Positions 1 through 64,000 of a stretch of DNA of 64,000 bases are shown one piece after another. The notes under the pieces are model-generated. The model saw only the letters and a list, made by a program, of their open reading frames with translations, ran no database searches and was not told the origin of the DNA. The DNA is from Bacillus sp. J37. Its GTDB lineage: Bacteria; Bacillota; Bacilli; Bacillales; Bacillaceae. The DNA is taken from positions 106 through 64,105 of the forward strand of contig NZ_JAEK01000011.1 of the NCBI RefSeq assembly GCF_000518865.1. Reading direction: 5' to 3'. The first letter of the stretch is position 1. Each line of letters opens with the position of its first letter. Made by a program: the position numbers and the translations under genes.

Positions 1-1309
1 TTACCTGATACATATAGTGATTCAGCATCGATAATCGCCGATGCTTTAAGGTATTTTACTGTAGGCGGGCTTCGAGTCGGCAAAGTCCAAGTACTAAACA
101 ATGGAATAGCAAAATATGAACAACTTATCGAATCCCTACAAAAAGCCCAAAAAACCATTGATCTGGAATATTTCATCTATCGGAACGACCAAATTGGTAA
201 TCGCATCACAGAACTGCTGATCGAAAAAGCAGTAAATGGAGTGCGGGTTCGTTTTATTAGAGATGGTTGGGGGAGTAAAAAATTTCCGCGTCAAAAAATT
301 CTTCAGATGGTGGAAGCAGGGATAGAATGTCGGACAATATTTCCTTTAAGCTTTCCCTGGATTTTGTCCAATTGGAATTATCGGGATCATTGTAAGATTG
401 TCACGATTGACAGAAAGGAATCCTTTACTGGCGGTATGAACGTTGGGTATGAATATACAGGATTAAAGCCAGACGTAGGATTTTGGAGGGACACTCATTT
501 GCAAATTATAGGGGAAGCAACAGGCGACTTGCAGACTATCTTCGACGTTCATTGGAATATCGCTGTACCAGAACGGATAAAGTCAAAAACAAAATCTGAG
601 GCAACGACAAAGCCCACTAAAATCCCAAAATATAAATCAAAGGAAATCAATCCAACCGGCAGCATAGATCTTTCAAGATGGTCTGCCGAATTAGGATCTG
701 AGTTATGGCCTATAGAAGGTAAAACAGACAATACCCGAACAAAGACAGGAGAATTGCAAAAAGCATACATCCATACGTTGGAGGGAAACCCTGGAATTCC
801 TACACCAGTTATTCGTCAATCCTACTTTATATTTATAACACAAGCGACCAAAACCATTGATATAACAACGCCCTACTTTATACCAGAAACAGATATTATT
901 ATGGCATTAAAGACAGCTGTGGCTCGTGGTGTACGCGTAAGATTACTTGTTCCTCGCCATATTGATCAAAAAATCGTGGGCTTTGCAAGCCCGTACCTAT
1001 TACGGGGAACTTATAGAAGCTGGAGTCCAGATCTACCAGTACGACAAAGGGATGTTACATGCGAAGCTGATGATCATAGATGAGGAAATTGCAGAAGTAG
1101 GCGCTGCAAACTATGATATGAGAAGTTTTCGCCTGAATTATGAAGTGTGTCAAGTCGTGTACAGTGCTGATGTGGCAAGGGAACTCGTAGAGCAGTTCGA
1201 GAGGGATCTTACTGATTCTGTACCATTAAAAATTGAAGACTTGCTGCAACGATCACTGACAGAGCGTATTGTTGAGCAAGGTGCTCGTCTGCTTTCTCCA
1301 TTATTATAA
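1..1309 (+). pseudogene. cls: Cardiolipin synthase (PLD family), 5'-truncated by window, frameshifted
   Basis: Membrane phospholipid synthase of the phospholipase D family, which joins two phosphatidylglycerols into cardiolipin. The reading frame is open from base 1, so the true start lies upstream. Both HKD catalytic motifs are present: HCKIVTID at 388-411 in frame 1 and HAKLMIID at 1058-1081 in frame 2. The frame changes by +1 around 985-1000, between 'GFAS' in frame 1 and 'TYYGELIEAG' in frame 2, so the two catalytic halves are not in one frame as written. Either the gene is a recent pseudogene or one base is miscalled. It is followed by a hairpin and a DUF421 gene on the same strand. The family call is firm; functionality is doubtful. 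Confidence 0.85.
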
Positions 1310-1372
1310 ATTAATATATCTTAAATCTAGATTTCAAAAATTTTCATTGTATTAAAATATAAAAAAAGGAGT

Positions 1373-1409
1373 AAACCCGTGTTAGAAGAACTTTTAGCAC
1401 GGATTTTTT
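1373..1409 (+). terminator. Intrinsic terminator-like hairpin between cls and the DUF421 gene
   Basis: AAACCCGTG and CACGGATTT pair with one mismatch around a 16-nt loop and are followed by a T run. The hairpin lies just before the ribosome binding site of the next gene, so it may end cls transcription or attenuate read-through. Confidence 0.55.
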
Positions 1410-1427
1410 AACGGGAGGAAAAGCACC

Positions 1428-2111
1428 TTGGAAGAAATTAAAATTGGTTTACTGACGATCAAAGTCATGGTTGGTTTTTTCACTTTATTTTTTATCATTA
1501 TCATAACAGGCAGAACATCTATCTCTCAGTTAACCCCGTTTCACTTAGTTTTTGTGTTAGTACTTGGGGATTTTTTAGGAAATACCATTTATGAAGATAA
1601 GGTAAGGACTTTTCATTTTTTATATGCTATCGGATTGTGGACGCTTCTCATGTTGGGGTTAGAGTTTATGACTCTAAAAAACAAATCAACACGTTCTCTC
1701 TTATTAGGCAATCCTAACATTATCATTCGGGATGGTATCATGGACAGAAAGTTACTTAAAAAAAACAAATTGGATGTAAATCAAGTATTAAGTTTGCTTC
1801 GACAAAATAATGTTTTTTCAGTTCGGGAAGTCAAATATGGTATACTGGAAGCTAATGGGCAAATAAGCACATTATTAAAATCCAAGTATCAAAAACCAGA
1901 AAAGCAAGATCTCAATCTTCAAGAAAGCCCAGTAGACCTCCCAACATCGTTAATTATAGATGGAGAAATTTTATGGGATAACTTACATGAACTCAGCTTT
2001 GATCAACAGTGGTTACATAACAAATTAACTGCCAATGGATATGAAAATGAAAAGCGTATACTCTACGCAGATTGGCGAGAGAGTGAAGGTATACATATAA
2101 GCCCCAAATAA
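1428..2111 (+). CDS. DUF421 (YetF/YdfR-like) membrane protein
   Basis: A 227-residue DUF421 protein. Three hydrophobic segments lie within about residues 8-90, followed by a soluble region with the family pattern 'LLLGNPNIIIRDGIMDRK' and 'LDVNQVLSLLRQNNVFSVREV'. The start is TTG, chosen because GGGAGG lies 9 nt upstream; no closer ATG exists. The biochemical role of DUF421 proteins is unknown, but several are forespore genes or belong to spoVA-type mobile operons. It sits immediately downstream of cls on the same strand, and I recall this pair from transposon-borne spore-resistance gene sets. A tail around residues 160-227 with LIIDGEILWDNL also fits YetF-like proteins. The family is confident; the function is not known. 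Confidence 0.85.
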   Translation: MEEIKIGLLTIKVMVGFFTLFFIIIITGRTSISQLTPFHLVFVLVLGDFLGNTIYEDKVRTFHFLYAIGLWTLLMLGLEFMTLKNKSTRSLLLGNPNIIIRDGIMDRKLLKKNKLDVNQVLSLLRQNNVFSVREVKYGILEANGQISTLLKSKYQKPEKQDLNLQESPVDLPTSLIIDGEILWDNLHELSFDQQWLHNKLTANGYENEKRILYADWRESEGIHISPK

Positions 2112-2417
2112 AATTTGTTCCTTTATAACCTGAATATCTAAAACACGTAACTTCAACGCAAAACCTAAACAATTTTGTAACGTCTATGTCGGATAATGAT
2201 TTAATAAGTTCCAGAAAAGACCCCGATAAACATGAAGATAAAAGCAGAACTTTATCAGCTTTATCTATCCTTTTTTGTAGTACATATGACCTCATTTACT
2301 ACAACAACATCATGATTTGACTAGGATAAATTAAGAATTTCGTTATTCAACAAAAGCGCCCTTTAGTTAAATAACAAAAGCCTTACTTCTTATTGAAGTA
2401 AAGCACCCGTTCGTAAT

Positions 2418-2455
2418 ATAAGGTTAGCCAGATTTTTCTGGTTGACCTTTTTGTT
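2418..2455 (+). terminator. Hairpin plus T-run downstream of the DUF421 gene
   Basis: AAGGTTAGCCAGA and TCTGGTTGACCTT pair and are followed by TTTTG. The hairpin ends about 300 bp after the DUF421 stop. The preceding 2112-2417 stretch shows no gene I can support. Confidence 0.6.
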
Positions 2456-2458
2456 TAT

Positions 2459-2497
2459 GGGGTACCGCCAACATTTTGACATAAAACCCACGCTAAG
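2459..2497 (+). repeat. Tn3-family terminal inverted repeat (tnpA-proximal end)
   Basis: The sequence begins GGGGTACCGCCAACATTT and ends CACGCTAAG, about 38-39 bp. From memory this matches the terminal repeats of TnXO1/Tn5084-type Tn3 elements. It lies 59 bp beyond the tnpA stop codon, where the terminal repeat is expected in this family. I could not find the opposite repeat to the right. Confidence 0.75.
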
Positions 2498-2511
2498 ATA
2501 TTTTTTTCCAC

Positions 2512-2548
2512 AAAAAAACCGATATCTCTTACTCTAAGAGTACCGGTT
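2512..2548 (-). terminator. tnpA transcription terminator
   Basis: On the minus strand, ACCGGTACTCTTA pairs with TAAGAGATATCGGT and is followed by seven T. It lies 8 bp after the tnpA stop codon and just inside the terminal repeat. Confidence 0.7.
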
Positions 2549-2555
2549 TATGATT

Positions 2556-5513
2556 TTATCGATCTAAGGGTCTTAAAGAGGTGAGTCCTGACCTTATTTT
2601 CAAATCAAAAGTGTACTCTCCGAGAAAGTTGATATGTTCCCAGCCTAATGGCGAAATATGTTTTATCATATGATCTTGTAATATCCCTTTTCCACTCAAA
2701 ACTTTTGTTGCTTCGGTTAGATAAACCGTGTTCCAAATAGTAATAGCATTAATGATGATATTTAAGGCACTTGCTCGCTGAAGCTGGTCTTGTAATGCCC
2801 TTTCCCTAAGTTCGCCTCGCTTTCCAAAAAATAAGGCTCGTGCCAAGGCATTCATAGCCTCTCCTTTGTTTAATCCTCGTTGAATTCGACGGCGTATTGC
2901 TTCATTTGAAATATAGTCTAATATGAAGATTGTTTTTTCAATCCTACCCATTTCACGAAGAGCTGTAGCTAAACGATTTTGCCTTGAATAGGAACCCAAC
3001 TTTCCCATAATAAGTGAACCAGAAACTTTTCCCTCCCGAATGGAGTGGGCTAAACGCAGAACATCATCATAGTTTTCTAGAATAACCTTTGTATTAATAC
3101 GACCTCGTAGTAATTTTTCTATTCTTGGAAACTCCCCAGGTTTATCTAATACATATAGTCGAGTGTCAGACAAATCTCGAAGCCGAGGCGCGAAACGAAA
3201 ACCATGGAGATGGCTCAGCCCAAAAACTTGATCGGTATAACCAGCTGTGTCTGTGTAATGTTCTTCAATATTCAATTCAGATTCATGATGCAACAAACCA
3301 TCGATTACATGAACAGCGTCACGAGCATTGGTATTAATGACCTTTGTGTAGTAAGAAGAAAACTGATCACTTGTGAAGCGATAAATCGTTGCTCCTTTCC
3401 CTGAACCGTAATGCGGATTTGATTCTGCATGTAGAGAAGACACGCCAACTTGCACTCTCATCCCATCCGATGAGGATGTACTTCCATCTCCCCAATATTT
3501 AGATAAAGCAAGCTGATGATGAAAATTCACAAGTTTAGCTTGAGCTTTATTCATCGCATCGTCATAAAGACGCCACTGAGAAGCATGAGCCATTTGGTGA
3601 TAAGTGATTCCAGGGGTAGCATCTGCCATTTTTGTTAAGCCAATATTTGTTCCCATCGCCATAAGAGTGGCCATTAAGATTGACTTTTCCTCTCCTTTCG
3701 GAGAACGACCTGAAGAAGCATGAATAAATTGTTCGTCAAAGCCGGTCCAACTTGCGACTTCCATTAGAAGATCCGTTAGTTTTATCCGTGGCAACATGCT
3801 GTATAGAGATGAACTAAACATTTTTGCATCTTCAGGAGTATCCTTTTCAAGGCGGTCAATGCGAAATTTCCCCTTCTCTATACTTACACCCTCTAGTTCA
3901 TCAACGTTATCGGACATGGCTTGTAGTCGTTTTCTTAGAGAATCCATTCTTTCGGTCAAATATTCTTCACCCGAACTGCTTACCGCAAGCCGATTATGAT
4001 GTAAACCAGTTCCTAACCATTCTTCTTTTGGAATTAAATACTCATCAAAATCTTTATGTTGTTTACTTCCACGAACAGATACATCTCCTGACCGAATATG
4101 ATTTCGTAATTCAGTTAATGCAGCCATTTCATAATAATGACGATTGATACTTCCATCATCGTCATATACATGTTTCTGCCATCGGTTAGAGACAAAACCA
4201 AGAGGGGCTCCTTCTGGAACCTTTCGTTTACCTGATTCATTCATATTTTTGATAATATCTAACGCTTCCATCAATGGCTTGGCTGATTGGGTCGATTGAA
4301 ATTCTAGTGATTTAAGTAAGGTAGGCGTATATTTTCGAAGATAAAAAAACCGTTTTTCTAAAAGATCTAAATAATCATAGTCGATAGGACGTGATAATTG
4401 TTTGGCTTCTTCCACTGATGCGATAATTTTTTCCCAGGGCATGACAGTTTCTAATGTAGTAAAGGGATCCAAGCCTTCATCTCTTGCCCTTATTAGTGCA
4501 GCACCGATGTCAGCAAAATGTATGATTTTTTCATTAATTGTTTTACCGTTTTGTCTCTGCATTTCTTCTTGGGCTTTACGGCCCTTTGACTGCAAAATCA
4601 TAATTTGGCGATCGTGGATTTCAATAGCTTGATCAATTAGGTCTTGGCTGAGATTTAAGAGATAAGCCACAAGAATAGCAAATTTTTTAGTCTCATTAAA
4701 TCTTCGGAAGGAATGTGGTTCATAACGGGCACCTAAACGCGACAATTGAATAAGCCGGTTTGGGTGAATATCATTATAATCAATTGATAACTCAAGTTTT
4801 TTTACATATTCTAATCGTTCAATAACTTTTAAGAAAGCATCAGGTGAAGATTGTCCTGGTATTTCTTTTAACCAAGCAAGAGGTGTTTTTCCATTATCTA
4901 GAGTAGACTCCGTCATTAGAATCAATTGTTTCTTTTGCAAGGAGGATAGGGATCGGGATAATATCCTATATATTTTTTGTTCTGCTCGATGACGTGTTTG
5001 CCAAACCAGCCTTTCAATCGTCGACATAGCAGGAAGAATGATTTTTTGATTCTTCATTTCTTCGATTGCCATCTTGATCAAATACATTGAGTTCTCGTTT
5101 TCCATTGCATGAGTTAATAAAGAAGAGGAGATGTTACGATATTCTTTTACTGTGAAATTCTTATAACCATATTCTTTTCGAATTTCATCCATATGTTCAT
5201 GCTTCGTTTGTTCCCGTCCAGCATATGATTGAAATTCCTGAGGATCTACCTTAATTTGATTGGCAATGAACCTTAAAACCGATTTTGGTATTTCTTTAAC
5301 ATCTGATAATGTCCATCCAGGAAAACGAAACAGACAGAGTTGAACGGCAAATCCAAGTCGATTATAGTCTCTTCTTCGACGTTTAATCACTTCTAAATCA
5401 TGTAGGGATAAAGTGTAATAAGTAGCTAATTCCCACTCGCTAATACCAGCAGGAATTGTCATGAAATCTAAGCGTTGTTCAGGTGTAAGTAGTTCTCTTG
5501 CTCTCAAATACAA
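2556..5513 (-). CDS. tnpA: Tn3-family transposase TnpA
   Basis: A 985-residue replicative transposase, the usual length for Tn3 transposases. The N-terminal DNA-binding part begins 'LLTPEQRLDFMTIPAG'. The C-terminal DDE domain shows the landmarks YWGDGSTSSSDGMR (first Asp), HYTDTAGYTDQVFGL (second Asp) and the late 'ALNIIINAITIWNTVYL' segment near the catalytic Glu. The start is TTG, with AGGAGG 7 nt upstream. tnpR lies 22 bp upstream on the same strand, so the two form a tnpR-tnpA operon. No frameshift or internal stop is seen, so the enzyme may be active. Its own terminator and terminal repeat follow directly. Confidence 0.97.
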   Translation of the reverse strand: MYLRARELLTPEQRLDFMTIPAGISEWELATYYTLSLHDLEVIKRRRRDYNRLGFAVQLCLFRFPGWTLSDVKEIPKSVLRFIANQIKVDPQEFQSYAGREQTKHEHMDEIRKEYGYKNFTVKEYRNISSSLLTHAMENENSMYLIKMAIEEMKNQKIILPAMSTIERLVWQTRHRAEQKIYRILSRSLSSLQKKQLILMTESTLDNGKTPLAWLKEIPGQSSPDAFLKVIERLEYVKKLELSIDYNDIHPNRLIQLSRLGARYEPHSFRRFNETKKFAILVAYLLNLSQDLIDQAIEIHDRQIMILQSKGRKAQEEMQRQNGKTINEKIIHFADIGAALIRARDEGLDPFTTLETVMPWEKIIASVEEAKQLSRPIDYDYLDLLEKRFFYLRKYTPTLLKSLEFQSTQSAKPLMEALDIIKNMNESGKRKVPEGAPLGFVSNRWQKHVYDDDGSINRHYYEMAALTELRNHIRSGDVSVRGSKQHKDFDEYLIPKEEWLGTGLHHNRLAVSSSGEEYLTERMDSLRKRLQAMSDNVDELEGVSIEKGKFRIDRLEKDTPEDAKMFSSSLYSMLPRIKLTDLLMEVASWTGFDEQFIHASSGRSPKGEEKSILMATLMAMGTNIGLTKMADATPGITYHQMAHASQWRLYDDAMNKAQAKLVNFHHQLALSKYWGDGSTSSSDGMRVQVGVSSLHAESNPHYGSGKGATIYRFTSDQFSSYYTKVINTNARDAVHVIDGLLHHESELNIEEHYTDTAGYTDQVFGLSHLHGFRFAPRLRDLSDTRLYVLDKPGEFPRIEKLLRGRINTKVILENYDDVLRLAHSIREGKVSGSLIMGKLGSYSRQNRLATALREMGRIEKTIFILDYISNEAIRRRIQRGLNKGEAMNALARALFFGKRGELRERALQDQLQRASALNIIINAITIWNTVYLTEATKVLSGKGILQDHMIKHISPLGWEHINFLGEYTFDLKIRSGLTSLRPLDR

Positions 5514-5535
5514 GATAGTTCCTCCTGTTCAATAT

Positions 5536-6090
5536 CTATATACGTTCTATAGCTCGATACAACACAGATTTACTAACACCAGTCATATCAGATATCTCTT
5601 TTATACTGTACTCCTTAGAAGCATGTAGTTTTAATGCTCGTTCAACTAACATTGGATCCTTAATCGGTCTTCCTCCTTTTCTACCTCTACTTCTTGCAGA
5701 TTGTAAGCCTGCTTTAGTACGTTCACTAATAATATCTCGTTCTAATTCAGCAATACTAGCCATTGTACGAAAGAAAAAACGGCCCATAGCAGTTGATGTA
5801 TCAATGTTGTCTCTTATTGAAATAAAATTCACTTTTCTCTCTTCAAAAGTCTCAGCCAATTCAATCAAGTGCTTGGTAGATCTGGAGATACGATCTAGTT
5901 TATAGACAATCACTGTATCTCCTTCACTAATTGCCTTTAAGAGTTGGTCTAATTCTAAACGCTCTTTTTTTGTTCCGCTCATTTTTTCTTTGTAGATAAC
6001 AGCTGCACCAGCTTTTTGTAGTGCATCCATTTGTAATGCTAAATTTTGATCTTGAGTAGAAACTCGGGCGTATCCAAAGATTTTCCCCAT
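5536..6090 (-). CDS. tnpR: Serine resolvase/invertase TnpR
   Basis: A 184-residue small serine recombinase that resolves the cointegrate formed by Tn3 transposition at a res site. The catalytic serine is S11 in YARVSTQDQN. Other conserved patches are 'VYKLDRISRSTKHL' and 'MASIAELERDIISERTKAGL', followed by a C-terminal helix-turn-helix near 'YSIKEISDMTGVSKSVLYRA'. The ATG start has AGGAGG 8 nt upstream. The gene is complete and sits directly upstream of tnpA. An AT-rich stretch with repeated TTAGGGAA/TTCCCTAA words lies upstream and is the likely res site. Confidence 0.96.
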   Translation of the reverse strand: MGKIFGYARVSTQDQNLALQMDALQKAGAAVIYKEKMSGTKKERLELDQLLKAISEGDTVIVYKLDRISRSTKHLIELAETFEERKVNFISIRDNIDTSTAMGRFFFRTMASIAELERDIISERTKAGLQSARSRGRKGGRPIKDPMLVERALKLHASKEYSIKEISDMTGVSKSVLYRAIERI

Positions 6091-6111
6091 TCTTTTCGCC
6101 TCCTGACTTAA

Positions 6112-6180
6112 TTATTCCCTAATTCGGTTTCGACGTCAATTTTAGGGAAAAAGTTAAAGGGAATAGTTTAGGGAACGCTA
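6112..6180. other. Candidate res recombination site of the Tn3 element
   Basis: Upstream of tnpR, TTCCCTAA (6115) and TTTAGGGAA (6141) form an inverted pair about 34 bp across. Further copies of the AGGGAA word occur at about 6157-6175. Spaced inverted subsites next to tnpR are typical of res sites. The assignment is by position and symmetry only. Confidence 0.5.
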
Positions 6181-6212
6181 AAAGGCTTAAAAATATATAA
6201 ATTTTAAATACA

Positions 6213-6244
6213 CAAAAAAACCCCTAAAACGTTCGTTAAAGGGA
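6213..6244 (-). terminator. Minus-strand terminator-like hairpin upstream of tnpR
   Basis: On the minus strand, CCCTTTAACG and CGTTTTAGGGG pair with two mismatches, followed by seven T. No leftward gene lies immediately to the right, so it is orphaned. It could be a remnant of a gene lost at the right edge of the transposon or part of the res region. Confidence 0.4.
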
Positions 6245-6347
6245 AGTTGATTTAATTGTAACTTCTCATGTTCTTAATTTACACTAATGAATAATAATGC
6301 CTTGGGAGGGGAACATTTAGATTAAAATGCTTAGGGAGGTAATGGCA

Positions 6348-7355
6348 TTGTTAACAAACCATAATATAGAATTAACATCGGCAGAAATTGCGAACCTTTG
6401 GTCGAATTATATGAGTGACACCTTAGCAATCTGCACAATTGGAACCTTCTTGTCCCATGTGGATGATACAGAAATTCGTTCTATTCTTGAATTTGCAATG
6501 CAGCTTTCTCAAGCCCACGTTCAAAAATTACAATCTATTTTCACCGAGGAACAACATCCCATTCCAGACGGATTTTCAGTAAATACAGATGTTAATAAAG
6601 AAGCTCCTCGTTTATTTACGGATGATTTTTACCTTTTTTATCTTCAAAATGTAGGAAAAATGGGTATGGAATTTTACACCATGGGTTTGTCAAATTGTGC
6701 CCGTTTGGATATATGTGAATACTTTACTGAATGTTTAAATGAATCAGCAAGGCTCCTCAATAAGGCTACAGAAATCATGTTAACAAAGGGAACTTTCATT
6801 CGAGCACCATTTATCCCTGTTTCGAAAAAAGTGGAATATGTCCAAAAGCAAAGTTATATAGCTGGATGGTTCGGTCATCGCCGCCCTTTAAACGCGATTG
6901 AAATGTCCCAAATTTATTTTAATCTGACACAAAATCAGTTAGGGCGAACGTTGCTCATGGGATTTAGTCAGGTGGCGAAATCCAAACAAGTCCGTGAGTA
7001 TATGGTAAGGGGGAGAGATATTGCTGACAAGCATGTTGAAATTTTTGGTTCATTATTAAGTAAAGAATTTCTACCTTCAGCTAGTGCATGGGATACAATG
7101 CCGACTGAGTCAACAGTTACGCCATTTTCAGATAAACTGATGATGTTCCATACTGCCACATTAAACGCCATAGGAATTGCCCATTATGGCAGAGCACTCA
7201 GTTTGAGCCCCAGACGTGATTTAGGAGCCAATTACGTTAGACTAACGGCAGAAATTTCACAATTTGCGGAAGACGGAACAAATATTATGATTGAGAACGA
7301 ATGGTTGGAACAACCGCCTCAAGCAACCGACAGAGATCAATTAGCAAGCACATAA
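6348..7355 (+). CDS. DUF3231 family protein
   Basis: A DUF3231 protein of about 335 residues. It seems to be an internal duplication: 'ELTSAEIANLWSNYMSD' followed by a helical bundle occurs in the first half, and a similar bundle recurs around 'LNAIEMSQIYFNLTQNQLGR' in the second. Each half carries an acidic, histidine-containing helix (AHVQKL, KHVEIF). The family is common in spore formers and has no assigned reaction. I prefer the TTG at 6348, because AGGGAGG ends 8 nt upstream; the in-frame ATGs at 6327 and 6342 have poor spacing. It lies just right of the transposition genes and could be a passenger gene or the flanking chromosome. Confidence 0.85.
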   Translation: MLTNHNIELTSAEIANLWSNYMSDTLAICTIGTFLSHVDDTEIRSILEFAMQLSQAHVQKLQSIFTEEQHPIPDGFSVNTDVNKEAPRLFTDDFYLFYLQNVGKMGMEFYTMGLSNCARLDICEYFTECLNESARLLNKATEIMLTKGTFIRAPFIPVSKKVEYVQKQSYIAGWFGHRRPLNAIEMSQIYFNLTQNQLGRTLLMGFSQVAKSKQVREYMVRGRDIADKHVEIFGSLLSKEFLPSASAWDTMPTESTVTPFSDKLMMFHTATLNAIGIAHYGRALSLSPRRDLGANYVRLTAEISQFAEDGTNIMIENEWLEQPPQATDRDQLAST

Positions 7356-7524
7356 GAATTTGGGTTAAGTTGTATATAACAAAACCTCTCCTATGTTCTT
7401 TTACAAACAAGGAATTAAAATTTGCTACATAGCAATTCTTATTCAAAAAGATTAGAAATCGGATTAAACATTGATTACAAATAGAAACATAGTTTTTCAC
7501 AAGTGAATGTAAAGTAGGAAGGAA

Positions 7525-7842
7525 ATGAGAAAAGATGACCGAAATGTTGAAATATTGCTTTGGAATATAGCCCTTCCAGGATTTGGTCAGATCTTAAACG
7601 GTAAATACGTGAAAGGAATATTATTCATTGCTTTGGAGTTACTTATCAACGTTCAAGCGAACTTTAATAAAGCAATTCTTTTGAGTTTTCATGGCGAAAT
7701 AAACCAAGCGATTGAGCAAACTAATTACCAATGGCTGATGTTTTATCCATGTCTTTATATGTTTGCAATGTGGGATGGTTACCGAGATGTCGGGGGAGCC
7801 AAAGCTCTCTATTCATTTCTTCCGTTCGTATTTGCTGCTTGA
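7525..7842 (+). CDS. Small TM2-like membrane protein
   Basis: A 105-residue protein with three or so hydrophobic segments. Its N-terminal part 'ALPGFGQILNGKYVKGIL' resembles the glycine-rich turn of TM2-like or 'PGFGQ' membrane proteins. The middle is soluble and Gln/Asn-rich, followed by 'FYPCLYMFAMWDGYRDVGG'. AGGAAGG precedes the ATG closely. There is no recognised function. It lies between the DUF3231 gene and a cold-shock gene in the accessory region. The coding call rests on the ribosome binding site, coherent hydrophobicity and this family resemblance. Confidence 0.7.
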   Translation: MRKDDRNVEILLWNIALPGFGQILNGKYVKGILFIALELLINVQANFNKAILLSFHGEINQAIEQTNYQWLMFYPCLYMFAMWDGYRDVGGAKALYSFLPFVFAA

Positions 7843-8015
7843 GAGGGTTTTCTTCTTTCCCATTTGCTTTTCCAAAATTTATCTGTTAAGATAAAGAAGA
7901 ATTATTTTTGTTCGGTCTGTAAGGAAAGAATAGTATTTAAACTCTTCGCCTTTGATATCTAATTGAACAACTATAGTAATAATTGTGGAATTGATCCACA
8001 CAGGAGGCAACAATT

Positions 8016-8216
8016 ATGCAACAAGGTACAGTAAAATGGTTTAACGCAGAAAAAGGTTTCGGATTCATCGAAGTTGAAGGTGGAGACGACGTATTCGTAC
8101 ATTTCTCAGCTATCCAAGGCGAAGGATTTAAATCATTAGATGAAGGTCAAAAAGTTACTTTTGACACTGAGCAAGGCCAACGTGGTCTTCAAGCAACTAA
8201 CGTAAACAAAGCATAA
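8016..8216 (+). CDS. Cold-shock protein (CspA/CspB family)
   Basis: A 66-residue single-stranded nucleic-acid-binding beta-barrel. RNP1 (KGFGFIEV) and RNP2 (VFVHFSAI) are both intact, and the N-terminus is [14 protein letters not shown]. It acts as an RNA chaperone that melts mRNA structure at low temperature. It most resembles CspC/CspD of B. subtilis, but paralogues are hard to separate by eye. CAGGAGGC lies 9 nt before the ATG. The upstream 170 bp is gene-free and includes GTGG/CCAC pairing near 7984, consistent with the structured leader usual for csp genes. A strong terminator follows, so it is probably monocistronic. Confidence 0.97.
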
Positions 8217-8222
8217 TCAACG

Positions 8223-8250
8223 AGGACTCTTATCTAGAGTCCTTTTTTTT
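8223..8250 (+). terminator. csp terminator
   Basis: GGACTCT-TATCT-AGAGTCC is a perfect 7-bp stem followed by eight T, a few bases after the csp stop codon. Confidence 0.9.
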
Positions 8251-8492
8251 GTTTAAAAAAGGGATGAAACAACATAAAACCCCACTCAATAATGAATGGG
8301 GAGAGGCTAAACATGTAAAAGGTACTAAATGGTTAGCTAAAGCATAACACACTATTTCAAGAATACCTAATATTATTAAAAATAATTAAGATTTCATCTT
8401 TAATATGAAATAGCAACTACTATATTTACAATTGATTTCCTATCCCTATTGTATGTTAGTAAACATTATTCCAAATTTACTACAAAAAGTTA

Positions 8493-8521
8493 TTGTTGGA
8501 TTAAACAGGAAATTGTATAAT
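8493..8521 (+). promoter_or_regulatory. Sigma-A promoter of the TM2 gene
   Basis: TTGTTG, 17 bp, then TATAAT. It lies 56 bp upstream of the start codon of the TM2-domain gene. The rest of the gene-free interval 8251-8576 holds a weak CCCCA...TGGGG hairpin near 8281 and nothing else I can support. Confidence 0.7.
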
Positions 8522-8576
8522 AGACTCTGTTATTATAATTATAATAGTATTTTTGTACTAGAACGGAGAGAGAGAA

Positions 8577-8894
8577 ATGAGTCAGAATATCCATTTGAAA
8601 CAAAATTTGGATCAACAACAGCAAGCCATTTTAGCATCAGAATTTGATAAAAGGAAAAAATCTAAAGTCGTGACCTTCTTATTATGGTTTTTTCTAGGAA
8701 CATTTGGAGCACATCGCTTTTATACCGGACAAACTGGTTATGCTGTTGCAATGTTACTATTAGGTTGGGCAACGCTAGGACTTTGGCCATTTATCGATGG
8801 CATTGTTTGTTTAGTCAGCAAAGTTGATCAAATTAATGAAGAAATCGAAAGAGATATTATTGCACAACTTTCAACAATCAGTAAAGCAGGATAA
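8577..8894 (+). CDS. TM2 domain membrane protein
   Basis: A 105-residue protein. About 30 polar residues at the N-terminus are followed by a TM2 domain: KSKVVTFLLWFFLGTFGAHR, then 'FYTGQTGYAVAMLLL' and 'GLWPFIDGIVCL', giving two or three membrane spans joined by the typical G-x-HRFY turn. A short charged C-terminal tail follows. The role of bacterial TM2 proteins is largely unknown. The start is ATG after GGAGAGAGAG. It has its own sigma-A promoter and terminator, so it is a monocistronic unit. Confidence 0.9.
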   Translation: MSQNIHLKQNLDQQQQAILASEFDKRKKSKVVTFLLWFFLGTFGAHRFYTGQTGYAVAMLLLGWATLGLWPFIDGIVCLVSKVDQINEEIERDIIAQLSTISKAG

Positions 8895-8901
8895 GTTTGT
8901 A

Positions 8902-8931
8902 ACACACGATTTAATAAGTCGTGTGTTTTTT
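8902..8931 (+). terminator. Terminator of the TM2 gene
   Basis: ACACACGA and TCGTGTGT form an 8-bp stem with a 9-nt loop, followed by T6, directly after the TM2 gene. Confidence 0.9.
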
Positions 8932-9238
8932 ATTCTCCTCATAAATTTTATCTCACCCAATTTAACAAATAGGATATATCACTCATGAAACAGTTCGCGA
9001 AACCACTGGAAAGCTTTTGCATGTGGGTGTCTGTCAGCATGTTAAGCTCAACTCATGTAATTTAATTTATATTTGTTTATCCATTTACATTAATCTCTGT
9101 TACACGTTTTTCAAAAATGAACATTTTGTTAATTTTTTCCTTTGTTTGTGTTTTCGACAACATCATTAAACTCATTATTATACAATCAAGTAGTGTTTTT
9201 CATTAACATTACTTTCTAAAATGGGGATGATTAGTCAA

Positions 9239-9373
9239 ATGAAACAATTTGTCTTTACAATTGATTCTAAAGAAGTTGTAATTTATGCAAATGGTATACT
9301 AAAAGCTTCATCTGAAATTTTAAGAATTGCAGATAGCAAGTCGGAAATTAAATTTATCGGTGTAAGGTATTGA
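9239..9373 (+). CDS. Possible 44-residue small protein
   Basis: ATG at 9239, preceded by GGGGATGA about 8 nt upstream, opens a 44-codon frame starting MKQFVFTIDSKEVVIYANG and ending IKFIGVRY. The alternation of hydrophobic and charged residues looks like a small alpha/beta fold. It lies alone in the 750-bp interval between the TM2 gene and pbuX. No family is recognised. The rest of the interval (8932-9238 and 9374-9534) shows nothing I can support. Confidence 0.4.
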   Translation: MKQFVFTIDSKEVVIYANGILKASSEILRIADSKSEIKFIGVRY

Positions 9374-9534
9374 ATAACTAATTAAAGCCAAAGGCACATA
9401 GAGGATAAACTCATTTATCATCTATAATCCGATTATCTTACCCCAAATATACCTTTCTTTTTTCACATAAATTAATATTGAAATAATTACTATTTTGACT
9501 CATCCTGCCCTTCTGATTCTCTTCATTAAGAAAA

Positions 9535-9584
9535 AACGTCACCTCCAAATACATGTCTTAGACATGAAAATGTAGTCAACGTTT
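9535..9584 (-). terminator. pbuX terminator
   Basis: A long imperfect palindrome has CATGTC-TAA-GACATG at its core and AACGT arms, and is followed on the minus strand by T6. It lies about 65 bp after the pbuX stop. Confidence 0.6.
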
Positions 9585-9647
9585 TAACCTTTCTTTATTT
9601 AAAGAATGTTGGGTATTTATGGGGTATTCAAAGGCTTACTTTCTTAA

Positions 9648-11551
<1,904 letters not shown>

Positions 11552-11658
11552 TTATTAGTATCCTCCTAACGTTTTTAACCCATTAATTTTTTAGTAACAA
11601 GGCTTCAACAAGATGAAAACATAAACCCAGTTTGAATTTCATATAAACTAGGCAATTA

Positions 11659-11741
11659 GAAAAACCTGGCTTATCACTAAGTCCTAATGGAGAAAGCTTT
11701 AGTTTTTCTTATACCATCATCCTTAAAATCTTATACTTTCT
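11659..11741. repeat. Structured dispersed repeat, copy A
   Basis: About 83 bp sharing roughly 80-85% identity by eye with 25894-25976 in the same orientation. The shared core words are AAGTCCTAATGG and ATCATCCTTAAAAT, ending ATACTTTCT. A small hairpin (GGCTTA-TCAC-TAAGTC) and a second one (CTAA...TTAG) are conserved between copies, with base-pair-preserving changes. This copy lies in the xpt leader between the riboswitch terminator and the xpt start. I do not recognise a named element. Confidence 0.75.
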
Positions 11742-11751
11742 AAAGTACGAC

Positions 11752-11795
11752 AAAAAGACGACATTGCTTCAACTAAAAGTGGAAGCAATGTCGTC
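11752..11795 (-). terminator. Riboswitch-controlled terminator of xpt-pbuX
   Basis: On the minus strand, GACGACATTGCTTC pairs with GAAGCAATGTCGTC, a stem of about 14 bp, followed by TTTTTG. It lies 50 nt downstream of the guanine aptamer, the usual distance for the expression platform. Confidence 0.92.
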
Positions 11796-11845
11796 ATCGA
11801 TTTACTCTATCTTAAAAATCATAAATGAAAAACAACAAATAACTC

Positions 11846-11916
11846 CACTCATAGTCGAACAATTTACGGTTGTTCGGTAGAAACTTGTAGGCCATATCCC
11901 TGCGATTATATGAGTG
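11846..11916 (-). ncRNA. Guanine (purine class) riboswitch aptamer
   Basis: On the minus strand the conserved core reads CACTCATATAATCGCAGG..., with the L2 word GATATGGC and L3 word CCGTAAAT, and closes with TTCGACTATGAGTG. P1 pairs CACTCATA with TATGAGTG. The discriminator position in 'GACTAT' is C, which in this family selects guanine over adenine (adenine aptamers have U). It controls xpt-pbuX through the downstream terminator. Confidence 0.97.
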
Positions 11917-11933
11917 CTATGCAATTAATTAAA

Positions 11934-11961
11934 ATTATATCAACTTATTCAATATTTTCAA
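11934..11961 (-). promoter_or_regulatory. Sigma-A promoter of xpt-pbuX
   Basis: On the minus strand, TTGAAA, 16 bp, TATAAT, ending about 18 nt before the aptamer. Two weak PurR-box-like words (ACACGAACTTT near 11976 and AATATTCGTAAAA near 12008) lie upstream. Confidence 0.75.
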
Positions 11962-12034
11962 GAGTTTTTTAATAAAAACACGAACTTTTATTTAGTTTAC
12001 CTGTTTGAATATTCGTAAAACAATATATATTTTG

Positions 12035-13540
12035 TTATAGATTATAAATCTTTTGATACTTTTCTTCGAGATAGTCAATTAAATGTTGTGCATTTAATTC
12101 TTCTCCCGTTACATCATTCATAATTTCTAAAGGCTGCTTCGTTCTTCCGAATTGATGAATCTTATAAGTTAACCAATCCTTTATTTCCTCAAATTGACCT
12201 GTTTCTATAAGTTCATCAAAATTAGGTAGATCCTTTAACATGGCATTTTTTATTTGGGCAGCATACATATAACCTAATGCATAGGATGGAAAATATCCGA
12301 AGCTTCCTCCTGCCCAATGAACATCCTGTAATACACCTTGAGCATCGTTTGGTGGAGTTATTCCCAAATATTCTTCATATTTCTCATTCCATATCCGCGG
12401 AAGTTCTTCAACAGAAATGTCATCGTTAAACAGCCCTTTTTCTATTTCATAACGGATCATAATATGAAGACAATATGTTAATTCATCTGCTTCAATCCTA
12501 ATTAAAGAGGGCTTTGATTCATTGATTGCCACATAATACTCATCAAGACTTACGTCACTAAATTGTTCTTTTGAATGATCTTTTAGTTTTGTAAAATAGC
12601 GGCTCCAAAAACCTTTATTTCTCCCAACAAAATTTTCATAAAATAGGGATTGAGATTCATGAATCCCCATTGATGTTCCACTACATAGTAATGTCCCTTC
12701 ATATTCCTGGGATATATTTTGCTCATAGATCGCGTGACCGCATTCATGTATTGTTCCAAAAATAGCCGTACGGAAGTCATGTTCATCATACTTCGTGGTT
12801 ACCCTTACATCATTTCTATTTAACGTTATTTCAAATGGATGGACTGTCTCATCTAATCTTCCTGCATCAAAATCATAACCAAGTTCATTCAATAAAAATT
12901 CACTTAATTGTTTTTGGTCTTCTTTAGGGAATTTTTTAAAAATAAAGTCTGTACTCGGTTTAAAGGATGCTTGGGAAATCTCTTTCACAAGTGGTACGAT
13001 TCGATCTCGAACCTGCGAAAATACACGATCCAAGGTTTCCACAGTTACACCTGGTTCATATTCATTTAAAAGAGTATTATATTTATTGCCTTCATATCCC
13101 CAATAATTGATTAACTTTTTATTATAATCAACCAGCTTTTGTAAATATGGAGCAAACAGTTGAAAATCCGACTTTTCTTTCGCTTCTTCCCAAATGGACT
13201 CAGCCTTAGAGCAAAGAATAACATATTCTTTATATTCTTCAGGTGGAATAACTTTATTTTTTTTGTATTCTTTTTTCAGTATCTCGATTGCTTTTTTCGT
13301 TTTGAATTGTAGGTTTTCATAAACATCTTCATGTGATAAGTCTGTGAGATACTTATTCATTTGATCTGAAACGAGCATTTCAAATGCTTCTGTTGATAGC
13401 ATTCCAATCACTTCTGATCGCTGTTGCACTCCTTTTTTCGGTGCACCTGTACGTAAATCCCAGTACATTACATTAATAGCTTCTTCATATGATTGCATTT
13501 TTCGAATATAATCTAAAAACTCTTGTTCCATATGATTCAT
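12035..13540 (-). CDS. ypwA: Metallocarboxypeptidase, M32 family
   Basis: A 501-residue zinc carboxypeptidase (Taq carboxypeptidase/BsuCP family) that removes C-terminal residues from peptides in the cytoplasm. The M32 motifs occur in order: HPF (234-236), HECGH zinc motif (265-269), HES (294-296), IRIEADE near 347 and GVLQDVHW near 405. The length is normal. The ATG start follows GGGAGTGAG. It lies upstream of the xpt leader, as in B. subtilis, and has about 130 bp to the next gene, so it is probably a single-gene unit. Confidence 0.95.
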   Translation of the reverse strand: MNHMEQEFLDYIRKMQSYEEAINVMYWDLRTGAPKKGVQQRSEVIGMLSTEAFEMLVSDQMNKYLTDLSHEDVYENLQFKTKKAIEILKKEYKKNKVIPPEEYKEYVILCSKAESIWEEAKEKSDFQLFAPYLQKLVDYNKKLINYWGYEGNKYNTLLNEYEPGVTVETLDRVFSQVRDRIVPLVKEISQASFKPSTDFIFKKFPKEDQKQLSEFLLNELGYDFDAGRLDETVHPFEITLNRNDVRVTTKYDEHDFRTAIFGTIHECGHAIYEQNISQEYEGTLLCSGTSMGIHESQSLFYENFVGRNKGFWSRYFTKLKDHSKEQFSDVSLDEYYVAINESKPSLIRIEADELTYCLHIMIRYEIEKGLFNDDISVEELPRIWNEKYEEYLGITPPNDAQGVLQDVHWAGGSFGYFPSYALGYMYAAQIKNAMLKDLPNFDELIETGQFEEIKDWLTYKIHQFGRTKQPLEIMNDVTGEELNAQHLIDYLEEKYQKIYNL

Positions 13541-13668
13541 TTTTTCTCACTCCCATTAATTAGAGTAATATTTTTTATGTATATACCTAGGTTTATTCTA
13601 TGAACAAACAGGTTTGAACAGAATAGTTCCCTGCCAGAAACTCAACTAGCAGGGTGAATATAAATGAC

Positions 13669-15591
13669 TTATTTTATTGAAGGTTTAACAGGCAGTACTG
13701 TTTCAATCATCGACAATATATTTTTATCTTTATTCGTATGGAAAATCGTAATTGAGCCTTGATCATTACTTGTACGAATAAGTCTCCCGATACCTTGTCG
13801 TAATCTTAACATCATATAAGGAATATCTACTTCTTTGAAAGGGTCTTGTTTATCAGACCTCTTCGCTTCAAATACAGGGTCATCAGGAGGGTATGGTAAT
13901 GACCATATCACAACATTTGATAAGGATGGACCAGGAACATCAAGACCTTCCCAAAGGTGAACCGCACAAAGTACAGAATGTTCATTTTCCTGAAATTCCT
14001 TCACTAACGAACTAATTTCTTTATCCCCTTCAAAGATGATCGAATATGGGAAGGATATTTCTGAGACTTTTTGTTTAAACCATTTTAATTCTTTTAATGA
14101 ACGAAAGAGTACCAATCCTTTCCCTTCCGATTTTGTCAATTCATTGACTGTTAGTTGAAATTTTTTCTCAGTTTCATTCTCTTCTACTACTTGGATATTC
14201 ATCTGCTCATCATAATCAAACGGAGAATCAACAGAAAGGGACAAATAATCTTGAATTCCTAAACTTTGAGAAATAAAATCAAACGATTTATTATCAGATA
14301 ATGTAGCTGATGAGAATACAATTGGTATTTTTTTCGAGAAGACTTTTTCCTTTAAAACCTCTTCTACTTTTCGAGGCATTATGACTAATGTATAATCATC
14401 ACTTTTTTCTTCAACCCAACTTACTGCGTTTGTGCTTTTATTAAATAGTGAGAGAGAATATTCCATTTGATCAATGAATTCTTCTACTATTTTCAGTTCA
14501 TATTCACCAATGGTATATAATTCACCTTCAAATACAAGTGCCTCACTAATTTCAGACAATTTACCCTGCAAACTTTGGGCTGTTTTTTGAAGCTTACCTT
14601 TTCGTTCAATTCGTAAGCGATTAGAACCTTCAACACTGATGGTACATTCTTTTAAATCATCAAAAAATAAATCATTAACAGAAAGTGCGTCTTCTACTAA
14701 ATAAGCTAATTCTTCGCGAATTTCATTTTGCAATAATCTTTCTAAGAATATTTGCAAAGTACTCTGTTTTACACGATATGTTAAGGCTTTTTGAGCAGCA
14801 TATTCCAACAAATGACCTTCATCAAATACAACACTGCTATAATCAGGAAGTAGAGGCATTTGTCCTTCTCGTTTACGAGACTCAAATGTCCAAATATGTT
14901 CCATAAAATAATCATGTGAGCAAACAATGATGTCTGTTGCTTTACGATAATAATCTCTTGTTAACGTTAAACCACAACGATGTCTCTGAGGACATGTGAA
15001 ACAGTCTTGAAAAGAATCCCACCCTACATTTTCCCATTCTTCATCTGAAAGATGGCCGAATTCTTTTCGATCACCATAAGCAGAAAATTGTTGCATTCCG
15101 CCTGGTTCATGAACAAAAGAGGGGAGTGATTGATAGAGGTCAAGATACTTTTCATCACCGGTTTTCTTCATGGTTTCATCTAGCTTATTTAAGCAAAGAT
15201 ATTGACTATGTGTTTTGCTTAGCCTGACATCCATATTAATATCTAAATGCTCAGACAATTTGGCAATATCGCCTTCTTGTTTAACTAGTTGTTCTATTAA
15301 TGTTTCATCTGCACAAGCAATTATTGCCGGTTTACCAGTATATCTAGCATAAGATAAAGCATAAAGCAGGTATACAATCGTTTTCCCTGTTCCTACACCT
15401 GCTTCTGCGAACATGACTTTTTTTTCTTGAAATGCTTTTTCTAGCTGAAAAGCCATAAAAATTTGTTCATCTCTCAACTCAAAGCCCTTTTCAGGAAGAA
15501 TATCGTAAAACACATCTCCTATCCAATTGCTTAAGGCTTGGTAAAAGCTCTCATCCTTTGATATGGTAAAAGGCAAACGTGATGATCCCAT
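13669..15591 (-). CDS. ypvA: DinG-like ATP-dependent DNA helicase YpvA
   Basis: A superfamily 2 helicase of the XPD/DinG class, about 640 residues. It has Walker A AEAGVGTGKT near residues 62-71, DEGH as the DEAH box, and a late 'RLRQGIGRLIRTSNDQGS' motif VI. Between Walker A and DEGH lie clustered cysteines (CFTCPQRHRCG plus an earlier C), the position of the 4Fe-4S cluster in this class. It probably unwinds 5'-to-3' on damaged or structured DNA. I start it at the second ATG (15591), which has GGAGG 8 nt upstream, rather than 15606. It lacks the exonuclease domain found in the dinG product further along. Confidence 0.93.
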   Translation of the reverse strand: MGSSRLPFTISKDESFYQALSNWIGDVFYDILPEKGFELRDEQIFMAFQLEKAFQEKKVMFAEAGVGTGKTIVYLLYALSYARYTGKPAIIACADETLIEQLVKQEGDIAKLSEHLDINMDVRLSKTHSQYLCLNKLDETMKKTGDEKYLDLYQSLPSFVHEPGGMQQFSAYGDRKEFGHLSDEEWENVGWDSFQDCFTCPQRHRCGLTLTRDYYRKATDIIVCSHDYFMEHIWTFESRKREGQMPLLPDYSSVVFDEGHLLEYAAQKALTYRVKQSTLQIFLERLLQNEIREELAYLVEDALSVNDLFFDDLKECTISVEGSNRLRIERKGKLQKTAQSLQGKLSEISEALVFEGELYTIGEYELKIVEEFIDQMEYSLSLFNKSTNAVSWVEEKSDDYTLVIMPRKVEEVLKEKVFSKKIPIVFSSATLSDNKSFDFISQSLGIQDYLSLSVDSPFDYDEQMNIQVVEENETEKKFQLTVNELTKSEGKGLVLFRSLKELKWFKQKVSEISFPYSIIFEGDKEISSLVKEFQENEHSVLCAVHLWEGLDVPGPSLSNVVIWSLPYPPDDPVFEAKRSDKQDPFKEVDIPYMMLRLRQGIGRLIRTSNDQGSITIFHTNKDKNILSMIETVLPVKPSIK

Positions 15592-15732
15592 AAACGCTAC
15601 CTCCATATTTCAATTTCAAAATTACTGCAAATAATAATTATCATATTGAATTGATAAAAAGTCAAATATTATATATCAAATAGTCTGAAACATTGTTGAA
15701 TGGCACAGTCTCGTAGTTTATTAAATCTAATC

Positions 15733-15762
15733 AAAAAAAAGAGGCAGCCGACATGGCTACAC
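15733..15762 (-). terminator. Terminator after the 68-residue small gene
   Basis: On the minus strand a GTAGCC-ATGTC-GGCTGC hairpin is followed by eight T, immediately after the stop codon. Confidence 0.75.
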
Positions 15763-15969
15763 CTAGTTATCTTTAACTTCATCGAACATTGTTTCAAAAA
15801 TTAATTGGTGGTCTATTGAAGTGACATGAGATAAAGCTCGAATCATATCTTCCTTTGCTTGACCGATTTGCATTACAGCATGTGAGTCATGACCTATTTC
15901 ATTTTCTAATGACTTTTTCGTTGAAAGTAAAGCTTTATTTATAAGGTGAAAATCTTGATTTTCATACAC
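15763..15969 (-). CDS. Small protein of unknown function (68 aa)
   Basis: A short, helical, acidic protein beginning M-YENQDFHLINKALLSTKK, with a long amphipathic helix through the middle ('AVMQIGQAKEDMIRALSH'). The start is GTG with GGAGG 9 nt upstream, and a terminator follows the stop. It lies between ypvA and ypsC, where B. subtilis has the uncharacterised yptA, but I cannot tell whether this gene or the next one is the counterpart. No catalytic motif is visible. Confidence 0.7.
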   Translation of the reverse strand: MYENQDFHLINKALLSTKKSLENEIGHDSHAVMQIGQAKEDMIRALSHVTSIDHQLIFETMFDEVKDN

Positions 15970-16128
15970 TCTTTTTCCCCTCCTCTTTAGGGAATATAAT
16001 ATGGATAATTAAATATAAGCAACAATCCATTAATTATTCCATATTTTTAAAATCCTCATACCTAAATAATATATTTAACAAATCGGAGGTAATTTATTCC
16101 CAAGAAAAAGAGAAATCGCTATTAAATG

Positions 16129-16161
16129 AAAAAGGAGATTCAAACCAAAAGTTGAATCTCT
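16129..16161 (-). terminator. Terminator after the 59-residue small gene
   Basis: On the minus strand GAGATTCAA pairs with TTGAATCTC and is followed by CTTTTT, a few bases after the stop codon. Confidence 0.85.
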
Positions 16162-16170
16162 TTGTTTTGT

Positions 16171-16350
16171 TTATTCTTCTACTTTTATAAATCCTTGCTC
16201 TTCTAAATCAGTTGTTAAATTTTCAGGTGTTACAATATAGTATGTATTTCCCTTATCATTTGTAATAATGATTTCTGTAGGACTGGCATCCACACGTGCT
16301 GCTTCAAGAGCAAAATATTTAGGTCCTAAAACATCTGATAATGATGACAA
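16171..16350 (-). CDS. Small protein of unknown function (59 aa)
   Basis: Starts at TTG (16350), with AAGGAGG ending 8 nt upstream; longer in-frame versions would begin inside that ribosome binding site. The protein is acidic, with a small alpha/beta pattern (SSLSDVLGPKYFALEAARVD, then TEIIITNDKGNTYYIV). It ends with an acidic tail. It is followed by a good terminator and preceded by TGTTATACT, an extended -10 box. No family is recognised; it may correspond to yptA by position. Confidence 0.7.
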   Translation of the reverse strand: MSSLSDVLGPKYFALEAARVDASPTEIIITNDKGNTYYIVTPENLTTDLEEQGFIKVEE

Positions 16351-16418
16351 ACTAGCCACCTCCTTTTTCAACTAGTATAACATGTTGATTCAATTCCTTT
16401 TTGTAAAGGATTAAAAAA

Positions 16419-17561
16419 TTATTTATTTCTTGGCGGTCGTATATTTGACCAATACTGGTAATAATCCGTCTTAATAAAACCGTTAAAAAGCTTTCGTTTC
16501 TTAGTAGCCGGTTTGCCATAAAACTGTTCAAATCCTTCATGTGAAGTAAGCATATAAATACTCCAAGTATCTAATTTAGAAAATGCCTGTCCCATCTCCT
16601 TGTACATATGCTCTACTTCTCTTTTTTCACCTAATCGTTCCCCATAAGGAGGGTTACCGACTATTACACCGAATTCTTTAGTTGTTGTAAAATCCTTTAC
16701 TTGCATTTGTTTAAACGAAATAATATCGCCAAAGCCCGCTTCTTCTGCATTTCCTTTTGCGATATTTACCATTCGATGATCAATATCTGAACCGAGTATA
16801 TCCATCTTTCGGTCATAATCAGCTTTTTCTTCAACCTCTTGTCGAGCTAAATCCCATTTTTCTCTGCCAATCCAGTCCCACTCTTCAGATGCAAAGTCAC
16901 GGTTAAATCCGGGAGCAATATTTTGACCGATAAGTGCTGCCTCAATTGGAATAGTGCCTGAACCGCAGAAAGGGTCAACGAATGGTTTATCAGGTGTCCA
17001 TCTTGTCAGAAGTACAAGTGCAGCTGCTAATGTTTCCTTTATTGGCGCACCACCTTGTTCAATGCGAAATCCCCGTTTATGTAACCCTGCTCCACTGGCA
17101 TCAATTGTAATTGTTGCCACATCTTTTAACAAGGCAACCTCAATACGGTATAGGGGCCCATCCTCATTAAACCATCCTGTTTTTTTATAATGTAATTTTA
17201 GTTTTTCCACAATTGCTTTTTTAACGATTCCCTGACAATCAGGAACACTGGCTAATGTTGATTTGACAGATTTTCCGATAACCGGAAATTCAGCATTTTC
17301 AGGAAGATAGTCACCCCAATTTAAGGCTTTTGTTTTTTCAAACAACTCATCAAATGTTCTTGCCTGAAATTCTCCTACTTTTATTTTAATGCGGTCTGCA
17401 GTCCGAAGCCAAAGATTGGAACGACAGATTGCCAACTCGTCAGCTTCATATATTACCTTCCCATTTTCAATTTTGCATTCATATCCTAAATCCTTCACTT
17501 CTTTCCCGACTATGGCTTCCAGCCCCATTGCCGAGGTTGCAATTAATGTTAAATTTTTCAT
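16419..17561 (-). CDS. ypsC: THUMP-domain RNA methyltransferase YpsC (RlmK/L-like)
   Basis: A 380-residue SAM-dependent methyltransferase, probably acting on 23S rRNA guanine N2. The N-terminal THUMP domain (about residues 1-155) is followed by a Rossmann-fold methyltransferase with 'FVDPFCGSGTIPIEAALIG' (SAM motif) and the NPPYGERLGE catalytic motif. These features and the length match the RlmL N-terminal module and its Bacillus homologues. It lies just downstream of rnpB on the same strand, as in B. subtilis. Confidence 0.93.
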   Translation of the reverse strand: MKNLTLIATSAMGLEAIVGKEVKDLGYECKIENGKVIYEADELAICRSNLWLRTADRIKIKVGEFQARTFDELFEKTKALNWGDYLPENAEFPVIGKSVKSTLASVPDCQGIVKKAIVEKLKLHYKKTGWFNEDGPLYRIEVALLKDVATITIDASGAGLHKRGFRIEQGGAPIKETLAAALVLLTRWTPDKPFVDPFCGSGTIPIEAALIGQNIAPGFNRDFASEEWDWIGREKWDLARQEVEEKADYDRKMDILGSDIDHRMVNIAKGNAEEAGFGDIISFKQMQVKDFTTTKEFGVIVGNPPYGERLGEKREVEHMYKEMGQAFSKLDTWSIYMLTSHEGFEQFYGKPATKKRKLFNGFIKTDYYQYWSNIRPPRNK

Positions 17562-17663
17562 TTGTATACCCTACCCTTATGCAGAAAATTCTTGTAAATC
17601 ATTATATATCTTCGGCCATATTCTTCGTATATATCCAAGTATATCCAACAAAATTAATTAAAT

Positions 17664-17691
17664 AAAAAGGAGCTGATATGATCAGCCCCTG
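17664..17691 (-). terminator. rnpB terminator
   Basis: On the minus strand GGGGCTGAT-CAT-ATCAGCTCC is followed by TTTTTATTT, about 20 nt after the mature 3' end of RNase P RNA. Confidence 0.9.
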
Positions 17692-17712
17692 TTCTTTATC
17701 AAATGATACTGA

Positions 17713-18123
17713 TTTCAAATAACGTTCGATAAGCCATGTTTTGTTCCATCGTACTTCTAACGGCAATAGCCTCGTACTCAGGTGGTAATCATCTATCTAC
17801 AAAAGTTATGAAACTTTTGTCCTTCTCTTTGTTCAATTCCTCCAAGAAGGTGCCCCTACCATAATTTGGGTTTCTCGCTCGTGGGGTTTACCTCGTTCCA
17901 CTCTTACGATTTCTCGTAAGACTCCGTCACTGTGGCACTTTCAAGGTATTCAGGCCATATCCAATTGGACTTAGGCCTTTTCCCTGCCGTCAGCCAAGCG
18001 AACCCGGCTGCCCTAGCTTATGAATTCGCTAGGCACGAACACTACGGGCATCTCAGCACCGTGCGAGCATGGACTTTCCTCTACAATCCTTAAGACTGCA
18101 GCGATTACCTGAACGTTATTAAC
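17713..18123 (-). ncRNA. rnpB: RNase P RNA, type B
   Basis: The catalytic RNA that matures tRNA 5' ends. Read on the minus strand it has the conserved words GAGGAAAGTCCATGCTCGCA, AGTGCCACAGTGACG, GGTAAACCCC and ACGAGCGAGAAACCC, and ends near AACAAAACATGGCTTATCGA. P4 is formed by the GAGGAAAGTCC and ACATGGCTTA regions. The start (GTTAATAACGTTC...) and end are set by similarity to the B. subtilis RNA and are accurate to a few bases. The position between ypsC and gpsB also matches. Confidence 0.98.
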
Positions 18124-18183
18124 GAAACAGTAACACTAGTATACCTAATCATTACTCACAAAACAAGTGGAAATAATTAGTGA

Positions 18184-18492
18184 TCAATCGTACAATTTAC
18201 TACCAAATACATGCTTTTCTAAATTTGATAATCGCTTTAAGATATCAAAATTTGTGGTATTTGTTTGTACAGGCGTTTGTTTTTTGTATGTATCATCCAA
18301 CTGCTTTTTCAAGCGTAAATTCTCCTGCTGTAGATCTTCATACTCTTGGTGGAATGTTTCATAATCCTTTATAACTTGATCTAAAAATTTGTCTACTTCT
18401 TCTTGCTTGTAACCTCTAACACCTGACTTAAATTCTTTTTCTAATATTTCTTTAGCAGTTAACTTTAATTTATCGGCAAGCATTTCTTTCAC
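18184..18492 (-). CDS. gpsB: Cell-division cycle protein GpsB
   Basis: A 102-residue cytoplasmic coiled-coil adaptor that shuttles PBP1 between septum and side wall. The N-terminal DivIVA-like lipid- and partner-binding domain reads [18 protein letters not shown] followed by [11 protein letters not shown] coiled coil covers about residues 40-72, a Gln/Thr-rich linker follows, and there is a short C-terminal helix with '[14 protein letters not shown]'. Its partner gene ponA is in the same window. It lies directly upstream of rnpB. The ATG has GGTG 9 nt before it. Confidence 0.96.
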
Positions 18493-18585
18493 CTCATTAT
18501 AGCGAAGTCCTCAATTTATATTTTTTCAGAAATTATGTAAATTGTCAATTTCATTGTCATGTAAATTTAGTAAATTACCTACTTT

Positions 18586-19146
18586 TTACCAAAAATCATT
18601 ATTTTTCATTGTTTCTTCCTCAACAACACTTTGTAAATCTAAGAAATTAATCGTACTGATCATATAGGATGTTAGTTGCTGTTTCTTTCTTGCTGTTTCC
18701 AGAAGGAATTTAGGAGTCCCTTCTTTTTCTTCATCATATAAAAGTAATAACCCATCGCTTTTGTCTACAAGAAATTGATTTTTTTGTTTAAATTGCAGTG
18801 GACTATCATATTCCCTTTTTGAAATACTATCCACAAAATCTGCTTGTGAAAGAATAAATTCATAGTATTCCTGGTTTTTCTCATTCCACTTTGATTCTTG
18901 ATTTAGAAATGGAGTGAGAATAGCAAGTTTTAACTCGGGATATTGCAATTGAAGTTCAAAAACCACGTCTGCTGCCCATAGTTCCACACCCATTTGTCCA
19001 CTAATGATCACCCATTCTAACCCTTCCTCTAAATATCCTATCAAAGACTTTTCAATTGCCTTTTTAATATACTCAACAGCTTTATCATCTTGCTTAAAGA
19101 CGCCTAATTCATGAGATTTATATCCTGAAACAGTTAAAACTTTCAT
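18586..19146 (-). CDS. ypsA: DUF1273/YpsA family protein (SLOG fold)
   Basis: A 186-residue protein starting [17 protein letters not shown], with the glycine-containing '[17 protein letters not shown]' loop typical of the DprA/Rossmann-like SLOG superfamily. B. subtilis YpsA influences cell division and stress, but the ligand is unknown. It lies directly upstream of gpsB, which is the conserved ypsA-gpsB arrangement. The ATG start is preceded by AAGGTGA. The C-terminal tail ends in [11 protein letters not shown]. Confidence 0.93.
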
Positions 19147-19287
19147 TCAATCACCTTTATCATTATACGAACTTTTTTTCTAATTATAACGAACATGTTA
19201 GTAATTATATTATACTCCCAGCTGACCTGAACTTATAAATGTTTTGTATAAAGATGTAGTTTCCTTCATCATTTCATAAATAAACAG

Positions 19288-19313
19288 AAAGGAGCCGAAA
19301 TTCAGCTCCTTAG
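19288..19313 (-). terminator. cotD terminator
   Basis: On the minus strand AAGGAGCTGAATTTCGGCTCCTT is a 7-bp GC-rich stem with a tetra- to hexaloop, followed by a TC-rich run (TCTGTTTATTT). Confidence 0.8.
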
Positions 19314-19323
19314 TGCTTTTCTG

Positions 19324-19605
19324 TTATCTAAAAAATGGTCCTGGACCAAAACCCGGACGTGGAACTGGACCTGCTCCCGGTCCAAAACCCGGTGTTGGGC
19401 CGTACACATTAAAATGTTGGTGTGTAACCTCATTTTGTACAGACTGAGTTTGAGGGAAATAGTGTTGGTGCTTATAAAATTCATGGTTTACAGTTGTTGT
19501 GTGTTGTGGATGAATGTGTGGTACGATTGTTTCAGAGTACGTATTGTTAACACAACATTTTGTTGGGTGTACGATTGGTGCCATAACTTTTGGTCTACAA
19601 TGCAT
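19324..19605 (-). CDS. cotD: Inner spore coat protein D
   Basis: A 93-residue coat protein rich in His, Pro and Cys, with the CotD N-terminus MHCRPKVMAPIVHPTKCCVN and a repeated 'HxHxQH/HEFYKHQHYFPQTQ' middle. The C-terminal part is Gly-Pro-Phe repeats (GFGPGAGPVPRPGFGPG). The start is the ATG at 19605, which has AAGGAG 8 nt upstream. A candidate sigma-K promoter lies upstream, which fits late mother-cell expression. It sits between mrfB and ypsA, as in B. subtilis. Confidence 0.95.
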   Translation of the reverse strand: MHCRPKVMAPIVHPTKCCVNNTYSETIVPHIHPQHTTTVNHEFYKHQHYFPQTQSVQNEVTHQHFNVYGPTPGFGPGAGPVPRPGFGPGPFFR

Positions 19606-19646
19606 GTTGCATTCTCCTTTCATCTTTTTATCATGTCTTACACTTT

Positions 19647-19676
19647 TAGCCTATGATGAAAGGTACATACATGTAC
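19647..19676 (-). promoter_or_regulatory. Candidate sigma-K promoter of cotD
   Basis: On the minus strand the -10 box is CATAGGCTA (consensus CATA-N3-TA), with an AC-centred -35 about 16 bp upstream (TACATG). It ends 41 bp before the cotD start. The rest of the 19677-19914 interval shows no gene. Confidence 0.55.
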
Positions 19677-19914
19677 TAATTCAAAAACCTAATTTTTATA
19701 GAAACGTAAAAAAGCTATCTTTAAAGTTAGTAAAAATGAAGATGGTTAATACAATCACAATGAAAAATAAGTATAAAACACTTTTATACACAGTTGTCTT
19801 CTCCCTTATAAATATTAAACTACAGTCCCTTATTTTACATCGTTCCCTATAATCCTACAATTCTTATTTATAACTTTCAAAAAAGTTCATGATTTCGTCA
19901 AAAAAATGGCGAAA

Positions 19915-21177
19915 TTACTCATTTTTTGCGCTTGCCCGGGCAATATATCGATAATATTTCCTTTCAATTCTTTCTTTCCTTTTTCTAATTTCCTCAGCAT
20001 TTATTAACTCATTTAACTCAATATATTTTTCAGATCGCTGCCTCAGTATATCTGTGTATTCCATCGCTTTTAAAAAATCTTTTTCCTGATGCTCATAAAA
20101 TTTAGCTAGTTCTACTGCGGCCTTAAAAGATACCTCTTTTGAGTTTGATTCATTCACTATTTCTTCCCAGAGCATGACAGCTTGTTTCCAATTCTTTTGC
20201 TTTTTGTAAAGAAGGGAAAGAGCAAATTTTGCTTGAGGTTCCAAATCTGATTCTTTTTTAACAAATGAAGTGTATGCATGAAGTGCTGAATCTTTTTCAC
20301 CTATATACTCTAGCCACCTTGCAATTTCATAGTGTTCAGAGTTTGTTGTTTTACTATTTATATCTAGTAATTTAATAGAGAGATGAATATATAGGGTGAT
20401 AAGTGATAAAACATCAATTTCATTATGTTTTAGTACGCCTGCGATAATTTCCGGATTTTGCTGTTTAACAAATTCGAAATAGATCATCGGCGCTAAAAAC
20501 CCCGGAATATCATTTTCACGTTGTATTCCTAATATTTCACTTTCTACCTTCGAGAGTTTTACTGATTCCAACTCATTTTTCCATAATCTTCGTGCAGCAT
20601 GAAACAAATCAAAATGGCCAAAAGGAGGAAGACTCGGAACTTGTTCGCGAATTAAAGTATGTCTTGTCTTGACCTGTGGCCAGTCAAACGCTTTGCCATT
20701 GTAAGTAACAAGAGTTTTGCTATTAATCCCTTTTAAAAAGCTTTGATAAAGTGCTACTTCATTGCCCGGTTTAGGTAATAAATGTTGTCTAACGACAACA
20801 CAACTATCCAACACTTGGGCTTGTCCCAATAAAAATATGGTATTTCCAGTTCCTCCTCCTAAACCTGTTGTTTCTGTATCAAAGAAAAATAATTCACCAG
20901 GATGGTGATTCTTCGAAGAAAGCGGGTGCTGGAGTTCACTTTCATTCCATCTAGCCACAACTTCCTTAAATTCTCTTAATCTATAATGCCCGTGTTTGTA
21001 ATCAAGTGGATAAACTACCTCTCTTATCAAACAATACTGGTTATCATAAGTGAAAACAGCTGTTTGGTATTCCTCCCAAAGATCGATATTAGGGGTTTGA
21101 GAAGGTTTTTCAGGAACAATCTCTTCATCTCGAATCACGTGTTTTTTTAATCGATTTAGTTTATGTTTTACTGACAT
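19915..21177 (-). CDS. mrfB: Exonuclease MrfB (YprB), mitomycin repair
   Basis: A metal-dependent 3'-5' exonuclease with an RNase H-like DEDD fold that works with the MrfA helicase in repair of mitomycin C lesions (known from B. subtilis). The first acidic pair is visible in FFDTETTGLGGGTGNT, about 100 residues in. Further acidic motifs occur in 'VTYNGKAFDWPQV' and 'HNEIDVLSLITL'. The C-terminal third looks like TPR-type helices. The start chosen is ATG 21177 with AAAGGA 8 nt upstream. It overlaps the end of mrfA by 17 bp, so the two are coupled. Confidence 0.93.
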   Translation of the reverse strand: MSVKHKLNRLKKHVIRDEEIVPEKPSQTPNIDLWEEYQTAVFTYDNQYCLIREVVYPLDYKHGHYRLREFKEVVARWNESELQHPLSSKNHHPGELFFFDTETTGLGGGTGNTIFLLGQAQVLDSCVVVRQHLLPKPGNEVALYQSFLKGINSKTLVTYNGKAFDWPQVKTRHTLIREQVPSLPPFGHFDLFHAARRLWKNELESVKLSKVESEILGIQRENDIPGFLAPMIYFEFVKQQNPEIIAGVLKHNEIDVLSLITLYIHLSIKLLDINSKTTNSEHYEIARWLEYIGEKDSALHAYTSFVKKESDLEPQAKFALSLLYKKQKNWKQAVMLWEEIVNESNSKEVSFKAAVELAKFYEHQEKDFLKAMEYTDILRQRSEKYIELNELINAEEIRKRKERIERKYYRYIARASAKNE

Positions 21178-23455
21178 TTGCTTCATCCTTTAATAAGCCT
21201 AGAAGTAAATAAGCATCTTTTTTCAATGTATCAGATGAACCTTCAACCCCAATGCATGATGGACAGCCTGAATAACAAGGACACTGTTCTATTAATCTCA
21301 ATGCCTCTGAGAGGACAGGACTCATCGTTTCATGAATTTTTTTGGAAAGACCTACACCACCTGGATATCGGTCATATAGAAAAACAGTCGGTTTACCATT
21401 ATGAATTGCTTTTATTTGAGCTACAACATGTAAGTCAGAAGGATCACACATTACTTTTAATGGTGCAACATGTTGCAATACGTTTGCAACACCTATTAAT
21501 GATTCCTCCATACGTTTTTCACTCAGATCTTCTATCACGTTCGATTGGAAACTCATCCAAGCTGAATTTGTATGGAGTTCTTCTTCAGGTAAATGAATAG
21601 GTCCTGAACCTATGTTTTCATGTGTATCAAACTTGATTTTTTTGAAGATAGTTGCCATTGCTTGGACTGTTACATCCCCATAACCAAAAACTGCATGGTC
21701 TTTTACATATGTTTCATCTTCTTCAAGAACCTTTAATTGCACAGCTAAATTTGCGTCAGTAAAATAATCTACATTTACTTCTCTTACAAATGCTTTTTTC
21801 TCTTCCCAATCCAACTTTTCAACTTGAAATTGGACACCTTGATGCAAATAAATGGCTTCATCATGAAGTAGAGTCATTGCACTAAATCGATCCATCTCAC
21901 CAATCACCTTAATATTGGCAATATCCGATTGATCTATAATAATTACATTTTCTTGTGATGCAGAGCGAAGACTGATATTGTGTGCCGGAAAAGCGTCATT
22001 CATCCAATGATACGTTTGATTATTGAAATACAGCACTCGTTCTTCAGCTAAAAATTGCAAGATATCTTCGAGCTCCAATCCATCAAATGTATCTCCTTCT
22101 TTAAACGGCAATTCAAATGCTGCACACTTTAAATGGTCTACCAGCACAACTAAATTATCCGGGTTAATAATAGCTGTTTCCGGATTTTGTTCAAAGAAGT
22201 AACGAGGATTTTGAATGATGTATTGATCAAGAGGGCTGGAACTCGCCACCATTAAAATAACCGCTTCACCTTGTCTTCTGCCAGCCCTGCCGGCTTGTTG
22301 CCAAGCACTCGCAATGGTTCCCGGATATCCTGTCATAATACAAACCTGAAGACTTCCAATATCTACACCTAATTCAAGTGCATTTGTACTAACGACACCT
22401 AGTATCTCACCATTTCGGAGACCTCTTTCTATTTCTCTTCTCTGCTTCGGTAAGTATCCTCCACGATATCCCTGAATGGTTTTTTTTGTAAGCTCATTTT
22501 TTATTAATTGCTGTAAATACGTTAAAATGATTTCCACTCGTACCCTACTACGGGCAAACACAATTGTTTGAATCTTATTTTTCAGAAATTCTCCTGCTAA
22601 CCGTCTTACCTCTAATGTAGCACTTCTTCTAATGTTTAGTGGCTTATTTACGATAGGAGGATTATAAAAGATGAAATGCTTTTTACTAGAAGGTGCACCA
22701 TTTTTAGCAATTAGATTCATGGTCGTCCCAGTTAAGGTTTCAGCTAATTCCTGCGGGTTGGCGATTGTTGCAGATGTACAAATAAATTGTGGAGTACTCC
22801 CATAAAATTCACAAATTCGTTTAAGTCGACGAATAACATTTGCAACATGACTTCCAAATATGCCTCTATAAATATGTAATTCATCTATCACTATATATTT
22901 GAGATTTTCAAACAACGATACCCATTTTGTATGATGAGGCAATATGGCAGAATGTAGCATATCTGGATTAGTTATAACAATATGACCTGCTTTTCTAACT
23001 TTTTGCCTAATAGCTGGGGATGTATCACCGTCATATGTATATGAGTTAACCTGAACACCCATTTCTCCAATAATTTCGTTAATTTCAGATTTCTGGTCCT
23101 GTGCTAATGCTTTCGTAGGAAATAAATAAAGAGCTCTGCTGTTTTCATCAGTTATTATCTGTTGTAATACTGGAAGGTTATAACAGATCGTTTTACCTGA
23201 TGCGGTCGGAGTAACTGCGACAAAGTTGTTACCTTGTTTAGCTAACTGATACGCTTCATGCTGATGTGTATAAAGTTGTGAAACACCTCTTTTTTCAAGT
23301 GCTTCTTTTAAGCGCGTATCGATATCAAGTGGGAAATTAACATATTCAGCCTCTCTGGAAGGTATTGTATGCCAGTGTACAATCTGCTCATTAAATTCCT
23401 GACTTTTTTTCAATGAAAGCAGGATGTTTTCCAATGATTTCTTAAATTCCATCAA
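21161..23455 (-). CDS. mrfA: DEAD/DEAH-type helicase MrfA (YprA)
   Basis: A 764-residue superfamily 2 helicase with a C-terminal DUF1998 region, partner of MrfB in mitomycin repair. Walker A is TPTASGKT at residues 82-89, the DEAH-box variant is IDELH, and motif VI is 'QAGRAGRRQGEAV'. Near the C-terminus a cysteine group (CPCYSGCPSC) marks the DUF1998 metal-binding site. The start is taken at 23455 (TTG) although the adjacent ATG is possible; AAAGG lies 9-12 nt upstream. A LexA-like box sits about 50 bp upstream. Confidence 0.93.
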   Translation of the reverse strand: MMEFKKSLENILLSLKKSQEFNEQIVHWHTIPSREAEYVNFPLDIDTRLKEALEKRGVSQLYTHQHEAYQLAKQGNNFVAVTPTASGKTICYNLPVLQQIITDENSRALYLFPTKALAQDQKSEINEIIGEMGVQVNSYTYDGDTSPAIRQKVRKAGHIVITNPDMLHSAILPHHTKWVSLFENLKYIVIDELHIYRGIFGSHVANVIRRLKRICEFYGSTPQFICTSATIANPQELAETLTGTTMNLIAKNGAPSSKKHFIFYNPPIVNKPLNIRRSATLEVRRLAGEFLKNKIQTIVFARSRVRVEIILTYLQQLIKNELTKKTIQGYRGGYLPKQRREIERGLRNGEILGVVSTNALELGVDIGSLQVCIMTGYPGTIASAWQQAGRAGRRQGEAVILMVASSSPLDQYIIQNPRYFFEQNPETAIINPDNLVVLVDHLKCAAFELPFKEGDTFDGLELEDILQFLAEERVLYFNNQTYHWMNDAFPAHNISLRSASQENVIIIDQSDIANIKVIGEMDRFSAMTLLHDEAIYLHQGVQFQVEKLDWEEKKAFVREVNVDYFTDANLAVQLKVLEEDETYVKDHAVFGYGDVTVQAMATIFKKIKFDTHENIGSGPIHLPEEELHTNSAWMSFQSNVIEDLSEKRMEESLIGVANVLQHVAPLKVMCDPSDLHVVAQIKAIHNGKPTVFLYDRYPGGVGLSKKIHETMSPVLSEALRLIEQCPCYSGCPSCIGVEGSSDTLKKDAYLLLGLLKDEANVSKT

Positions 23456-23501
23456 ATTTCACTACCTTTTGCTTGAATGTATCCCTTACGATCTATTTTA
23501 C

Positions 23502-23515
23502 CGAATAAACGTTCG
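23502..23515 (-). promoter_or_regulatory. LexA (SOS) box-like site upstream of mrfA
   Basis: CGAACGTTTATTCG on the minus strand matches the B. subtilis LexA core GAAC-N4-GTTC with one mismatch and has the flanking C and G. It lies about 47 bp before the mrfA start, overlapping a possible promoter with TAAAAT as -10. Confidence 0.4.
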
Positions 23516-23613
23516 CAAATAAAGTGTTATTGTTTAGAAACAAATGTTTCTTTCTTTTCTAGAGGCTCAGATTGCAAAAAGAAAAAGCAGATTTATTCTG
23601 CCTTCACGCCACT

Positions 23614-24111
23614 TTATTTAGTATGTACATTTACAATATGTGTCGAGCCTTTTATTACACTCTCAACTTCCAGACGTTCAATTCTCGCTACAATGTCGGA
23701 ATTCGTAATAATAATAGGAGAGATCGTACTTGCTGCCTTTTCTTTAATCAATTTGAGATCAAATGTCATTAATGGATCCCCTGCTTTAACCTTCTGGCCT
23801 TCTTTAACAATTACATCAAAACCATTGCCATTTAATCCTACAGTCTCAAGCCCAACATGAATTAGCAATTCTATTCCTATTTCCGAACGAAGACCTATCG
23901 CATGCTTTGTGTGGAAGACTTGAATAACATGTCCATCAATTGGTGCCACAAGTTTACCTTCAGTAGGTTCAATGGCAATTCCTTCACCCATTAATTTTTG
24001 AGAAAATACCGGATCAGGAACGTGTTCAAGTTCAATTATATTTCCAGATAACGGCGCAACAAGCTGTTCAACTGTACGTTTATCTTTTTTACCAAAAATC
24101 GACCTCAGCAT
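23614..24111 (-). CDS. ypqE: PTS glucose-type EIIA protein YpqE
   Basis: A 165-residue soluble IIA(Glc)-family phosphocarrier that would receive phosphate from HPr and pass it to an EIIBC. It has the family pattern 'DPVFSQKLMGEGIAIEPTEG', then HTKHAIG (His70) and the active-site His85 in IELLIHVGLETV. The start is placed at the ATG at 24111, with AAAGGAG 8 nt upstream, not at 24132. There is no membrane domain and no EIIB or EIIC neighbour, so it must act with permeases encoded elsewhere, as in B. subtilis. Confidence 0.93.
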   Translation of the reverse strand: MLRSIFGKKDKRTVEQLVAPLSGNIIELEHVPDPVFSQKLMGEGIAIEPTEGKLVAPIDGHVIQVFHTKHAIGLRSEIGIELLIHVGLETVGLNGNGFDVIVKEGQKVKAGDPLMTFDLKLIKEKAASTISPIIITNSDIVARIERLEVESVIKGSTHIVNVHTK

Positions 24112-24223
24112 AACATTATCTCCTTTAAACATTTGTAAGGTAATATTTTACAATTAAATAACACTTAGATCTTCCTCAACATATACTACTCTGACATAAC
24201 AAGGCAAGGAGGTTATATATATT

Positions 24224-24703
24224 ATGAGAAAGAAAAATGAATTGACAAATAATAAACAAGACCCTCAAAATGAACAATTGGATTTTTTTCAAATAGTTGA
24301 TCATTTCTTTCGTTCTGAACCGATAAGACAATTTATGAATGAGTTTGATTCTATGTTTGAAGGTTCATTTCCACAAAAATCGATACATGTTAATACTTAC
24401 GAAACAGATCAAACATGTGTAATTGATATGCAAATTCCACCAGTTAAAAAAGAGCAGATAAAACTGGAGCTAATGGATCAATATTTGACGATTTCCATTA
24501 CCAATCGAGAAGAAATCAAAGAGTATAACGAAAATTCTTCAACTTTTAGAAGTTACTCATCACTTGACAGTTTGTCAAAAACCATTGTTCTACCTTACAG
24601 GGTAGAAGAACACGAGATAAAAACCAAATATAAAAACGGATCTTTGCTTGTTACAATTCCTAAGAAGTCAACACAAATATTACTTGAAGATGATTCTATA
24701 TAA
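24224..24703 (+). CDS. Small heat-shock protein, Hsp20 family
   Basis: A 159-residue alpha-crystallin-domain protein. The domain covers roughly residues 55-150 and contains 'DMQIPPVKKEQIKLELMDQYLTI', split strands, and the terminal 'KYKNGSLLVTIPKK' signature with an IxI/V-type tail. It would act as an ATP-independent holdase, or as a spore/coat-associated variant. AAGGAGG precedes the ATG by about 12 nt. It is divergent from ypqE and has its own terminator. Confidence 0.88.
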   Translation: MRKKNELTNNKQDPQNEQLDFFQIVDHFFRSEPIRQFMNEFDSMFEGSFPQKSIHVNTYETDQTCVIDMQIPPVKKEQIKLELMDQYLTISITNREEIKEYNENSSTFRSYSSLDSLSKTIVLPYRVEEHEIKTKYKNGSLLVTIPKKSTQILLEDDSI

Positions 24704-24771
24704 ATATTCTACAATGTTTAATTAAACTTCGTAAATAGGTACGCTTAAGCAAATTTACAAAACAAAATAAA

Positions 24772-24820
24772 AACGCTCGACTCTCTTTTAAAAGGCGCTA
24801 AAACGAGAGCTGGCGTTTTT
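24772..24820 (+). terminator. Terminator of the Hsp20 gene
   Basis: AACGCTCGACTCTC and GAGAGCTGGCGTT form a long stem with a few mismatches, followed by six T. It also lies just beyond the stop of the small minus-strand gene, so it may serve both directions. Confidence 0.75.
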
Positions 24821-24824
24821 TCAT

Positions 24825-24941
24825 TTAACTATTTTTGTGAGATTTACTCCCGTATTTTGGATTTTCTTCAGGAGTTGGATCCTTTGCTAAATCTTTGGCT
24901 GACCTTGTCACTTCTTGATTTTTGATTGTATTTTTCTTCAT
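24825..24941 (-). CDS. Small hydrophilic protein, 38 aa, possibly spore-related
   Basis: MKKNTIKNQEVTRSAKDLAK... ends SKSHKNS and is very hydrophilic and Lys/Asn-rich, like minor small acid-soluble spore proteins. AAGGAGGTGA lies 6 nt before the ATG, an unusually good ribosome binding site. It faces a group of sporulation genes. No exact family is recognised. The coding call rests on the ribosome binding site, composition and context. Confidence 0.6.
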   Translation of the reverse strand: MKKNTIKNQEVTRSAKDLAKDPTPEENPKYGSKSHKNS

Positions 24942-25065
24942 CTCTGTCACCTCCTTCTTATGATGACTTTAATTACACTGATTTACACGGTTAAAAAAAA
25001 TCCAAAAATTGTCGCGAGAAAAAAACGGTTCACATCAAACAATAAATTAAGGAGGTGCATAGAAT

Positions 25066-25251
25066 ATGCCTAATAAAAAAAATAAACTACCCGATTTCAG
25101 AGAGCTTGATGACCGATTAATAGCTGAGGCATCACATTCTCCATCTCTCGTGATTAAAACGAACTTGGACAAGGATAATGTGAAAGAAGATAATCCTTAT
25201 GCAACAGATCATTCAAATTCTCCTGCATTTGAAAATTTTTTTAAGGAATGA
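25066..25251 (+). CDS. Small hydrophilic protein upstream of csgA (YbxH-like)
   Basis: A 61-residue hydrophilic protein beginning MPNKKNKLPDFRELDDRLIA, with no membrane segment. AAGGAGGTG lies 9 nt upstream of the ATG. It ends 6 bp before csgA, as ybxH precedes csgA in B. subtilis, so I take it as the YbxH counterpart by position and size. Its function is unknown; forespore expression together with csgA is likely by association. Confidence 0.75.
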   Translation: MPNKKNKLPDFRELDDRLIAEASHSPSLVIKTNLDKDNVKEDNPYATDHSNSPAFENFFKE

Positions 25252-25257
25252 TAAAAG

Positions 25258-25506
25258 ATGGACTTTACTCTCGGATACTTAAGAGAATCATTATCAAATT
25301 ACGATAGAAGCTCCGTATGTAAGAGAATTACTAACAAGTTAACAAATGGAAAATTCCATTCTGAATTAGACTTTGTTCGAATACTTGAAGAAGATGAAAT
25401 TCAATTTTTAAATAATGTTTTACCAGATGAAATTAAATATGCGTTTAATGAACAAGATTTTATAAGAGGTAATCAGCTTAATGAGGTTTATGAGCTGCTA
25501 ATATAG
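25258..25506 (+). CDS. csgA: Sigma-G-dependent sporulation protein CsgA
   Basis: An 82-residue protein with the CsgA features MDFTLGYLRESLSN at the start, 'EDEIQFLNNVLPDEIKYAFNEQD' in the middle and 'NEVYELL' at the end. This is the length I remember for B. subtilis CsgA, a forespore protein expressed under sigma-G. The molecular role is unknown. It is preceded closely by a ybxH-like gene and followed by two more small genes on the same strand with AGGAGG sites, so a four-gene operon is plausible. In B. subtilis csgA lies far from this region. Confidence 0.85.
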   Translation: MDFTLGYLRESLSNYDRSSVCKRITNKLTNGKFHSELDFVRILEEDEIQFLNNVLPDEIKYAFNEQDFIRGNQLNEVYELLI

Positions 25507-25526
25507 TCTTTAAACAGGAGGTTCTC

Positions 25527-25787
25527 ATGAATAGAAATAGTAATCATTACATTAATATCAAGTTCCAAACCGGGGCAATAGATCGTGAAGGTGTGAATGG
25601 CTGTCAAGTAGAAGATGTTATTAGCGTTCTTGTAGACCAATTAAAATCTCATCAAAATGGTGATTTTGCTTGCCCGGAAAATTCAATCGCTATTTCTAAT
25701 CTTCAAACCGCAAACTATGCATTAAGAGTTAGAAAAGAACGAATGGAAGACAAACATAGAGGTATTGAAACACATGCAACATTTTAA
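25527..25787 (+). CDS. Acb2/Tad1-type hairpin-domain protein
   Basis: An 86-residue protein. After a short beta-like N-terminus (YINIKFQTGAIDREGVNGCQ) come two helices: 'VEDVISVLVDQLKSHQNG', a loop with FACPENSIAISNLQ, then 'ANYALRVRKERMEDKHRGIE', closing on ETHATF. The spacing VNGCQ...L..HQ.G.FAC.EN..A...L......R...R...GIE.TH matches the Acb2/Tad1 hairpin family, which in phages sequesters cyclic nucleotide immune signals (CBASS) or gcADPR-type signals (Thoeris). AGGAGG lies 6 nt before the ATG. The chromosomal setting, behind csgA, suggests a host function. The family call is by eye. Confidence 0.7.
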   Translation: MNRNSNHYINIKFQTGAIDREGVNGCQVEDVISVLVDQLKSHQNGDFACPENSIAISNLQTANYALRVRKERMEDKHRGIETHATF

Positions 25788-25905
25788 TACAAAGAAATAC
25801 TCAAATACAGATGTAGAAGAAGTTAAAAGGTTAAATGCTAATTCAGGTTTATCTTATCGTGAAGTAAAAGAACTTCTTGCCAAGAAATATAGTGGAAAAT
25901 CTTGA
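25774..25905 (+). CDS. Small gamma-SASP-like protein, 43 aa
   Basis: MQHFNTKKYSNTDVEEVKRL... then NANSGLSYREVKELLAKKYS. The TDVEEVKRLNANS stretch resembles the repeated E-T-N/D-V-x-E-V-K-x-x-N-A-x-S unit of gamma-type small acid-soluble spore proteins. It overlaps the previous gene by 14 bp in another frame, and AGAGGT lies about 10 nt upstream. It is too short for a full gamma-SASP and lacks the germination-protease EFASE site, so it is a relative rather than a classical SASP. Its stop codon lies inside repeat copy B. Confidence 0.6.
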   Translation: MQHFNTKKYSNTDVEEVKRLNANSGLSYREVKELLAKKYSGKS

Positions 25906-25976
25906 CTTGTCGCCAAGTCCTAATGGAAAGAATTAGTATTTCTTATACGATCATCCTTAAAATTTATATACTTTCT
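25894..25976. repeat. Structured dispersed repeat, copy B
   Basis: Second copy of the element at 11659-11741, same orientation. It contains a perfect GACTTG-TCGC-CAAGTC hairpin and CTAAT...ATTAG. The closing base pair of the first hairpin is G-C here and A-T in copy A, which preserves pairing. It overlaps the last codons of the gamma-SASP-like gene. Confidence 0.75.
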
Positions 25977-26002
25977 GATATTAAAAAGTAACTCATGATT
26001 TT

Positions 26003-26031
26003 AAGGGGCTGTCTCAACTTGACAGTCCCTT
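26003..26031. terminator. Bidirectional terminator between the csgA cluster and yppG
   Basis: AAGGGGCTGTC and GACAGTCCCTT form an 11-bp stem with one G-T pair. AT-rich tails on both sides let it serve the rightward csgA cluster and leftward yppG. Confidence 0.65.
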
Positions 26032-26060
26032 ATAAATAGCATTTTATGGTATGTTACACA

Positions 26061-26510
26061 TTATTTAAACATAGATGTTACACCTTTAAAAAGCCCGCCC
26101 ATTTGATTAACAGCATTCATCATTTGACCTGCTGTGTCCATCATTTTATTAAAATCTAACTGTCCGTCAGATTTTTTAAATTGTGATAAGACGTTTTGGA
26201 ATCCACTTGGCTGAGGCTGCTTAAAATAAGGTAAGGGCTTTGGATATGGCGTAGGATAAGGATAATTCATAAAAGTATTTTCAACATTTCCATTATAACT
26301 ACCATTACCATATGGCTGTTGATAGGACTGAAATGGTTGTTGATACCCATTTTGATGGAATGAAATTTCATGTACTTGTGACAACATTGGATTTATATAT
26401 TGCTGATTTTGATATCCAACAGGTTGGTGCTCATAGTATGGAAATGCTTGAAAGTATTCATTTTCTCTTCTCCGGGACCTTCTATTGAAATACGGGTATG
26501 TTTGGTGCAT
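26061..26510 (-). CDS. yppG: YppG-like spore coat-associated protein
   Basis: A protein of about 149 residues, rich in Tyr, Gln, Asn and Pro, with a coat-protein-like low-complexity front (QQPFQSYQQPYGNGSYNGN) and a conserved C-terminal part starting 'SGFQNVLSQFKKSDGQLDFNKM' and ending GGLFKGVTSMFK. I start it at the ATG at 26510, which has GGGAGG 8 nt upstream. A sigma-K-type promoter lies 36 bp before, consistent with late mother-cell expression. The position next to yppE matches B. subtilis. Confidence 0.82.
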   Translation of the reverse strand: MHQTYPYFNRRSRRRENEYFQAFPYYEHQPVGYQNQQYINPMLSQVHEISFHQNGYQQPFQSYQQPYGNGSYNGNVENTFMNYPYPTPYPKPLPYFKQPQPSGFQNVLSQFKKSDGQLDFNKMMDTAGQMMNAVNQMGGLFKGVTSMFK

Positions 26511-26545
26511 GTAGTAAACCTCCCTATAGCTCATTATTGCTACTG

Positions 26546-26574
26546 TATTATATGATTCATTTGCCTATAATGTG
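26546..26574 (-). promoter_or_regulatory. Candidate sigma-K promoter of yppG
   Basis: On the minus strand the -10 box CATATAATA (CATA-N3-TA) is preceded 17 bp upstream by CACA as the AC-centred -35. It is positioned 36 bp before the yppG start. Confidence 0.5.
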
Positions 26575-26690
26575 AAAGGAAAGCCGCTATCAAAAGATTC
26601 ACTACTTATAATAATTTATCTATGTTCATACATGAATATCGTTAGGTTAGTTCATATTAGGAAAGAATCATGAAAAGGAGGTCATATACA

Positions 26691-26855
26691 ATGGCTCGAG
26701 GTAAACATTTTAATCATAAAGAAAAAGGACATGCTCCTACAATTCCAAGTCATGGTCAGAAAGTTATAGCTAAAAACACAGAACATGTAGAATATGACAT
26801 AAAAACAGTTGGGACCGTAAACGAACGTCCTGTTAGTATAAAGGTTGATGAGTAA
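26691..26855 (+). CDS. Small basic protein of unknown function (54 aa)
   Basis: MARGKHFNHKEKGHAPTIPS... is a small His/Lys-rich protein ending VNERPVSIKVDE. AAAGGAGG lies 9 nt before the ATG at 26691, which decides the start over an in-frame ATG 21 bp upstream. It is convergent with yppE and shares a terminator. It is hydrophilic, with no membrane segment, and lies among spore genes, so a spore role is possible, but no family is recognised. Confidence 0.65.
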   Translation: MARGKHFNHKEKGHAPTIPSHGQKVIAKNTEHVEYDIKTVGTVNERPVSIKVDE

Positions 26856-26867
26856 AATAAAACGAAT

Positions 26868-26902
26868 AAGGACGTACTCTTATTGAGAGGCGTCCTTTTT
26901 TT
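26868..26902. terminator. Terminator shared by the 54-aa gene and yppE
   Basis: AAGGACG...CGTCCTT with an inner ACTCT/AGAG stem, followed by seven T on the plus strand. The hairpin overlaps the last codons of yppE. Confidence 0.75.
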
Positions 26903-27269
26903 CTATTTCATCCATAATTGTATTTAATAAATATTCAACTGAGTGATGTAGGTTATAAAATCGTTGTTTGTTTACGTCTTTATAAAACGATTGGAGAACT
27001 ACTTGCTCTATATTTTCCATGGCGGACTCAATTTGTGTTTGATGGATATATTTAGGGTTCTCCTTTATTATCCAATCTAAAGCATGAAGTTCCCAACTAT
27101 TTGCTTTATGTTTAACTAGTTCAAAAGTTGGTTGAACCTGCTCATAAAAGTATATTTCTGTTTTTTCAGGCTTAGTTTGTAAAGAGTCAAATCTGTCCTT
27201 ACATTCAGTTAAACATTTTAACAGATGTAGTGAGGATTTGATTAGATTTATATAGCTCAATTTGTTCAC
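26880..27269 (-). CDS. yppE: YppE family protein (DUF1798)
   Basis: A 129-residue all-helical cytoplasmic protein, DUF1798/YppE family. It begins with 'LSYINLIKSSLHLLKCLTEC' and contains the conserved-looking 'HALDWIIKENPKYIHQTQIE' segment. Its structure is known as a helical bundle but no activity is assigned. It is placed between yppG and the yppD-position gene as in B. subtilis. The start ATG follows GAGGTGAAC. Confidence 0.82.
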   Translation of the reverse strand: MNKLSYINLIKSSLHLLKCLTECKDRFDSLQTKPEKTEIYFYEQVQPTFELVKHKANSWELHALDWIIKENPKYIHQTQIESAMENIEQVVLQSFYKDVNKQRFYNLHHSVEYLLNTIMDEIEKKDASQ

Positions 27270-27315
27270 CTCAAGCTAATCATATCAAATTCTCCTTTAT
27301 ATTACACTTTTTTCA

Positions 27316-27567
27316 TTACGCATTCGTTGCAGCGACAGGGAATTGATATTGCTTATAATGATCTTGTTTATGATGTGCTTTGTTTGTAATTGATGCTTTT
27401 GATATTGATGTTAGTTGACGATCTATTTGATTCACTTTTTCCATGATCTTATTCTCAAGTCTTACTGGAGTTTTATGGTGATCTAAGGCCATCTCTAGTT
27501 TTATTAATTCAGTTTCCAACTCTGCTAACTTTTCCTCAATTACACTTTTTTCAATCATATTTTTCAT
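27316..27567 (-). CDS. Small coiled-coil protein at the yppD position
   Basis: A protein of about 83 residues. The N-terminal two-thirds form a heptad-like helix ('EEKLAELETELIKLEMALDH'), followed by a His/Lys/Gln-rich tail ending PVAATNA. GGAGG lies 4-7 nt before two adjacent ATG codons; I use the second. It occupies the place of yppD between yppE and yppC in B. subtilis, but sequence identity could not be checked by eye. No function is known. Confidence 0.65.
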   Translation of the reverse strand: MKNMIEKSVIEEKLAELETELIKLEMALDHHKTPVRLENKIMEKVNQIDRQLTSISKASITNKAHHKQDHYKQYQFPVAATNA

Positions 27568-27740
27568 CATTCTCCCTCCTCTATTGCTATGTATTCGTCA
27601 TTTCATTCTTTCCCCCTTCACGCTTGACAAAACTAGTTTCTATTCGGCAAAGAAAGTGAATTTATGCATTTTTCGACACCTTCTTTTGACTGTATGGAAA
27701 TGAGGATAATCGCACAAAATAACAGTAGGAGGTGCTAAAA

Positions 27741-27839
27741 ATGGCAAAAAAACCTAAAGGTAAACAACAAACAGCTGAAGACAAAACAAAAATCCCTACT
27801 GATAAAAAGTTAGACGGTCCGAATCGTCCTTCTACATAA
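27741..27839 (+). CDS. sspM: Small acid-soluble spore protein M
   Basis: A 32-residue, very hydrophilic minor spore protein: MAKKPKGKQQTAEDKTK... ending KKLDGPNRPST. The C-terminal 'KLxGPNRPST' is the part I recognise from SspM. It is forespore-specific (sigma-G) and of no known mechanism in B. subtilis. AGGAGG lies 8 nt before the ATG and a strong terminator follows, so it is monocistronic. It lies between yppC and the yppD-position gene on the opposite strand. Confidence 0.85.
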   Translation: MAKKPKGKQQTAEDKTKIPTDKKLDGPNRPST

Positions 27840-27856
27840 GGGCAACTAGTCTTTTA

Positions 27857-27885
27857 AAAAGCAAGGCAATTGAGCCTTGCTTTTA
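27857..27885. terminator. sspM/yppC convergent terminator
   Basis: AAAAGCAAGGC-AATTGA-GCCTTGCTTTT is a near-perfect palindrome that can end both sspM (plus) and yppC (minus) transcripts. Confidence 0.9.
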
Positions 27886-27902
27886 CCTGTTTTCAAGCTC
27901 TT

Positions 27903-28886
27903 TTATCCATTCCTCCAATACTCTTGCAATAGAGTCAACAGGTGTAATTGATCTTGTTTATGTTTAAACCAATCCGTTACCTCATAATTTTGTGGTATTT
28001 TCTTTTCCTTAAACCATTTTTTTATATTCTGACCATGAAACCAATCTTTTCTTTTTCCGTCTAATGTATGGGAGACAATTGGATATGCCATTCGTAACAA
28101 AGGAGTTTCTCTTCTTCTCTTTTCGGGAAAGTATTTTTCATAATCATATCTTGATCCAGTGTGAGGAACAGTTTTTGCAAATGCTTCAAACTGCTGATAT
28201 AAACCAGCATGAAATAATAGCCAGCCCAACCGCTTTCCCAAGTCTATACGATTAGTTAGGTTTTGAAAGTTATAAACAGAAAAACCATATAATTTTCCTT
28301 GTAAATCTGGAAAAACGACTGTACTGAAATGAAACAAATCTTGGAGTTTATACGGGGCTGAATGAAAGACATGCTGTTTATAAATTTTTTGTTTAATAAC
28401 GGGTTGTTGTATAACGTTTTGTTCATTAATAATAAGTGAAGTCATAAGGCGTTCCATTGAATGATGTTTCCAAAAATATTCCCATTCTCCTACCATGAAC
28501 TTTGAAACACTAAAATGGGTTAAAAGATAAAATAATGGTTTCTTATATCGTTTTGAATATTCATAAATAAGTAACTGTGGATAGGCATCTTGAAAAATGG
28601 TCCAGTTTGCGCGTTCATATGTCATAAATAATAAATTTCTTTTCTCTGAGCTAAGGGCTTTTCTAAACCAATTACCTTCAAGGTCTGTCATATTCCAACC
28701 GGCATTTCTGGAGACCATGCTTGCCAAGAAAGACCATTTTATCTCAGGATGCCTAAAATAAAACTTTTCATAGGCGCTTGTTCTAGTAATATTGTCAATA
28801 TTATATATAGTCGTTTCATGATCAATATGAGCAAGCAATGAAGGTTCATTTACTAGTGTTTCTTTACTTTTTTTAATCATTTTCAT
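27903..28886 (-). CDS. yppC: DUF2515 protein YppC
   Basis: A 327-residue DUF2515 protein with no known activity. It contains aromatic, charged helices such as 'HPEIKWSFLASMVSRNAGWN', 'SEKRNLLFMTYERANWTIF' and a C-terminal 'RMAYPIVSHTLDGKRKDWFHG'. The length and the location, divergent from recU, match yppC of B. subtilis. Two starts are possible (ATG 28886 or two codons later); GAGG lies just upstream of both. It is likely soluble and helical. Confidence 0.88.
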   Translation of the reverse strand: MKMIKKSKETLVNEPSLLAHIDHETTIYNIDNITRTSAYEKFYFRHPEIKWSFLASMVSRNAGWNMTDLEGNWFRKALSSEKRNLLFMTYERANWTIFQDAYPQLLIYEYSKRYKKPLFYLLTHFSVSKFMVGEWEYFWKHHSMERLMTSLIINEQNVIQQPVIKQKIYKQHVFHSAPYKLQDLFHFSTVVFPDLQGKLYGFSVYNFQNLTNRIDLGKRLGWLLFHAGLYQQFEAFAKTVPHTGSRYDYEKYFPEKRRRETPLLRMAYPIVSHTLDGKRKDWFHGQNIKKWFKEKKIPQNYEVTDWFKHKQDQLHLLTLLQEYWRNG

Positions 28887-29021
28887 CCTCTACACTCCTC
28901 ATACTTCTATTGTTACCCGATAAAGAAGTATGTACGCATTAACAAAATTGAAACTTTTTTATCATTCCTTTTTCATTTTTTTTGGTATGATAGGTAGTAG
29001 TTTTTAAAGAGGAGGTAAAGT

Positions 29022-29615
29022 ATGATCTTTCGTTATCCTAACGGAAAGCCTTATGAACCAATGGTTGAACAAAAGAAAAAACAGCCACCTTCTATTACCT
29101 ACAGCAACCGTGGTATGTCACTTGAAGATGATTTAAACGAGACAAATAAATATTATCTTGAAAATCAAGTAGCTGTTATACATAAAAAACCAACACCTGT
29201 GCAAATTGTGAATGTGGACTATCCCAGAAGAAGTGCTGCTGTCATTAAAGAAGCATACTTTAAGCAAAGTTCAACAACGGATTATAATGGAATTTATCGT
29301 GGGAAATATATTGATTTTGAAGCAAAGGAAACAAAAAATAAAACATCATTTCCTTTACAAAATTTCCATGCCCATCAAATTGAGCATATGAAAAATGTCC
29401 TATTTCAAAATGGAATTTGTTTTGTTATTTTATCTGCATTCAATCAATTTTATTATTTGGATTCTAACCATCTGTTAACCTTTTGGGATCGGCAATTAAA
29501 TGGCGGTAGAAAATCTATCACTATAGACGAATTAAATGAAAGTGGCCATATAATCCCTACTGGATATCAAGCAAGGATTGACTATATTAAAATAATAGAT
29601 AAACTATATTTTTAA
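29022..29615 (+). CDS. recU: Holliday junction resolvase RecU
   Basis: A 197-residue homodimeric endonuclease that cuts Holliday junctions in recombination and chromosome segregation. The conserved nuclease region is recognisable: '[26 protein letters not shown]' with the catalytic acidic and Lys residues (DFEAKET), then '[17 protein letters not shown]'. GGAGG lies 6 nt before the ATG. The gene is followed by ponA 73 bp on, the classic recU-ponA operon. An extended -10 (TTGGTATGAT) lies about 30 bp upstream. Confidence 0.96.
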
Positions 29616-29688
29616 AGATCCTTAAATTTGAACTAAATTTCTAATAAGAGAAAAATGAGTAAAGCCTAAAATGAAAGGTTGGAATTAC

Positions 29689-32358
29689 ATGTCTGAACAA
29701 TATAAGAGTCGTGAAGAACGAAGAAGAAGACAGGCTCAACAAAGTTCAAAGAAAAAAAAGAATAAAAAACCAAAAGCTGGATTATGGAAAAAGATCCTTA
29801 TAAGCCTTTTAGCAATTGGTATTGTCGGTATGTTGGCCGGCGGTGTTACATTTGCTGTAATGGTTGCTGGGGCACCTCCACTAGATGATAAAAAACTAAA
29901 AGATTCATTTTCATCAAAAATATACGATATGAATGGTGAGGAAATCACCGAATTTGGTCAAGTTAAGCGTACATATGTAGCGTACGATGAAATTCCAAAA
30001 GTTCTTGAAAATGCTGTTTTAGCAACTGAGGATGCACGATTTTATGAACATAATGGTGTTGACGTCATACGTCTTGGCGGAGCCGTTGTTGCCAATATTC
30101 AAGAAGGGTTTGGTGCAGAAGGTGCAAGTACGATCACACAGCAGGTTATTAAGAACTCTCTATTGACTCCAGAAAAAACAATTTCTCGTAAAGTTCAAGA
30201 ATTATGGCTGTCTTTTCAACTAGAACAAAAATATTCTAAGCAGGAAATTCTTGAGATGTATTTAAATAAAATTTATTTTCCTGGTAATGTTTATGGCGTA
30301 GCACAAGCAGCGCAATCATTTTATGGTAAAGACTTAAGTGAATTAGAACTTCATGAAGCAGCAATGATTGCAGGTATTCCGCAAAGTCCAAATAACTACA
30401 ACCCTAGGACAAATCCTGAAAGTGCTGAAAAACGCCGCAACATTGTGTTAACACTAATGGCTAAGCATGGTTTTATTACAGAAGCTGAAGCCGATGAAGC
30501 AAAAAGTATCCCTGTTCAATCAACTGTGATTGAAGATACTGAAAAAGCTAACCCATATCATGCATTTGTAGAAGAAGTAATTGAAGAAGTTAAAGAAAAA
30601 ACAGATATTGATGCAGGATCAGCCGGATTACAGATTTATACGACACTAGACCCTGATGCACAGGATACGGTTGAGAATGTTATGAATGGTGATGCAGTTG
30701 ATTTTCCTGATGATGAACTTCAAGCTGGAATCGCCTTAATTGACACCAAAACAGGTGAAATTCGAGCAATCGGTGGAGGCCGTAATCAGCCTGTAGGCGG
30801 TTATAACTATGCTACTGATACAAGACGTCAGCCGGGTTCAACAATTAAGCCTGTATTAGATTACGGCCCTGTTATTGAACATGAAAAATGGTCGACTTAT
30901 GAACAAATTAAAGACGAACCATATACTTATAGTAATGGTACTCCTATTAATAACTGGGATCGAAGCTACAAAGGTACAATGTCCATTCGCGATGCTTTAG
31001 CAGATTCACGTAATATCCCTGCATTAAAAGCATTACAAGCAGTCGGATTAGATAAAGCCCAAGACTTTGCGCAAGGATTAGGTATCCCATTGGAAGAAAT
31101 TTATGAGTCCTATGCAATCGGAGGATTTGATCATGGTGTATCCCCTCTTCAAATGGCAGGTGCTTTCAGTGCTTTTGGTAATAATGGGATTTTTAACGAG
31201 CCATATGCCGTAAAGAAAATCGTGTTAAGTGATGGTACAGAAATCAGTCTAGCTCCAGATCCGGAACCGGCTATGAGTGATTATACAGCCTTTATGGTGA
31301 CGGATATGATGAAATCTGTTGTAGAATATGGTACTGGAAAATCTGTTCAAATCTCTAAAGTAAATATAGCAGGTAAAACAGGAACAACCAATTTCACTGA
31401 AGATGATAAAGCAAAATACAATGTTCCATCTGGTGCCTCTAAGGATGCCTGGTTTGTCGGATATAATCCGAATTATACGGCTGCTGTTTGGACCGGGTAT
31501 AATATTACGGAAGATAGTGAGAAAGTTTATTTAGATTCTTCTGACCAACGATTAGCAAGAGCGATGTTTAGAGAAGTATTCCTAGAAATAGCTGGTGATG
31601 ATGATTCTGATTTTGAACAACCAAACAGTGTTGTTGAAAAAGCCATTGAAAAAGGCTCAAACCCGGCCAAATTAGCAAGTGAATACACGCCATCCAGCAA
31701 TATTACGTATGAATACTTCGTAAAAGGCGATGAACCAACAACTGTTTCTAAGAAATTTGAAAAAGTTGAAATTGATAAACCATCAAATTTATCGATTAAC
31801 TACGATCAAGTAAATAATTCGATTAGTTTAAATTGGGAATATGGAGACACAGAGAATGTTTCATTTGAAGTGAAACAATCGATTGATGAGGGTCCATATG
31901 AAGTTGTAAACAAATCGAAAGACAAGAGTTTTACAATTGGTGATGTTATTCCTGGAGCTATTTATTCATACCAGGTTGTAGCTGTAAGTGATGAAGATGA
32001 TAGTAATCGCAGTGCTGCTGCAGCGACAAAGGTACAGGTACCTGAACCTGAAGTTGATGTTCCGGAATTACCTGAAGATGGTACTGACGAAGAGACTCCA
32101 CCAGACGAAGAAGGTAACGAGGAAAATAACGGAAATAACCAGGATGAAAATAATGGGAATAACGGAAATAACGGAAACGGTCAAAATGGCAATGGAGATA
32201 ACAATAATCAAGATGGTGACCAGGACAACCAAAACGAAGATGGTCAGGGTGACGGAAATGGTGAAACACCAACTGCACCAGATGTAGAAACAACAGTTCC
32301 TCCTACTAACTCAAACGGAAGTAACGAAGAAGAGGAAGAACCTGAAGAAGGACAATAA
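29689..32358 (+). CDS. ponA: Class A penicillin-binding protein 1
   Basis: An 889-residue bifunctional peptidoglycan synthase. It has a short basic cytoplasmic tail, a single membrane anchor (about 35-60), a glycosyltransferase domain with catalytic E114 in ATEDARFYEH, and a transpeptidase domain with S384-TIK, S440-RN and K563-TGT. A fibronectin type III-like domain covers about 690-790, then a Glu/Asn/Gly-rich tail to the end. I start it at ATG 29689 (MSEQYKSRE) rather than 29671, since AAAGG is better spaced. Its partner GpsB is encoded at 18184. It is transcribed with recU. Confidence 0.96.
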   Translation: MSEQYKSREERRRRQAQQSSKKKKNKKPKAGLWKKILISLLAIGIVGMLAGGVTFAVMVAGAPPLDDKKLKDSFSSKIYDMNGEEITEFGQVKRTYVAYDEIPKVLENAVLATEDARFYEHNGVDVIRLGGAVVANIQEGFGAEGASTITQQVIKNSLLTPEKTISRKVQELWLSFQLEQKYSKQEILEMYLNKIYFPGNVYGVAQAAQSFYGKDLSELELHEAAMIAGIPQSPNNYNPRTNPESAEKRRNIVLTLMAKHGFITEAEADEAKSIPVQSTVIEDTEKANPYHAFVEEVIEEVKEKTDIDAGSAGLQIYTTLDPDAQDTVENVMNGDAVDFPDDELQAGIALIDTKTGEIRAIGGGRNQPVGGYNYATDTRRQPGSTIKPVLDYGPVIEHEKWSTYEQIKDEPYTYSNGTPINNWDRSYKGTMSIRDALADSRNIPALKALQAVGLDKAQDFAQGLGIPLEEIYESYAIGGFDHGVSPLQMAGAFSAFGNNGIFNEPYAVKKIVLSDGTEISLAPDPEPAMSDYTAFMVTDMMKSVVEYGTGKSVQISKVNIAGKTGTTNFTEDDKAKYNVPSGASKDAWFVGYNPNYTAAVWTGYNITEDSEKVYLDSSDQRLARAMFREVFLEIAGDDDSDFEQPNSVVEKAIEKGSNPAKLASEYTPSSNITYEYFVKGDEPTTVSKKFEKVEIDKPSNLSINYDQVNNSISLNWEYGDTENVSFEVKQSIDEGPYEVVNKSKDKSFTIGDVIPGAIYSYQVVAVSDEDDSNRSAAAATKVQVPEPEVDVPELPEDGTDEETPPDEEGNEENNGNNQDENNGNNGNNGNGQNGNGDNNNQDGDQDNQNEDGQGDGNGETPTAPDVETTVPPTNSNGSNEEEEEPEEGQ

Positions 32359-32368
32359 CAATTTTTCT

Positions 32369-32403
32369 AAGAACCGATTATTATGATCGGTTCTTTTCTT
32401 TTG
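32369..32403 (+). terminator. ponA terminator
   Basis: AAGAACCGAT and ATCGGTTCTT form a 10-bp stem followed by TTCTTTT, 11 bp after the ponA stop. Confidence 0.9.
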
Positions 32404-32442
32404 TTTATACAAAAAAAGATTACTCCATTTGAAATAATCTCC

Positions 32443-32976
32443 TTATATTTGTTTAAGTGCAATTGCCTTTGCATATATTTTTTCACATTCATCAAAAAGT
32501 TGTTCAAGCTGAATAAAAGCGTGATACTGAGTTGGTTTTGACATTATAAATAAAAGCCGTTCTTCGCAATTTACCGGCTTTCTATAAAAGTCATCCAGTT
32601 CTATATCGGAAGTACGCAGTCCAGGTACAGGTGATCGGTTTAACCAAAATAAACAAGCTATAAAAAGAGAAACACAGTGGGTAAGTAAACGTTCCGATTT
32701 ATTGGAACTTTCTTTTTGCTTGTATATCTCTCTTGCACTATCCTTTAATTGTTTCCACTGGCCAAAAATAATTGAAACAAAATCCTTAGGATTTTCCCAA
32801 GGATTAAATTCAATTGTTTCTTTAAGAGCATATAACATATCAAAATAAAAAGGTTCATGTGAGAGGACATGTGAAATAACGCTTATATCTTGTTGTTGGA
32901 AGCTATTCTTATCAGAATTAAAAAGAGGATTGCGAAATTGCTCAGGAATTTCCCATAATTTATTCCTATTTTGCAT
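32443..32976 (-). CDS. ypoC: YpoC family protein
   Basis: A 177-residue soluble protein of unknown function, at the ypoC position directly after nth and overlapping it by 11 bp. It has no clear motif; it contains aromatic helices such as 'SFFNSDKNSFQQQ'-type polar stretches and 'LTHCVSLFIACLFWLNRSPVPG'. The ypoC-nth overlap and the dnaD-nth-ypoC-ponA order are as in B. subtilis. The gene is convergent with ponA. Confidence 0.82.
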   Translation of the reverse strand: MQNRNKLWEIPEQFRNPLFNSDKNSFQQQDISVISHVLSHEPFYFDMLYALKETIEFNPWENPKDFVSIIFGQWKQLKDSAREIYKQKESSNKSERLLTHCVSLFIACLFWLNRSPVPGLRTSDIELDDFYRKPVNCEERLLFIMSKPTQYHAFIQLEQLFDECEKIYAKAIALKQI

Positions 32977-33634
32977 TTATTATTTTTTCCTTTTTCATTC
33001 TCTTTTGCCCTTCTCTACATAAGTGTAATAATGGACAACTCTCACATTTAGGAGACTGAGCCTTACAGTGATACCTTCCAAAAAAGATTAATCGATGATG
33101 GGTAAGTGACCATTCCTCTTCAGGTACTTTTCTCATCAGCGTCTTCTCAACTTCTAAAACGGAATCCTTCCACTTGCATATACCGAGTCTTTTACTCACT
33201 CTCTCAACATGGGTATCCACTGCAATTGCCGGTACACCAAAGGCTACAGACATGACCACATTTGCTGTTTTTCTACCTACTCCGGCAAGTTTCGTTAACT
33301 CTGTGTGATCATTTGGTACTTCACCATTGTACTGTTCAAGCAATGTCTCACATAACTTACGAATATTTTTTGCTTTGTTTCTAAATAAGCCAATTGATTT
33401 AATATCTGTTTGCAATTCTTCCAGAGAGACAGCAAGATAGTCTTCAGGAGTTTTATATTTCTTAAACAAGTTTTTTGTTACTTTATTTACAAGTGCATCT
33501 GTGCATTGGGCTGATAACGCAACAGCTATTACTAATTCGAACGGATTTTCATGTACCAATTCACAATGTGCATCAGGAAACATTTCACCTATTGTATCTA
33601 AACATTCCCGAATCTGTACTTTTGTTAACACCAT
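32966..33634 (-). CDS. nth: Endonuclease III
   Basis: A DNA N-glycosylase/AP lyase that removes oxidised pyrimidines (base excision repair). It is 222 residues from the ATG at 33634, chosen because AAGG sits 5 nt before it; an in-frame GTG two codons earlier is possible. It has the helix-hairpin-helix LAGVGRKTANVV with catalytic K122, D140 in AVDTHVERVS, and four cysteines C190, C197, C200 and C206 for the 4Fe-4S cluster. It is transcribed with dnaD and ypoC. Confidence 0.97.
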   Translation of the reverse strand: MVLTKVQIRECLDTIGEMFPDAHCELVHENPFELVIAVALSAQCTDALVNKVTKNLFKKYKTPEDYLAVSLEELQTDIKSIGLFRNKAKNIRKLCETLLEQYNGEVPNDHTELTKLAGVGRKTANVVMSVAFGVPAIAVDTHVERVSKRLGICKWKDSVLEVEKTLMRKVPEEEWSLTHHRLIFFGRYHCKAQSPKCESCPLLHLCREGQKRMKKEKIINAK

Positions 33635-33664
33635 TTTCACCTTCTTTTGATATAAACTACTGCT

Positions 33665-34369
33665 TTAATTTTCAAGCCAGTTATAAAAAGGGACCTTTCT
33701 TTGATACTCCTCTTGCTGATCTGGCTTATTTCCCTGGTTTCCTTGATGTTGACGAAATTTTTTGGAATGATTACGAGCTTGATCTATCGTCCTAATACCG
33801 TTTTTCTTCCATTCAAAAAGAATCCGGTCTATATACCGAAAATTAAGCTTTGCTGACATAACTGCTTCTCTTAACGCTGCTTTAATAATAACAGGGTCAT
33901 AATCTTCTTGATCAATCCAAATAGACAGTGTTTCACATTCAAAAGGAGAAAGCGGACGACCAAATTCACTCTCAAAAATAGTATATAAGCTTTCGTCCTC
34001 CTTTTTGTTTTGATCCTGCATTTTACGGTTGCTTTCATTTATTAGAAAAGTATAAAGCTTATCCCATAACGGCTTTAATGAGTAATGCTCAAAAAGAATA
34101 GACTCATGTTGATGTTCTTCTATCATTAAAAAACCTTTTTGAATTAAGTTTCTGAGGATTCCGGTACACTCTCCGGTTGAAATGAACATATGTTCTGAGA
34201 GTTCTGTTGGAGTAGGAAATTGATTTCCGGATTCTTTGAATTTTTTTACTTGAAGAAGCAAAATAAGTTCTTGTTCGTTTAAACCTAACTTTGCATAGTA
34301 ATTTAATAAAATAACCGGAACAGATATATTTCCTGTTTCTTGTAGATCAATAAATTGCTCTTTATTCAT
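33665..34369 (-). CDS. dnaD: Primosomal replication protein DnaD
   Basis: A 234-residue initiation and remodelling protein that works with DnaB and DnaI in helicase loading. The N-terminal winged-helix domain (ILLNYYAKLGLNEQELILLL) and C-terminal DnaD domain with the 'IRTIDQARNHSKKFR' helix are visible. The start is set at ATG 34369, with AAGGGG 8 nt upstream; the alternative at 34378 is a GTG inside the ribosome binding site. It is the first gene of dnaD-nth-ypoC, about 140 bp after asnS. Confidence 0.95.
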   Translation of the reverse strand: MNKEQFIDLQETGNISVPVILLNYYAKLGLNEQELILLLQVKKFKESGNQFPTPTELSEHMFISTGECTGILRNLIQKGFLMIEEHQHESILFEHYSLKPLWDKLYTFLINESNRKMQDQNKKEDESLYTIFESEFGRPLSPFECETLSIWIDQEDYDPVIIKAALREAVMSAKLNFRYIDRILFEWKKNGIRTIDQARNHSKKFRQHQGNQGNKPDQQEEYQRKVPFYNWLEN

Positions 34370-34463
34370 TAAAAACACCCCTTACCTTATGGTAGTATAC
34401 CATGACAATTCCTCACATTGTATATAATAAGCTTCGGTTGATATTGCCAATTAAGGAAAATGG

Positions 34464-34501
34464 AAAATGAAAAACTGACCCACATTAGAGAGTCAGTTTT
34501 C
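34464..34501 (-). terminator. asnS terminator
   Basis: On the minus strand AAAACTGAC and GTCAGTTTT form a 9-bp stem with a 12-nt loop and a TTTCATTTT tail, right after the asnS stop. Confidence 0.88.
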
Positions 34502-34507
34502 TTGATA

Positions 34508-35800
34508 TTACGGATAAAGTCGATTTAATAAACGCGGGAATGGAATGGTTTCTCGAACATGCTCTACACCACTTAACCAAGCAACCGTTCTTTCCAGACC
34601 TAGTCCAAATCCTGAGTGTGGAACAGATCCATATTTTCTTAATTGTAGATACCAATCATACGCTTGTTCATCCAGCTTGTGTTCATCAATTCGCTGTTTA
34701 AGTAGCTCGGCATTATGAATACGCTCTGAACCGCCTATGATTTCTCCATAGCCTTCAGGTGCAATTAAATCAGCACATAATACCACATCTTCACGGTTTG
34801 GATCAGGTTGCATATAAAACGGCTTTAGGCTAGTAGGATAATGTGTAATAAACACCGGTTTTTCATAACTTTCTGCAATTGCCGTTTCATGTGGTGCGCC
34901 AAAATCATCGCCCCATTTAATTTCAGTAAACCCTTTTTCATGAAGGAACTTAATCGCTTCATCATAAGTAATTCTAGGGAATGGAGCTTTAATTTTTTCT
35001 AATTTAGCTACATCTCTTCCTAAAGTATTTAGTTCAAGGGAACAATTTTCTAAAACATTTTGAATGATAAACGATACATATTCTTCTTGAACTTTTAGAT
35101 TATCCTCAAATTCATAAAAGGCCATTTCTGGTTCAATCATCCAAAATTCAATTAAATGACGACGTGTTTTGGACTTTTCAGCTCTGAAAGTCGGACCAAA
35201 AGAGAAAACTTTTCCTAATGCCATTGCTGCTGCTTCCATATAAAGCTGTCCACTTTGAGAGAGGTATGCATCCTCATCAAAGTATTTGGTATGGAATAAC
35301 TCAGAAGTACCTTCTGGAGCACTTCCCGTTAAAATAGGTGGATCTACTTTTACAAACCCTTCATTATTGAAGAACTCATATGTGGAACGGATGATTTCAT
35401 TTCTTATTTTCATTACAGCATGCTGACGTTTTGAACGAAGCCACAAATGACGGTGGTCCATTAAAAATTCAGTTCCATGTTCCTTTGGTGTTATCGGATA
35501 ATCTACAGATTCTGTAATCACTTTAATATTTGTGATTCCGAGTTCATAACCAAATGGAGAACGCTCATCTTCTCTAACTATTCCTGATATATATAAAGAA
35601 GTTTCTTGGGTAATTGCTTTTGCTTTATTAAATATTTCTTCCTCTACTTCTGCCTTTACGACGACACCTTGGATAAATCCTGTCCCATCTCTAAGTTGAA
35701 GGAATGCAATTTTACCACTGGAGCGCTTATTTGCAAGCCAAACTCCAATTGTTACCTCTTGTCCAACATATTTTCCAACTTCTGCAATTGTTGTTTTCAC
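34508..35800 (-). CDS. asnS: Asparaginyl-tRNA synthetase
   Basis: A 430-residue class II aminoacyl-tRNA synthetase that charges tRNA-Asn. The N-terminal OB-fold anticodon domain (about 1-110) is followed by the catalytic core. Motif 2 is '[20 protein letters not shown]' and motif 3 is '[14 protein letters not shown]'. It has a good sigma-A promoter 57 bp upstream. In B. subtilis aspB follows; here ypmB lies directly upstream of the promoter instead. The gene is flanked by a terminator, so it is monocistronic. Confidence 0.97.
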
Positions 35801-35856
35801 TTTATTACCTCCATCAAGCGCGATGTATATCTCTTTTATGTACTTTCCATCGTATT

Positions 35857-35885
35857 ATTATACGTTTTTTTCTGAAGTGCCGCAA
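35857..35885 (-). promoter_or_regulatory. Sigma-A promoter of asnS
   Basis: On the minus strand, TTGCGG, 17 bp, TATAAT. It ends 57 bp upstream of the asnS start. Confidence 0.72.
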
Positions 35886-35924
35886 TATAACGGAGATAAG
35901 GCGAAACTTTCGGATAATTTACTT

Positions 35925-36422
35925 CTACGATTTTTTTAAGGCCATATGCTTGATGATTTTCCCATCATAAAAGTTAACATAATCAAATGTATATCGATCT
36001 GATTCATCTTGATATTTCACTTCCCAAATAGGTATTCCCTCATCCATACCAAGCTGGACACTAATAATTTCTGAGGGATTATGCTCTTCATTTACACTTT
36101 CCAACGCCTCATTTTTTGTTATTCCAGATGATTTTTTCTTTACTATCATTTTTCTTTCTTTTTCAATATTTGAAATCCATCCATATACCTGTTCATTTTC
36201 ATTGTTTGTGGCTGTAATGACATGGTATTTTTGATCTGCACTAAATGTGTTAATTTTGCTGATCTTTTTGAGGTTTGCTTCTTCCATAGCAAACTGCTTG
36301 GATTGTTTATGTCCATCCTCGTATTGCCCTCTTGCAGTTAAATAACTTGATGTTAAAATCCAAATTCCGGATATGATAAGAACTACCAAGATGATTAATG
36401 GTATAACAATTTTTTTCTCCAT
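35925..36422 (-). CDS. ypmB: Membrane-anchored YpmB (DUF5590/PepSY-like)
   Basis: A 165-residue protein with one N-terminal membrane anchor (about residues 5-28, IPLIILVVLIISGIWIL) and an extracytoplasmic domain ending 'DRYTFDYVNFYDGKIIKHM', a pattern typical of the PepSY-like DUF5590 family. No function is assigned. It is transcribed with ypmA, which ends 14 bp upstream. In B. subtilis the next gene downstream is aspB, but here it is asnS. Confidence 0.88.
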   Translation of the reverse strand: MEKKIVIPLIILVVLIISGIWILTSSYLTARGQYEDGHKQSKQFAMEEANLKKISKINTFSADQKYHVITATNNENEQVYGWISNIEKERKMIVKKKSSGITKNEALESVNEEHNPSEIISVQLGMDEGIPIWEVKYQDESDRYTFDYVNFYDGKIIKHMALKKS

Positions 36423-36436
36423 TGTATTTTACATCC

Positions 36437-36607
36437 TTATGTACGGTATATTGTAAATACTGCTTTAGATTTGTCTTCTTGATCTAGTGCAAGACCAAAC
36501 ATTAAATCATTTCTTTTCAATGTTCTATTTAATAAGTCAACAATTTTATATAGATCATCAGAATGATCTACAGTGACCGTTGAAACAATTTCAATTTTAC
36601 TTTCCAT
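36437..36607 (-). CDS. ypmA: Small protein YpmA (DUF4264)
   Basis: A 56-residue protein, MESKIEIVSTVTVDHSDDLY... ending AVFTIYRT, matching YpmA in size and place between dinG and ypmB. AGGAGG lies 7 nt before the ATG. Unknown function; soluble, with an alternating strand/helix pattern. The 225-bp gap to dinG contains a GTTGTA/TACAAC-type AT-rich segment near 36680 and nothing I can identify. Confidence 0.85.
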   Translation of the reverse strand: MESKIEIVSTVTVDHSDDLYKIVDLLNRTLKRNDLMFGLALDQEDKSKAVFTIYRT

Positions 36608-36832
36608 GTAATATTCCTCCTGTGAAACACAAATATTGTAACTTATATGTCAGGTACCTCTGGACACAATAACATTACAACAACCTATATTTTGTTGTAT
36701 ATTGATTAATTATAAAGTGAAAACATGTACATGAACATAATTTTCTCCTAACTCACACCACATTTTATATGGCTGATACTTTCAGCCATTTTTTTATTAG
36801 AAAGAAACCCTGTGTAAAGACACAATAACATG

Positions 36833-39640
36833 CTACTCATTAATCCAATCATCAATTGCATGTGTTAAAAGGTGCATTGGTTTATGTTCAATTTCTAATT
36901 TTGGAATAGATGTGATAAAATCTCTTCCATATTTAGTCGAAAGGATCCGATTATCTAATATAAACAAAATCCCCTTATCCTTTTCATTTCGAATTAATCT
37001 TCCAAATCCTTGTTTAAATCTTAAAATAGCCTCTGGAAGTGAATAGTGGTAAAAAGAGTTCATTCCTTTACTTTCTAAATGATGACTTGTAGCTGCAACA
37101 GTTGGTTCATCAGGAGAGGCAAACGGAAGACGCACAATCATTAGGGCTTTTAGTTGATTACCGGGAAAATCAACACCTTCCCAAAAACTGCTTGTTCCTA
37201 ATAAAATGGCTTTATCAAACTGACGGAAGTTTTTGGTTAACTTACTGCGGCTTCCACTTCCTGTACCCTGCCCCATGATAACAAAATCTTCTAGAGTTAC
37301 ATCTTCTTTTAACAATGCATATGTTTTTCTTAACATTTCATAAGAGGTAAACAACACAAGCAGTTTACCTTCTGTTATCTGTGAAACAGTACTTATATGT
37401 ACAGCAATTGCTTCTGAATACTCCTCAAGTGTAACATCATTCACATTTGGCATATCACTAGGAATAAACATTTTAACTTGATTTTCATAGTTAAATGGCG
37501 TTTCTATTCGTAACTGCTTTGGATAAAAATCTGACAGGCCTATAGTTTGCAACATGTATGTAAACGATTTTTTTATTGTTAATGTTGCTGATGTTAAAAT
37601 AGCACTTTGAATGTGTGAAAAAAATTCATCTGCTAAATAATCGTTTACTTCTATAGGTTGTGCATAAATAGACACAGCATTTTTCGCACCTTTAGTATCT
37701 ATTTCAATCCACCTTACGACTAAATCATTATGTTCAAAAAATAAAAAGTCTAAGTGATTTTTAAACGTTTCTAACAATAAAATGCTTTGCTTAAAGTCTT
37801 CAAGAACTAATTTTTCCTTAATAGACTTAGACTTTATATAAGATTCATCAATTCCCTGACTTTCTTTTCCCATTAAATGAATGATATCTTTCATCATGAA
37901 TTGAAGTCTTTTAGCTAACTCTAATAATGATTCCCAAGTTCGGTTATTCTCCTTATTTGGAAGATATCGATAGGATGCTCGGTTTAATGGGCTGTCTTTT
38001 TTCTTTTTTAATACATATGAATGCAATCCTGCAAAAAATTGATGATTTTCTTCTTGTAACTGAATAAGTAAATCGTCAATTTTATAAAATGAGGCAGAGA
38101 ATTTATGCACATTTTGAATTTTCACAAATTTCTTTAATAGTCCTGTTGAATGTGTATTTCCAAGGTTATGTATCAAGTGATGCAGATCTAAATAATGAAA
38201 TCTTACACCCAGCTGTTCAGTTGCTACATGGTGAAAGTGATGTGCTTCATCAATGATTACTTCCTGGTACGTTGGTAAAATCTTTTGCTCACGGGATAAG
38301 TCTGATAATAACATAGCATGGTTCGTAATAATTAAATTTGCGGATAAAGCCTTTTCCTTTGCTTGTTGATAAAAACAAACCATTTGAAAAGGATTGTTTA
38401 AAAATGATGATTGATCAACATGTAGATTATCCCAGATTGTTTTACCGCCAGAAGGTAAATTTAATTCATCCAAGTCTCCGCTGACAGTTTCTGTTAACCA
38501 AATTAATATTTGAGCTTTAGTTAATATATAGTCATAATTATCATCAGAATCTTTTAACGATTGTTCAAACTTTTGCAAGCATAAATAATGACTTTGGCCT
38601 TTTAAAAGTGTTGCTGAAAAAGTTACTGGCAAAAGCTTCTTTAAAACGGGAATTTCCTTCTCCATTATTTGCATCTGCAAGTTATTCGTATACGTACTAA
38701 TAACAATGGGTCTTGATTCTTGTAAAGAATAAAAGATGGCTGAGACCAGGTAAGCCATCGTTTTTCCGATTCCTGTTGCAGCTTCAATTAATACATGTTG
38801 ATGAGTTAAGAAGGCCTCAATGATTTCTTCAATCATTTTTATCTGGCCTACCCTTTCATGAAATAAAGGGAATGCTCTTTTTATCTGATCATTTTTATTC
38901 GAAAAAAATTCCAAAAATTGTTCTTTTGAGAAATTAGGAGTCGATAATGCTTCATTTGCTTTCATTCTTTTTCTCAATGCCAATGATCTTACAATCTCAA
39001 TTTCAGGATGTATTTGTTGTTCTAAATTCACTAATTTTTCTGAAAGAATCTGTTCCAATACTTCTTCCATATCACTAATAAATGAACTTGACAGCTTTGA
39101 AAGCTGTTGGAGTGTGATAATTGGTAACTCAGTTAATTTTTTTATAATATGTAAAAACAGCAGGGCTGTGGCTTCGGCATCACTATCAGCGCGATGGGGG
39201 TTTTCGTGATCCATTTTGAACTCTTCACTAAGATCCGAGAGTTTATAACTTTTCTCAGTAGGAAATGCCATTCTTGATAATTCCACTGTATCTATTACAG
39301 GTCCTGAAAATTGGTAACCGCATCTCATAAATTCTTCCTGTAAAAATGATAAGTCAAAATACACATTATGTGCTATAAAATACGAGTCCTTGAGTAATGT
39401 ATGAATATCCTTTACAATTTCATCAAATGTAGGTGCATGCTTAACCATTTCGTTTGTTATACCTGTTAAATGTTCAATAAATAAAGGAATGCTTTGTAAT
39501 GGATTTACAAAGCTCATATATCGATCAACAATCTGATTATTCTCAATGACAACAGCCGCAATTTGTATAATTCTATCTCCCTTTTTAGGAGAATTTCCTG
39601 TTGTTTCTAAGTCAATAACAACATAGCGTTGTACTTTCAA
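36833..39640 (-). CDS. dinG: DinG-type helicase with N-terminal 3'-5' exonuclease domain
   Basis: About 935 residues. An N-terminal DnaQ-like exonuclease domain (VVIDLETTGNSPKKGD, with D10/E12) is followed by an XPD-like helicase: Walker A 'EAATGIGKTMAYLVSAIF', IDEAHHFHH as DEAH box, and 'LRFKQGFGRLIRNEKDKG' as motif VI. Unlike YpvA it lacks the Fe-S cysteines, which is usual for this Gram-positive fusion. I start it at TTG 39640 (AGAGGTG 6 nt upstream); the frame continues upstream but without support. In B. subtilis this enzyme lies in the same position. Confidence 0.93.
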   Translation of the reverse strand: MKVQRYVVIDLETTGNSPKKGDRIIQIAAVVIENNQIVDRYMSFVNPLQSIPLFIEHLTGITNEMVKHAPTFDEIVKDIHTLLKDSYFIAHNVYFDLSFLQEEFMRCGYQFSGPVIDTVELSRMAFPTEKSYKLSDLSEEFKMDHENPHRADSDAEATALLFLHIIKKLTELPIITLQQLSKLSSSFISDMEEVLEQILSEKLVNLEQQIHPEIEIVRSLALRKRMKANEALSTPNFSKEQFLEFFSNKNDQIKRAFPLFHERVGQIKMIEEIIEAFLTHQHVLIEAATGIGKTMAYLVSAIFYSLQESRPIVISTYTNNLQMQIMEKEIPVLKKLLPVTFSATLLKGQSHYLCLQKFEQSLKDSDDNYDYILTKAQILIWLTETVSGDLDELNLPSGGKTIWDNLHVDQSSFLNNPFQMVCFYQQAKEKALSANLIITNHAMLLSDLSREQKILPTYQEVIIDEAHHFHHVATEQLGVRFHYLDLHHLIHNLGNTHSTGLLKKFVKIQNVHKFSASFYKIDDLLIQLQEENHQFFAGLHSYVLKKKKDSPLNRASYRYLPNKENNRTWESLLELAKRLQFMMKDIIHLMGKESQGIDESYIKSKSIKEKLVLEDFKQSILLLETFKNHLDFLFFEHNDLVVRWIEIDTKGAKNAVSIYAQPIEVNDYLADEFFSHIQSAILTSATLTIKKSFTYMLQTIGLSDFYPKQLRIETPFNYENQVKMFIPSDMPNVNDVTLEEYSEAIAVHISTVSQITEGKLLVLFTSYEMLRKTYALLKEDVTLEDFVIMGQGTGSGSRSKLTKNFRQFDKAILLGTSSFWEGVDFPGNQLKALMIVRLPFASPDEPTVAATSHHLESKGMNSFYHYSLPEAILRFKQGFGRLIRNEKDKGILFILDNRILSTKYGRDFITSIPKLEIEHKPMHLLTHAIDDWINE

Positions 39641-39806
39641 ATTAAACACCTCTATTATTTCAAAAAGCTTCACCGAATAATATTCACCGAAGTATCTTTT
39701 TCTCATTGCCTGTTGTAATAGTTTACCCTAATCTGAAGGAGTTTTGAATAACTTTTCAAAAATGTAAAGGGCGGCTTATCTATAAAATGATGTAAACAAT
39801 AAATAA

Positions 39807-39869
39807 GACCTATCTATAAAAGACTTTTTCGAAGGTTTCTGTTCGAAAGAGTCTTTTATAAGGTAGGTC
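39807..39869 (-). terminator. Long terminator after panD
   Basis: A near-perfect hairpin of more than 20 bp on the minus strand (GACCTACCTTATAAAAGACT with its complement). The loop is ACAGAAACC-like, and TTATTT follows. It directly follows the panD stop and ends the panBCD transcript. The arms carry only one or two mismatches. Confidence 0.75.
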
Positions 39870-39877
39870 ATTTACCT

Positions 39878-40261
39878 TTACAGGATTGTAGCAGCTGGTT
39901 CCTGCCCTAAGATTTCAACAATTTTATTATTCTCATCCATGATTGCTATTTTTGGCTGGTGGGTAGAAATGTTCTCTTCAGCTATCATTGTATAAGTTAA
40001 GATGATGACAACATCACCTTCTTGAACAAGTCTTGCTGCTGCCCCATTAAGACATACTACCCCGCTGCCTCTTTCTCCGGGTATGATATAGGTTTCAAGG
40101 CGGGCACCGTTGTTATTGTTCACTATTTGTACCTTTTCATTTGGAAGCATACCTACTGCATCAATAATATCTTGGTCAATGGTTATACTGCCAACATAGT
40201 TTAAATTTGCTTCTGTTACTCGTGCACGATGAATTTTAGCATTCAACATTGTACGAAACAT
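39878..40261 (-). CDS. panD: Aspartate 1-decarboxylase
   Basis: A 127-residue pyruvoyl enzyme that makes beta-alanine from aspartate for pantothenate. Self-cleavage is expected between G24 and S25 in [10 protein letters not shown]22 is also in place. The C-terminal '[10 protein letters not shown]' strand is typical. It is the third gene of the panB-panC-panD operon, 54 bp after panC. The start ATG at 40261 has GGGGGAAAA upstream. Confidence 0.97.
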
Positions 40262-40315
40262 CCATTTTTTCCCCCAAACAATTTTTTATCTATATTGTCA
40301 TGATTGTAGTTTTCA

Positions 40316-41158
40316 TTAAATTTCAATCGTTATATTATCAATTAGTCTTGCATTTGTAAACTTAACTGCTAAAGCAATAATGATTTTACCGTGAATTACA
40401 TCTAGTTCCTTAAGCTCGGGATACGATAAAATTTCAATATAATCAATTATACCGGAAGTTTTTGTTTTAATTAATGATGAAACTTGCTCAATGATTGCCT
40501 GTTTATCTCGTTCTCCATTTAAAATCGTTTCCTCTGCTATTTTTAAGCTTTTATATAAGATAGGTGCCTGTGATCGTTCTTCTTCATTTAAATAAACATT
40601 GCGAGAACTTTTTGCTAAGCCATCTTCCTCTCTAACTGTCAAAACAGGTATTAATTCAATTGGAAAATGTAATTCGTTGATTAATCCATCAATAACAGCA
40701 ACCTGCTGTGCATCTTTCATTCCAAAGTAAGCGCGATTAGGCTGTACTAAATGAAATAGCTTTGTAAGTACAGTTGCTACTCCGTCAAAATGCCCATTTC
40801 TAGATTTTCCACATAGAACATTTACGCGATTTCGAACAGAAACTGTATAGGAAGGTTTCTCGGGATACATTTCATCTACTTGGGGTCTAAACAACACATC
40901 GACACCCGCTTGTTTAGCAATCGCTTCATCGCGTTCTGCATCTCTTGGATATGAGTCAAAATCCTCATTAGGACCAAACTGCAAAGGATTAACAAAAATA
41001 CTCAAAACTACAATATCGTTTGCCTCCCTTGCTTCCTCAATAAGCTTTACATGTCCTTCATGTAAAAAGCCCATTGTAGGTACAAATCCAATAGTTTGAT
41101 GACTTTGATAACTATCTAATTTATCTTTAAGATCTTGTTTTGTTTCAACGACAATCAT
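40316..41158 (-). CDS. panC: Pantothenate synthetase
   Basis: A 280-residue ligase that condenses pantoate with beta-alanine using ATP. The N-terminal nucleotide-binding signature is [16 protein letters not shown], and the conserved '[13 protein letters not shown]' and '[12 protein letters not shown]' stretches follow. It overlaps the end of panB by 4 bp (ATGA). All standard motifs are intact. Confidence 0.97.
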
Positions 41159-41994
41159 TTACTTATTCCCCCATACAAGCTGTGCAATACTTCCTCTTTC
41201 ATATTAAAAGAGTGTTTTTCTTCAGGAAATGATCTATTTTTAACATCTGATATATAATGACTAATTGAAGTTTGAACTGTCTCAGAGATTGAAACATATT
41301 GTTTAACAAATTTCGGGACATATCCAGATCCGTAACCTATTAAATCATGGTACACCAAAACTTGACCATCTGTTTGACGTCCAGCACCAATTCCAATAGT
41401 AGGGATTGTTAATAATTTTGTCATCTCTTCTGCTAATTGTTGCGGAACACACTCTAATACGAGAGCAATCGCACCTGCTTCCTGGCATCTTTTGGCATCA
41501 TCTATTAGTTTTTTTGCTGCTTCCGCATCTTTTCCTTGCACTTTATATCCACCGAGTACATTAACTGATTGTGGTGTCAAACCTAAGTGGGATATAACTG
41601 GGATCCCTCCGAAAGTAAGCGCTTCGATAACAGAAGTTACACCATCAGCTCCTTCCAATTTAACAGCATCCGCCCCACCTTCCTGCATAATTCTAGCCGC
41701 ATTTTTCATTGTTTCATCCTTTGAAAGATGGTAAGACATAAACGGCATATCTGTTACAACAAAAGTGTCCTTTGCACCACGTTTAACAGCTTTTGTATGA
41801 TGAATCATATCATGAACAGTAACCGGGATTGTAGAGTCATAACCAAGTACAACCATCCCCAGTGAATCTCCTACAAGGATCATATCAATTCCTGCAAGTT
41901 CAGCTTGCTTAGCACTAGGAAAATCATATGCTGTCAACATCGTAATTGGCTCATTTCTTTCCTTCATTTTCATAAAATCTTTTCTTGTTTTCAT
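41155..41994 (-). CDS. panB: 3-methyl-2-oxobutanoate hydroxymethyltransferase
   Basis: The first enzyme of pantothenate synthesis, which forms ketopantoate from 2-oxoisovalerate and methylene-THF. TIM-barrel protein of 279 residues with '[20 protein letters not shown]' at the metal site, and [11 protein letters not shown] start it at ATG 41994 (MKTRKDF), which has GGGAGGG 5 nt upstream, rather than at 42012. It is preceded by a leader of about 350 nt with hairpins. Confidence 0.97.
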
Positions 41995-42144
41995 GTTTTC
42001 CCTCCCAGTCAATAGATGTGGAACTTATGACTTTAACAGTATTGTTGGGTAGTACATTAAAAGAAAAACTAAGGAGAGAAGATGAATGACCTGAACATTT
42101 AGTGAAAAATTTGTTCCCATATCGCATCAATTGATTAAATTAAA

Positions 42145-42240
42145 ATAAAAATCCTTCATATCAACAAAGATAGAAGGATTAAAAGTTTTTATAGTCAGAT
42201 TCATCCCTCTGTCCTAGTCCATTCATGGATCAAGGCAGGT
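42145..42240 (-). promoter_or_regulatory. Structured leader with terminator ahead of panBCD
   Basis: On the minus strand, CCTTGATCCAT-GA-ATGGACTAGG forms a hairpin with an internal loop (42214-42237). It is followed by AATCCTTC...GAAGGATT with TTTTATTTT (42151-42181, terminator). This is the shape of an attenuated leader. I recall a 'pan' RNA motif in front of Firmicute panB genes, but could not match its consensus by eye. The terminator may instead serve birA. The rest of the 42013-42397 gap holds a possible TATACT -10 near 42350. Confidence 0.45.
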
Positions 42241-42397
42241 TAAATTAACGAGATTTTTATTCTTATTATTACTGATAACAAGCAGTTATTACTCAATATT
42301 TTTCTTTTAACGGTGTAGTTCTAATTTAGATACTACCCATAGAAAAGTATAGCAGAAAACCTTGCTAAACACCATTGTGATTCATTGATTTTTTATA

Positions 42398-43378
42398 TTA
42401 CTGAAGTTCAATATCTGCTGAATAAATCTGCTTTACCGAACCGTCACTTGTTTGAATTAATAAAACGCCAGCATCATTAATCCCAATCGCTTTACCCTCA
42501 ACAGTGCCATTTATTGTTCTTGCCGTAATTGGCTTTTGTAAGCTAACAGCATAGCCTTCCCAAAGTAATTTAATTGGTCTAAAACCTTGTGCTAAATAAA
42601 GTGAGTAGAGGTTCTCAAATTTCAAGAGTATTTCTTGAATCAATTGGGCTCGATCCCATTGTTTATTAGTTTCTAAATGAATGGAGGTTGCAACGTGATG
42701 CAGCTCCTCTGGAAAATCAGTTATGGATTGATTTACATTTATTCCTGTTCCAATTATGATCGAATGAACCCTATCGGCTTCTGCCTGTAATTCTGTTAAA
42801 ATACCAACCAGCTTTTTTCCATTAATTAAAATGTCATTTGGCCATTTTATATCAGGCTTTAGTGGTGTAATCTCCTCAATAGCTTGTACAATGGCTACTG
42901 CAGTTAAAAGTGTCAACTGCGGAGTCGCCTGAACAGCTATATTTGGTCTGATAATAAGACTCATCCAAATCCCTGTCCCGCTTGGAGAATACCATTGTCT
43001 CGCCATTCTCCCTCTACCATTTGTTTGTTGCTCTGCAACTACAATGGTTCCTTCCTCAGCTCCTTCATTTGCTAATGTTTGAGCTATTTTTTGAGTAGAA
43101 GTTACGGTTTCTTCAAAATGAACATGGTGCCCCATTTTCCTAGTCTTAAGTCCAATTTTAATTTCATTATCACTAATTTTATTTGGCTTTTTTGTTATGC
43201 GATAACCCAATCTTCTAACTGCTTCTAATTCGTATCCGTCTTTTCTAAGGTCCTCTATATGCTTCCATACTGCTGTTCTAGAGCAGCCAATATATTCGCT
43301 AAGTTTTTGACCTGATACAAAACCGCCTTCTGCATTTGAAAAGGCTTCTAATAATTTTGATCGAAGTCCTGACTGCAT
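42398..43378 (-). CDS. birA: Bifunctional biotin ligase / biotin operon repressor
   Basis: About 326 residues. An N-terminal winged helix-turn-helix (VSGQKLSEYIGCSRTAVWKH) is followed by the ligase domain with biotinoyl-AMP loop 'NGRGRMARQWYSPSGTGI' and KWPNDILINGKKLVGIL, and a C-terminal SH3-like domain. It attaches biotin to acetyl-CoA carboxylase and represses biotin genes. I start it at ATG 43378 because the GTG at 43390 overlaps the ribosome binding site. It overlaps cca by 31 bp. Confidence 0.96.
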   Translation of the reverse strand: MQSGLRSKLLEAFSNAEGGFVSGQKLSEYIGCSRTAVWKHIEDLRKDGYELEAVRRLGYRITKKPNKISDNEIKIGLKTRKMGHHVHFEETVTSTQKIAQTLANEGAEEGTIVVAEQQTNGRGRMARQWYSPSGTGIWMSLIIRPNIAVQATPQLTLLTAVAIVQAIEEITPLKPDIKWPNDILINGKKLVGILTELQAEADRVHSIIIGTGINVNQSITDFPEELHHVATSIHLETNKQWDRAQLIQEILLKFENLYSLYLAQGFRPIKLLWEGYAVSLQKPITARTINGTVEGKAIGINDAGVLLIQTSDGSVKQIYSADIELQ

Positions 43379-44565
43379 GTTAATAGCCACTCCTTTATTT
43401 CTAATCTTTTATTGTCTATTCTCTTCAACAAAATTACTTTTTCAATTTCTTCCATTAATTGTGCAATCCAAGGACCTGGTTCTTTATTTATCCATTGAAT
43501 TAAATCATGACCATTAACCGCTATTTCTCTTTTTGTTTTGATAGGTAAATGATTAAAAGAAGCTTTCAATTTATTTACATTTTCATTTACTTGTTGAGAA
43601 TTTAGTAAAATAGACCGGATCCTTTCAACAGCAATTGCTGTACCAAGACCAGCCTCATATAATAATAAATCTGTCCATTCTTGATTTTTCAATTGTAAAG
43701 TAAGAAAGGAAAGATTTTTTTGAACAGATCTTATTAATTTATTTGATAGTTTCCATTTTCTTAAGAAAATTTCAACTGCAGAAGGGCTTATATAATATGT
43801 TAATACAGTCCAAAGTTCTTCCCTTGTAGTAAGGTATTTAAACGGAAAGGAGGAAAGCTTTTCTAACATCGCTTTTCCTCCAACAAAACCTGGTAAATAG
43901 TTATATACCTTGCATTGAATAACAAGATGTAAAGCTGATTTAACATTAACACCTTTTAACAGCTTCTCTATTTCAGTTGTCTTTCTTTCAACTGAGATTG
44001 CGTCAAGTAAATGAGCATGATGTTTGATTGCTTCTTCTGTTTCTAAAGATAAAGTGAAATGCAATTGACTAACAAATCGAAGAGCTCTCAGCATTCTTAA
44101 GGCATCCTCATTAAATCTTTCTTTGGGCGAATCTACTGTATGAATCAACTTTTGTTTCATATGATCTTTTCCGTGAAAATAATCAAAAACTTCACCATTA
44201 ATGTTCATAGCCATTGCATTAATGGTGAAATCTCTTCTACGTAAATCCTCTTTTAATGAGGTGATAAATTGGACATTTTTTGGACGCCTGAAATCTTCGT
44301 ATCCTGATTCCGCCCTATATGTCGTGACTTCATACTGCTCTTTTTCATGCATAACAATTATCGTGCCATGCTCTGCTCCAACATCTATCGTTTTAGGAAA
44401 GATATTCTTAATATCTTCTGGTTTAGCTGAGGTCGCGATATCTACATCTCCAATTTCTCTTCCTAATAGAAAATCACGGACTGCTCCTCCAACAAAATAG
44501 GCCTCAAAGCCTGATTGATGTAGTTTTTCTAAAATCGGTTTGGCTTCATCAAATGGAGTCTCCAA
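43348..44565 (-). CDS. cca: CCA-adding tRNA nucleotidyltransferase
   Basis: A 405-residue class II enzyme that adds or repairs the 3' CCA end of tRNAs. The nucleotidyltransferase head shows [21 protein letters not shown] with the DxD pair, and '[21 protein letters not shown]'. A helical body follows, with '[15 protein letters not shown]' as the nucleotide-recognition segment. The start is TTG, with AAGGTG 6 nt upstream. It overlaps bshA by 17 bp and birA by 31 bp, so the genes are tightly coupled. Confidence 0.96.
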
Positions 44566-45703
44566 TTTTTACACCTTCTAGTAACTTATAGTAAATTGAT
44601 TCATATTGAGAAACTATTTTATCAGAATGAAAACGTTCCTTAGCAAGAGTTGTCGCGCTTTCTGCCATTCTGCTATGTAAATCCTGATCAGATAATATTT
44701 GAATGGCTCTAATGGCAATGGTCTCAATATCACCTACGTCACATATGTATCCTGTTTCACCTTCAAGGATTACTTCAGGTATTCCACCTGCATTTGTCCC
44801 AATACAAGGGACACCACACGCCATAGCTTCCAAGAGCACCAAGCCAAAGCTTTCCTTTTCTGATAATAATAAAATTAAATCGCTGATTGAGTAAAGTTCT
44901 TCTAAACTGTCTTGTTTACCAAGAAATAATACATGTTCGGCAAGGCCTAATTCTCGTACTAGTCTATTCACATATGTCATTTCAGGACCGTCTCCAACCA
45001 GAAGAAGCTTCGACTTTACTTTTCTATGTATTTTTTGGAAAGCGTAAACAACATCTTGAACTCGTTTTACTTTTCTAAAGTTTGATACGTGGATAATAAC
45101 CTTTTCATCTTCTTCAATCTTGTACTCTTTCTTTAAATGCATGGCATCCTGTTTATAATAAACACGATCATCGATAAAGTTGTAGACTGTTTCAATTTTT
45201 TTATCAGGACGCAACAAGTCATATGTTTGATTAACCAATGCATTTGATACTGCCGTAACTTGATCTGAGGATTCAATCCCAAATCGAATCATATCAGCCA
45301 GTGATTGATCGTATCCGAGCACCGTAATATCGGTACCATGCAATGTTGTGACTATTTTTAAATCTTTTTTCACCATTTGTTTAGCTAAATATGCACAAAT
45401 TGCATGAGGAATAGCATAATGGACATGAAGCAGGTCTAAATCCTCTCTGTTTGCAACTTCCGCCATTTTACTAGCTAAGGCTAAATCATATGGTGGATAT
45501 TTAAAGACTGAATATTGATTAACCTCTACTTCATGAAATGTAATATTACAATAGACTTTATTTAATCGAAAAGGAAGACTTGAGGTAATAAAATGTACTT
45601 CGTGTCCTTTTTCGGCTAATAACTTTCCAAGCTCTGTTGCTACAACACCTGAACCGCCAACAGATGGATAACATGTTATTCCAATTTTAAGTTTCTTTTT
45701 CAT
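44549..45703 (-). CDS. bshA: N-acetyl-alpha-D-glucosaminyl L-malate synthase
   Basis: The first enzyme of bacillithiol synthesis, a GT4 retaining glycosyltransferase that joins GlcNAc from UDP-GlcNAc to malate. 384 residues, starting [20 protein letters not shown], with the E-x7-E-like motif '[21 protein letters not shown]' near the nucleotide site. Its ATG shares a base with the bshB1 stop codon (TAATG), so the pair is coupled. Together with bshB1 it produces the precursor of the main low-molecular-weight thiol of bacilli. Confidence 0.95.
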
Positions 45704-46413
45704 TATACATCACCTATCAAATCATTAGAAAGTAGGATTGGCTTCCTTGATAAAAACCCTTCAGCAAACATGACACCAACCTCTTTTCCATAAATTCGTT
45801 CTCTACTTTCTACAGCTTCGATATATCCATTTGTTAAAGGCGTATCTGCTGAACCATCTACTTTTTCAAATTGACTATCATATGCGCGTAAACTATTTAG
45901 TTTGATCTCGATAGTCTCAGATATATCAATAACAAAATTCGGTTTATGAAATCCGTTAATCATATAAAAATACACATGTTGAACACGATGGGCAGGTAAC
46001 CCCTGACTGTCTTGATAATTTTTGATTCCTGCTGAAAAAACCGCTTCTTCAACCAGTCTCGAACAATTTCCATGATCTGGATGACGATCTTTATAATAAG
46101 GAGCGAAGACTATTCGTGGTTTGTATGTTCTAATAATTTCAACAATTTCTTTTATGGAAGAATCTGATAAAAAGAGACCCCGATCTGGAATCGATAGCTG
46201 AATTCTCTCTGTAATACCCAAAATTTCACCAGCATGCTTTGCCTCTTTTTGTCTAGTTAAAACTGTGCCATTTGACGATAATTCAGCCTTAGTTAAATCA
46301 CAGATCCCTATCTTTAACCCTTTTTGAGTATACTTCGCAATCGTTCCCCCCATCCCGATTTCGACATCATCAGGATGGGCACCAATCGCAAGGAAATCCA
46401 ATTGTTTACTCAT
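45703..46413 (-). CDS. bshB1: Bacillithiol deacetylase BshB1
   Basis: A 236-residue zinc-dependent LmbE-family deacetylase. It removes the acetyl group from GlcNAc-malate, the second step of bacillithiol synthesis. The metal motif AHPDD is at residues 12-16 (H13, D15, D16), and the third ligand lies in HPDHGNCS. The ATG is preceded by AGGAGAGG. The next gene is mgsA on the same strand, as in B. subtilis, where this cluster is mgsA-bshB1-bshA-cca-birA. Confidence 0.95.
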
Positions 46414-46465
46414 TTTCCTCTCCTTGTAACATAGTATAAAATCATTTTAATACAATCGATATAGT

Positions 46466-46876
46466 TTATTTTTCTTTCTTTTCATGAATGACATTACGCC
46501 ATTGGAAATCTCCGCGATCCAATCCACGTACTAATATCTCCGCTGTCCCCATATTTGTTGCTAGTGGTATTGAATAAACATCACAAAGACGTATTAATGC
46601 CGTAATATCCGGTTCATGTGGTTGTGCTGTTAAAGGATCTCTAAAGAAAATAACCATGTCCATTTCATTTTTGGCGATCAAAGCCCCTATTTCTTGATCT
46701 CCTCCAAGAGGGCCTGATTGAAAACGATGAACAGGTAAGTCAGTAGCCTCATTAATACGAAAACCTGTGGTACCTGTAGCAAACAGTTGGTGCTCCGTAA
46801 AAATCGGTTGGTAAGCCATCACAAATTGAACAAGATCGTTTTTCTTTTTATCGTGAGCTATTAATGCAATTTTCAT
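46466..46876 (-). CDS. mgsA: Methylglyoxal synthase
   Basis: Converts dihydroxyacetone phosphate to methylglyoxal, a bypass of glycolysis. About 136 residues, with [18 protein letters not shown] at the start, the phosphate loop '[14 protein letters not shown]', and catalytic Asp in '[10 protein letters not shown]'/'[14 protein letters not shown]'. I start it at ATG 46876 (AAAGGGG 8 nt upstream) instead of 46882. It is likely cotranscribed with dapB and bshB1. Confidence 0.96.
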
Positions 46877-46896
46877 GAACATTTCCCCTTTATCTG

Positions 46897-47694
46897 TTAT
46901 TCAATAATATTTTCTAATCCATACACTAACAAATCTACGTTCATAACATTTTCTACAGCTAATTTAACTCCAGACATAAAAGAAGCACGGTTATAGGAGT
47001 CGTGACGAATCTTTAATGTTTGACCATCGCCTCCAAAAAGAACTTCCTGATGAGCAATTAAACCTGGAAGGCGAACACTATGGATACGAATACCATTCAT
47101 ATTCGCTCCACGTGCACCAGGTAAGATTTCGTGTTCATTAGGATGGCCTTGTTGTTTATCTTCTCTAACTTCAGAAATCATTTCTGCTGTTTTTAAACCA
47201 GTTCCAGATGGAGCATCTAATTTTTGATCATGATGTTGTTCTATTATCTCAACATCTTGAAAATACTTCGCAGCCATTTGTGAAAATTTCATCATCAAAA
47301 TAGCGCCGATTGCAAAGTTAGGAGCAATAATCGCACCAATCTCTTTTTCTTCTGTTAGTTGTTGAAGCTCCTTTAAATCTGCTTCAGAAAAACCAGTGGT
47401 ACCAACAACTGGGCGTACGCCATGCAGTAACGCTTTTTTTGTATGTACCTTCCCAATTTCTGGTGTAGTTAAATCAATTAATACATCGGGGTTTGTCTCA
47501 AAAAAACATTTCTCTATATCTGTATAAACCGGAACCTCTGCATTAAAACCTTCAATTTGATTAAGTCTCATTCCTTCGTATTTATGGTCGACAACTGCAA
47601 CTAGTTGAAAATGTTTTGTGTCTTCTACGAGTTTTACAGCTTCACTGCCCATTCTCCCACGTGCACCAGCAATAACAATCTTAATTTCTGACAT
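46897..47694 (-). CDS. dapB: 4-hydroxy-tetrahydrodipicolinate reductase
   Basis: A lysine and diaminopimelate pathway enzyme that also supplies dipicolinate precursors. 265 residues. The NAD(P)H fingerprint GARGRMG is at residues 10-16; the catalytic '[19 protein letters not shown]' motif with its double His and Lys is intact. It lies 13 bp after ypjD and 20 bp before mgsA on the same strand, so an operon is likely. Confidence 0.97.
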
Positions 47695-47707
47695 AATTAA
47701 ATCTCCT

Positions 47708-48037
47708 TTAATTTTCTTTTCTTGTCCAACGGTCCTTATCTCTAGTATTGAACTTTTCCATAACTAGATTATGGGCTTGTTCCAAATCTATTTGTAAAGA
47801 GTTAGCAAGGCAAATCAGGACAAATAATACATCCCCAATCTCTTCCTCAATCTTTTTCTCTTCTTCCGATGTTTTTTTCGGTTTTTCACCATAGGAGTGA
47901 TTTATTTCTCTTGCTAATTCTCCAACTTCTTCAGTAATTCTAGCCATCATGGCTAATGGTGAAAAATAACCTTCCTTAAATTGACCTATGTAATCATCTA
48001 CTTCTTTTTGAAGGTCCTTCATAGCTTTATTCTCCAC
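47708..48037 (-). CDS. ypjD: MazG-like nucleotide pyrophosphohydrolase YpjD
   Basis: A protein of about 109 residues with the MazG/all-alpha NTP pyrophosphatase pattern: '[20 protein letters not shown]' and '[17 protein letters not shown]', giving the EExxE and ExxD metal sites. It would hydrolyse non-canonical NTPs to NMP. I start it at GTG 48037 (GAGG 8 nt upstream). An ATG five codons later lacks a ribosome binding site. It is the first gene of the ypjD-dapB-mgsA-bsh group. Confidence 0.92.
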
Positions 48038-48119
48038 TTTTATCACCTCATTCTTTTCTATTCAATGTTAGCTAAATCATCATTAATTTACAATTATTTC
48101 GTCATGAATTTCTCAAAAT

Positions 48120-48148
48120 TTGCACCTTGACATTCTATCAACTATAAT
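48120..48148 (+). promoter_or_regulatory. Sigma-A promoter of ypjC
   Basis: TTGCAC, 17 bp, TATAAT. It ends 33 bp upstream of the ypjC start, and GGAGGTG follows as ribosome binding site. Confidence 0.7.
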
Positions 48149-48181
48149 ATTTACGCTGTGATGTATTAGCGGAGGTGGAAC

Positions 48182-49054
48182 ATGCTGCAAGATCTTAGGA
48201 TAAAAAACATCGTATTTATTTTGATTGGTTCAGGTATTTTCGGTTTTGGTCTTGTTCATTTTAACATTCAGAACAACCTGGCAGAAGGCGGATTTACCGG
48301 TATAACACTTTTGCTTTATTTTCTTTTTCATATTGACCCATCCATATCTAACCTGATCTTAAACATCCCACTCTTCATAATCGGTTGGCGGGTACTTGGG
48401 AAGACTTCTTTTGTTTACACAATTATTGGAACAGTTAGTCTTTCTTTATATTTATGGATATTTCAGAGATACCAAATCCAAATGCCATTAAAAGATGACC
48501 TTACTTTGGCCGCACTATTTGCAGGTGTTTCAATCGGAATCGGCCTTGGAACAATTTTCCGGTACGGAGGAACAACTGGTGGTGTAGATATCATTGCAAG
48601 GTTGACTCATCGATATATTGGTTGGAGCATGGGAAAAACAATGTTTTTATTTGATTTATGCGTGATCACGATATCTTGGGTAGCATACCTTTCTTATAAA
48701 GAAGCTATGTATACACTTGTAGCTGTTTTTGTTGGAGCAAGAGTAATCGACTTTATGCAGGAGGGTGCTTATGCTGCAAAAGGTGCAACGATTATTTCAA
48801 ATCTTCCTGATGAAATATCTGCTAAAATAATGAAGGAAATGGATCGTGGAGTTACCATTTTAAAAGGGCAAGGGTCTTTTTCCAAACAAGATCGAAATGT
48901 CCTATACTGTGTTGTTGGAAAAAATGAAATAGTTCGTTTAAAAAATGTGATTACTTCTGTAGATCCTCATGCATTTGTTGCGGTGAGTGATGTTCATGAT
49001 GTGTTAGGTGAAGGTTTTACTTTAGACGAAAATAAAAAACCCTTATCAAGGTAA
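48182..49054 (+). CDS. ypjC: YitT family membrane protein YpjC
   Basis: A 290-residue protein with five to six hydrophobic segments (about residues 8-200), with the YitT-family 'GGFTGITLLLYFLF' and 'RYGGTTGGVDIIARLTHRYI' motifs. A C-terminal DUF2179 domain follows (about residues 205-285), ending 'DPHAFVAVSDVHDVLGEGF'. Function unknown; family proteins may bind small ligands. It has its own promoter and is divergent from ypjD and convergent with ypjB. The position fits ypjC. Confidence 0.93.
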   Translation: MLQDLRIKNIVFILIGSGIFGFGLVHFNIQNNLAEGGFTGITLLLYFLFHIDPSISNLILNIPLFIIGWRVLGKTSFVYTIIGTVSLSLYLWIFQRYQIQMPLKDDLTLAALFAGVSIGIGLGTIFRYGGTTGGVDIIARLTHRYIGWSMGKTMFLFDLCVITISWVAYLSYKEAMYTLVAVFVGARVIDFMQEGAYAAKGATIISNLPDEISAKIMKEMDRGVTILKGQGSFSKQDRNVLYCVVGKNEIVRLKNVITSVDPHAFVAVSDVHDVLGEGFTLDENKKPLSR

Positions 49055-49060
49055 CATGCT

Positions 49061-49094
49061 AAAAGAGAGTGATAAAAAAGTCACTCTCTTTTTG
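49061..49094. terminator. ypjC/ypjB convergent terminator
   Basis: AAAAGAGAGTGA and TCACTCTCTTTTT form an 11- to 12-bp stem. A- and T-rich arms let it work in both directions. Confidence 0.88.
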
Positions 49095-49102
49095 GTAATA
49101 CT

Positions 49103-49900
49103 TTATTCTTTACTATTGTCTTTTTCACGTTTTACAAGCTTTTCTTTTTCTCCTCGATACTTTCTAAAACCAGAGTAAGATAATGCTAATAAGATAATAC
49201 TTCCTGTTGAGATCATAACCCATAATAATGATGGATCTGCTTCATCCTCCTTGACTCTTTCAAAAATTGCTTTTAATTCTTCTTCCATCACAGCTAATTG
49301 TTTTGATTGACTCGTCTCCGGTATTTCTTGAAAAAGTTGATTTTCCACAACAGAAATATGTTCATCCATACGTTTTATGCGTTGTATATCCAGATCCACT
49401 TGAATACTGGGATATATGACTTCATAAAGTGCAAGAAACTCATTAAAATCATGTTGAAAGGATTGATTATCTCCTTCTTGTACATCACTTTTCATTTGAG
49501 AGAAAGTCTCCATTATGGATGTTTCCATTGAGCTCCATAATGGTTGATGCTCAGATACCATTGCATCTACCACTAAACGAAATTTTGTTAAAGATCTTAC
49601 CTTTTCGGTTGTACTTACTTTATCGTCTAATAAAAGCTCGTGTGCATTTTGATGGGTATTGGAAAGAGTCCGGTAATGATCTAGTGATAGTACTTGTCTG
49701 TCAATTGGTATTTCCTCAAATTTGACAGCAAAGTACTCTAGTAGTTGGACAGATTCGTTAAACCGTTCCTGCTTTGCTAGTTGCAGGGCCGTATCAGCTA
49801 TCTCATTAAGTGATTTCCAGTCGTACGATTCATCTGCAAATGCTGGTTTTATATGTAGAAGCAACATACTAAAAATAATGACGACTAATAATTTCTTCAT
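49103..49900 (-). CDS. ypjB: Sporulation protein YpjB
   Basis: A 265-residue membrane protein. The N-terminus is a signal-type segment (residues 3-22, LLVVIIFSMLLLHIKPAFA), a helical extracytoplasmic domain follows, and there is one membrane span near the C-terminus (about 225-245) with a charged tail ending EKLVKREKDNSKE. In B. subtilis ypjB is a sporulation gene of unknown mechanism. The start ATG follows GGGGGGACAAGG. It lies between ypjC and ypjA, as expected. Confidence 0.9.
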   Translation of the reverse strand: MKKLLVVIIFSMLLLHIKPAFADESYDWKSLNEIADTALQLAKQERFNESVQLLEYFAVKFEEIPIDRQVLSLDHYRTLSNTHQNAHELLLDDKVSTTEKVRSLTKFRLVVDAMVSEHQPLWSSMETSIMETFSQMKSDVQEGDNQSFQHDFNEFLALYEVIYPSIQVDLDIQRIKRMDEHISVVENQLFQEIPETSQSKQLAVMEEELKAIFERVKEDEADPSLLWVMISTGSIILLALSYSGFRKYRGEKEKLVKREKDNSKE

Positions 49901-50014
49901 CCTTGTCCCCCCTAGAACATCTATTAAAAAGTATGTTCATTGGGACAAGGTTAGACCAACAATTTACCTTGGATGTCTGTAATTTTTGTTATTTATCCTG
50001 TAGACTAATTAAAG

Positions 50015-50040
50015 AAACCTAGCAGTAAAAGTGCTAGGTT
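50015..50040 (-). terminator. ypjA terminator
   Basis: On the minus strand AACCTAGCAC-TTTTA-CTGCTAGGTTTC is a 9-bp stem followed by TTTAATT. It overlaps the last codons of ypjA. Confidence 0.75.
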
Positions 50041-50636
50041 ATTTCGAGATGCTTTAGTTGATTTTTTATCACTAAATAGTAAGCTATTCCTATAGATAGT
50101 AAACTTAACCAGAATGTCATATAGCCGATTTCATTTAGGTAATCCATTAAAACACTATAGCGGGGCATCATTTCAAAGACATAGTCTATGACATCATTAT
50201 GTAAAGTCCAAATTGCAGCGACAATCAAATGCCATGCTTTAAACCGGTAATATGAGGCATACAATAACCCCTGAACAGCCATGCCAAAATGAGAAGCAAT
50301 AAGCATATACCCTTCCCAAGGCAAAGTACCATTAACCGCTAATACAAGCAGATTCATAATAACAGCCCAAATACCGTATTTAAATAACGTAACAATTGCT
50401 AAAGCTTCAATAATTGGTAAATTTCGCTTAAATAAGAAAGCAAATAATACAATCGTAAAAAAAAGACTTGCTGTTGGACTATCAGGAACAAATATATAAA
50501 AATGAGCAGGTGTTTCTGCCAATTGATATCTGTACCAATAATATCCGTAAATCGTACCAAACAAATTAATGATGAACATAACAAATATGATTGGCCTCTG
50601 TCCTAATAGATATTGGAATACTCTCATTAATTCCAC
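50034..50636 (-). CDS. ypjA: DUF1405 membrane protein YpjA
   Basis: A 200-residue integral membrane protein, DUF1405, with six or so hydrophobic segments, beginning 'FQYLLGQRPIIFVMFIINLF' and with 'NLPIIEALAIVTLFKYGIWA' in the middle. Function unknown, but the gene is consistently next to the qcr operon in bacilli. It begins about 90 bp after the qcrC terminator, so it may be an independent unit. The start ATG has no strong ribosome binding site nearby (TGTGTGGAATTA only), which is slightly unusual. Confidence 0.88.
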   Translation of the reverse strand: MELMRVFQYLLGQRPIIFVMFIINLFGTIYGYYWYRYQLAETPAHFYIFVPDSPTASLFFTIVLFAFLFKRNLPIIEALAIVTLFKYGIWAVIMNLLVLAVNGTLPWEGYMLIASHFGMAVQGLLYASYYRFKAWHLIVAAIWTLHNDVIDYVFEMMPRYSVLMDYLNEIGYMTFWLSLLSIGIAYYLVIKNQLKHLEIT

Positions 50637-50705
50637 ACACCAACCTTAGTATTTTTTTGATCCTCGCTAATTTCCTACACCATATTATATTATTTTTATC
50701 AAAAA

Positions 50706-50732
50706 AAAGCTGACAAATGTCAGCTTTTATTT
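50706..50732 (-). terminator. qcrABC terminator
   Basis: On the minus strand AAAGCTGAC-ATTT-GTCAGCTTT is followed by eight T, overlapping the last codons of qcrC. Confidence 0.85.
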
Positions 50733-51494
50733 TGAAGTTACACCAGAGATAAACTCTGAAAGTACTTTTAATTCCTCGTCAGTACCTTTAAATACTCCAG
50801 CAGGCATACTACCTTGACCATTCTTAGCAATATCTGCAATAGCATCAGGCTCTAAGCCATTGTCTACAAGAGCTTTACCGGCCGCTCCTCCTTCAAGGTT
50901 ATCACCATGACATGAAATACAGCCTTGCTCCTGGTAGATAGCATATCCTTCAGATTCTTTATCAATATCCGCTTCCGCTTTTATTTTCCCCTGTTCAGCT
51001 GCTGCTTCCCAGTCGTGTGTTGCAACAGATTCCCAAGTTAAGAAGAATGTTGCCGCAACTCCAAGAATCATCATACCCACTGCAACAGGTCGCTTAGCAG
51101 GGCGACGTTCAGGCCCTCTATCCAAGAATGGTGCTAACATTAATGCGCCAAATGCAAGACCCGGAATAACGATGGCTCCGATTACTGTATATGGACCAGA
51201 TGCAAACGAATATTTTAACAATTGGTATAAGAATAAGAAGTACCAGTCTGGTAATGGAATATAGCCAGCATCCGTTGGATCTGCTACACGCTCAAGTGGT
51301 GATGGATGCGCTATGGTTAAACATAAAAATCCGATTAAGAAAACAGCACCAACTAACCACTCCTTGAGGAGGAAGTTCGGCCAGAATGCTTCTGTTTTCC
51401 CAGGGTATTCCGAATAATCCTTCGGAATGTTAGGTTTTCTCTCAGCTGAAATACGAGAGTCACCGACAAATTTCATACCTTTTCCGCGATGCAT
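50727..51494 (-). CDS. qcrC: Menaquinol:cytochrome c reductase, cytochrome b/c subunit
   Basis: A 255-residue fusion of the C-terminal part of cytochrome b with a cytochrome c domain, the arrangement of the Bacillus bc complex. There are three membrane spans (about 44-62, 101-124 and 137-154) with the PDWYF quinone-site region. The heme c motif is C192-x-x-C195-H196, and the sixth ligand is probably Met in 'GQGSMPAGVF'. AGGAGGGG lies before the ATG. It is the last gene of qcrA-qcrB-qcrC. Confidence 0.96.
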   Translation of the reverse strand: MHRGKGMKFVGDSRISAERKPNIPKDYSEYPGKTEAFWPNFLLKEWLVGAVFLIGFLCLTIAHPSPLERVADPTDAGYIPLPDWYFLFLYQLLKYSFASGPYTVIGAIVIPGLAFGALMLAPFLDRGPERRPAKRPVAVGMMILGVAATFFLTWESVATHDWEAAAEQGKIKAEADIDKESEGYAIYQEQGCISCHGDNLEGGAAGKALVDNGLEPDAIADIAKNGQGSMPAGVFKGTDEELKVLSEFISGVTSK

Positions 51495-51563
51495 GATTTC
51501 CCCTCCTTACTAAGGTGGTTTCCAATAAAAATAAAAAATTACACTGATTCATCATATTTCTTC

Positions 51564-52238
51564 TTATAGTGGACCAGAAATACCTTGCTTACGTATCATA
51601 ATAAAGTGAGCTGCCATTAGACCGAATAATGCAGCCGGTAAGAAAAAGACATGGATAGCAAAGAAACGGGTAAGTGTTTGAGCACCTACAATATCCGGGT
51701 GTCCTGATAACAATGTCTTAACTGTAGGTCCAATTAATGGAACAGATTCTGCAATTTGCAGAGTAACTTTTGTAGCAAATAATGCTTTCATATCCCATGG
51801 TAATAAATAACCTGTTAAACCGAGTCCAAGCATAACAAAGAAAATAAGTACACCAACTACCCAGTTTAATTCACGAGGTTTTTTATATGCCCCTTGGAAA
51901 AAGACACGAAGTGTATGTAGGAACATCATTACAATAACCAGACTGGCTCCCCAGTGGTGCATACCACGAACAATTTGTCCGAAAGCTACTTCATTTTGAA
52001 GATAAAAAACTGATTCCCAAGCATTTTTGATGTCCGGTACATAGTACATCGTTAAAAACATACCCGAAAGAACTTGGATAACAGTTACAAAGAATGTTAA
52101 TCCGCCAAAGCAGTATACAAAGGCAGAAAAATGATGTGCAGGGTTTACGTGCTCTGGAACTTCATGGTCAGCAATATCGCGCCACATAGGCGTAATATCT
52201 AACCGTTCGTCAACCCAATCATAAATTTTGTTAAGCAA
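51564..52238 (-). CDS. qcrB: Menaquinol:cytochrome c reductase, cytochrome b6 subunit
   Basis: A 224-residue b6-type cytochrome with four membrane spans carrying two b hemes. Ligands are expected in the histidines of 'GMHHWGASLVIVMMFLHTLR' and 'ALFGLMAAHFIMIRKQG' regions. A Cys near the N-terminus (VYCFGGLTF) is where b6-type subunits carry a covalent heme. The start is TTG with GGGGAGG 10 nt upstream. It lies 5 bp after qcrA, in operon. Confidence 0.96.
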   Translation of the reverse strand: MLNKIYDWVDERLDITPMWRDIADHEVPEHVNPAHHFSAFVYCFGGLTFFVTVIQVLSGMFLTMYYVPDIKNAWESVFYLQNEVAFGQIVRGMHHWGASLVIVMMFLHTLRVFFQGAYKKPRELNWVVGVLIFFVMLGLGLTGYLLPWDMKALFATKVTLQIAESVPLIGPTVKTLLSGHPDIVGAQTLTRFFAIHVFFLPAALFGLMAAHFIMIRKQGISGPL

Positions 52239-52243
52239 TTTGA

Positions 52244-52753
52244 TTACGCCTCCCCTCGTGGTTTCGCTTTACCTAAGAATAAATAGCCATCTTTCACTTC
52301 ATGTACATAAACATCAAGTGGTGCAAGAGGCGGTGTACCAGGAACATTTTTACCATCTTTTTCATATAATCCATAATGACATGGACAGAAAAATTTGTTC
52401 GGATTTCCTGGATCATTATTCCATCCTACTGTACATCCAAGATGCTTACAGATTGGTGAAAGGGCTGTAATTTTATCGCCTTCCTTAAAAACCCAAGCTG
52501 ATTTTGTTTCTTCTGATTCATACCAAGCATCTTTTTGTTTGATTTTAAAGTCAAAGCGTTGAGGTTCTTCAGTGATTTCGTCAACCTTTACTACTTGAAC
52601 TAAATCGGTTTCCTCTGCTGGTCGGAGCACAGGGTCAAGTGCAAAGCGAACCATTGGCATTAGCATACCTGCAGCCATGAAACCGCCTACACCGGTAAGC
52701 GTATAGTTCAAGAATTGACGTCTAGAAACTCGATGTTTTTTCTCGCTCATCAT
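52244..52753 (-). CDS. qcrA: Menaquinol:cytochrome c reductase, Rieske iron-sulfur subunit
   Basis: A 169-residue Rieske protein. Cluster ligands are C102-K-H104 and C123-x-x-H126, with C107 and C125 for the disulfide. The N-terminus has a twin-arginine-like SRRQFL motif and one membrane anchor (about 20-38), which suggests export by the Tat route with the anchor retained. It is the first gene of the qcr operon; a good sigma-A promoter lies 72 bp upstream. Confidence 0.97.
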   Translation of the reverse strand: MMSEKKHRVSRRQFLNYTLTGVGGFMAAGMLMPMVRFALDPVLRPAEETDLVQVVKVDEITEEPQRFDFKIKQKDAWYESEETKSAWVFKEGDKITALSPICKHLGCTVGWNNDPGNPNKFFCPCHYGLYEKDGKNVPGTPPLAPLDVYVHEVKDGYLFLGKAKPRGEA

Positions 52754-52824
52754 TTTCCCCCCTCTATCTTAAGCTCTGTCCGTTACGGACATACGGAAAT
52801 GATATATAAAACTAGGACATACTC

Positions 52825-52853
52825 ATGATATATCAATCTTTCCATGAGGTCAA
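52825..52853 (-). promoter_or_regulatory. Sigma-A promoter of qcrABC
   Basis: On the minus strand, TTGACC, 17 bp, TATCAT. It ends 71 bp before the qcrA start. Confidence 0.68.
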
Positions 52854-52891
52854 TAAAATCCTGTTTTCTAATCCTGGAAATGAAAAGGTTT

Positions 52892-53347
52892 TTATGATTT
52901 GTTCCAAGATTGTAATAAAATGTTCAAAATTTGTTCGACTTGATCTTGTAACAGCTTTCTTTTTAGGTTTTCATCCATATTCTCAAGAGGTATTGTTGGA
53001 AGCCAAATTAGTTTTCCCTCCAATTGTTTATTCTTTTCTTCCTTTAATTCCGTATCACTTGTTAAGAAGACTACATGTTTAAATTCTTTTTGTAATTCAG
53101 TTTTCCACTCTATTAAATTTTCAATCACATTTTCTGATTTTTTTAAGTAAGAATACGTTGGAAAAAGAAAAACTCTCCCCTTCAACTGTCTTTCAAGGTC
53201 CATACTAACCAAATTGATAAATTCTCCTTTTGACACAGTGTTCTTAAAATCTGAATCGACTGAAATAGCCGTCAGCGGTACAACCGCCGTATCAATATAT
53301 TCCTTCGTTTGATTATATAAGTCTACATCATTTGAAACCCACTTCAT
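52892..53347 (-). CDS. ypiF: DUF2487 protein YpiF
   Basis: A protein of about 151 residues, DUF2487/YpiF, placed upstream of qcrA as in B. subtilis. Soluble alpha/beta composition, starting MKWVSNDVDLYNQTKEYIDT; 'LLQDQVEQILNILLQSW' near the end. The ATG at 53347 has GGGAG 9 nt upstream, whereas the longer frame would begin inside it. No function assigned. It lies between ypiB and the qcr operon. Confidence 0.86.
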   Translation of the reverse strand: MKWVSNDVDLYNQTKEYIDTAVVPLTAISVDSDFKNTVSKGEFINLVSMDLERQLKGRVFLFPTYSYLKKSENVIENLIEWKTELQKEFKHVVFLTSDTELKEEKNKQLEGKLIWLPTIPLENMDENLKRKLLQDQVEQILNILLQSWNKS

Positions 53348-53457
53348 TATCCACAACTCCCTATTGGCTTTTTTTATATTGTTATTATAAAGCTTGTACG
53401 AAATATTGTTAAATGATTAGTAAAGTATGTCGCTTTAAACATGGTTTAAAAATAAAA

Positions 53458-53536
53458 AGGGTAACTCACTTTAAGTCAATCACACACTGGACATCAACAT
53501 TCTTTGTCCAGGCGATTACTCTAAATGAGTTACCAA
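53458..53536 (-). terminator. Large multi-stem terminator after ypiB
   Basis: GGTAACTCA and TGAGTTACC (53460-53468/53526-53534) close a structure with an inner AATC/GATT pair and a CTGGACA/TGTCCAG hairpin. On the minus strand it is followed by CTTTTTATTTTT. It is 6 bp after the ypiB stop. It is long for a plain terminator. Confidence 0.6.
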
Positions 53537-53542
53537 TATGGA

Positions 53543-54088
53543 TTATTTTTCTTTTAATTGCTTTAATTGATGTGTTAACCTTTGAAACATTTCTTTATCT
53601 TGTTGGTCAAGTGCTTGATCAATTAAATATAGTAGCTTTTCTTTTTGAAAACGCTGGATAGAGTATTCAAGAATTTGTTCTGCTATCTCTTTATCTTTTT
53701 CATTTTCATTCAAATGTTCCGGCATGAAAGGATTTGATTCGAGAACTGCAGCATATTGTGGTGACTGATAAGCTGACCTGAAATTAAGCTGAATAAAAAG
53801 CTCTTCGTCTTTATTTAGTCTTATATCGTGAAAAGATTTCTCAGCATCTGTCGTCATCACATTTTCTTTATAAAAGCGGAATGGAACTTCTTCTACACAA
53901 TGCGTGGACATAATAATTCCTCTTGGGCAATATTGAGCCTGCTCGACAAAATGTACCTTTTCCATTAGAGTGTCATGACTCATTAAATAGTTTAATATCC
54001 ATACGCATTCTCTTCTTTTTAATTGATAATGGTTTAGAAACCACCTGATGAAGTCTTTCTTTTCATGGACAGATACAGGGGCCACCAT
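53543..54088 (-). CDS. ypiB: UPF0302 protein YpiB
   Basis: A 181-residue UPF0302/YpiB family protein. It begins [20 protein letters not shown] and contains '[20 protein letters not shown]', both features I associate with this family. The C-terminal helix ([14 protein letters not shown]) resembles an IDEAL-type tail. Unknown function; possibly related to the ypiA product with which it is linked in bacilli. GGAGGG lies 7 nt before the ATG. Confidence 0.9.
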
Positions 54089-54169
54089 ACTATTCCCTCC
54101 TCTGCAATATCGAGTATATTCTTACTTTGATAATTCCACAAAATCAAAATAAAATCCTTCTCTTTTCCA

Positions 54170-55438
54170 TTAAAATTCATCTTCTAATTGTAGCAAAATC
54201 TCATCGATTTCGACATTTGATGGGTCTTGTTTAAGGATTTCCTGAAAAACTTCCTTCGCCTGCTGTCTTCTTCCTTCTTCTAACAAGAAATAACCGTATT
54301 CATGTAAGAAATCTCGTTGATCCTTGAAAAAAGTATATGCAAGGTCATAATGTTTTAATGCCTGTGTATATTCTTCTTTTTGATGATAAGCTCTGGCTAA
54401 ATTCCACTCAAATTGCGGATCATCTTCACCATATCTTTTAATTTCAGTAATAAGATCAACTACATCATCATATCGTTCATCCTGGAGGAAAACATGGGAT
54501 AAGGTTATCGCAGCTTCAATATGACCAGGATCTATTGCAAGGGACTCACGTAATAAATTTTCTGCAGTTGGAATTTGCCCAACTTTTATCGCTATCTTTC
54601 CACCAAATAAGTATAAGTCCTTATTGTATTCATCTACCTTTATTCCTTCTTGAACCGTCTCAAGACTTTCTTCTAAAAGACCTTCTTGTTCAAATGCCTT
54701 TGCTAAATATAGATAAAGGGAAGTATAGTACGGATCCGCTTCTTTTAAGGTTAGGAATTGTTGTATCGCTGTTTTGTAGAATCCCCCTTGGTAGGCGGTA
54801 AATCCATAACCAAACAGTGTATCAGCATCTTCTTGAGACTCAATTGTTTGCTTATAATGATCAAGTGCTTCTTCAAACTGTCCATTTGCACTTAAGCATT
54901 CTGCCAATCTTTGATGCAAATTAACGCCGGAAATCAGGTCATGTTCTTCTAACAGGGCTCGGTAATATGATATAGCATGATTATACTGTCCTTGATGAAA
55001 ATAGAGCTCCCCTAATGCAAAGTCAAGTACCGGTTCCTGGGGTAATATTTCTTTAGCCTCTTTTAATTTTTGCTCACTCACCTCTGGCAAACCCTGCATT
55101 TGATATAAGTCTGCTAATAAGAGTAAAGCGTGTGGATATGATTCATGTTCTTTAGAAACCATGTTTAAAAGTTCTATCGCTTCTTCTTCATTTTCCAAAT
55201 CAATCTTAAGCTCTGCTAAAAATAAAGTGATTTGAATCTCATCAGGGTATAGGAAATGAAGTTCTTCAATTATTTCATGTGCTTTATCAATTATCCCCCA
55301 CTGATAATACTGATCTGCTAATTGAAGCTTTTCTTCATCATGTAATGTAGGTGTTATGTTTTCTAAAAGAGTCAGTCCTTCTTCTGTTTCTCCTTTATTT
55401 ACGAGGTTTATTGCTTCATTTAAGACTTGATTAAACAT
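54170..55438 (-). CDS. ypiA: TPR protein YpiA
   Basis: A 422-residue protein made almost entirely of tetratricopeptide repeats, with about ten 34-residue units such as 'ALLLLADLYQMQGLPEVSEQ' and 'LALGELYFHQGQYNHAISYY'-type helices. TPR arrays usually scaffold protein complexes. The gene lies between ypiB and the aromatic pathway, as in B. subtilis. Strongly acidic. No partner is known. Confidence 0.92.
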   Translation of the reverse strand: MFNQVLNEAINLVNKGETEEGLTLLENITPTLHDEEKLQLADQYYQWGIIDKAHEIIEELHFLYPDEIQITLFLAELKIDLENEEEAIELLNMVSKEHESYPHALLLLADLYQMQGLPEVSEQKLKEAKEILPQEPVLDFALGELYFHQGQYNHAISYYRALLEEHDLISGVNLHQRLAECLSANGQFEEALDHYKQTIESQEDADTLFGYGFTAYQGGFYKTAIQQFLTLKEADPYYTSLYLYLAKAFEQEGLLEESLETVQEGIKVDEYNKDLYLFGGKIAIKVGQIPTAENLLRESLAIDPGHIEAAITLSHVFLQDERYDDVVDLITEIKRYGEDDPQFEWNLARAYHQKEEYTQALKHYDLAYTFFKDQRDFLHEYGYFLLEEGRRQQAKEVFQEILKQDPSNVEIDEILLQLEDEF

Positions 55439-55509
55439 AAACGATCCTTTCCTTAACCATCACTGGTTTTATGTTCTCTAGCTATATTATATTCTGTCTA
55501 TATCATACA

Positions 55510-56424
55510 TCAAAATGAAGCTGATAGTGGTATAAAACGACCTGAAATGGAAATAAAACATTCCTCTCCTTTTCCAGGGAGAAATAAAATATCACCATTA
55601 CTATTTATAAGCTCACCATTATGGGAAGTAAAGGTAGGTGAGATTTCATTATGTTGTATTATTGGTTTCCCATCTATATGGTATTTAAGTTCCTCTAGTT
55701 TGTACAAGTTATAATTTAATTTACTACCTACTCGGATATCTCCTTTAACAGGATAAATGCCTAATTTCATAAGTATTTCTTTTGAAAGAGGTGTTCCTTC
55801 TTCTAGAAATTCATACACTGAGGAAATTCGATGCTCTCTAACGATCCGGTTCCATTCCTGTAAGAGCCTATTTTTTTTAAATGGAGACGACTCACCACTC
55901 GTGAACGGAATAAGAGTTATCGGATTTGAAAACATTGCATCTCTTATCCACCCCCATGAAGTTAAATCCAGTCTATCATCCTTGTTTATTTCAACAAAAA
56001 CAATTGAAACTTGTTGTTGCTTGCATTTTCTCAGTATTGATTGATTTAAACTTTTTAACGATAGTTTAATTGCCATATAATAATCAATCGGAGAATTAAT
56101 CATTAAATGCCTTCTTTTTTTCAAATTTGATTCTAACTCTTTTTCATACTTAATGTCGACAACAGTTAAAAGAGAAGTACAGCCTTTTTTTATATACCGT
56201 ATGATTTGTTGTTTAAAGTCTTGAAAAGGAAGTAATGAATGAAGAGAAAAATCGAGCATAACATAGCCAGGGGTAATTAGATACGAACTTAAATCCATCC
56301 TCATAAACTTGATTTTATCCATCGACTGCCGCATAAATTCAATCTTATTTTGGTTTACTAGCAGTGAGGTCTGGTCAATACGATCACTCTTCAGTATACC
56401 GACTTTGTCCATAATATAACACAT
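55510..56424 (-). CDS. Unrecognised 304-aa protein, possibly a degenerate amidohydrolase
   Basis: Not recognised. The protein has an alternating alpha/beta pattern. The stretch 'SSYLITPGYVMLDFSLHSLL' resembles the start of an amidohydrolase barrel, where a functional enzyme would read G-x-x-D-x-H-x-H, but the H-x-H is absent. Later segments include 'IKKGCTSLLTVVDI', 'ISSVYEFLEEGTPLSKEILM' and a late 'GELINSNGDILFLPGKGEE', similar to the C-terminal strands of such enzymes. AGGAGGGGA lies 8 nt before the ATG. B. subtilis has no gene here as far as I recall. It could be a non-catalytic relative of an NagA- or dihydroorotase-like protein. Confidence 0.75.
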   Translation of the reverse strand: MCYIMDKVGILKSDRIDQTSLLVNQNKIEFMRQSMDKIKFMRMDLSSYLITPGYVMLDFSLHSLLPFQDFKQQIIRYIKKGCTSLLTVVDIKYEKELESNLKKRRHLMINSPIDYYMAIKLSLKSLNQSILRKCKQQQVSIVFVEINKDDRLDLTSWGWIRDAMFSNPITLIPFTSGESSPFKKNRLLQEWNRIVREHRISSVYEFLEEGTPLSKEILMKLGIYPVKGDIRVGSKLNYNLYKLEELKYHIDGKPIIQHNEISPTFTSHNGELINSNGDILFLPGKGEECFISISGRFIPLSASF

Positions 56425-56574
56425 ATCTTAAGTCCCCTCCTTTTAACCTCTTAAGACAAGCTATGATGAAAGACAATTATTTATGTATGGGTTTGCAAAT
56501 GGGGATAACTGGATAAAGGCAAATACATGGATCGATGAAAGCTTATGGGTTATTTAGCATAGTAATTTATGTTC

Positions 56575-56612
56575 AAACAGGCCTTTCACTTAAAATGTGA
56601 AAGGCCTGTTTA
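56575..56612 (-). terminator. aroA (supraoperon) terminator
   Basis: On the minus strand AAACAGGCCTTTCACATTTT and its complement form a stem of about 14 bp, just after the aroA stop. TTTGAAC follows, so the T run is short. Confidence 0.75.
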
Positions 56613-57908
56613 TTATTTTGCTAATGAATCTAAATGTTCAAAAAAAGTAGGGTATGAAACATCTATTGCATCCACACTTTCCAATTCAATAGGTTCATCC
56701 GTTATACAAGATGCAATCGCAAGCATCATGCCAATTCGGTGATCACCATGACTGGATACTTTAGCGTTTCCTGTTAGTTTAGTTTTACCGCTAATAATCA
56801 TTCCATCGTCAGTGGCTTGAATTGAAGCACCTATTTTCTTCAATTCACCAACAACGGTATCAATTCGATTTGTTTCTTTTACTTTTAATTCACTTGCATC
56901 TTTAATTATTGTGTCTCCTTCAGCTTGAGAAGCTAATAAAGCAATGACTGGTATTTCATCAATTAATTTAGGAATAAGATCTCCGCTAATTGTGGTACCT
57001 TTTAAAGAAGAAGTTCTGATCACAATGTCAGCTACAGGTTCATAAGTGTGACCTTCTTTTGGTGTAATTTCAAGTGAAGCACCCATTTGTTCCAGAACAT
57101 CCAAAATGCCGGTTCTGGTTGGATTAATGCCAACATTTTTTAATAAAATCTCACTATCAGGAACAATGGCTCCAGCGACAAGGAAAAAGGCAGCAGAAGA
57201 AATATCACCTGGTACAAATATATTTGTTGCTTGTAGGCTTTGGCCACCAACAATTGAAGCAGAGTTTTCGTCTTCCTTCACGTCTACACCAAAAGCTCTA
57301 AGCATTCTTTCAGTATGATCCCTGGATTTATGAGGTTCAGTTACCGTTGTTTCTTCATTTTTAGTATTTAAGCCAGCTAACAAAATGGCTGATTTTACCT
57401 GAGCACTCGCAACTGGTGAATGGTAATGAATTGCTTGCAAGTTTCCACCTCTAATAGATAGTGGTGTATACTGACCATCTTCTCTTCCATCAATTTTTGC
57501 TCCCATCATTCTTAAGGGGTTTGTTACACGGGACATCGGTCTTTTAGCGATTGATTCATCTCCAATAATACACGAATGAAAAGGTGCTCCTGCTAATATT
57601 CCCATCATTAATCTGGTTGTTGTTCCTGAGTTTCCAACATCCAATATTTCTGAAGGTTCCTTTAAGCCATCAAAACCATTTCCTTCAACAGTAACATGTC
57701 CTTCTTGAATATTAATTGCTACTCCCATTTTTTTAAAGCATGAAACCGTACTTAGGCAATCGGCTCCCATTAAAAAGTTGGAAATTTCTGTTTTACCATT
57801 AGCTATCGCTCCAAACATAACAGCACGATGTGAAATAGATTTATCACCAGGAATCTCGATTGTGCCTGTTAGCTGATTGATCTTCGATAGTTTTTTTGTC
57901 TCTACCAT
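56613..57908 (-). CDS. aroA: 3-phosphoshikimate 1-carboxyvinyltransferase (EPSP synthase)
   Basis: The sixth step of the shikimate pathway (named aroE in B. subtilis). 431 residues, two inverse alpha/beta domains. It has '[20 protein letters not shown]' (PEP site) and '[19 protein letters not shown]' (shikimate site), and the late '[13 protein letters not shown]'. It is the last gene of the supraoperon, 42 bp after tyrA. GAGGTG lies 5-6 nt before the ATG. Sequence looks class II (glyphosate-tolerant type possible), but this is uncertain. Confidence 0.97.
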
Positions 57909-57950
57909 GATTCCACCTCATCCATTCTTCCTATTGGATATTTAGACTCG

Positions 57951-59054
57951 TTACATCATAAACGTTTCATAAGAAGAGTATTTATTAATACATTTAATAG
58001 CAAGCTCCCGGTCCTTCTCAGTTTGAAAGCTCAATACTAGAACACCATAGATTTCTTCACGTGTTTCAACGATACGTATATTCGTTAAACTAATCTCTTC
58101 CTTCGCCAAGTATCCAGTAATTTCTGAGATAATTCCGGGATAATCAGGAACATCTACATATAAATCATAGAAGGAAGGAATTGCCCCTTTTTGTTTTTCA
58201 GGAAGACCATCACGATATTGTTTAGCTTGTTGAAAATAAGTAAATAGATTCTCTGATTCTTCCTTTGCAACAAGATTCTTTATTCGTTTCATTTCTAAGA
58301 TCCACTCGTCAAATAAATGCAATAATGGGCCTTTATTGTGAAGCAAAATATCACGCCACATAGAAGGATTACTTGAAGCTATCCTAGTAATATCCCGGAA
58401 ACCACCAGCAGCTAATCTCTTAACAAGTGGAAATTCCTCCTCATGATTCTTTGCTTGATACACCAGGCTGGCAGCAACAATATGTGGAAAATGACTAATT
58501 ACTCCTGTTACTTCATCATGTTCCTCTGGAGTCATTTCAATAAAGTTAGCTTTTGTCCCTTCAAGGACATCTTTTAAGCTTTGTACATCTTGGGGGGTTA
58601 CATATTTAGAAGGAGTTAATATGTAAAATGCATTTTCAAACAAATGTGGTTTTGCTGCTAAAATTCCCGATTTGTGTGAGCCGGCCATTGGATGACCGCC
58701 TATAAACTTTATTTTTCCATTCAGATGTTTGTTTGCACACTCTACAATCTTTACTTTCGTACTCCCAACATCTGTCACGATCACATCTTTTTTTAAGTTT
58801 TGTGATTTAAGTTCTTCAATAATGTTAATTGTTTGTTGAACTGGCGTAGAAAGAAAAATCATATCAATTGTTGAAAGGTCAGGAAATAGCTCTGTAGATA
58901 CCTCATCAATGGCACCTATTCTCCTGGCAAGATTAGCCTGCTCTACATTTATATCAAAACCGATGATATGAATAGTCGGATTTTTTTGTTTTATAGATAA
59001 TGCTATTGAGCCTCCTATTAACCCAAGGCCTATTAAATAAACTTTATTAACCAT
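57951..59054 (-). CDS. tyrA: Prephenate dehydrogenase with ACT domain
   Basis: Converts prephenate to 4-hydroxyphenylpyruvate in tyrosine synthesis. About 367 residues: NAD-binding GLGLIGGSIAL near residue 9, the conserved 'FIGGHPMAGSHKSGILAAK', and a C-terminal ACT domain ('DVPDYPGIISEITGYLAKEE') for Tyr feedback inhibition. I start it at ATG 59054, with AAGGTG 9 nt upstream; the version from 59099 adds 15 residues without support. It lies between hisC and aroA. Confidence 0.95.
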   Translation of the reverse strand: MVNKVYLIGLGLIGGSIALSIKQKNPTIHIIGFDINVEQANLARRIGAIDEVSTELFPDLSTIDMIFLSTPVQQTINIIEELKSQNLKKDVIVTDVGSTKVKIVECANKHLNGKIKFIGGHPMAGSHKSGILAAKPHLFENAFYILTPSKYVTPQDVQSLKDVLEGTKANFIEMTPEEHDEVTGVISHFPHIVAASLVYQAKNHEEEFPLVKRLAAGGFRDITRIASSNPSMWRDILLHNKGPLLHLFDEWILEMKRIKNLVAKEESENLFTYFQQAKQYRDGLPEKQKGAIPSFYDLYVDVPDYPGIISEITGYLAKEEISLTNIRIVETREEIYGVLVLSFQTEKDRELAIKCINKYSSYETFMM

Positions 59055-59115
59055 TTCTGTAATCACCTTTTTTGGCCTATCATCAATGAGGCTATTCATT
59101 AATTTATATTACATT

Positions 59116-59165
59116 TAAAAAGAGGGTACTTCTAAGCTTATACTAAATTTAGACTAGTACCCTCT
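59116..59165 (-). terminator. Terminator-like hairpin between hisC and tyrA
   Basis: On the minus strand AGAGGGTACT and AGTACCCTCT form a perfect 10-bp stem with inner TCTAA/TTAGA pairing, followed by TTTTTAAATG. It lies after the hisC stop and inside what is one transcript in B. subtilis. Confidence 0.75.
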
Positions 59166-59171
59166 GGATTA

Positions 59172-60254
59172 TTATTGAACAAAATCTTTTAATGCTTCGA
59201 TGATTTCTTCATTTTGCTGCGTATTTCCAACTGTAATACGTAAGTGTGTTGGGAAACCAAGAGCATTACCTGAGCGAACAATATATCCCTTTTTCAGTAA
59301 AGCTTGAAAGACCTCATCAGAATCTCTGTTAAAGTTAATTAAAATAAAATTCCCTTCTGATTGATAGCATTCAAGTCCCATCTCTTCACAGAAATCGTAA
59401 AATTGCTTTAAGCCTTTTTTATTCTTTTCGCGACACTCAGCTACAAACTCTGCATCATCTAATGCAGCTATTGCAGCAGCCTGGGCAACTCTGCTTGTAT
59501 TGAAAGGCTCTCTGGCAGGTTCTATTTTTCTTATTAATTCTGTATTCCCAATCCCATAACCTACACGTAATGCAGCAAGTCCATACGCTTTAGAAAATGT
59601 ACGCAGGATCATAAGGTTTGGATAATCATTAATCCATTCTATTGTTTGTGGATAATCATCTGCTACAACGTATTCAAAATAAGCCTCATCTACAACTATT
59701 AGTACATGTTTAGGTACCTTACTTATGAAATCCAATAAAATTTCCCGGTTTATATATGTACCCGTTGGATTATTAGGTGTACATACCCATATAACTGTTG
59801 TCTTTTCATCAATTTGCTCAAGCATTGCATCTAAGTCATGATGTCCCTCTACTAATGGAACTTCTCTAATTTGAGCTCCTTCTATCACAGCATTATGTTT
59901 ATATTGCGGAAATGTTGGTGTAGCCATAACTGTGTTTGTTTCTTGGTTTAATAGAGCACGACTTATTATTTGAACGATCTCGTCTGATCCATTTCCAAAG
60001 ATCAATTGCTCCTCTTTTACACCTAGATGGTCTGCCAGCTTCGAACGAAGCAGAGCACTATATCCATCAGGATAGATAGCCAATTGTTCCAGTTCATCTA
60101 CAATCGCTTGTTTAGCTTTTGGTGAGCACCCATAAGGATTTTCATTTGAAGCAAGCTTTACAACCTTAGATAAATTATATTCTCTTTTTACCTCTTCTAT
60201 AGGTTTACCAGGCTGATACGGCTTTAAAGTTAATAACTGTTCTTTTACATGCAA
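59172..60254 (-). CDS. hisC: Histidinol-phosphate aminotransferase
   Basis: A 360-residue PLP enzyme that serves histidine synthesis and, in bacilli, also tyrosine/phenylalanine transamination. The PLP lysine is in [17 protein letters not shown], the substrate pocket in LASNENPYG, and NNPTG is intact. I start it at TTG 60254 (GAGGTG 6 nt upstream), which gives exactly the length I recall for B. subtilis HisC; the frame runs on to 60284 without a ribosome binding site. It lies between trpA and tyrA in the supraoperon. Confidence 0.96.
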
Positions 60255-60276
60255 AGCAAACACCTCTTTTAAGTAT

Positions 60277-60329
60277 GTAAACAATAATTGAGTTCAATTG
60301 CCTATTTAAACACACACTCTATTGTTTAC
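60277..60329. repeat. Inverted repeat between trpA and hisC
   Basis: GTAAACAATA (60277-60286) and TATTGTTTAC (60320-60329) are perfect 10-bp arms about 33 bp apart. There is no T run, so it is not a plain terminator. It could be an operator or an mRNA hairpin near the hisC start. Confidence 0.4.
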
Positions 60330-60356
60330 TATCATGAAATTATCATTCTATGAAAG

Positions 60357-61160
60357 TCATTTCATTTCGTTGACCAAAACAAATGTCTTGGCAAACTTTT
60401 TAAAGTCTTCAATTGCTTGTTGACGCCCTTCTTCATCCAGTAGAGTTGTTTGAAGGCGTTCAATTTCTCGCACCAAAGCACTTCCAACTACAACACCGTC
60501 ACATATGTTTGAGAGTTGTTCTACTTGTTCTCGTGAAGATACACCAAAACCAACTACAACAGGAACAGAACTGTAACTTTTTACTTCTTCTAGAAACGAT
60601 GTTATTGATTCATCAAAGTTCTTTCTAACACCTGTTACCCCTAATGATGAAACACAATAAATAAATCCTTCTGCAGCCTCTGCGATCATCTTAATTCTAC
60701 TTGATGACGTAGGAGCTACCAACGAAATAAACGAGATAGAATGTTCCTTACATTTTTGCCTTAATTCTCCACTTTCCTCAAATGGAATATCGGGAATTAA
60801 TAAACCGTCTATTGTGTTTTCCCGCAGTAAAGCGAAAAAGGATTCCTGATTTAATTGTAACACAGGATTATAATACGTAAAGAGTATTATTGGAATGTTC
60901 AGGCCTTTTTTTCTCATTTTCGGTACTAGTTTCATAGCCTCTATGATGTTTATTCCATTTTTCAACGCACGACTAGATGCTTTTTGAATAACCGGCCCGT
61001 CTGCAACAGGATCAGAATACGGGATTCCTAATTCAATTGCTGATGCACCTGCATCTTGAAGTGCAATAGCTAAGTCAACAGTTACGTCAGAATGTGGATC
61101 ACCGGCTGTAATAAACGGGATGAATAATTGGCTGTTTATCGACTGTTTAAAAAGGGTCAT
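60357..61160 (-). CDS. trpA: Tryptophan synthase alpha chain
   Basis: A 267-residue TIM barrel that cleaves indole-3-glycerol phosphate to indole, which is channelled to TrpB. Catalytic Glu and Asp lie in [17 protein letters not shown]; the phosphate site is '[13 protein letters not shown]'. Its ATG overlaps the trpB stop by 4 bp. The order trpB-trpA-hisC is as in B. subtilis. The C-terminal tail ends LVNEMK. No anomaly. Confidence 0.97.
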
Positions 61161-62353
61161 GCTTTTCCAACCTCCTTATAATGAGCCATTAACGTATGAA
61201 CATCCTTGTCTCCTCTTCCCGATAAACAAACCAATATACTTTCGTCCTCGTTCATTTTTTTTGCATGGCTAAATGCGGTGGAAAGAGCATGTGCTGATTC
61301 TATTGCAGCTAAAATACCTTCCTCTTTTGCTAGTAGCTCTAATGCATCGAGTGCCTCTTGATCTGTAACACTCTCATATTTCACACGCCCTGTACTTGCT
61401 AAATGTGCATGTTCAGGTCCTATACCTGGATAATCCAATCCCGCTGAAATTGAATATGGTTCGATAATTTGACCATATTCATCTTGTAGGAGATATGTTA
61501 ATGAGCCATGGAGAACACCCCTTGTCCCTTTTGTAATAGTAGCAGCATGCAAATCAGTTTCTACACCTTTTCCAGCTGCTTCTGCACCTACTAATTCAAC
61601 TTCATCCGGTAAGAAAGCAGCAAACATACCAATCGCATTACTTCCACCACCAACACAAGCTACTACCTTTGTCGGTAAAGAGCCCTCGATATTGTAGAAT
61701 TGTTCCCTTGCTTCATCCCCTATCACACGTTGAAATTCGCGAACAATATATGGATAAGGATGTGGTCCTACAACAGAACCAATGATATAAAAATGATCTG
61801 AACAATGCTGTACCCAATAGCGCATCGCTTCATTTGTTGCATCTTTTAACGTTTTATTTCCACTTGTTACAGGGATTACCTCAGCACCCAGAAGTTGCAT
61901 TCTAAACACATTTAACTCTTGGCGTCTAACATCTTCTTCTCCCATAAACACTTTACATTCCATACCAAACTTTGCTGCAACTGTTGCGGTAGCCACTCCA
62001 TGCTGTCCTGCTCCTGTTTCAGCAATAACTTTCGTTTTTCCCATGCGTTTAGCCAATAAAACCTGCCCGATTGCATTATTAATTTTATGTGCTCCAGTAT
62101 GGTTTAAATCTTCACGCTTCAGGTAGATTTTTGCTCCACCCAATTTATTTGTTACATTCCCGGCAAAAGTAACCGTTGTTGGTCTACCTGAATACTCTTT
62201 TAGTAAATAATGATATTCCTCTAAAAATTCAGGGTCATTCATTGCTTCTATATGCGCTTGTTCAATTTCTGCTAATGGTGTCATAAGAGTTTCCGGAACA
62301 AAACGTCCTCCAAAATCACCGTAACGACCATTTTCATCTGGATATATTGACAT
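61157..62353 (-). CDS. trpB: Tryptophan synthase beta chain
   Basis: A 398-residue PLP enzyme joining indole and serine to give tryptophan. PLP lysine K90 is in [13 protein letters not shown], and the phosphate loop is '[13 protein letters not shown]'. N-terminus typical ([14 protein letters not shown]). The start codon lies inside the end of trpF (20-bp overlap), so translation is coupled. Confidence 0.98.
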
Positions 62354-62987
62354 ACTGTAACACCCTTTCTTCGATCTTATAGACCTTTTCGCTACTCTTT
62401 TTTTGATTTATTTCAATTCCGCTGGATAAGTCAATTCCTTGTGGATGTAGGGATAATAATTCACTTATATTTTTTTCATTCACACCACCGGCAATCAAAC
62501 AAATCTTTTTAAGCCGATTTGCCAAATCAATGTATTGTGGTACAGCATCCCAATCAAACCTTACACCCGTGCCACCCCACTGACCCTTCGTTCTAGAGTC
62601 GATAACAAAACCATCAATAACTGAATGGTAATGCTCCATTTCCTCTATTGTTTTGTCATGATGATGAAGTGCCTTCCAAAGTTGACCGTCGAAGGAATGA
62701 CCAATGCGTCTGATTTGATCTATAGTTTCGTTACCATGAAATTGAATAACATCAACAGGTACATGTTTCAAAACGTTCTCAATTTCATCATCAGTAGGAT
62801 TTACAAAGACTGCGACAATTTTCTTTGTTGTGTCTACTTCCTCTAACCATTCGGCAACTAACAATGGATCGACCTTTCTCTTGCTTTCAGCAAATATAAA
62901 TCCGATATAATCAGCAAGAGAATGACAGACCACTTTAAGATCATTTAGATTTTGAACACCGCAAAACTTAATAACAGGTTTATTCAT
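62334..62987 (-). CDS. trpF: Phosphoribosylanthranilate isomerase
   Basis: A TIM-barrel enzyme for the third step of Trp synthesis, about 217 residues. The catalytic Cys and phosphate-site features are in [13 protein letters not shown], and '[12 protein letters not shown]' plus 'GIDLSSGIE' complete the phosphate site. I start it at ATG 62987 (GGTGAG 7 nt upstream), four codons inside the longer frame. It overlaps both trpC (8 bp) and trpB (20 bp). Confidence 0.96.
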
Positions 62988-63744
62988 AAACAGACTCACC
63001 GAACAATTCCTTTATGGCGATTGTTTGATCCTCTTTTCTCATTAACGATTCACCGACTAAAACAGCATTTGCCCCAAATTGCTGGACCAAGTCCAAATCT
63101 TCATTTGTATAAATACCACTTTCACTAACAAGAAGTGTATCTTGTGGAATAGATGAAATCATTCCACTTAATTGATGAATATTCGTTTCGAATGTTTTTA
63201 AATTTCGGTTATTAACCCCAAGAATCTTTGGCTTAATGACCTTCAAAACCTGTTCAAGATAATGTTGATCATGTACTTCCACAAGAACGTCCAGTCCAAT
63301 TTCCTCTGCATGAATATATAATTCTTTTAATAAAGAAGGCTCTAGTGCTTCACCTATTAACAATACAGCGTCTGCACCGATGTGCTTTGCTTCGATTATT
63401 TGTTTAGAGTTAATAATAAAGTCCTTTCTTAACACAGGTAGTTTCACAGCCTTTTTCACTTCTGTAAGGTATTCCTTTTTCCCTTGAAAATATGGGGTAT
63501 CGGTAAGAACTGATAAACAATCCGCTCCTCCTTGTTCATATGCTTTTGCAATGGTAACCGGATGGAAATCCGGTTTAATTAATCCTTTTGAAGGTGATGC
63601 TTTTTTCACTTCAGCAATCAATGCTACTCTACGATTTGGTTTGGTTAAAGCCTGTAAAAAAGAACGATGCGGCAGTCCTTCATTTTCCGGTATGATTAAC
63701 TGTTTAATTTCCTCTTTTTTTGTTTCAAGAATTTGTTCAAGCAT
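62980..63744 (-). CDS. trpC: Indole-3-glycerol-phosphate synthase
   Basis: A 254-residue TIM barrel that closes the indole ring. Substrate-binding segments are [13 protein letters not shown], '[14 protein letters not shown]' and '[14 protein letters not shown]', all standard. The gene overlaps trpD by 8 bp and trpF by 8 bp, so the set is translationally coupled. The catalytic Lys and Glu in KKASPS and VLVEVHD are present. Confidence 0.97.
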
Positions 63745-64000
63745 AATGCTCCTCCTGCTGATGACGTAATGATCTTAATTGCTTGTATGCAGAACCATTT
63801 TTTATTGCTTCTTTCGCTAAAATAACACCCATATCTAATGTAGGGACTTGATTAGCGACATATAGTGCTGCACCGGCATTAAGAGCAACTATATTCTCGG
63901 CACTAACTGGTCCTTCTCCTTTTAAGATTTGTTCAATTAACAACGCACTTTCTTCTGCATTAGACACTTGAATTTCATCTATAATGCCACTATTTAACCC
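63737..64000 (-). CDS. trpD: Anthranilate phosphoribosyltransferase, C-terminal part
   Basis: Partial gene cut by the right window edge; the frame is open from base 64000 and ends at 63737. The visible 87 codons read [19 protein letters not shown] and then the TrpD C-terminal features '[20 protein letters not shown]' and '[19 protein letters not shown]'. This enzyme attaches PRPP to anthranilate. The apparent start at 63967 is an internal GTG, not the true start. It overlaps trpC by 8 bp. Confidence 0.95.

Follow-up and report, generated by a model that had tools for sequence, protein, structure and literature searches.

Tad1 is a hexamer of three dimers with pockets that take gcADPR or cyclic dinucleotides and, between trimers, cyclic trinucleotides; an N-terminal antiparallel beta domain (beta1-beta4) precedes its hairpin, and its tail helps to close the ligand pocket (PMC12043709). 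T4 Vs.4 (Acb2) is likewise a hexamer and binds three cGAMP with a Kd of ~30 nM (PMC10097602), and 3',3'-c-di-AMP is bound by Acb2 and weakly by Tad1 (PMC12043709). Among the literature matches listed, proteins of the Tad1/Acb2 type are described solely from phages and prophages and no host-resident, non-prophage member appears, which is weak negative evidence given that the original Tad1 paper and several Acb2 papers lay outside that scope. Here, we describe a relative of these proteins in a 64,000-nucleotide stretch of Bacillus sp. J37 (the window), for which the genus was inferred to be Metabacillus; named records with the gene are mostly Metabacillus. The best explanation overall, to which we give a probability of about 0.5, is a Tad1-lineage host gene that was domesticated in a sporulation cluster and carries a retuned nucleotide-pocket scaffold.

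The gene, hereafter the hairpin gene, starts with ATG and lies in the following cluster.

24224..24703, forward strand: hsp20-like gene, the upstream neighbour in the compared lineages (PF00011, E 3.6e-12)
25066..25251, forward strand: conserved small ORF of 61 aa with the motif SPSLVIKTNLD, upstream of csgA; Pfam and NCBIfam scans gave no match
25258..25506, forward strand: csgA, sporulation protein (Pfam PF17334, E 4.5e-31)
25516..25521, forward strand: AGGAGG, ribosome-binding site of the hairpin gene, five bases before its ATG (read directly)
25527..25787, forward strand: hairpin gene, host clade, Acb2/Tad1-type, 86 aa (profile, PDB, fold and tree evidence)
25774..25905, forward strand: SASP-like ORF of 43 aa in another frame, overlapping the end of the hairpin gene by 14 nt (read directly)
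26061..26534, reverse strand: yppG, convergent, closing the cluster (PF14179, E 4.6e-24)

The full order runs hsp20-like gene, small ORF, csgA, hairpin gene, SASP-like ORF, convergent yppG, DUF1798, DUF2515, recU and penicillin-binding protein. The original prediction had placed the gene behind csgA with its own AGGAGG site and no phage genes around it, and had quoted a set of motif residues. All of this is borne out: the residues and the site are read directly in the sequence, csgA is identified by PF17334, and between 19915 and 32358 (14 proteins against Pfam and 13 against PHROGs, the hairpin protein included) there is no phage structural, packaging or integration gene. Among the 12 neighbours, the only PHROG matches at E<=1e-3 are an MrfA-type helicase, Hsp20 and RecU. 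PF17334 carries the Pfam name 'minor curli fiber component A'; the only one of 14 control genomes that it matches is that of Bacillus subtilis, in which CsgA is grouped with the SASPs (PMC3533761). The 43-aa ORF weakly resembles a gamma-type SASP by sequence: against TIGR01442 SASP_gamma the copy in the window has E 0.05 and that of L007 has E 0.0038, neither of them reaching the cut-off. The 61-aa ORF is present in 16 of 16 genus loci examined and at L035, L036, L037 and L041 of other lineages, and an hsp20 relative adjoins the cluster in L034-L038 and L041. Divergent from the cluster is a further small ORF (24825-24941, reverse strand) that ends in KYGSKSHKNS, has similar counterparts in several genus loci and gave no match in a family scan.

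The csgA stop and the hairpin start are 20 nt apart, and GGAG/GGGAG-type sequence precedes the hairpin start in the forward-oriented genus loci displayed. Judging by this spacing and by the overlap with the next ORF, the hairpin gene is probably co-transcribed with csgA and the SASP-like ORF, and a message shared with them would place its expression most likely in the forespore. Simple scans with consensus sequences for sigma-G, F, K and A promoters over 560 bp found nothing convincing; the best sigma-G match is 9 or 10 of 13 in each of 16 genus loci, at scattered positions, and sigma-70-type matches at the locus number 14 versus 10.4 expected. Scans detected no terminator-like site between 24600 and 26700, nor an inverted repeat between 24800 and 26100. 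The 16 aligned genus loci have a conserved block before the small ORF (~24990-25060), which reads AAAAA..CCAAA..TT....GAGA.AAA and TCAAACANTA before GGAGGTG; it differs from the sigma-G and sigma-F consensus and is partly missing in the L003 row as cut.

Homology to the Tad1 hairpin is virtually certain. The hairpin protein matches PHROG 2428 at E 7.5e-19, as do all 11 members of the host alignment (A3) at their own scores, and the same PHROG matches two full-length Tad1-like phage or prophage proteins (E 4.3e-44 and 3.2e-48). A single-sequence PDB search returned six distinct Tad1 sequences (E 1.7e-7 to 1.1e-5) and gp184 (8y6v, E 2.4e-6), and with the host profile the PDB Tad1 chains reach E 1.7e-12; 7uav, labelled 'ABC transporter ATPase' in one listing, is the Clostridium botulinum prophage Tad1. 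A match to the Acb2_Tad1 hairpin family had been forecast, and the forecast holds for PHROG 2428 and the Tad1 chains but not for PF24729 (Acb2_Tad1_hairpin), which matches the hairpin protein neither at E<=1 nor in a six-frame genome search. With a curated cut-off of 27 bits, PF24729 covers the hairpin branch poorly, because phage members of PHROG 2428 used as a control themselves score below it (L061 22.4, L046 22.2; L042 is not listed), and annotation by this model misses that part of the family. The predicted monomer has helices at 28-44 and 50-81 (mean pLDDT 76.4) and its fold superposes on the two-helix hairpin of Tad1, with 53 residues placed on 8kbb_L at 1.2 A. Foldseek rows 1-20 from the PDB are all Tad1 (E 1.2e-3 to 2.3e-2, probability 1.00) and row 21 has E 2.3, in keeping with the two-helix hairpin that had been anticipated. 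We place the protein in a host clade of its own within the Tad1 hairpin lineage and assign it to neither Tad1 nor Acb2; several defining Tad1 features, when tested, were absent from it.

To place the residues of the putative pocket, 20 host rows, including all 15 genus copies, were set against 24 phage rows, with L039 (the L061 sequence) omitted. Duplicates (L044, L047, L058, L068-L071), near-copies (L066, L072) and fragments (L049, L033) were left out here and in the tree. Host and phage rows have a common frame of F13, Q14, G16, I18, G22, N24, G25, E29, L39, Q43, F47, N52, A55, L59, A62, L66 and R69, in which phage conservation at positions 8-28 is inflated because the phage sequences had been retrieved by peptide patterns drawn from the IKFQ and GAI..G.NG segments; positions 42-81 are unbiased. 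CbTad1 itself has no NG at the corresponding segment. N52 and R69 are invariant in all host and phage rows. Position 73 is Arg in 24/24 phage rows and in 0/20 host rows, all 20 of which are hydrophobic there, and Trp at position 65 (22/24 phage rows) is replaced by Ala in every host row. At position 42 the phage rows have Phe (23/24) and the host rows His (16), Tyr (2) or Phe (2); at position 70 they have Thr (23/24) and Lys or Arg (20/20), respectively. The GVEGT tail of the phage rows (G 21, V 22 and G 22 of 24 at 77, 78 and 80) is variable or absent in hosts. Residues invariant in hosts and not in phages include D19, C26, Q27, V28, K40, S53, N58, E71, R72 and E74, and the segment INIKFQ.GAID..G.NGCQVEDV is among the most conserved parts in hosts.

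In the superposition register, hairpin positions 42, 52, 69 and 73 correspond to CbTad1 82, 92, 109 and 113, and CbTad1 F82, N92, R109 and R113 are what we take to be its gcADPR pocket contacts. The conserved ligand contacts of the original prediction are therefore only partly found: N52 and R69 are kept, whereas the equivalents of F82 and R113 and the C-terminal tail have changed. Two putative contacts kept and two changed is the sequence pattern of a retuned or lost site that subsequently came under strong constraint. This constraint can be followed within the genus, in which residues 1-74 have a median dN of 0.053 across the 15 copies, below all five neighbouring genes measured (csgA 0.151, hsp20 0.160, SASP-like ORF 0.219, yppG 0.280, small ORF 0.285; genes chosen by motif and start, giving csgA from 12, hsp20 from 14 and yppG from 11 of the 15 loci and the other three from 15). 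Many dS pairs were saturated and dropped, and 65/105 pairs were kept for the hairpin gene. The C-terminal tail has a median dN of 0.431. Function seems to depend on residues 1-74 and not on the RGIETH tail; this ending, which gives the window copy its likeness to the phage GVEGTH tail, is not conserved even within the genus.

The same substitutions could mean that binding was lost and that the hairpin is now a small structural or DNA/protein-packing, SASP-like spore protein, kept for its fold and its charged second helix (R69, K/R70, E71, R72, E74). Such a role would fit the replacement of R73, W65, F42 and the GVEGT tail, the new invariant helix-2 set of the host rows, and neighbours such as csgA and the weakly SASP-like peptide. 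However, the INIKFQ.GAID..G.NGCQVEDV segment is conserved beyond the need of a bare hairpin, and N52 and R69 are unchanged in hosts and phages alike; we consider a purely structural role unlikely, though it is the chief competitor.

Under the preferred reading, a gene from the lineage of the Tad1 hairpin, long resident in hosts, would have been domesticated into a sporulation gene cluster of the order, with its product made from one message with csgA and the SASP-like peptide. The protein would retain the loop-and-hairpin scaffold from which Tad1 protomers form their nucleotide pockets, and may persist as an oligomer with a small nucleotide as ligand. The pocket would have been rewritten on the host-clade stem and then held fixed, so that its ligand would not be taken as phage proteins take gcADPR or CBASS signals and the protein probably has another task in the cell. 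The odds that it still binds a nucleotide-like ligand appear about even. The most economical host ligand would be a cyclic dinucleotide of sporulating cells, for example c-di-AMP, buffered or carried into the spore; this is speculative, and c-di-AMP itself is a rather doubtful identification. In B. subtilis, CdaS makes c-di-AMP during sporulation, is under late-forespore control and affects germination (PMC4568413). This diadenylate cyclase is encoded in 20/21 genus genomes, including all 15 carriers, and G008, which is without CdaS, is also without the hairpin gene. A cyclic-dinucleotide buffer for spores would be a plausible role, and a coherent one because CsgA counts with the SASPs, CdaS makes c-di-AMP in sporulation and every carrier has CdaS. 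The co-occurrence with CdaS was rejected as support for c-di-AMP, being uninformative for an enzyme present in 20/21 genomes. More specifically, and only tentatively, the protein could serve sporulation as a receptor or reservoir reserved for one nucleotide second messenger, either c-di-AMP from CdaS or a new signal; a phage immune-evasion sponge would then have become a developmental protein that takes up or carries a cyclic nucleotide in the forespore, working with csgA and the SASP-like peptide.

A different use of the same scaffold would be continued anti-defence, with the protein domesticated to quiet the cyclic-nucleotide defence of its own cell, either in the forespore or as the spore germinates. 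Its fold and lineage are those of Tad1, and sponges act stoichiometrically, which would be feasible for a spore-stored protein. But the gene does not travel with Thoeris: among the 21 genus genomes, ThsB_TIR is matched at E<=1e-3 in 7 (6/15 carriers and 1 non-carrier) and strongly (E<1e-10) in 3, 2 of them carriers, and no association with the hairpin gene is seen. Retained anti-defence is less likely because ThsB is not matched at E<=1e-3 in 9/15 carriers, and the altered pocket and tail also speak against it; we regard it as improbable.

An unrooted tree of 81 columns was built from 25 phage rows and 11 host rows, the latter including 6 of the 15 genus copies. In it all host rows group together with 100/100 support on a stem of 1.49 changes per site, and the nearest phage rows are L042, L043 and L046, with support of 93/62 only. 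On this unrooted tree, transfer from phage to host is likely rather than demonstrated. In the reverse scenario, phages took the domain from such bacteria, whose gene would be ancestral, and built it up into Tad1. The compact host clade, which spans four family groups, would suit such a history, and for Acb4, an unrelated sponge, an origin in the host has been argued (PMC11722364). Phage forms, however, show greater diversity and a wider spread (103 phage records, several hosts), and a long stem leads to the host clade; host ancestry seems to us a long shot. Domestication, which the original prediction had offered as one option, is the likeliest history.

The hairpin gene is a resident host gene with little room for doubt. 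In the genus, 16/21 genomes match it: 15 carry one intact copy each, and G017 retains just 21 residues; csgA is found in 20/21 and lies directly upstream in 15/15 carriers. ATG-started ORFs were listed for 7/17 genus loci only; csgA is present in L008, and the G015 ORF is intact at 79 aa, the stop codons reported for its match lying beyond its own stop. Of the 59 other genomes of the family, one matches, G022 from another genus, whose copy is broken and occupies the same place. Among 397 genomes of the order 8 match, namely the window's own, five of the host form (G152, G110, G436, G103, G146) and two in prophages (G125, G359), and in the class 3 of 398 genomes do so: that of the window, G110, and G125 through its prophage copy. 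Searches of the families f25, f32 and f11 gave 2/2, 2/4 and 2/18 matches, one of those in f11 being a prophage. The five host-form copies of the order all lie between an hsp20-like gene and yppG, so the neighbourhood is common to three other family groups; in f11 and f25 they are accompanied by csgA and the small ORF, both of which f32 lacks, with one further ORF before yppG. The claim of a host locus beside csgA and outside any prophage therefore stands.

In genus members that lack the gene, the corresponding locus shows the gap, which makes the gene dispensable. G012 keeps csgA and the SASP-like ORF and lacks only the hairpin gene, G017 has its first 20 codons followed by a short new end, G008, G018 and G019 have neither the hairpin gene nor the SASP-like ORF between csgA and yppG, and G010 has no csgA match. 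These different states, read from the loci rather than from a species tree, suggest more than one loss. No match was found among 72,556 plasmid records. The 103 matching phage records all have <60% identity and come from several bacterial hosts, and two IMG/VR scans gave 8 and 25 relatives, with ~47-49% as the best identity across most of the protein and 56% across a single 27-residue piece. The idea of fresh prophage debris beside csgA, which the existence of phage relatives and of full-length Tad1 prophages in two order genomes might suggest, is rejected as extremely improbable by the neighbourhood shared across four family groups, the low dN, the lack of phage-type genes among the neighbours scanned and the lack of any phage copy with >=60% identity.

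The G125 and G359 proteins have 123 and 127 aa and are encoded among prophage head genes, which PHROGs identify as terminase, portal, minor head and major head. In these two order prophages the full-length Tad1-like genes (L039:8422-8793 and L040:8063-8446) sit inside the head cluster, flanked by the minor head gene on one side and a scaffold or major head gene on the other, and gp184 of 8y6v belongs to the same family; a tie of some members to the virion is conceivable. G017 has, besides the truncated copy next to csgA, a separate hairpin protein (L002, G017:C16:67997-71170, match 1501-1674; PF24729 E 4.3e-22, PHROG 1454 E 2.6e-32), followed after ~255 nt by the gene of an integrase (PHROG 1, E 4.2e-62).

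If the host version at one chromosomal place beside a spore gene is what it appears to be, immune-evasion sponges can be recruited for normal physiology, and the hairpin would offer a handle on a nucleotide relevant in spores and a natural experiment in the retuning of a sponge pocket. In practical terms, a chromosomal gene annotated as Tad1-like is not necessarily part of a prophage.

Compared with Tad1 (CmTad1 8kbb, CbTad1 7uav/8kbf), the host protein has a homologous IKFQ.G segment, following loop and pair of helices in the same hairpin fold, and the equivalents of CbTad1 N92 and R109 are invariant. In contrast, the N-terminal beta domain of ~45 aa is missing in 11/11 host rows, the F82 equivalent is mostly His, the R113 equivalent is hydrophobic and the GVEGT tail is lost; Tad1 is also encoded by phages and prophages, whereas the hairpin gene has a conserved chromosomal locus beside csgA. 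CsgA and the SASPs share its genomic company and probable co-transcription, but the hairpin protein matches no SASP family model in Pfam or NCBIfam. Acb2 (T4 Vs.4, 7uq2) resembles it in having ~90 aa, two long helices and no beta domain (PMC12043709, PMC10097602). The short phage forms from IMG/VR (L042-L044, 83-84 aa) have the same length and layout (start, YINIKFQEG, VNGAQIEEV, hairpin), and L042 and L043 lack the Tad1 N-terminal domain as the host form does; they differ in being only 47-49% identical and in keeping the phage-typical W, R and GVEG tail.
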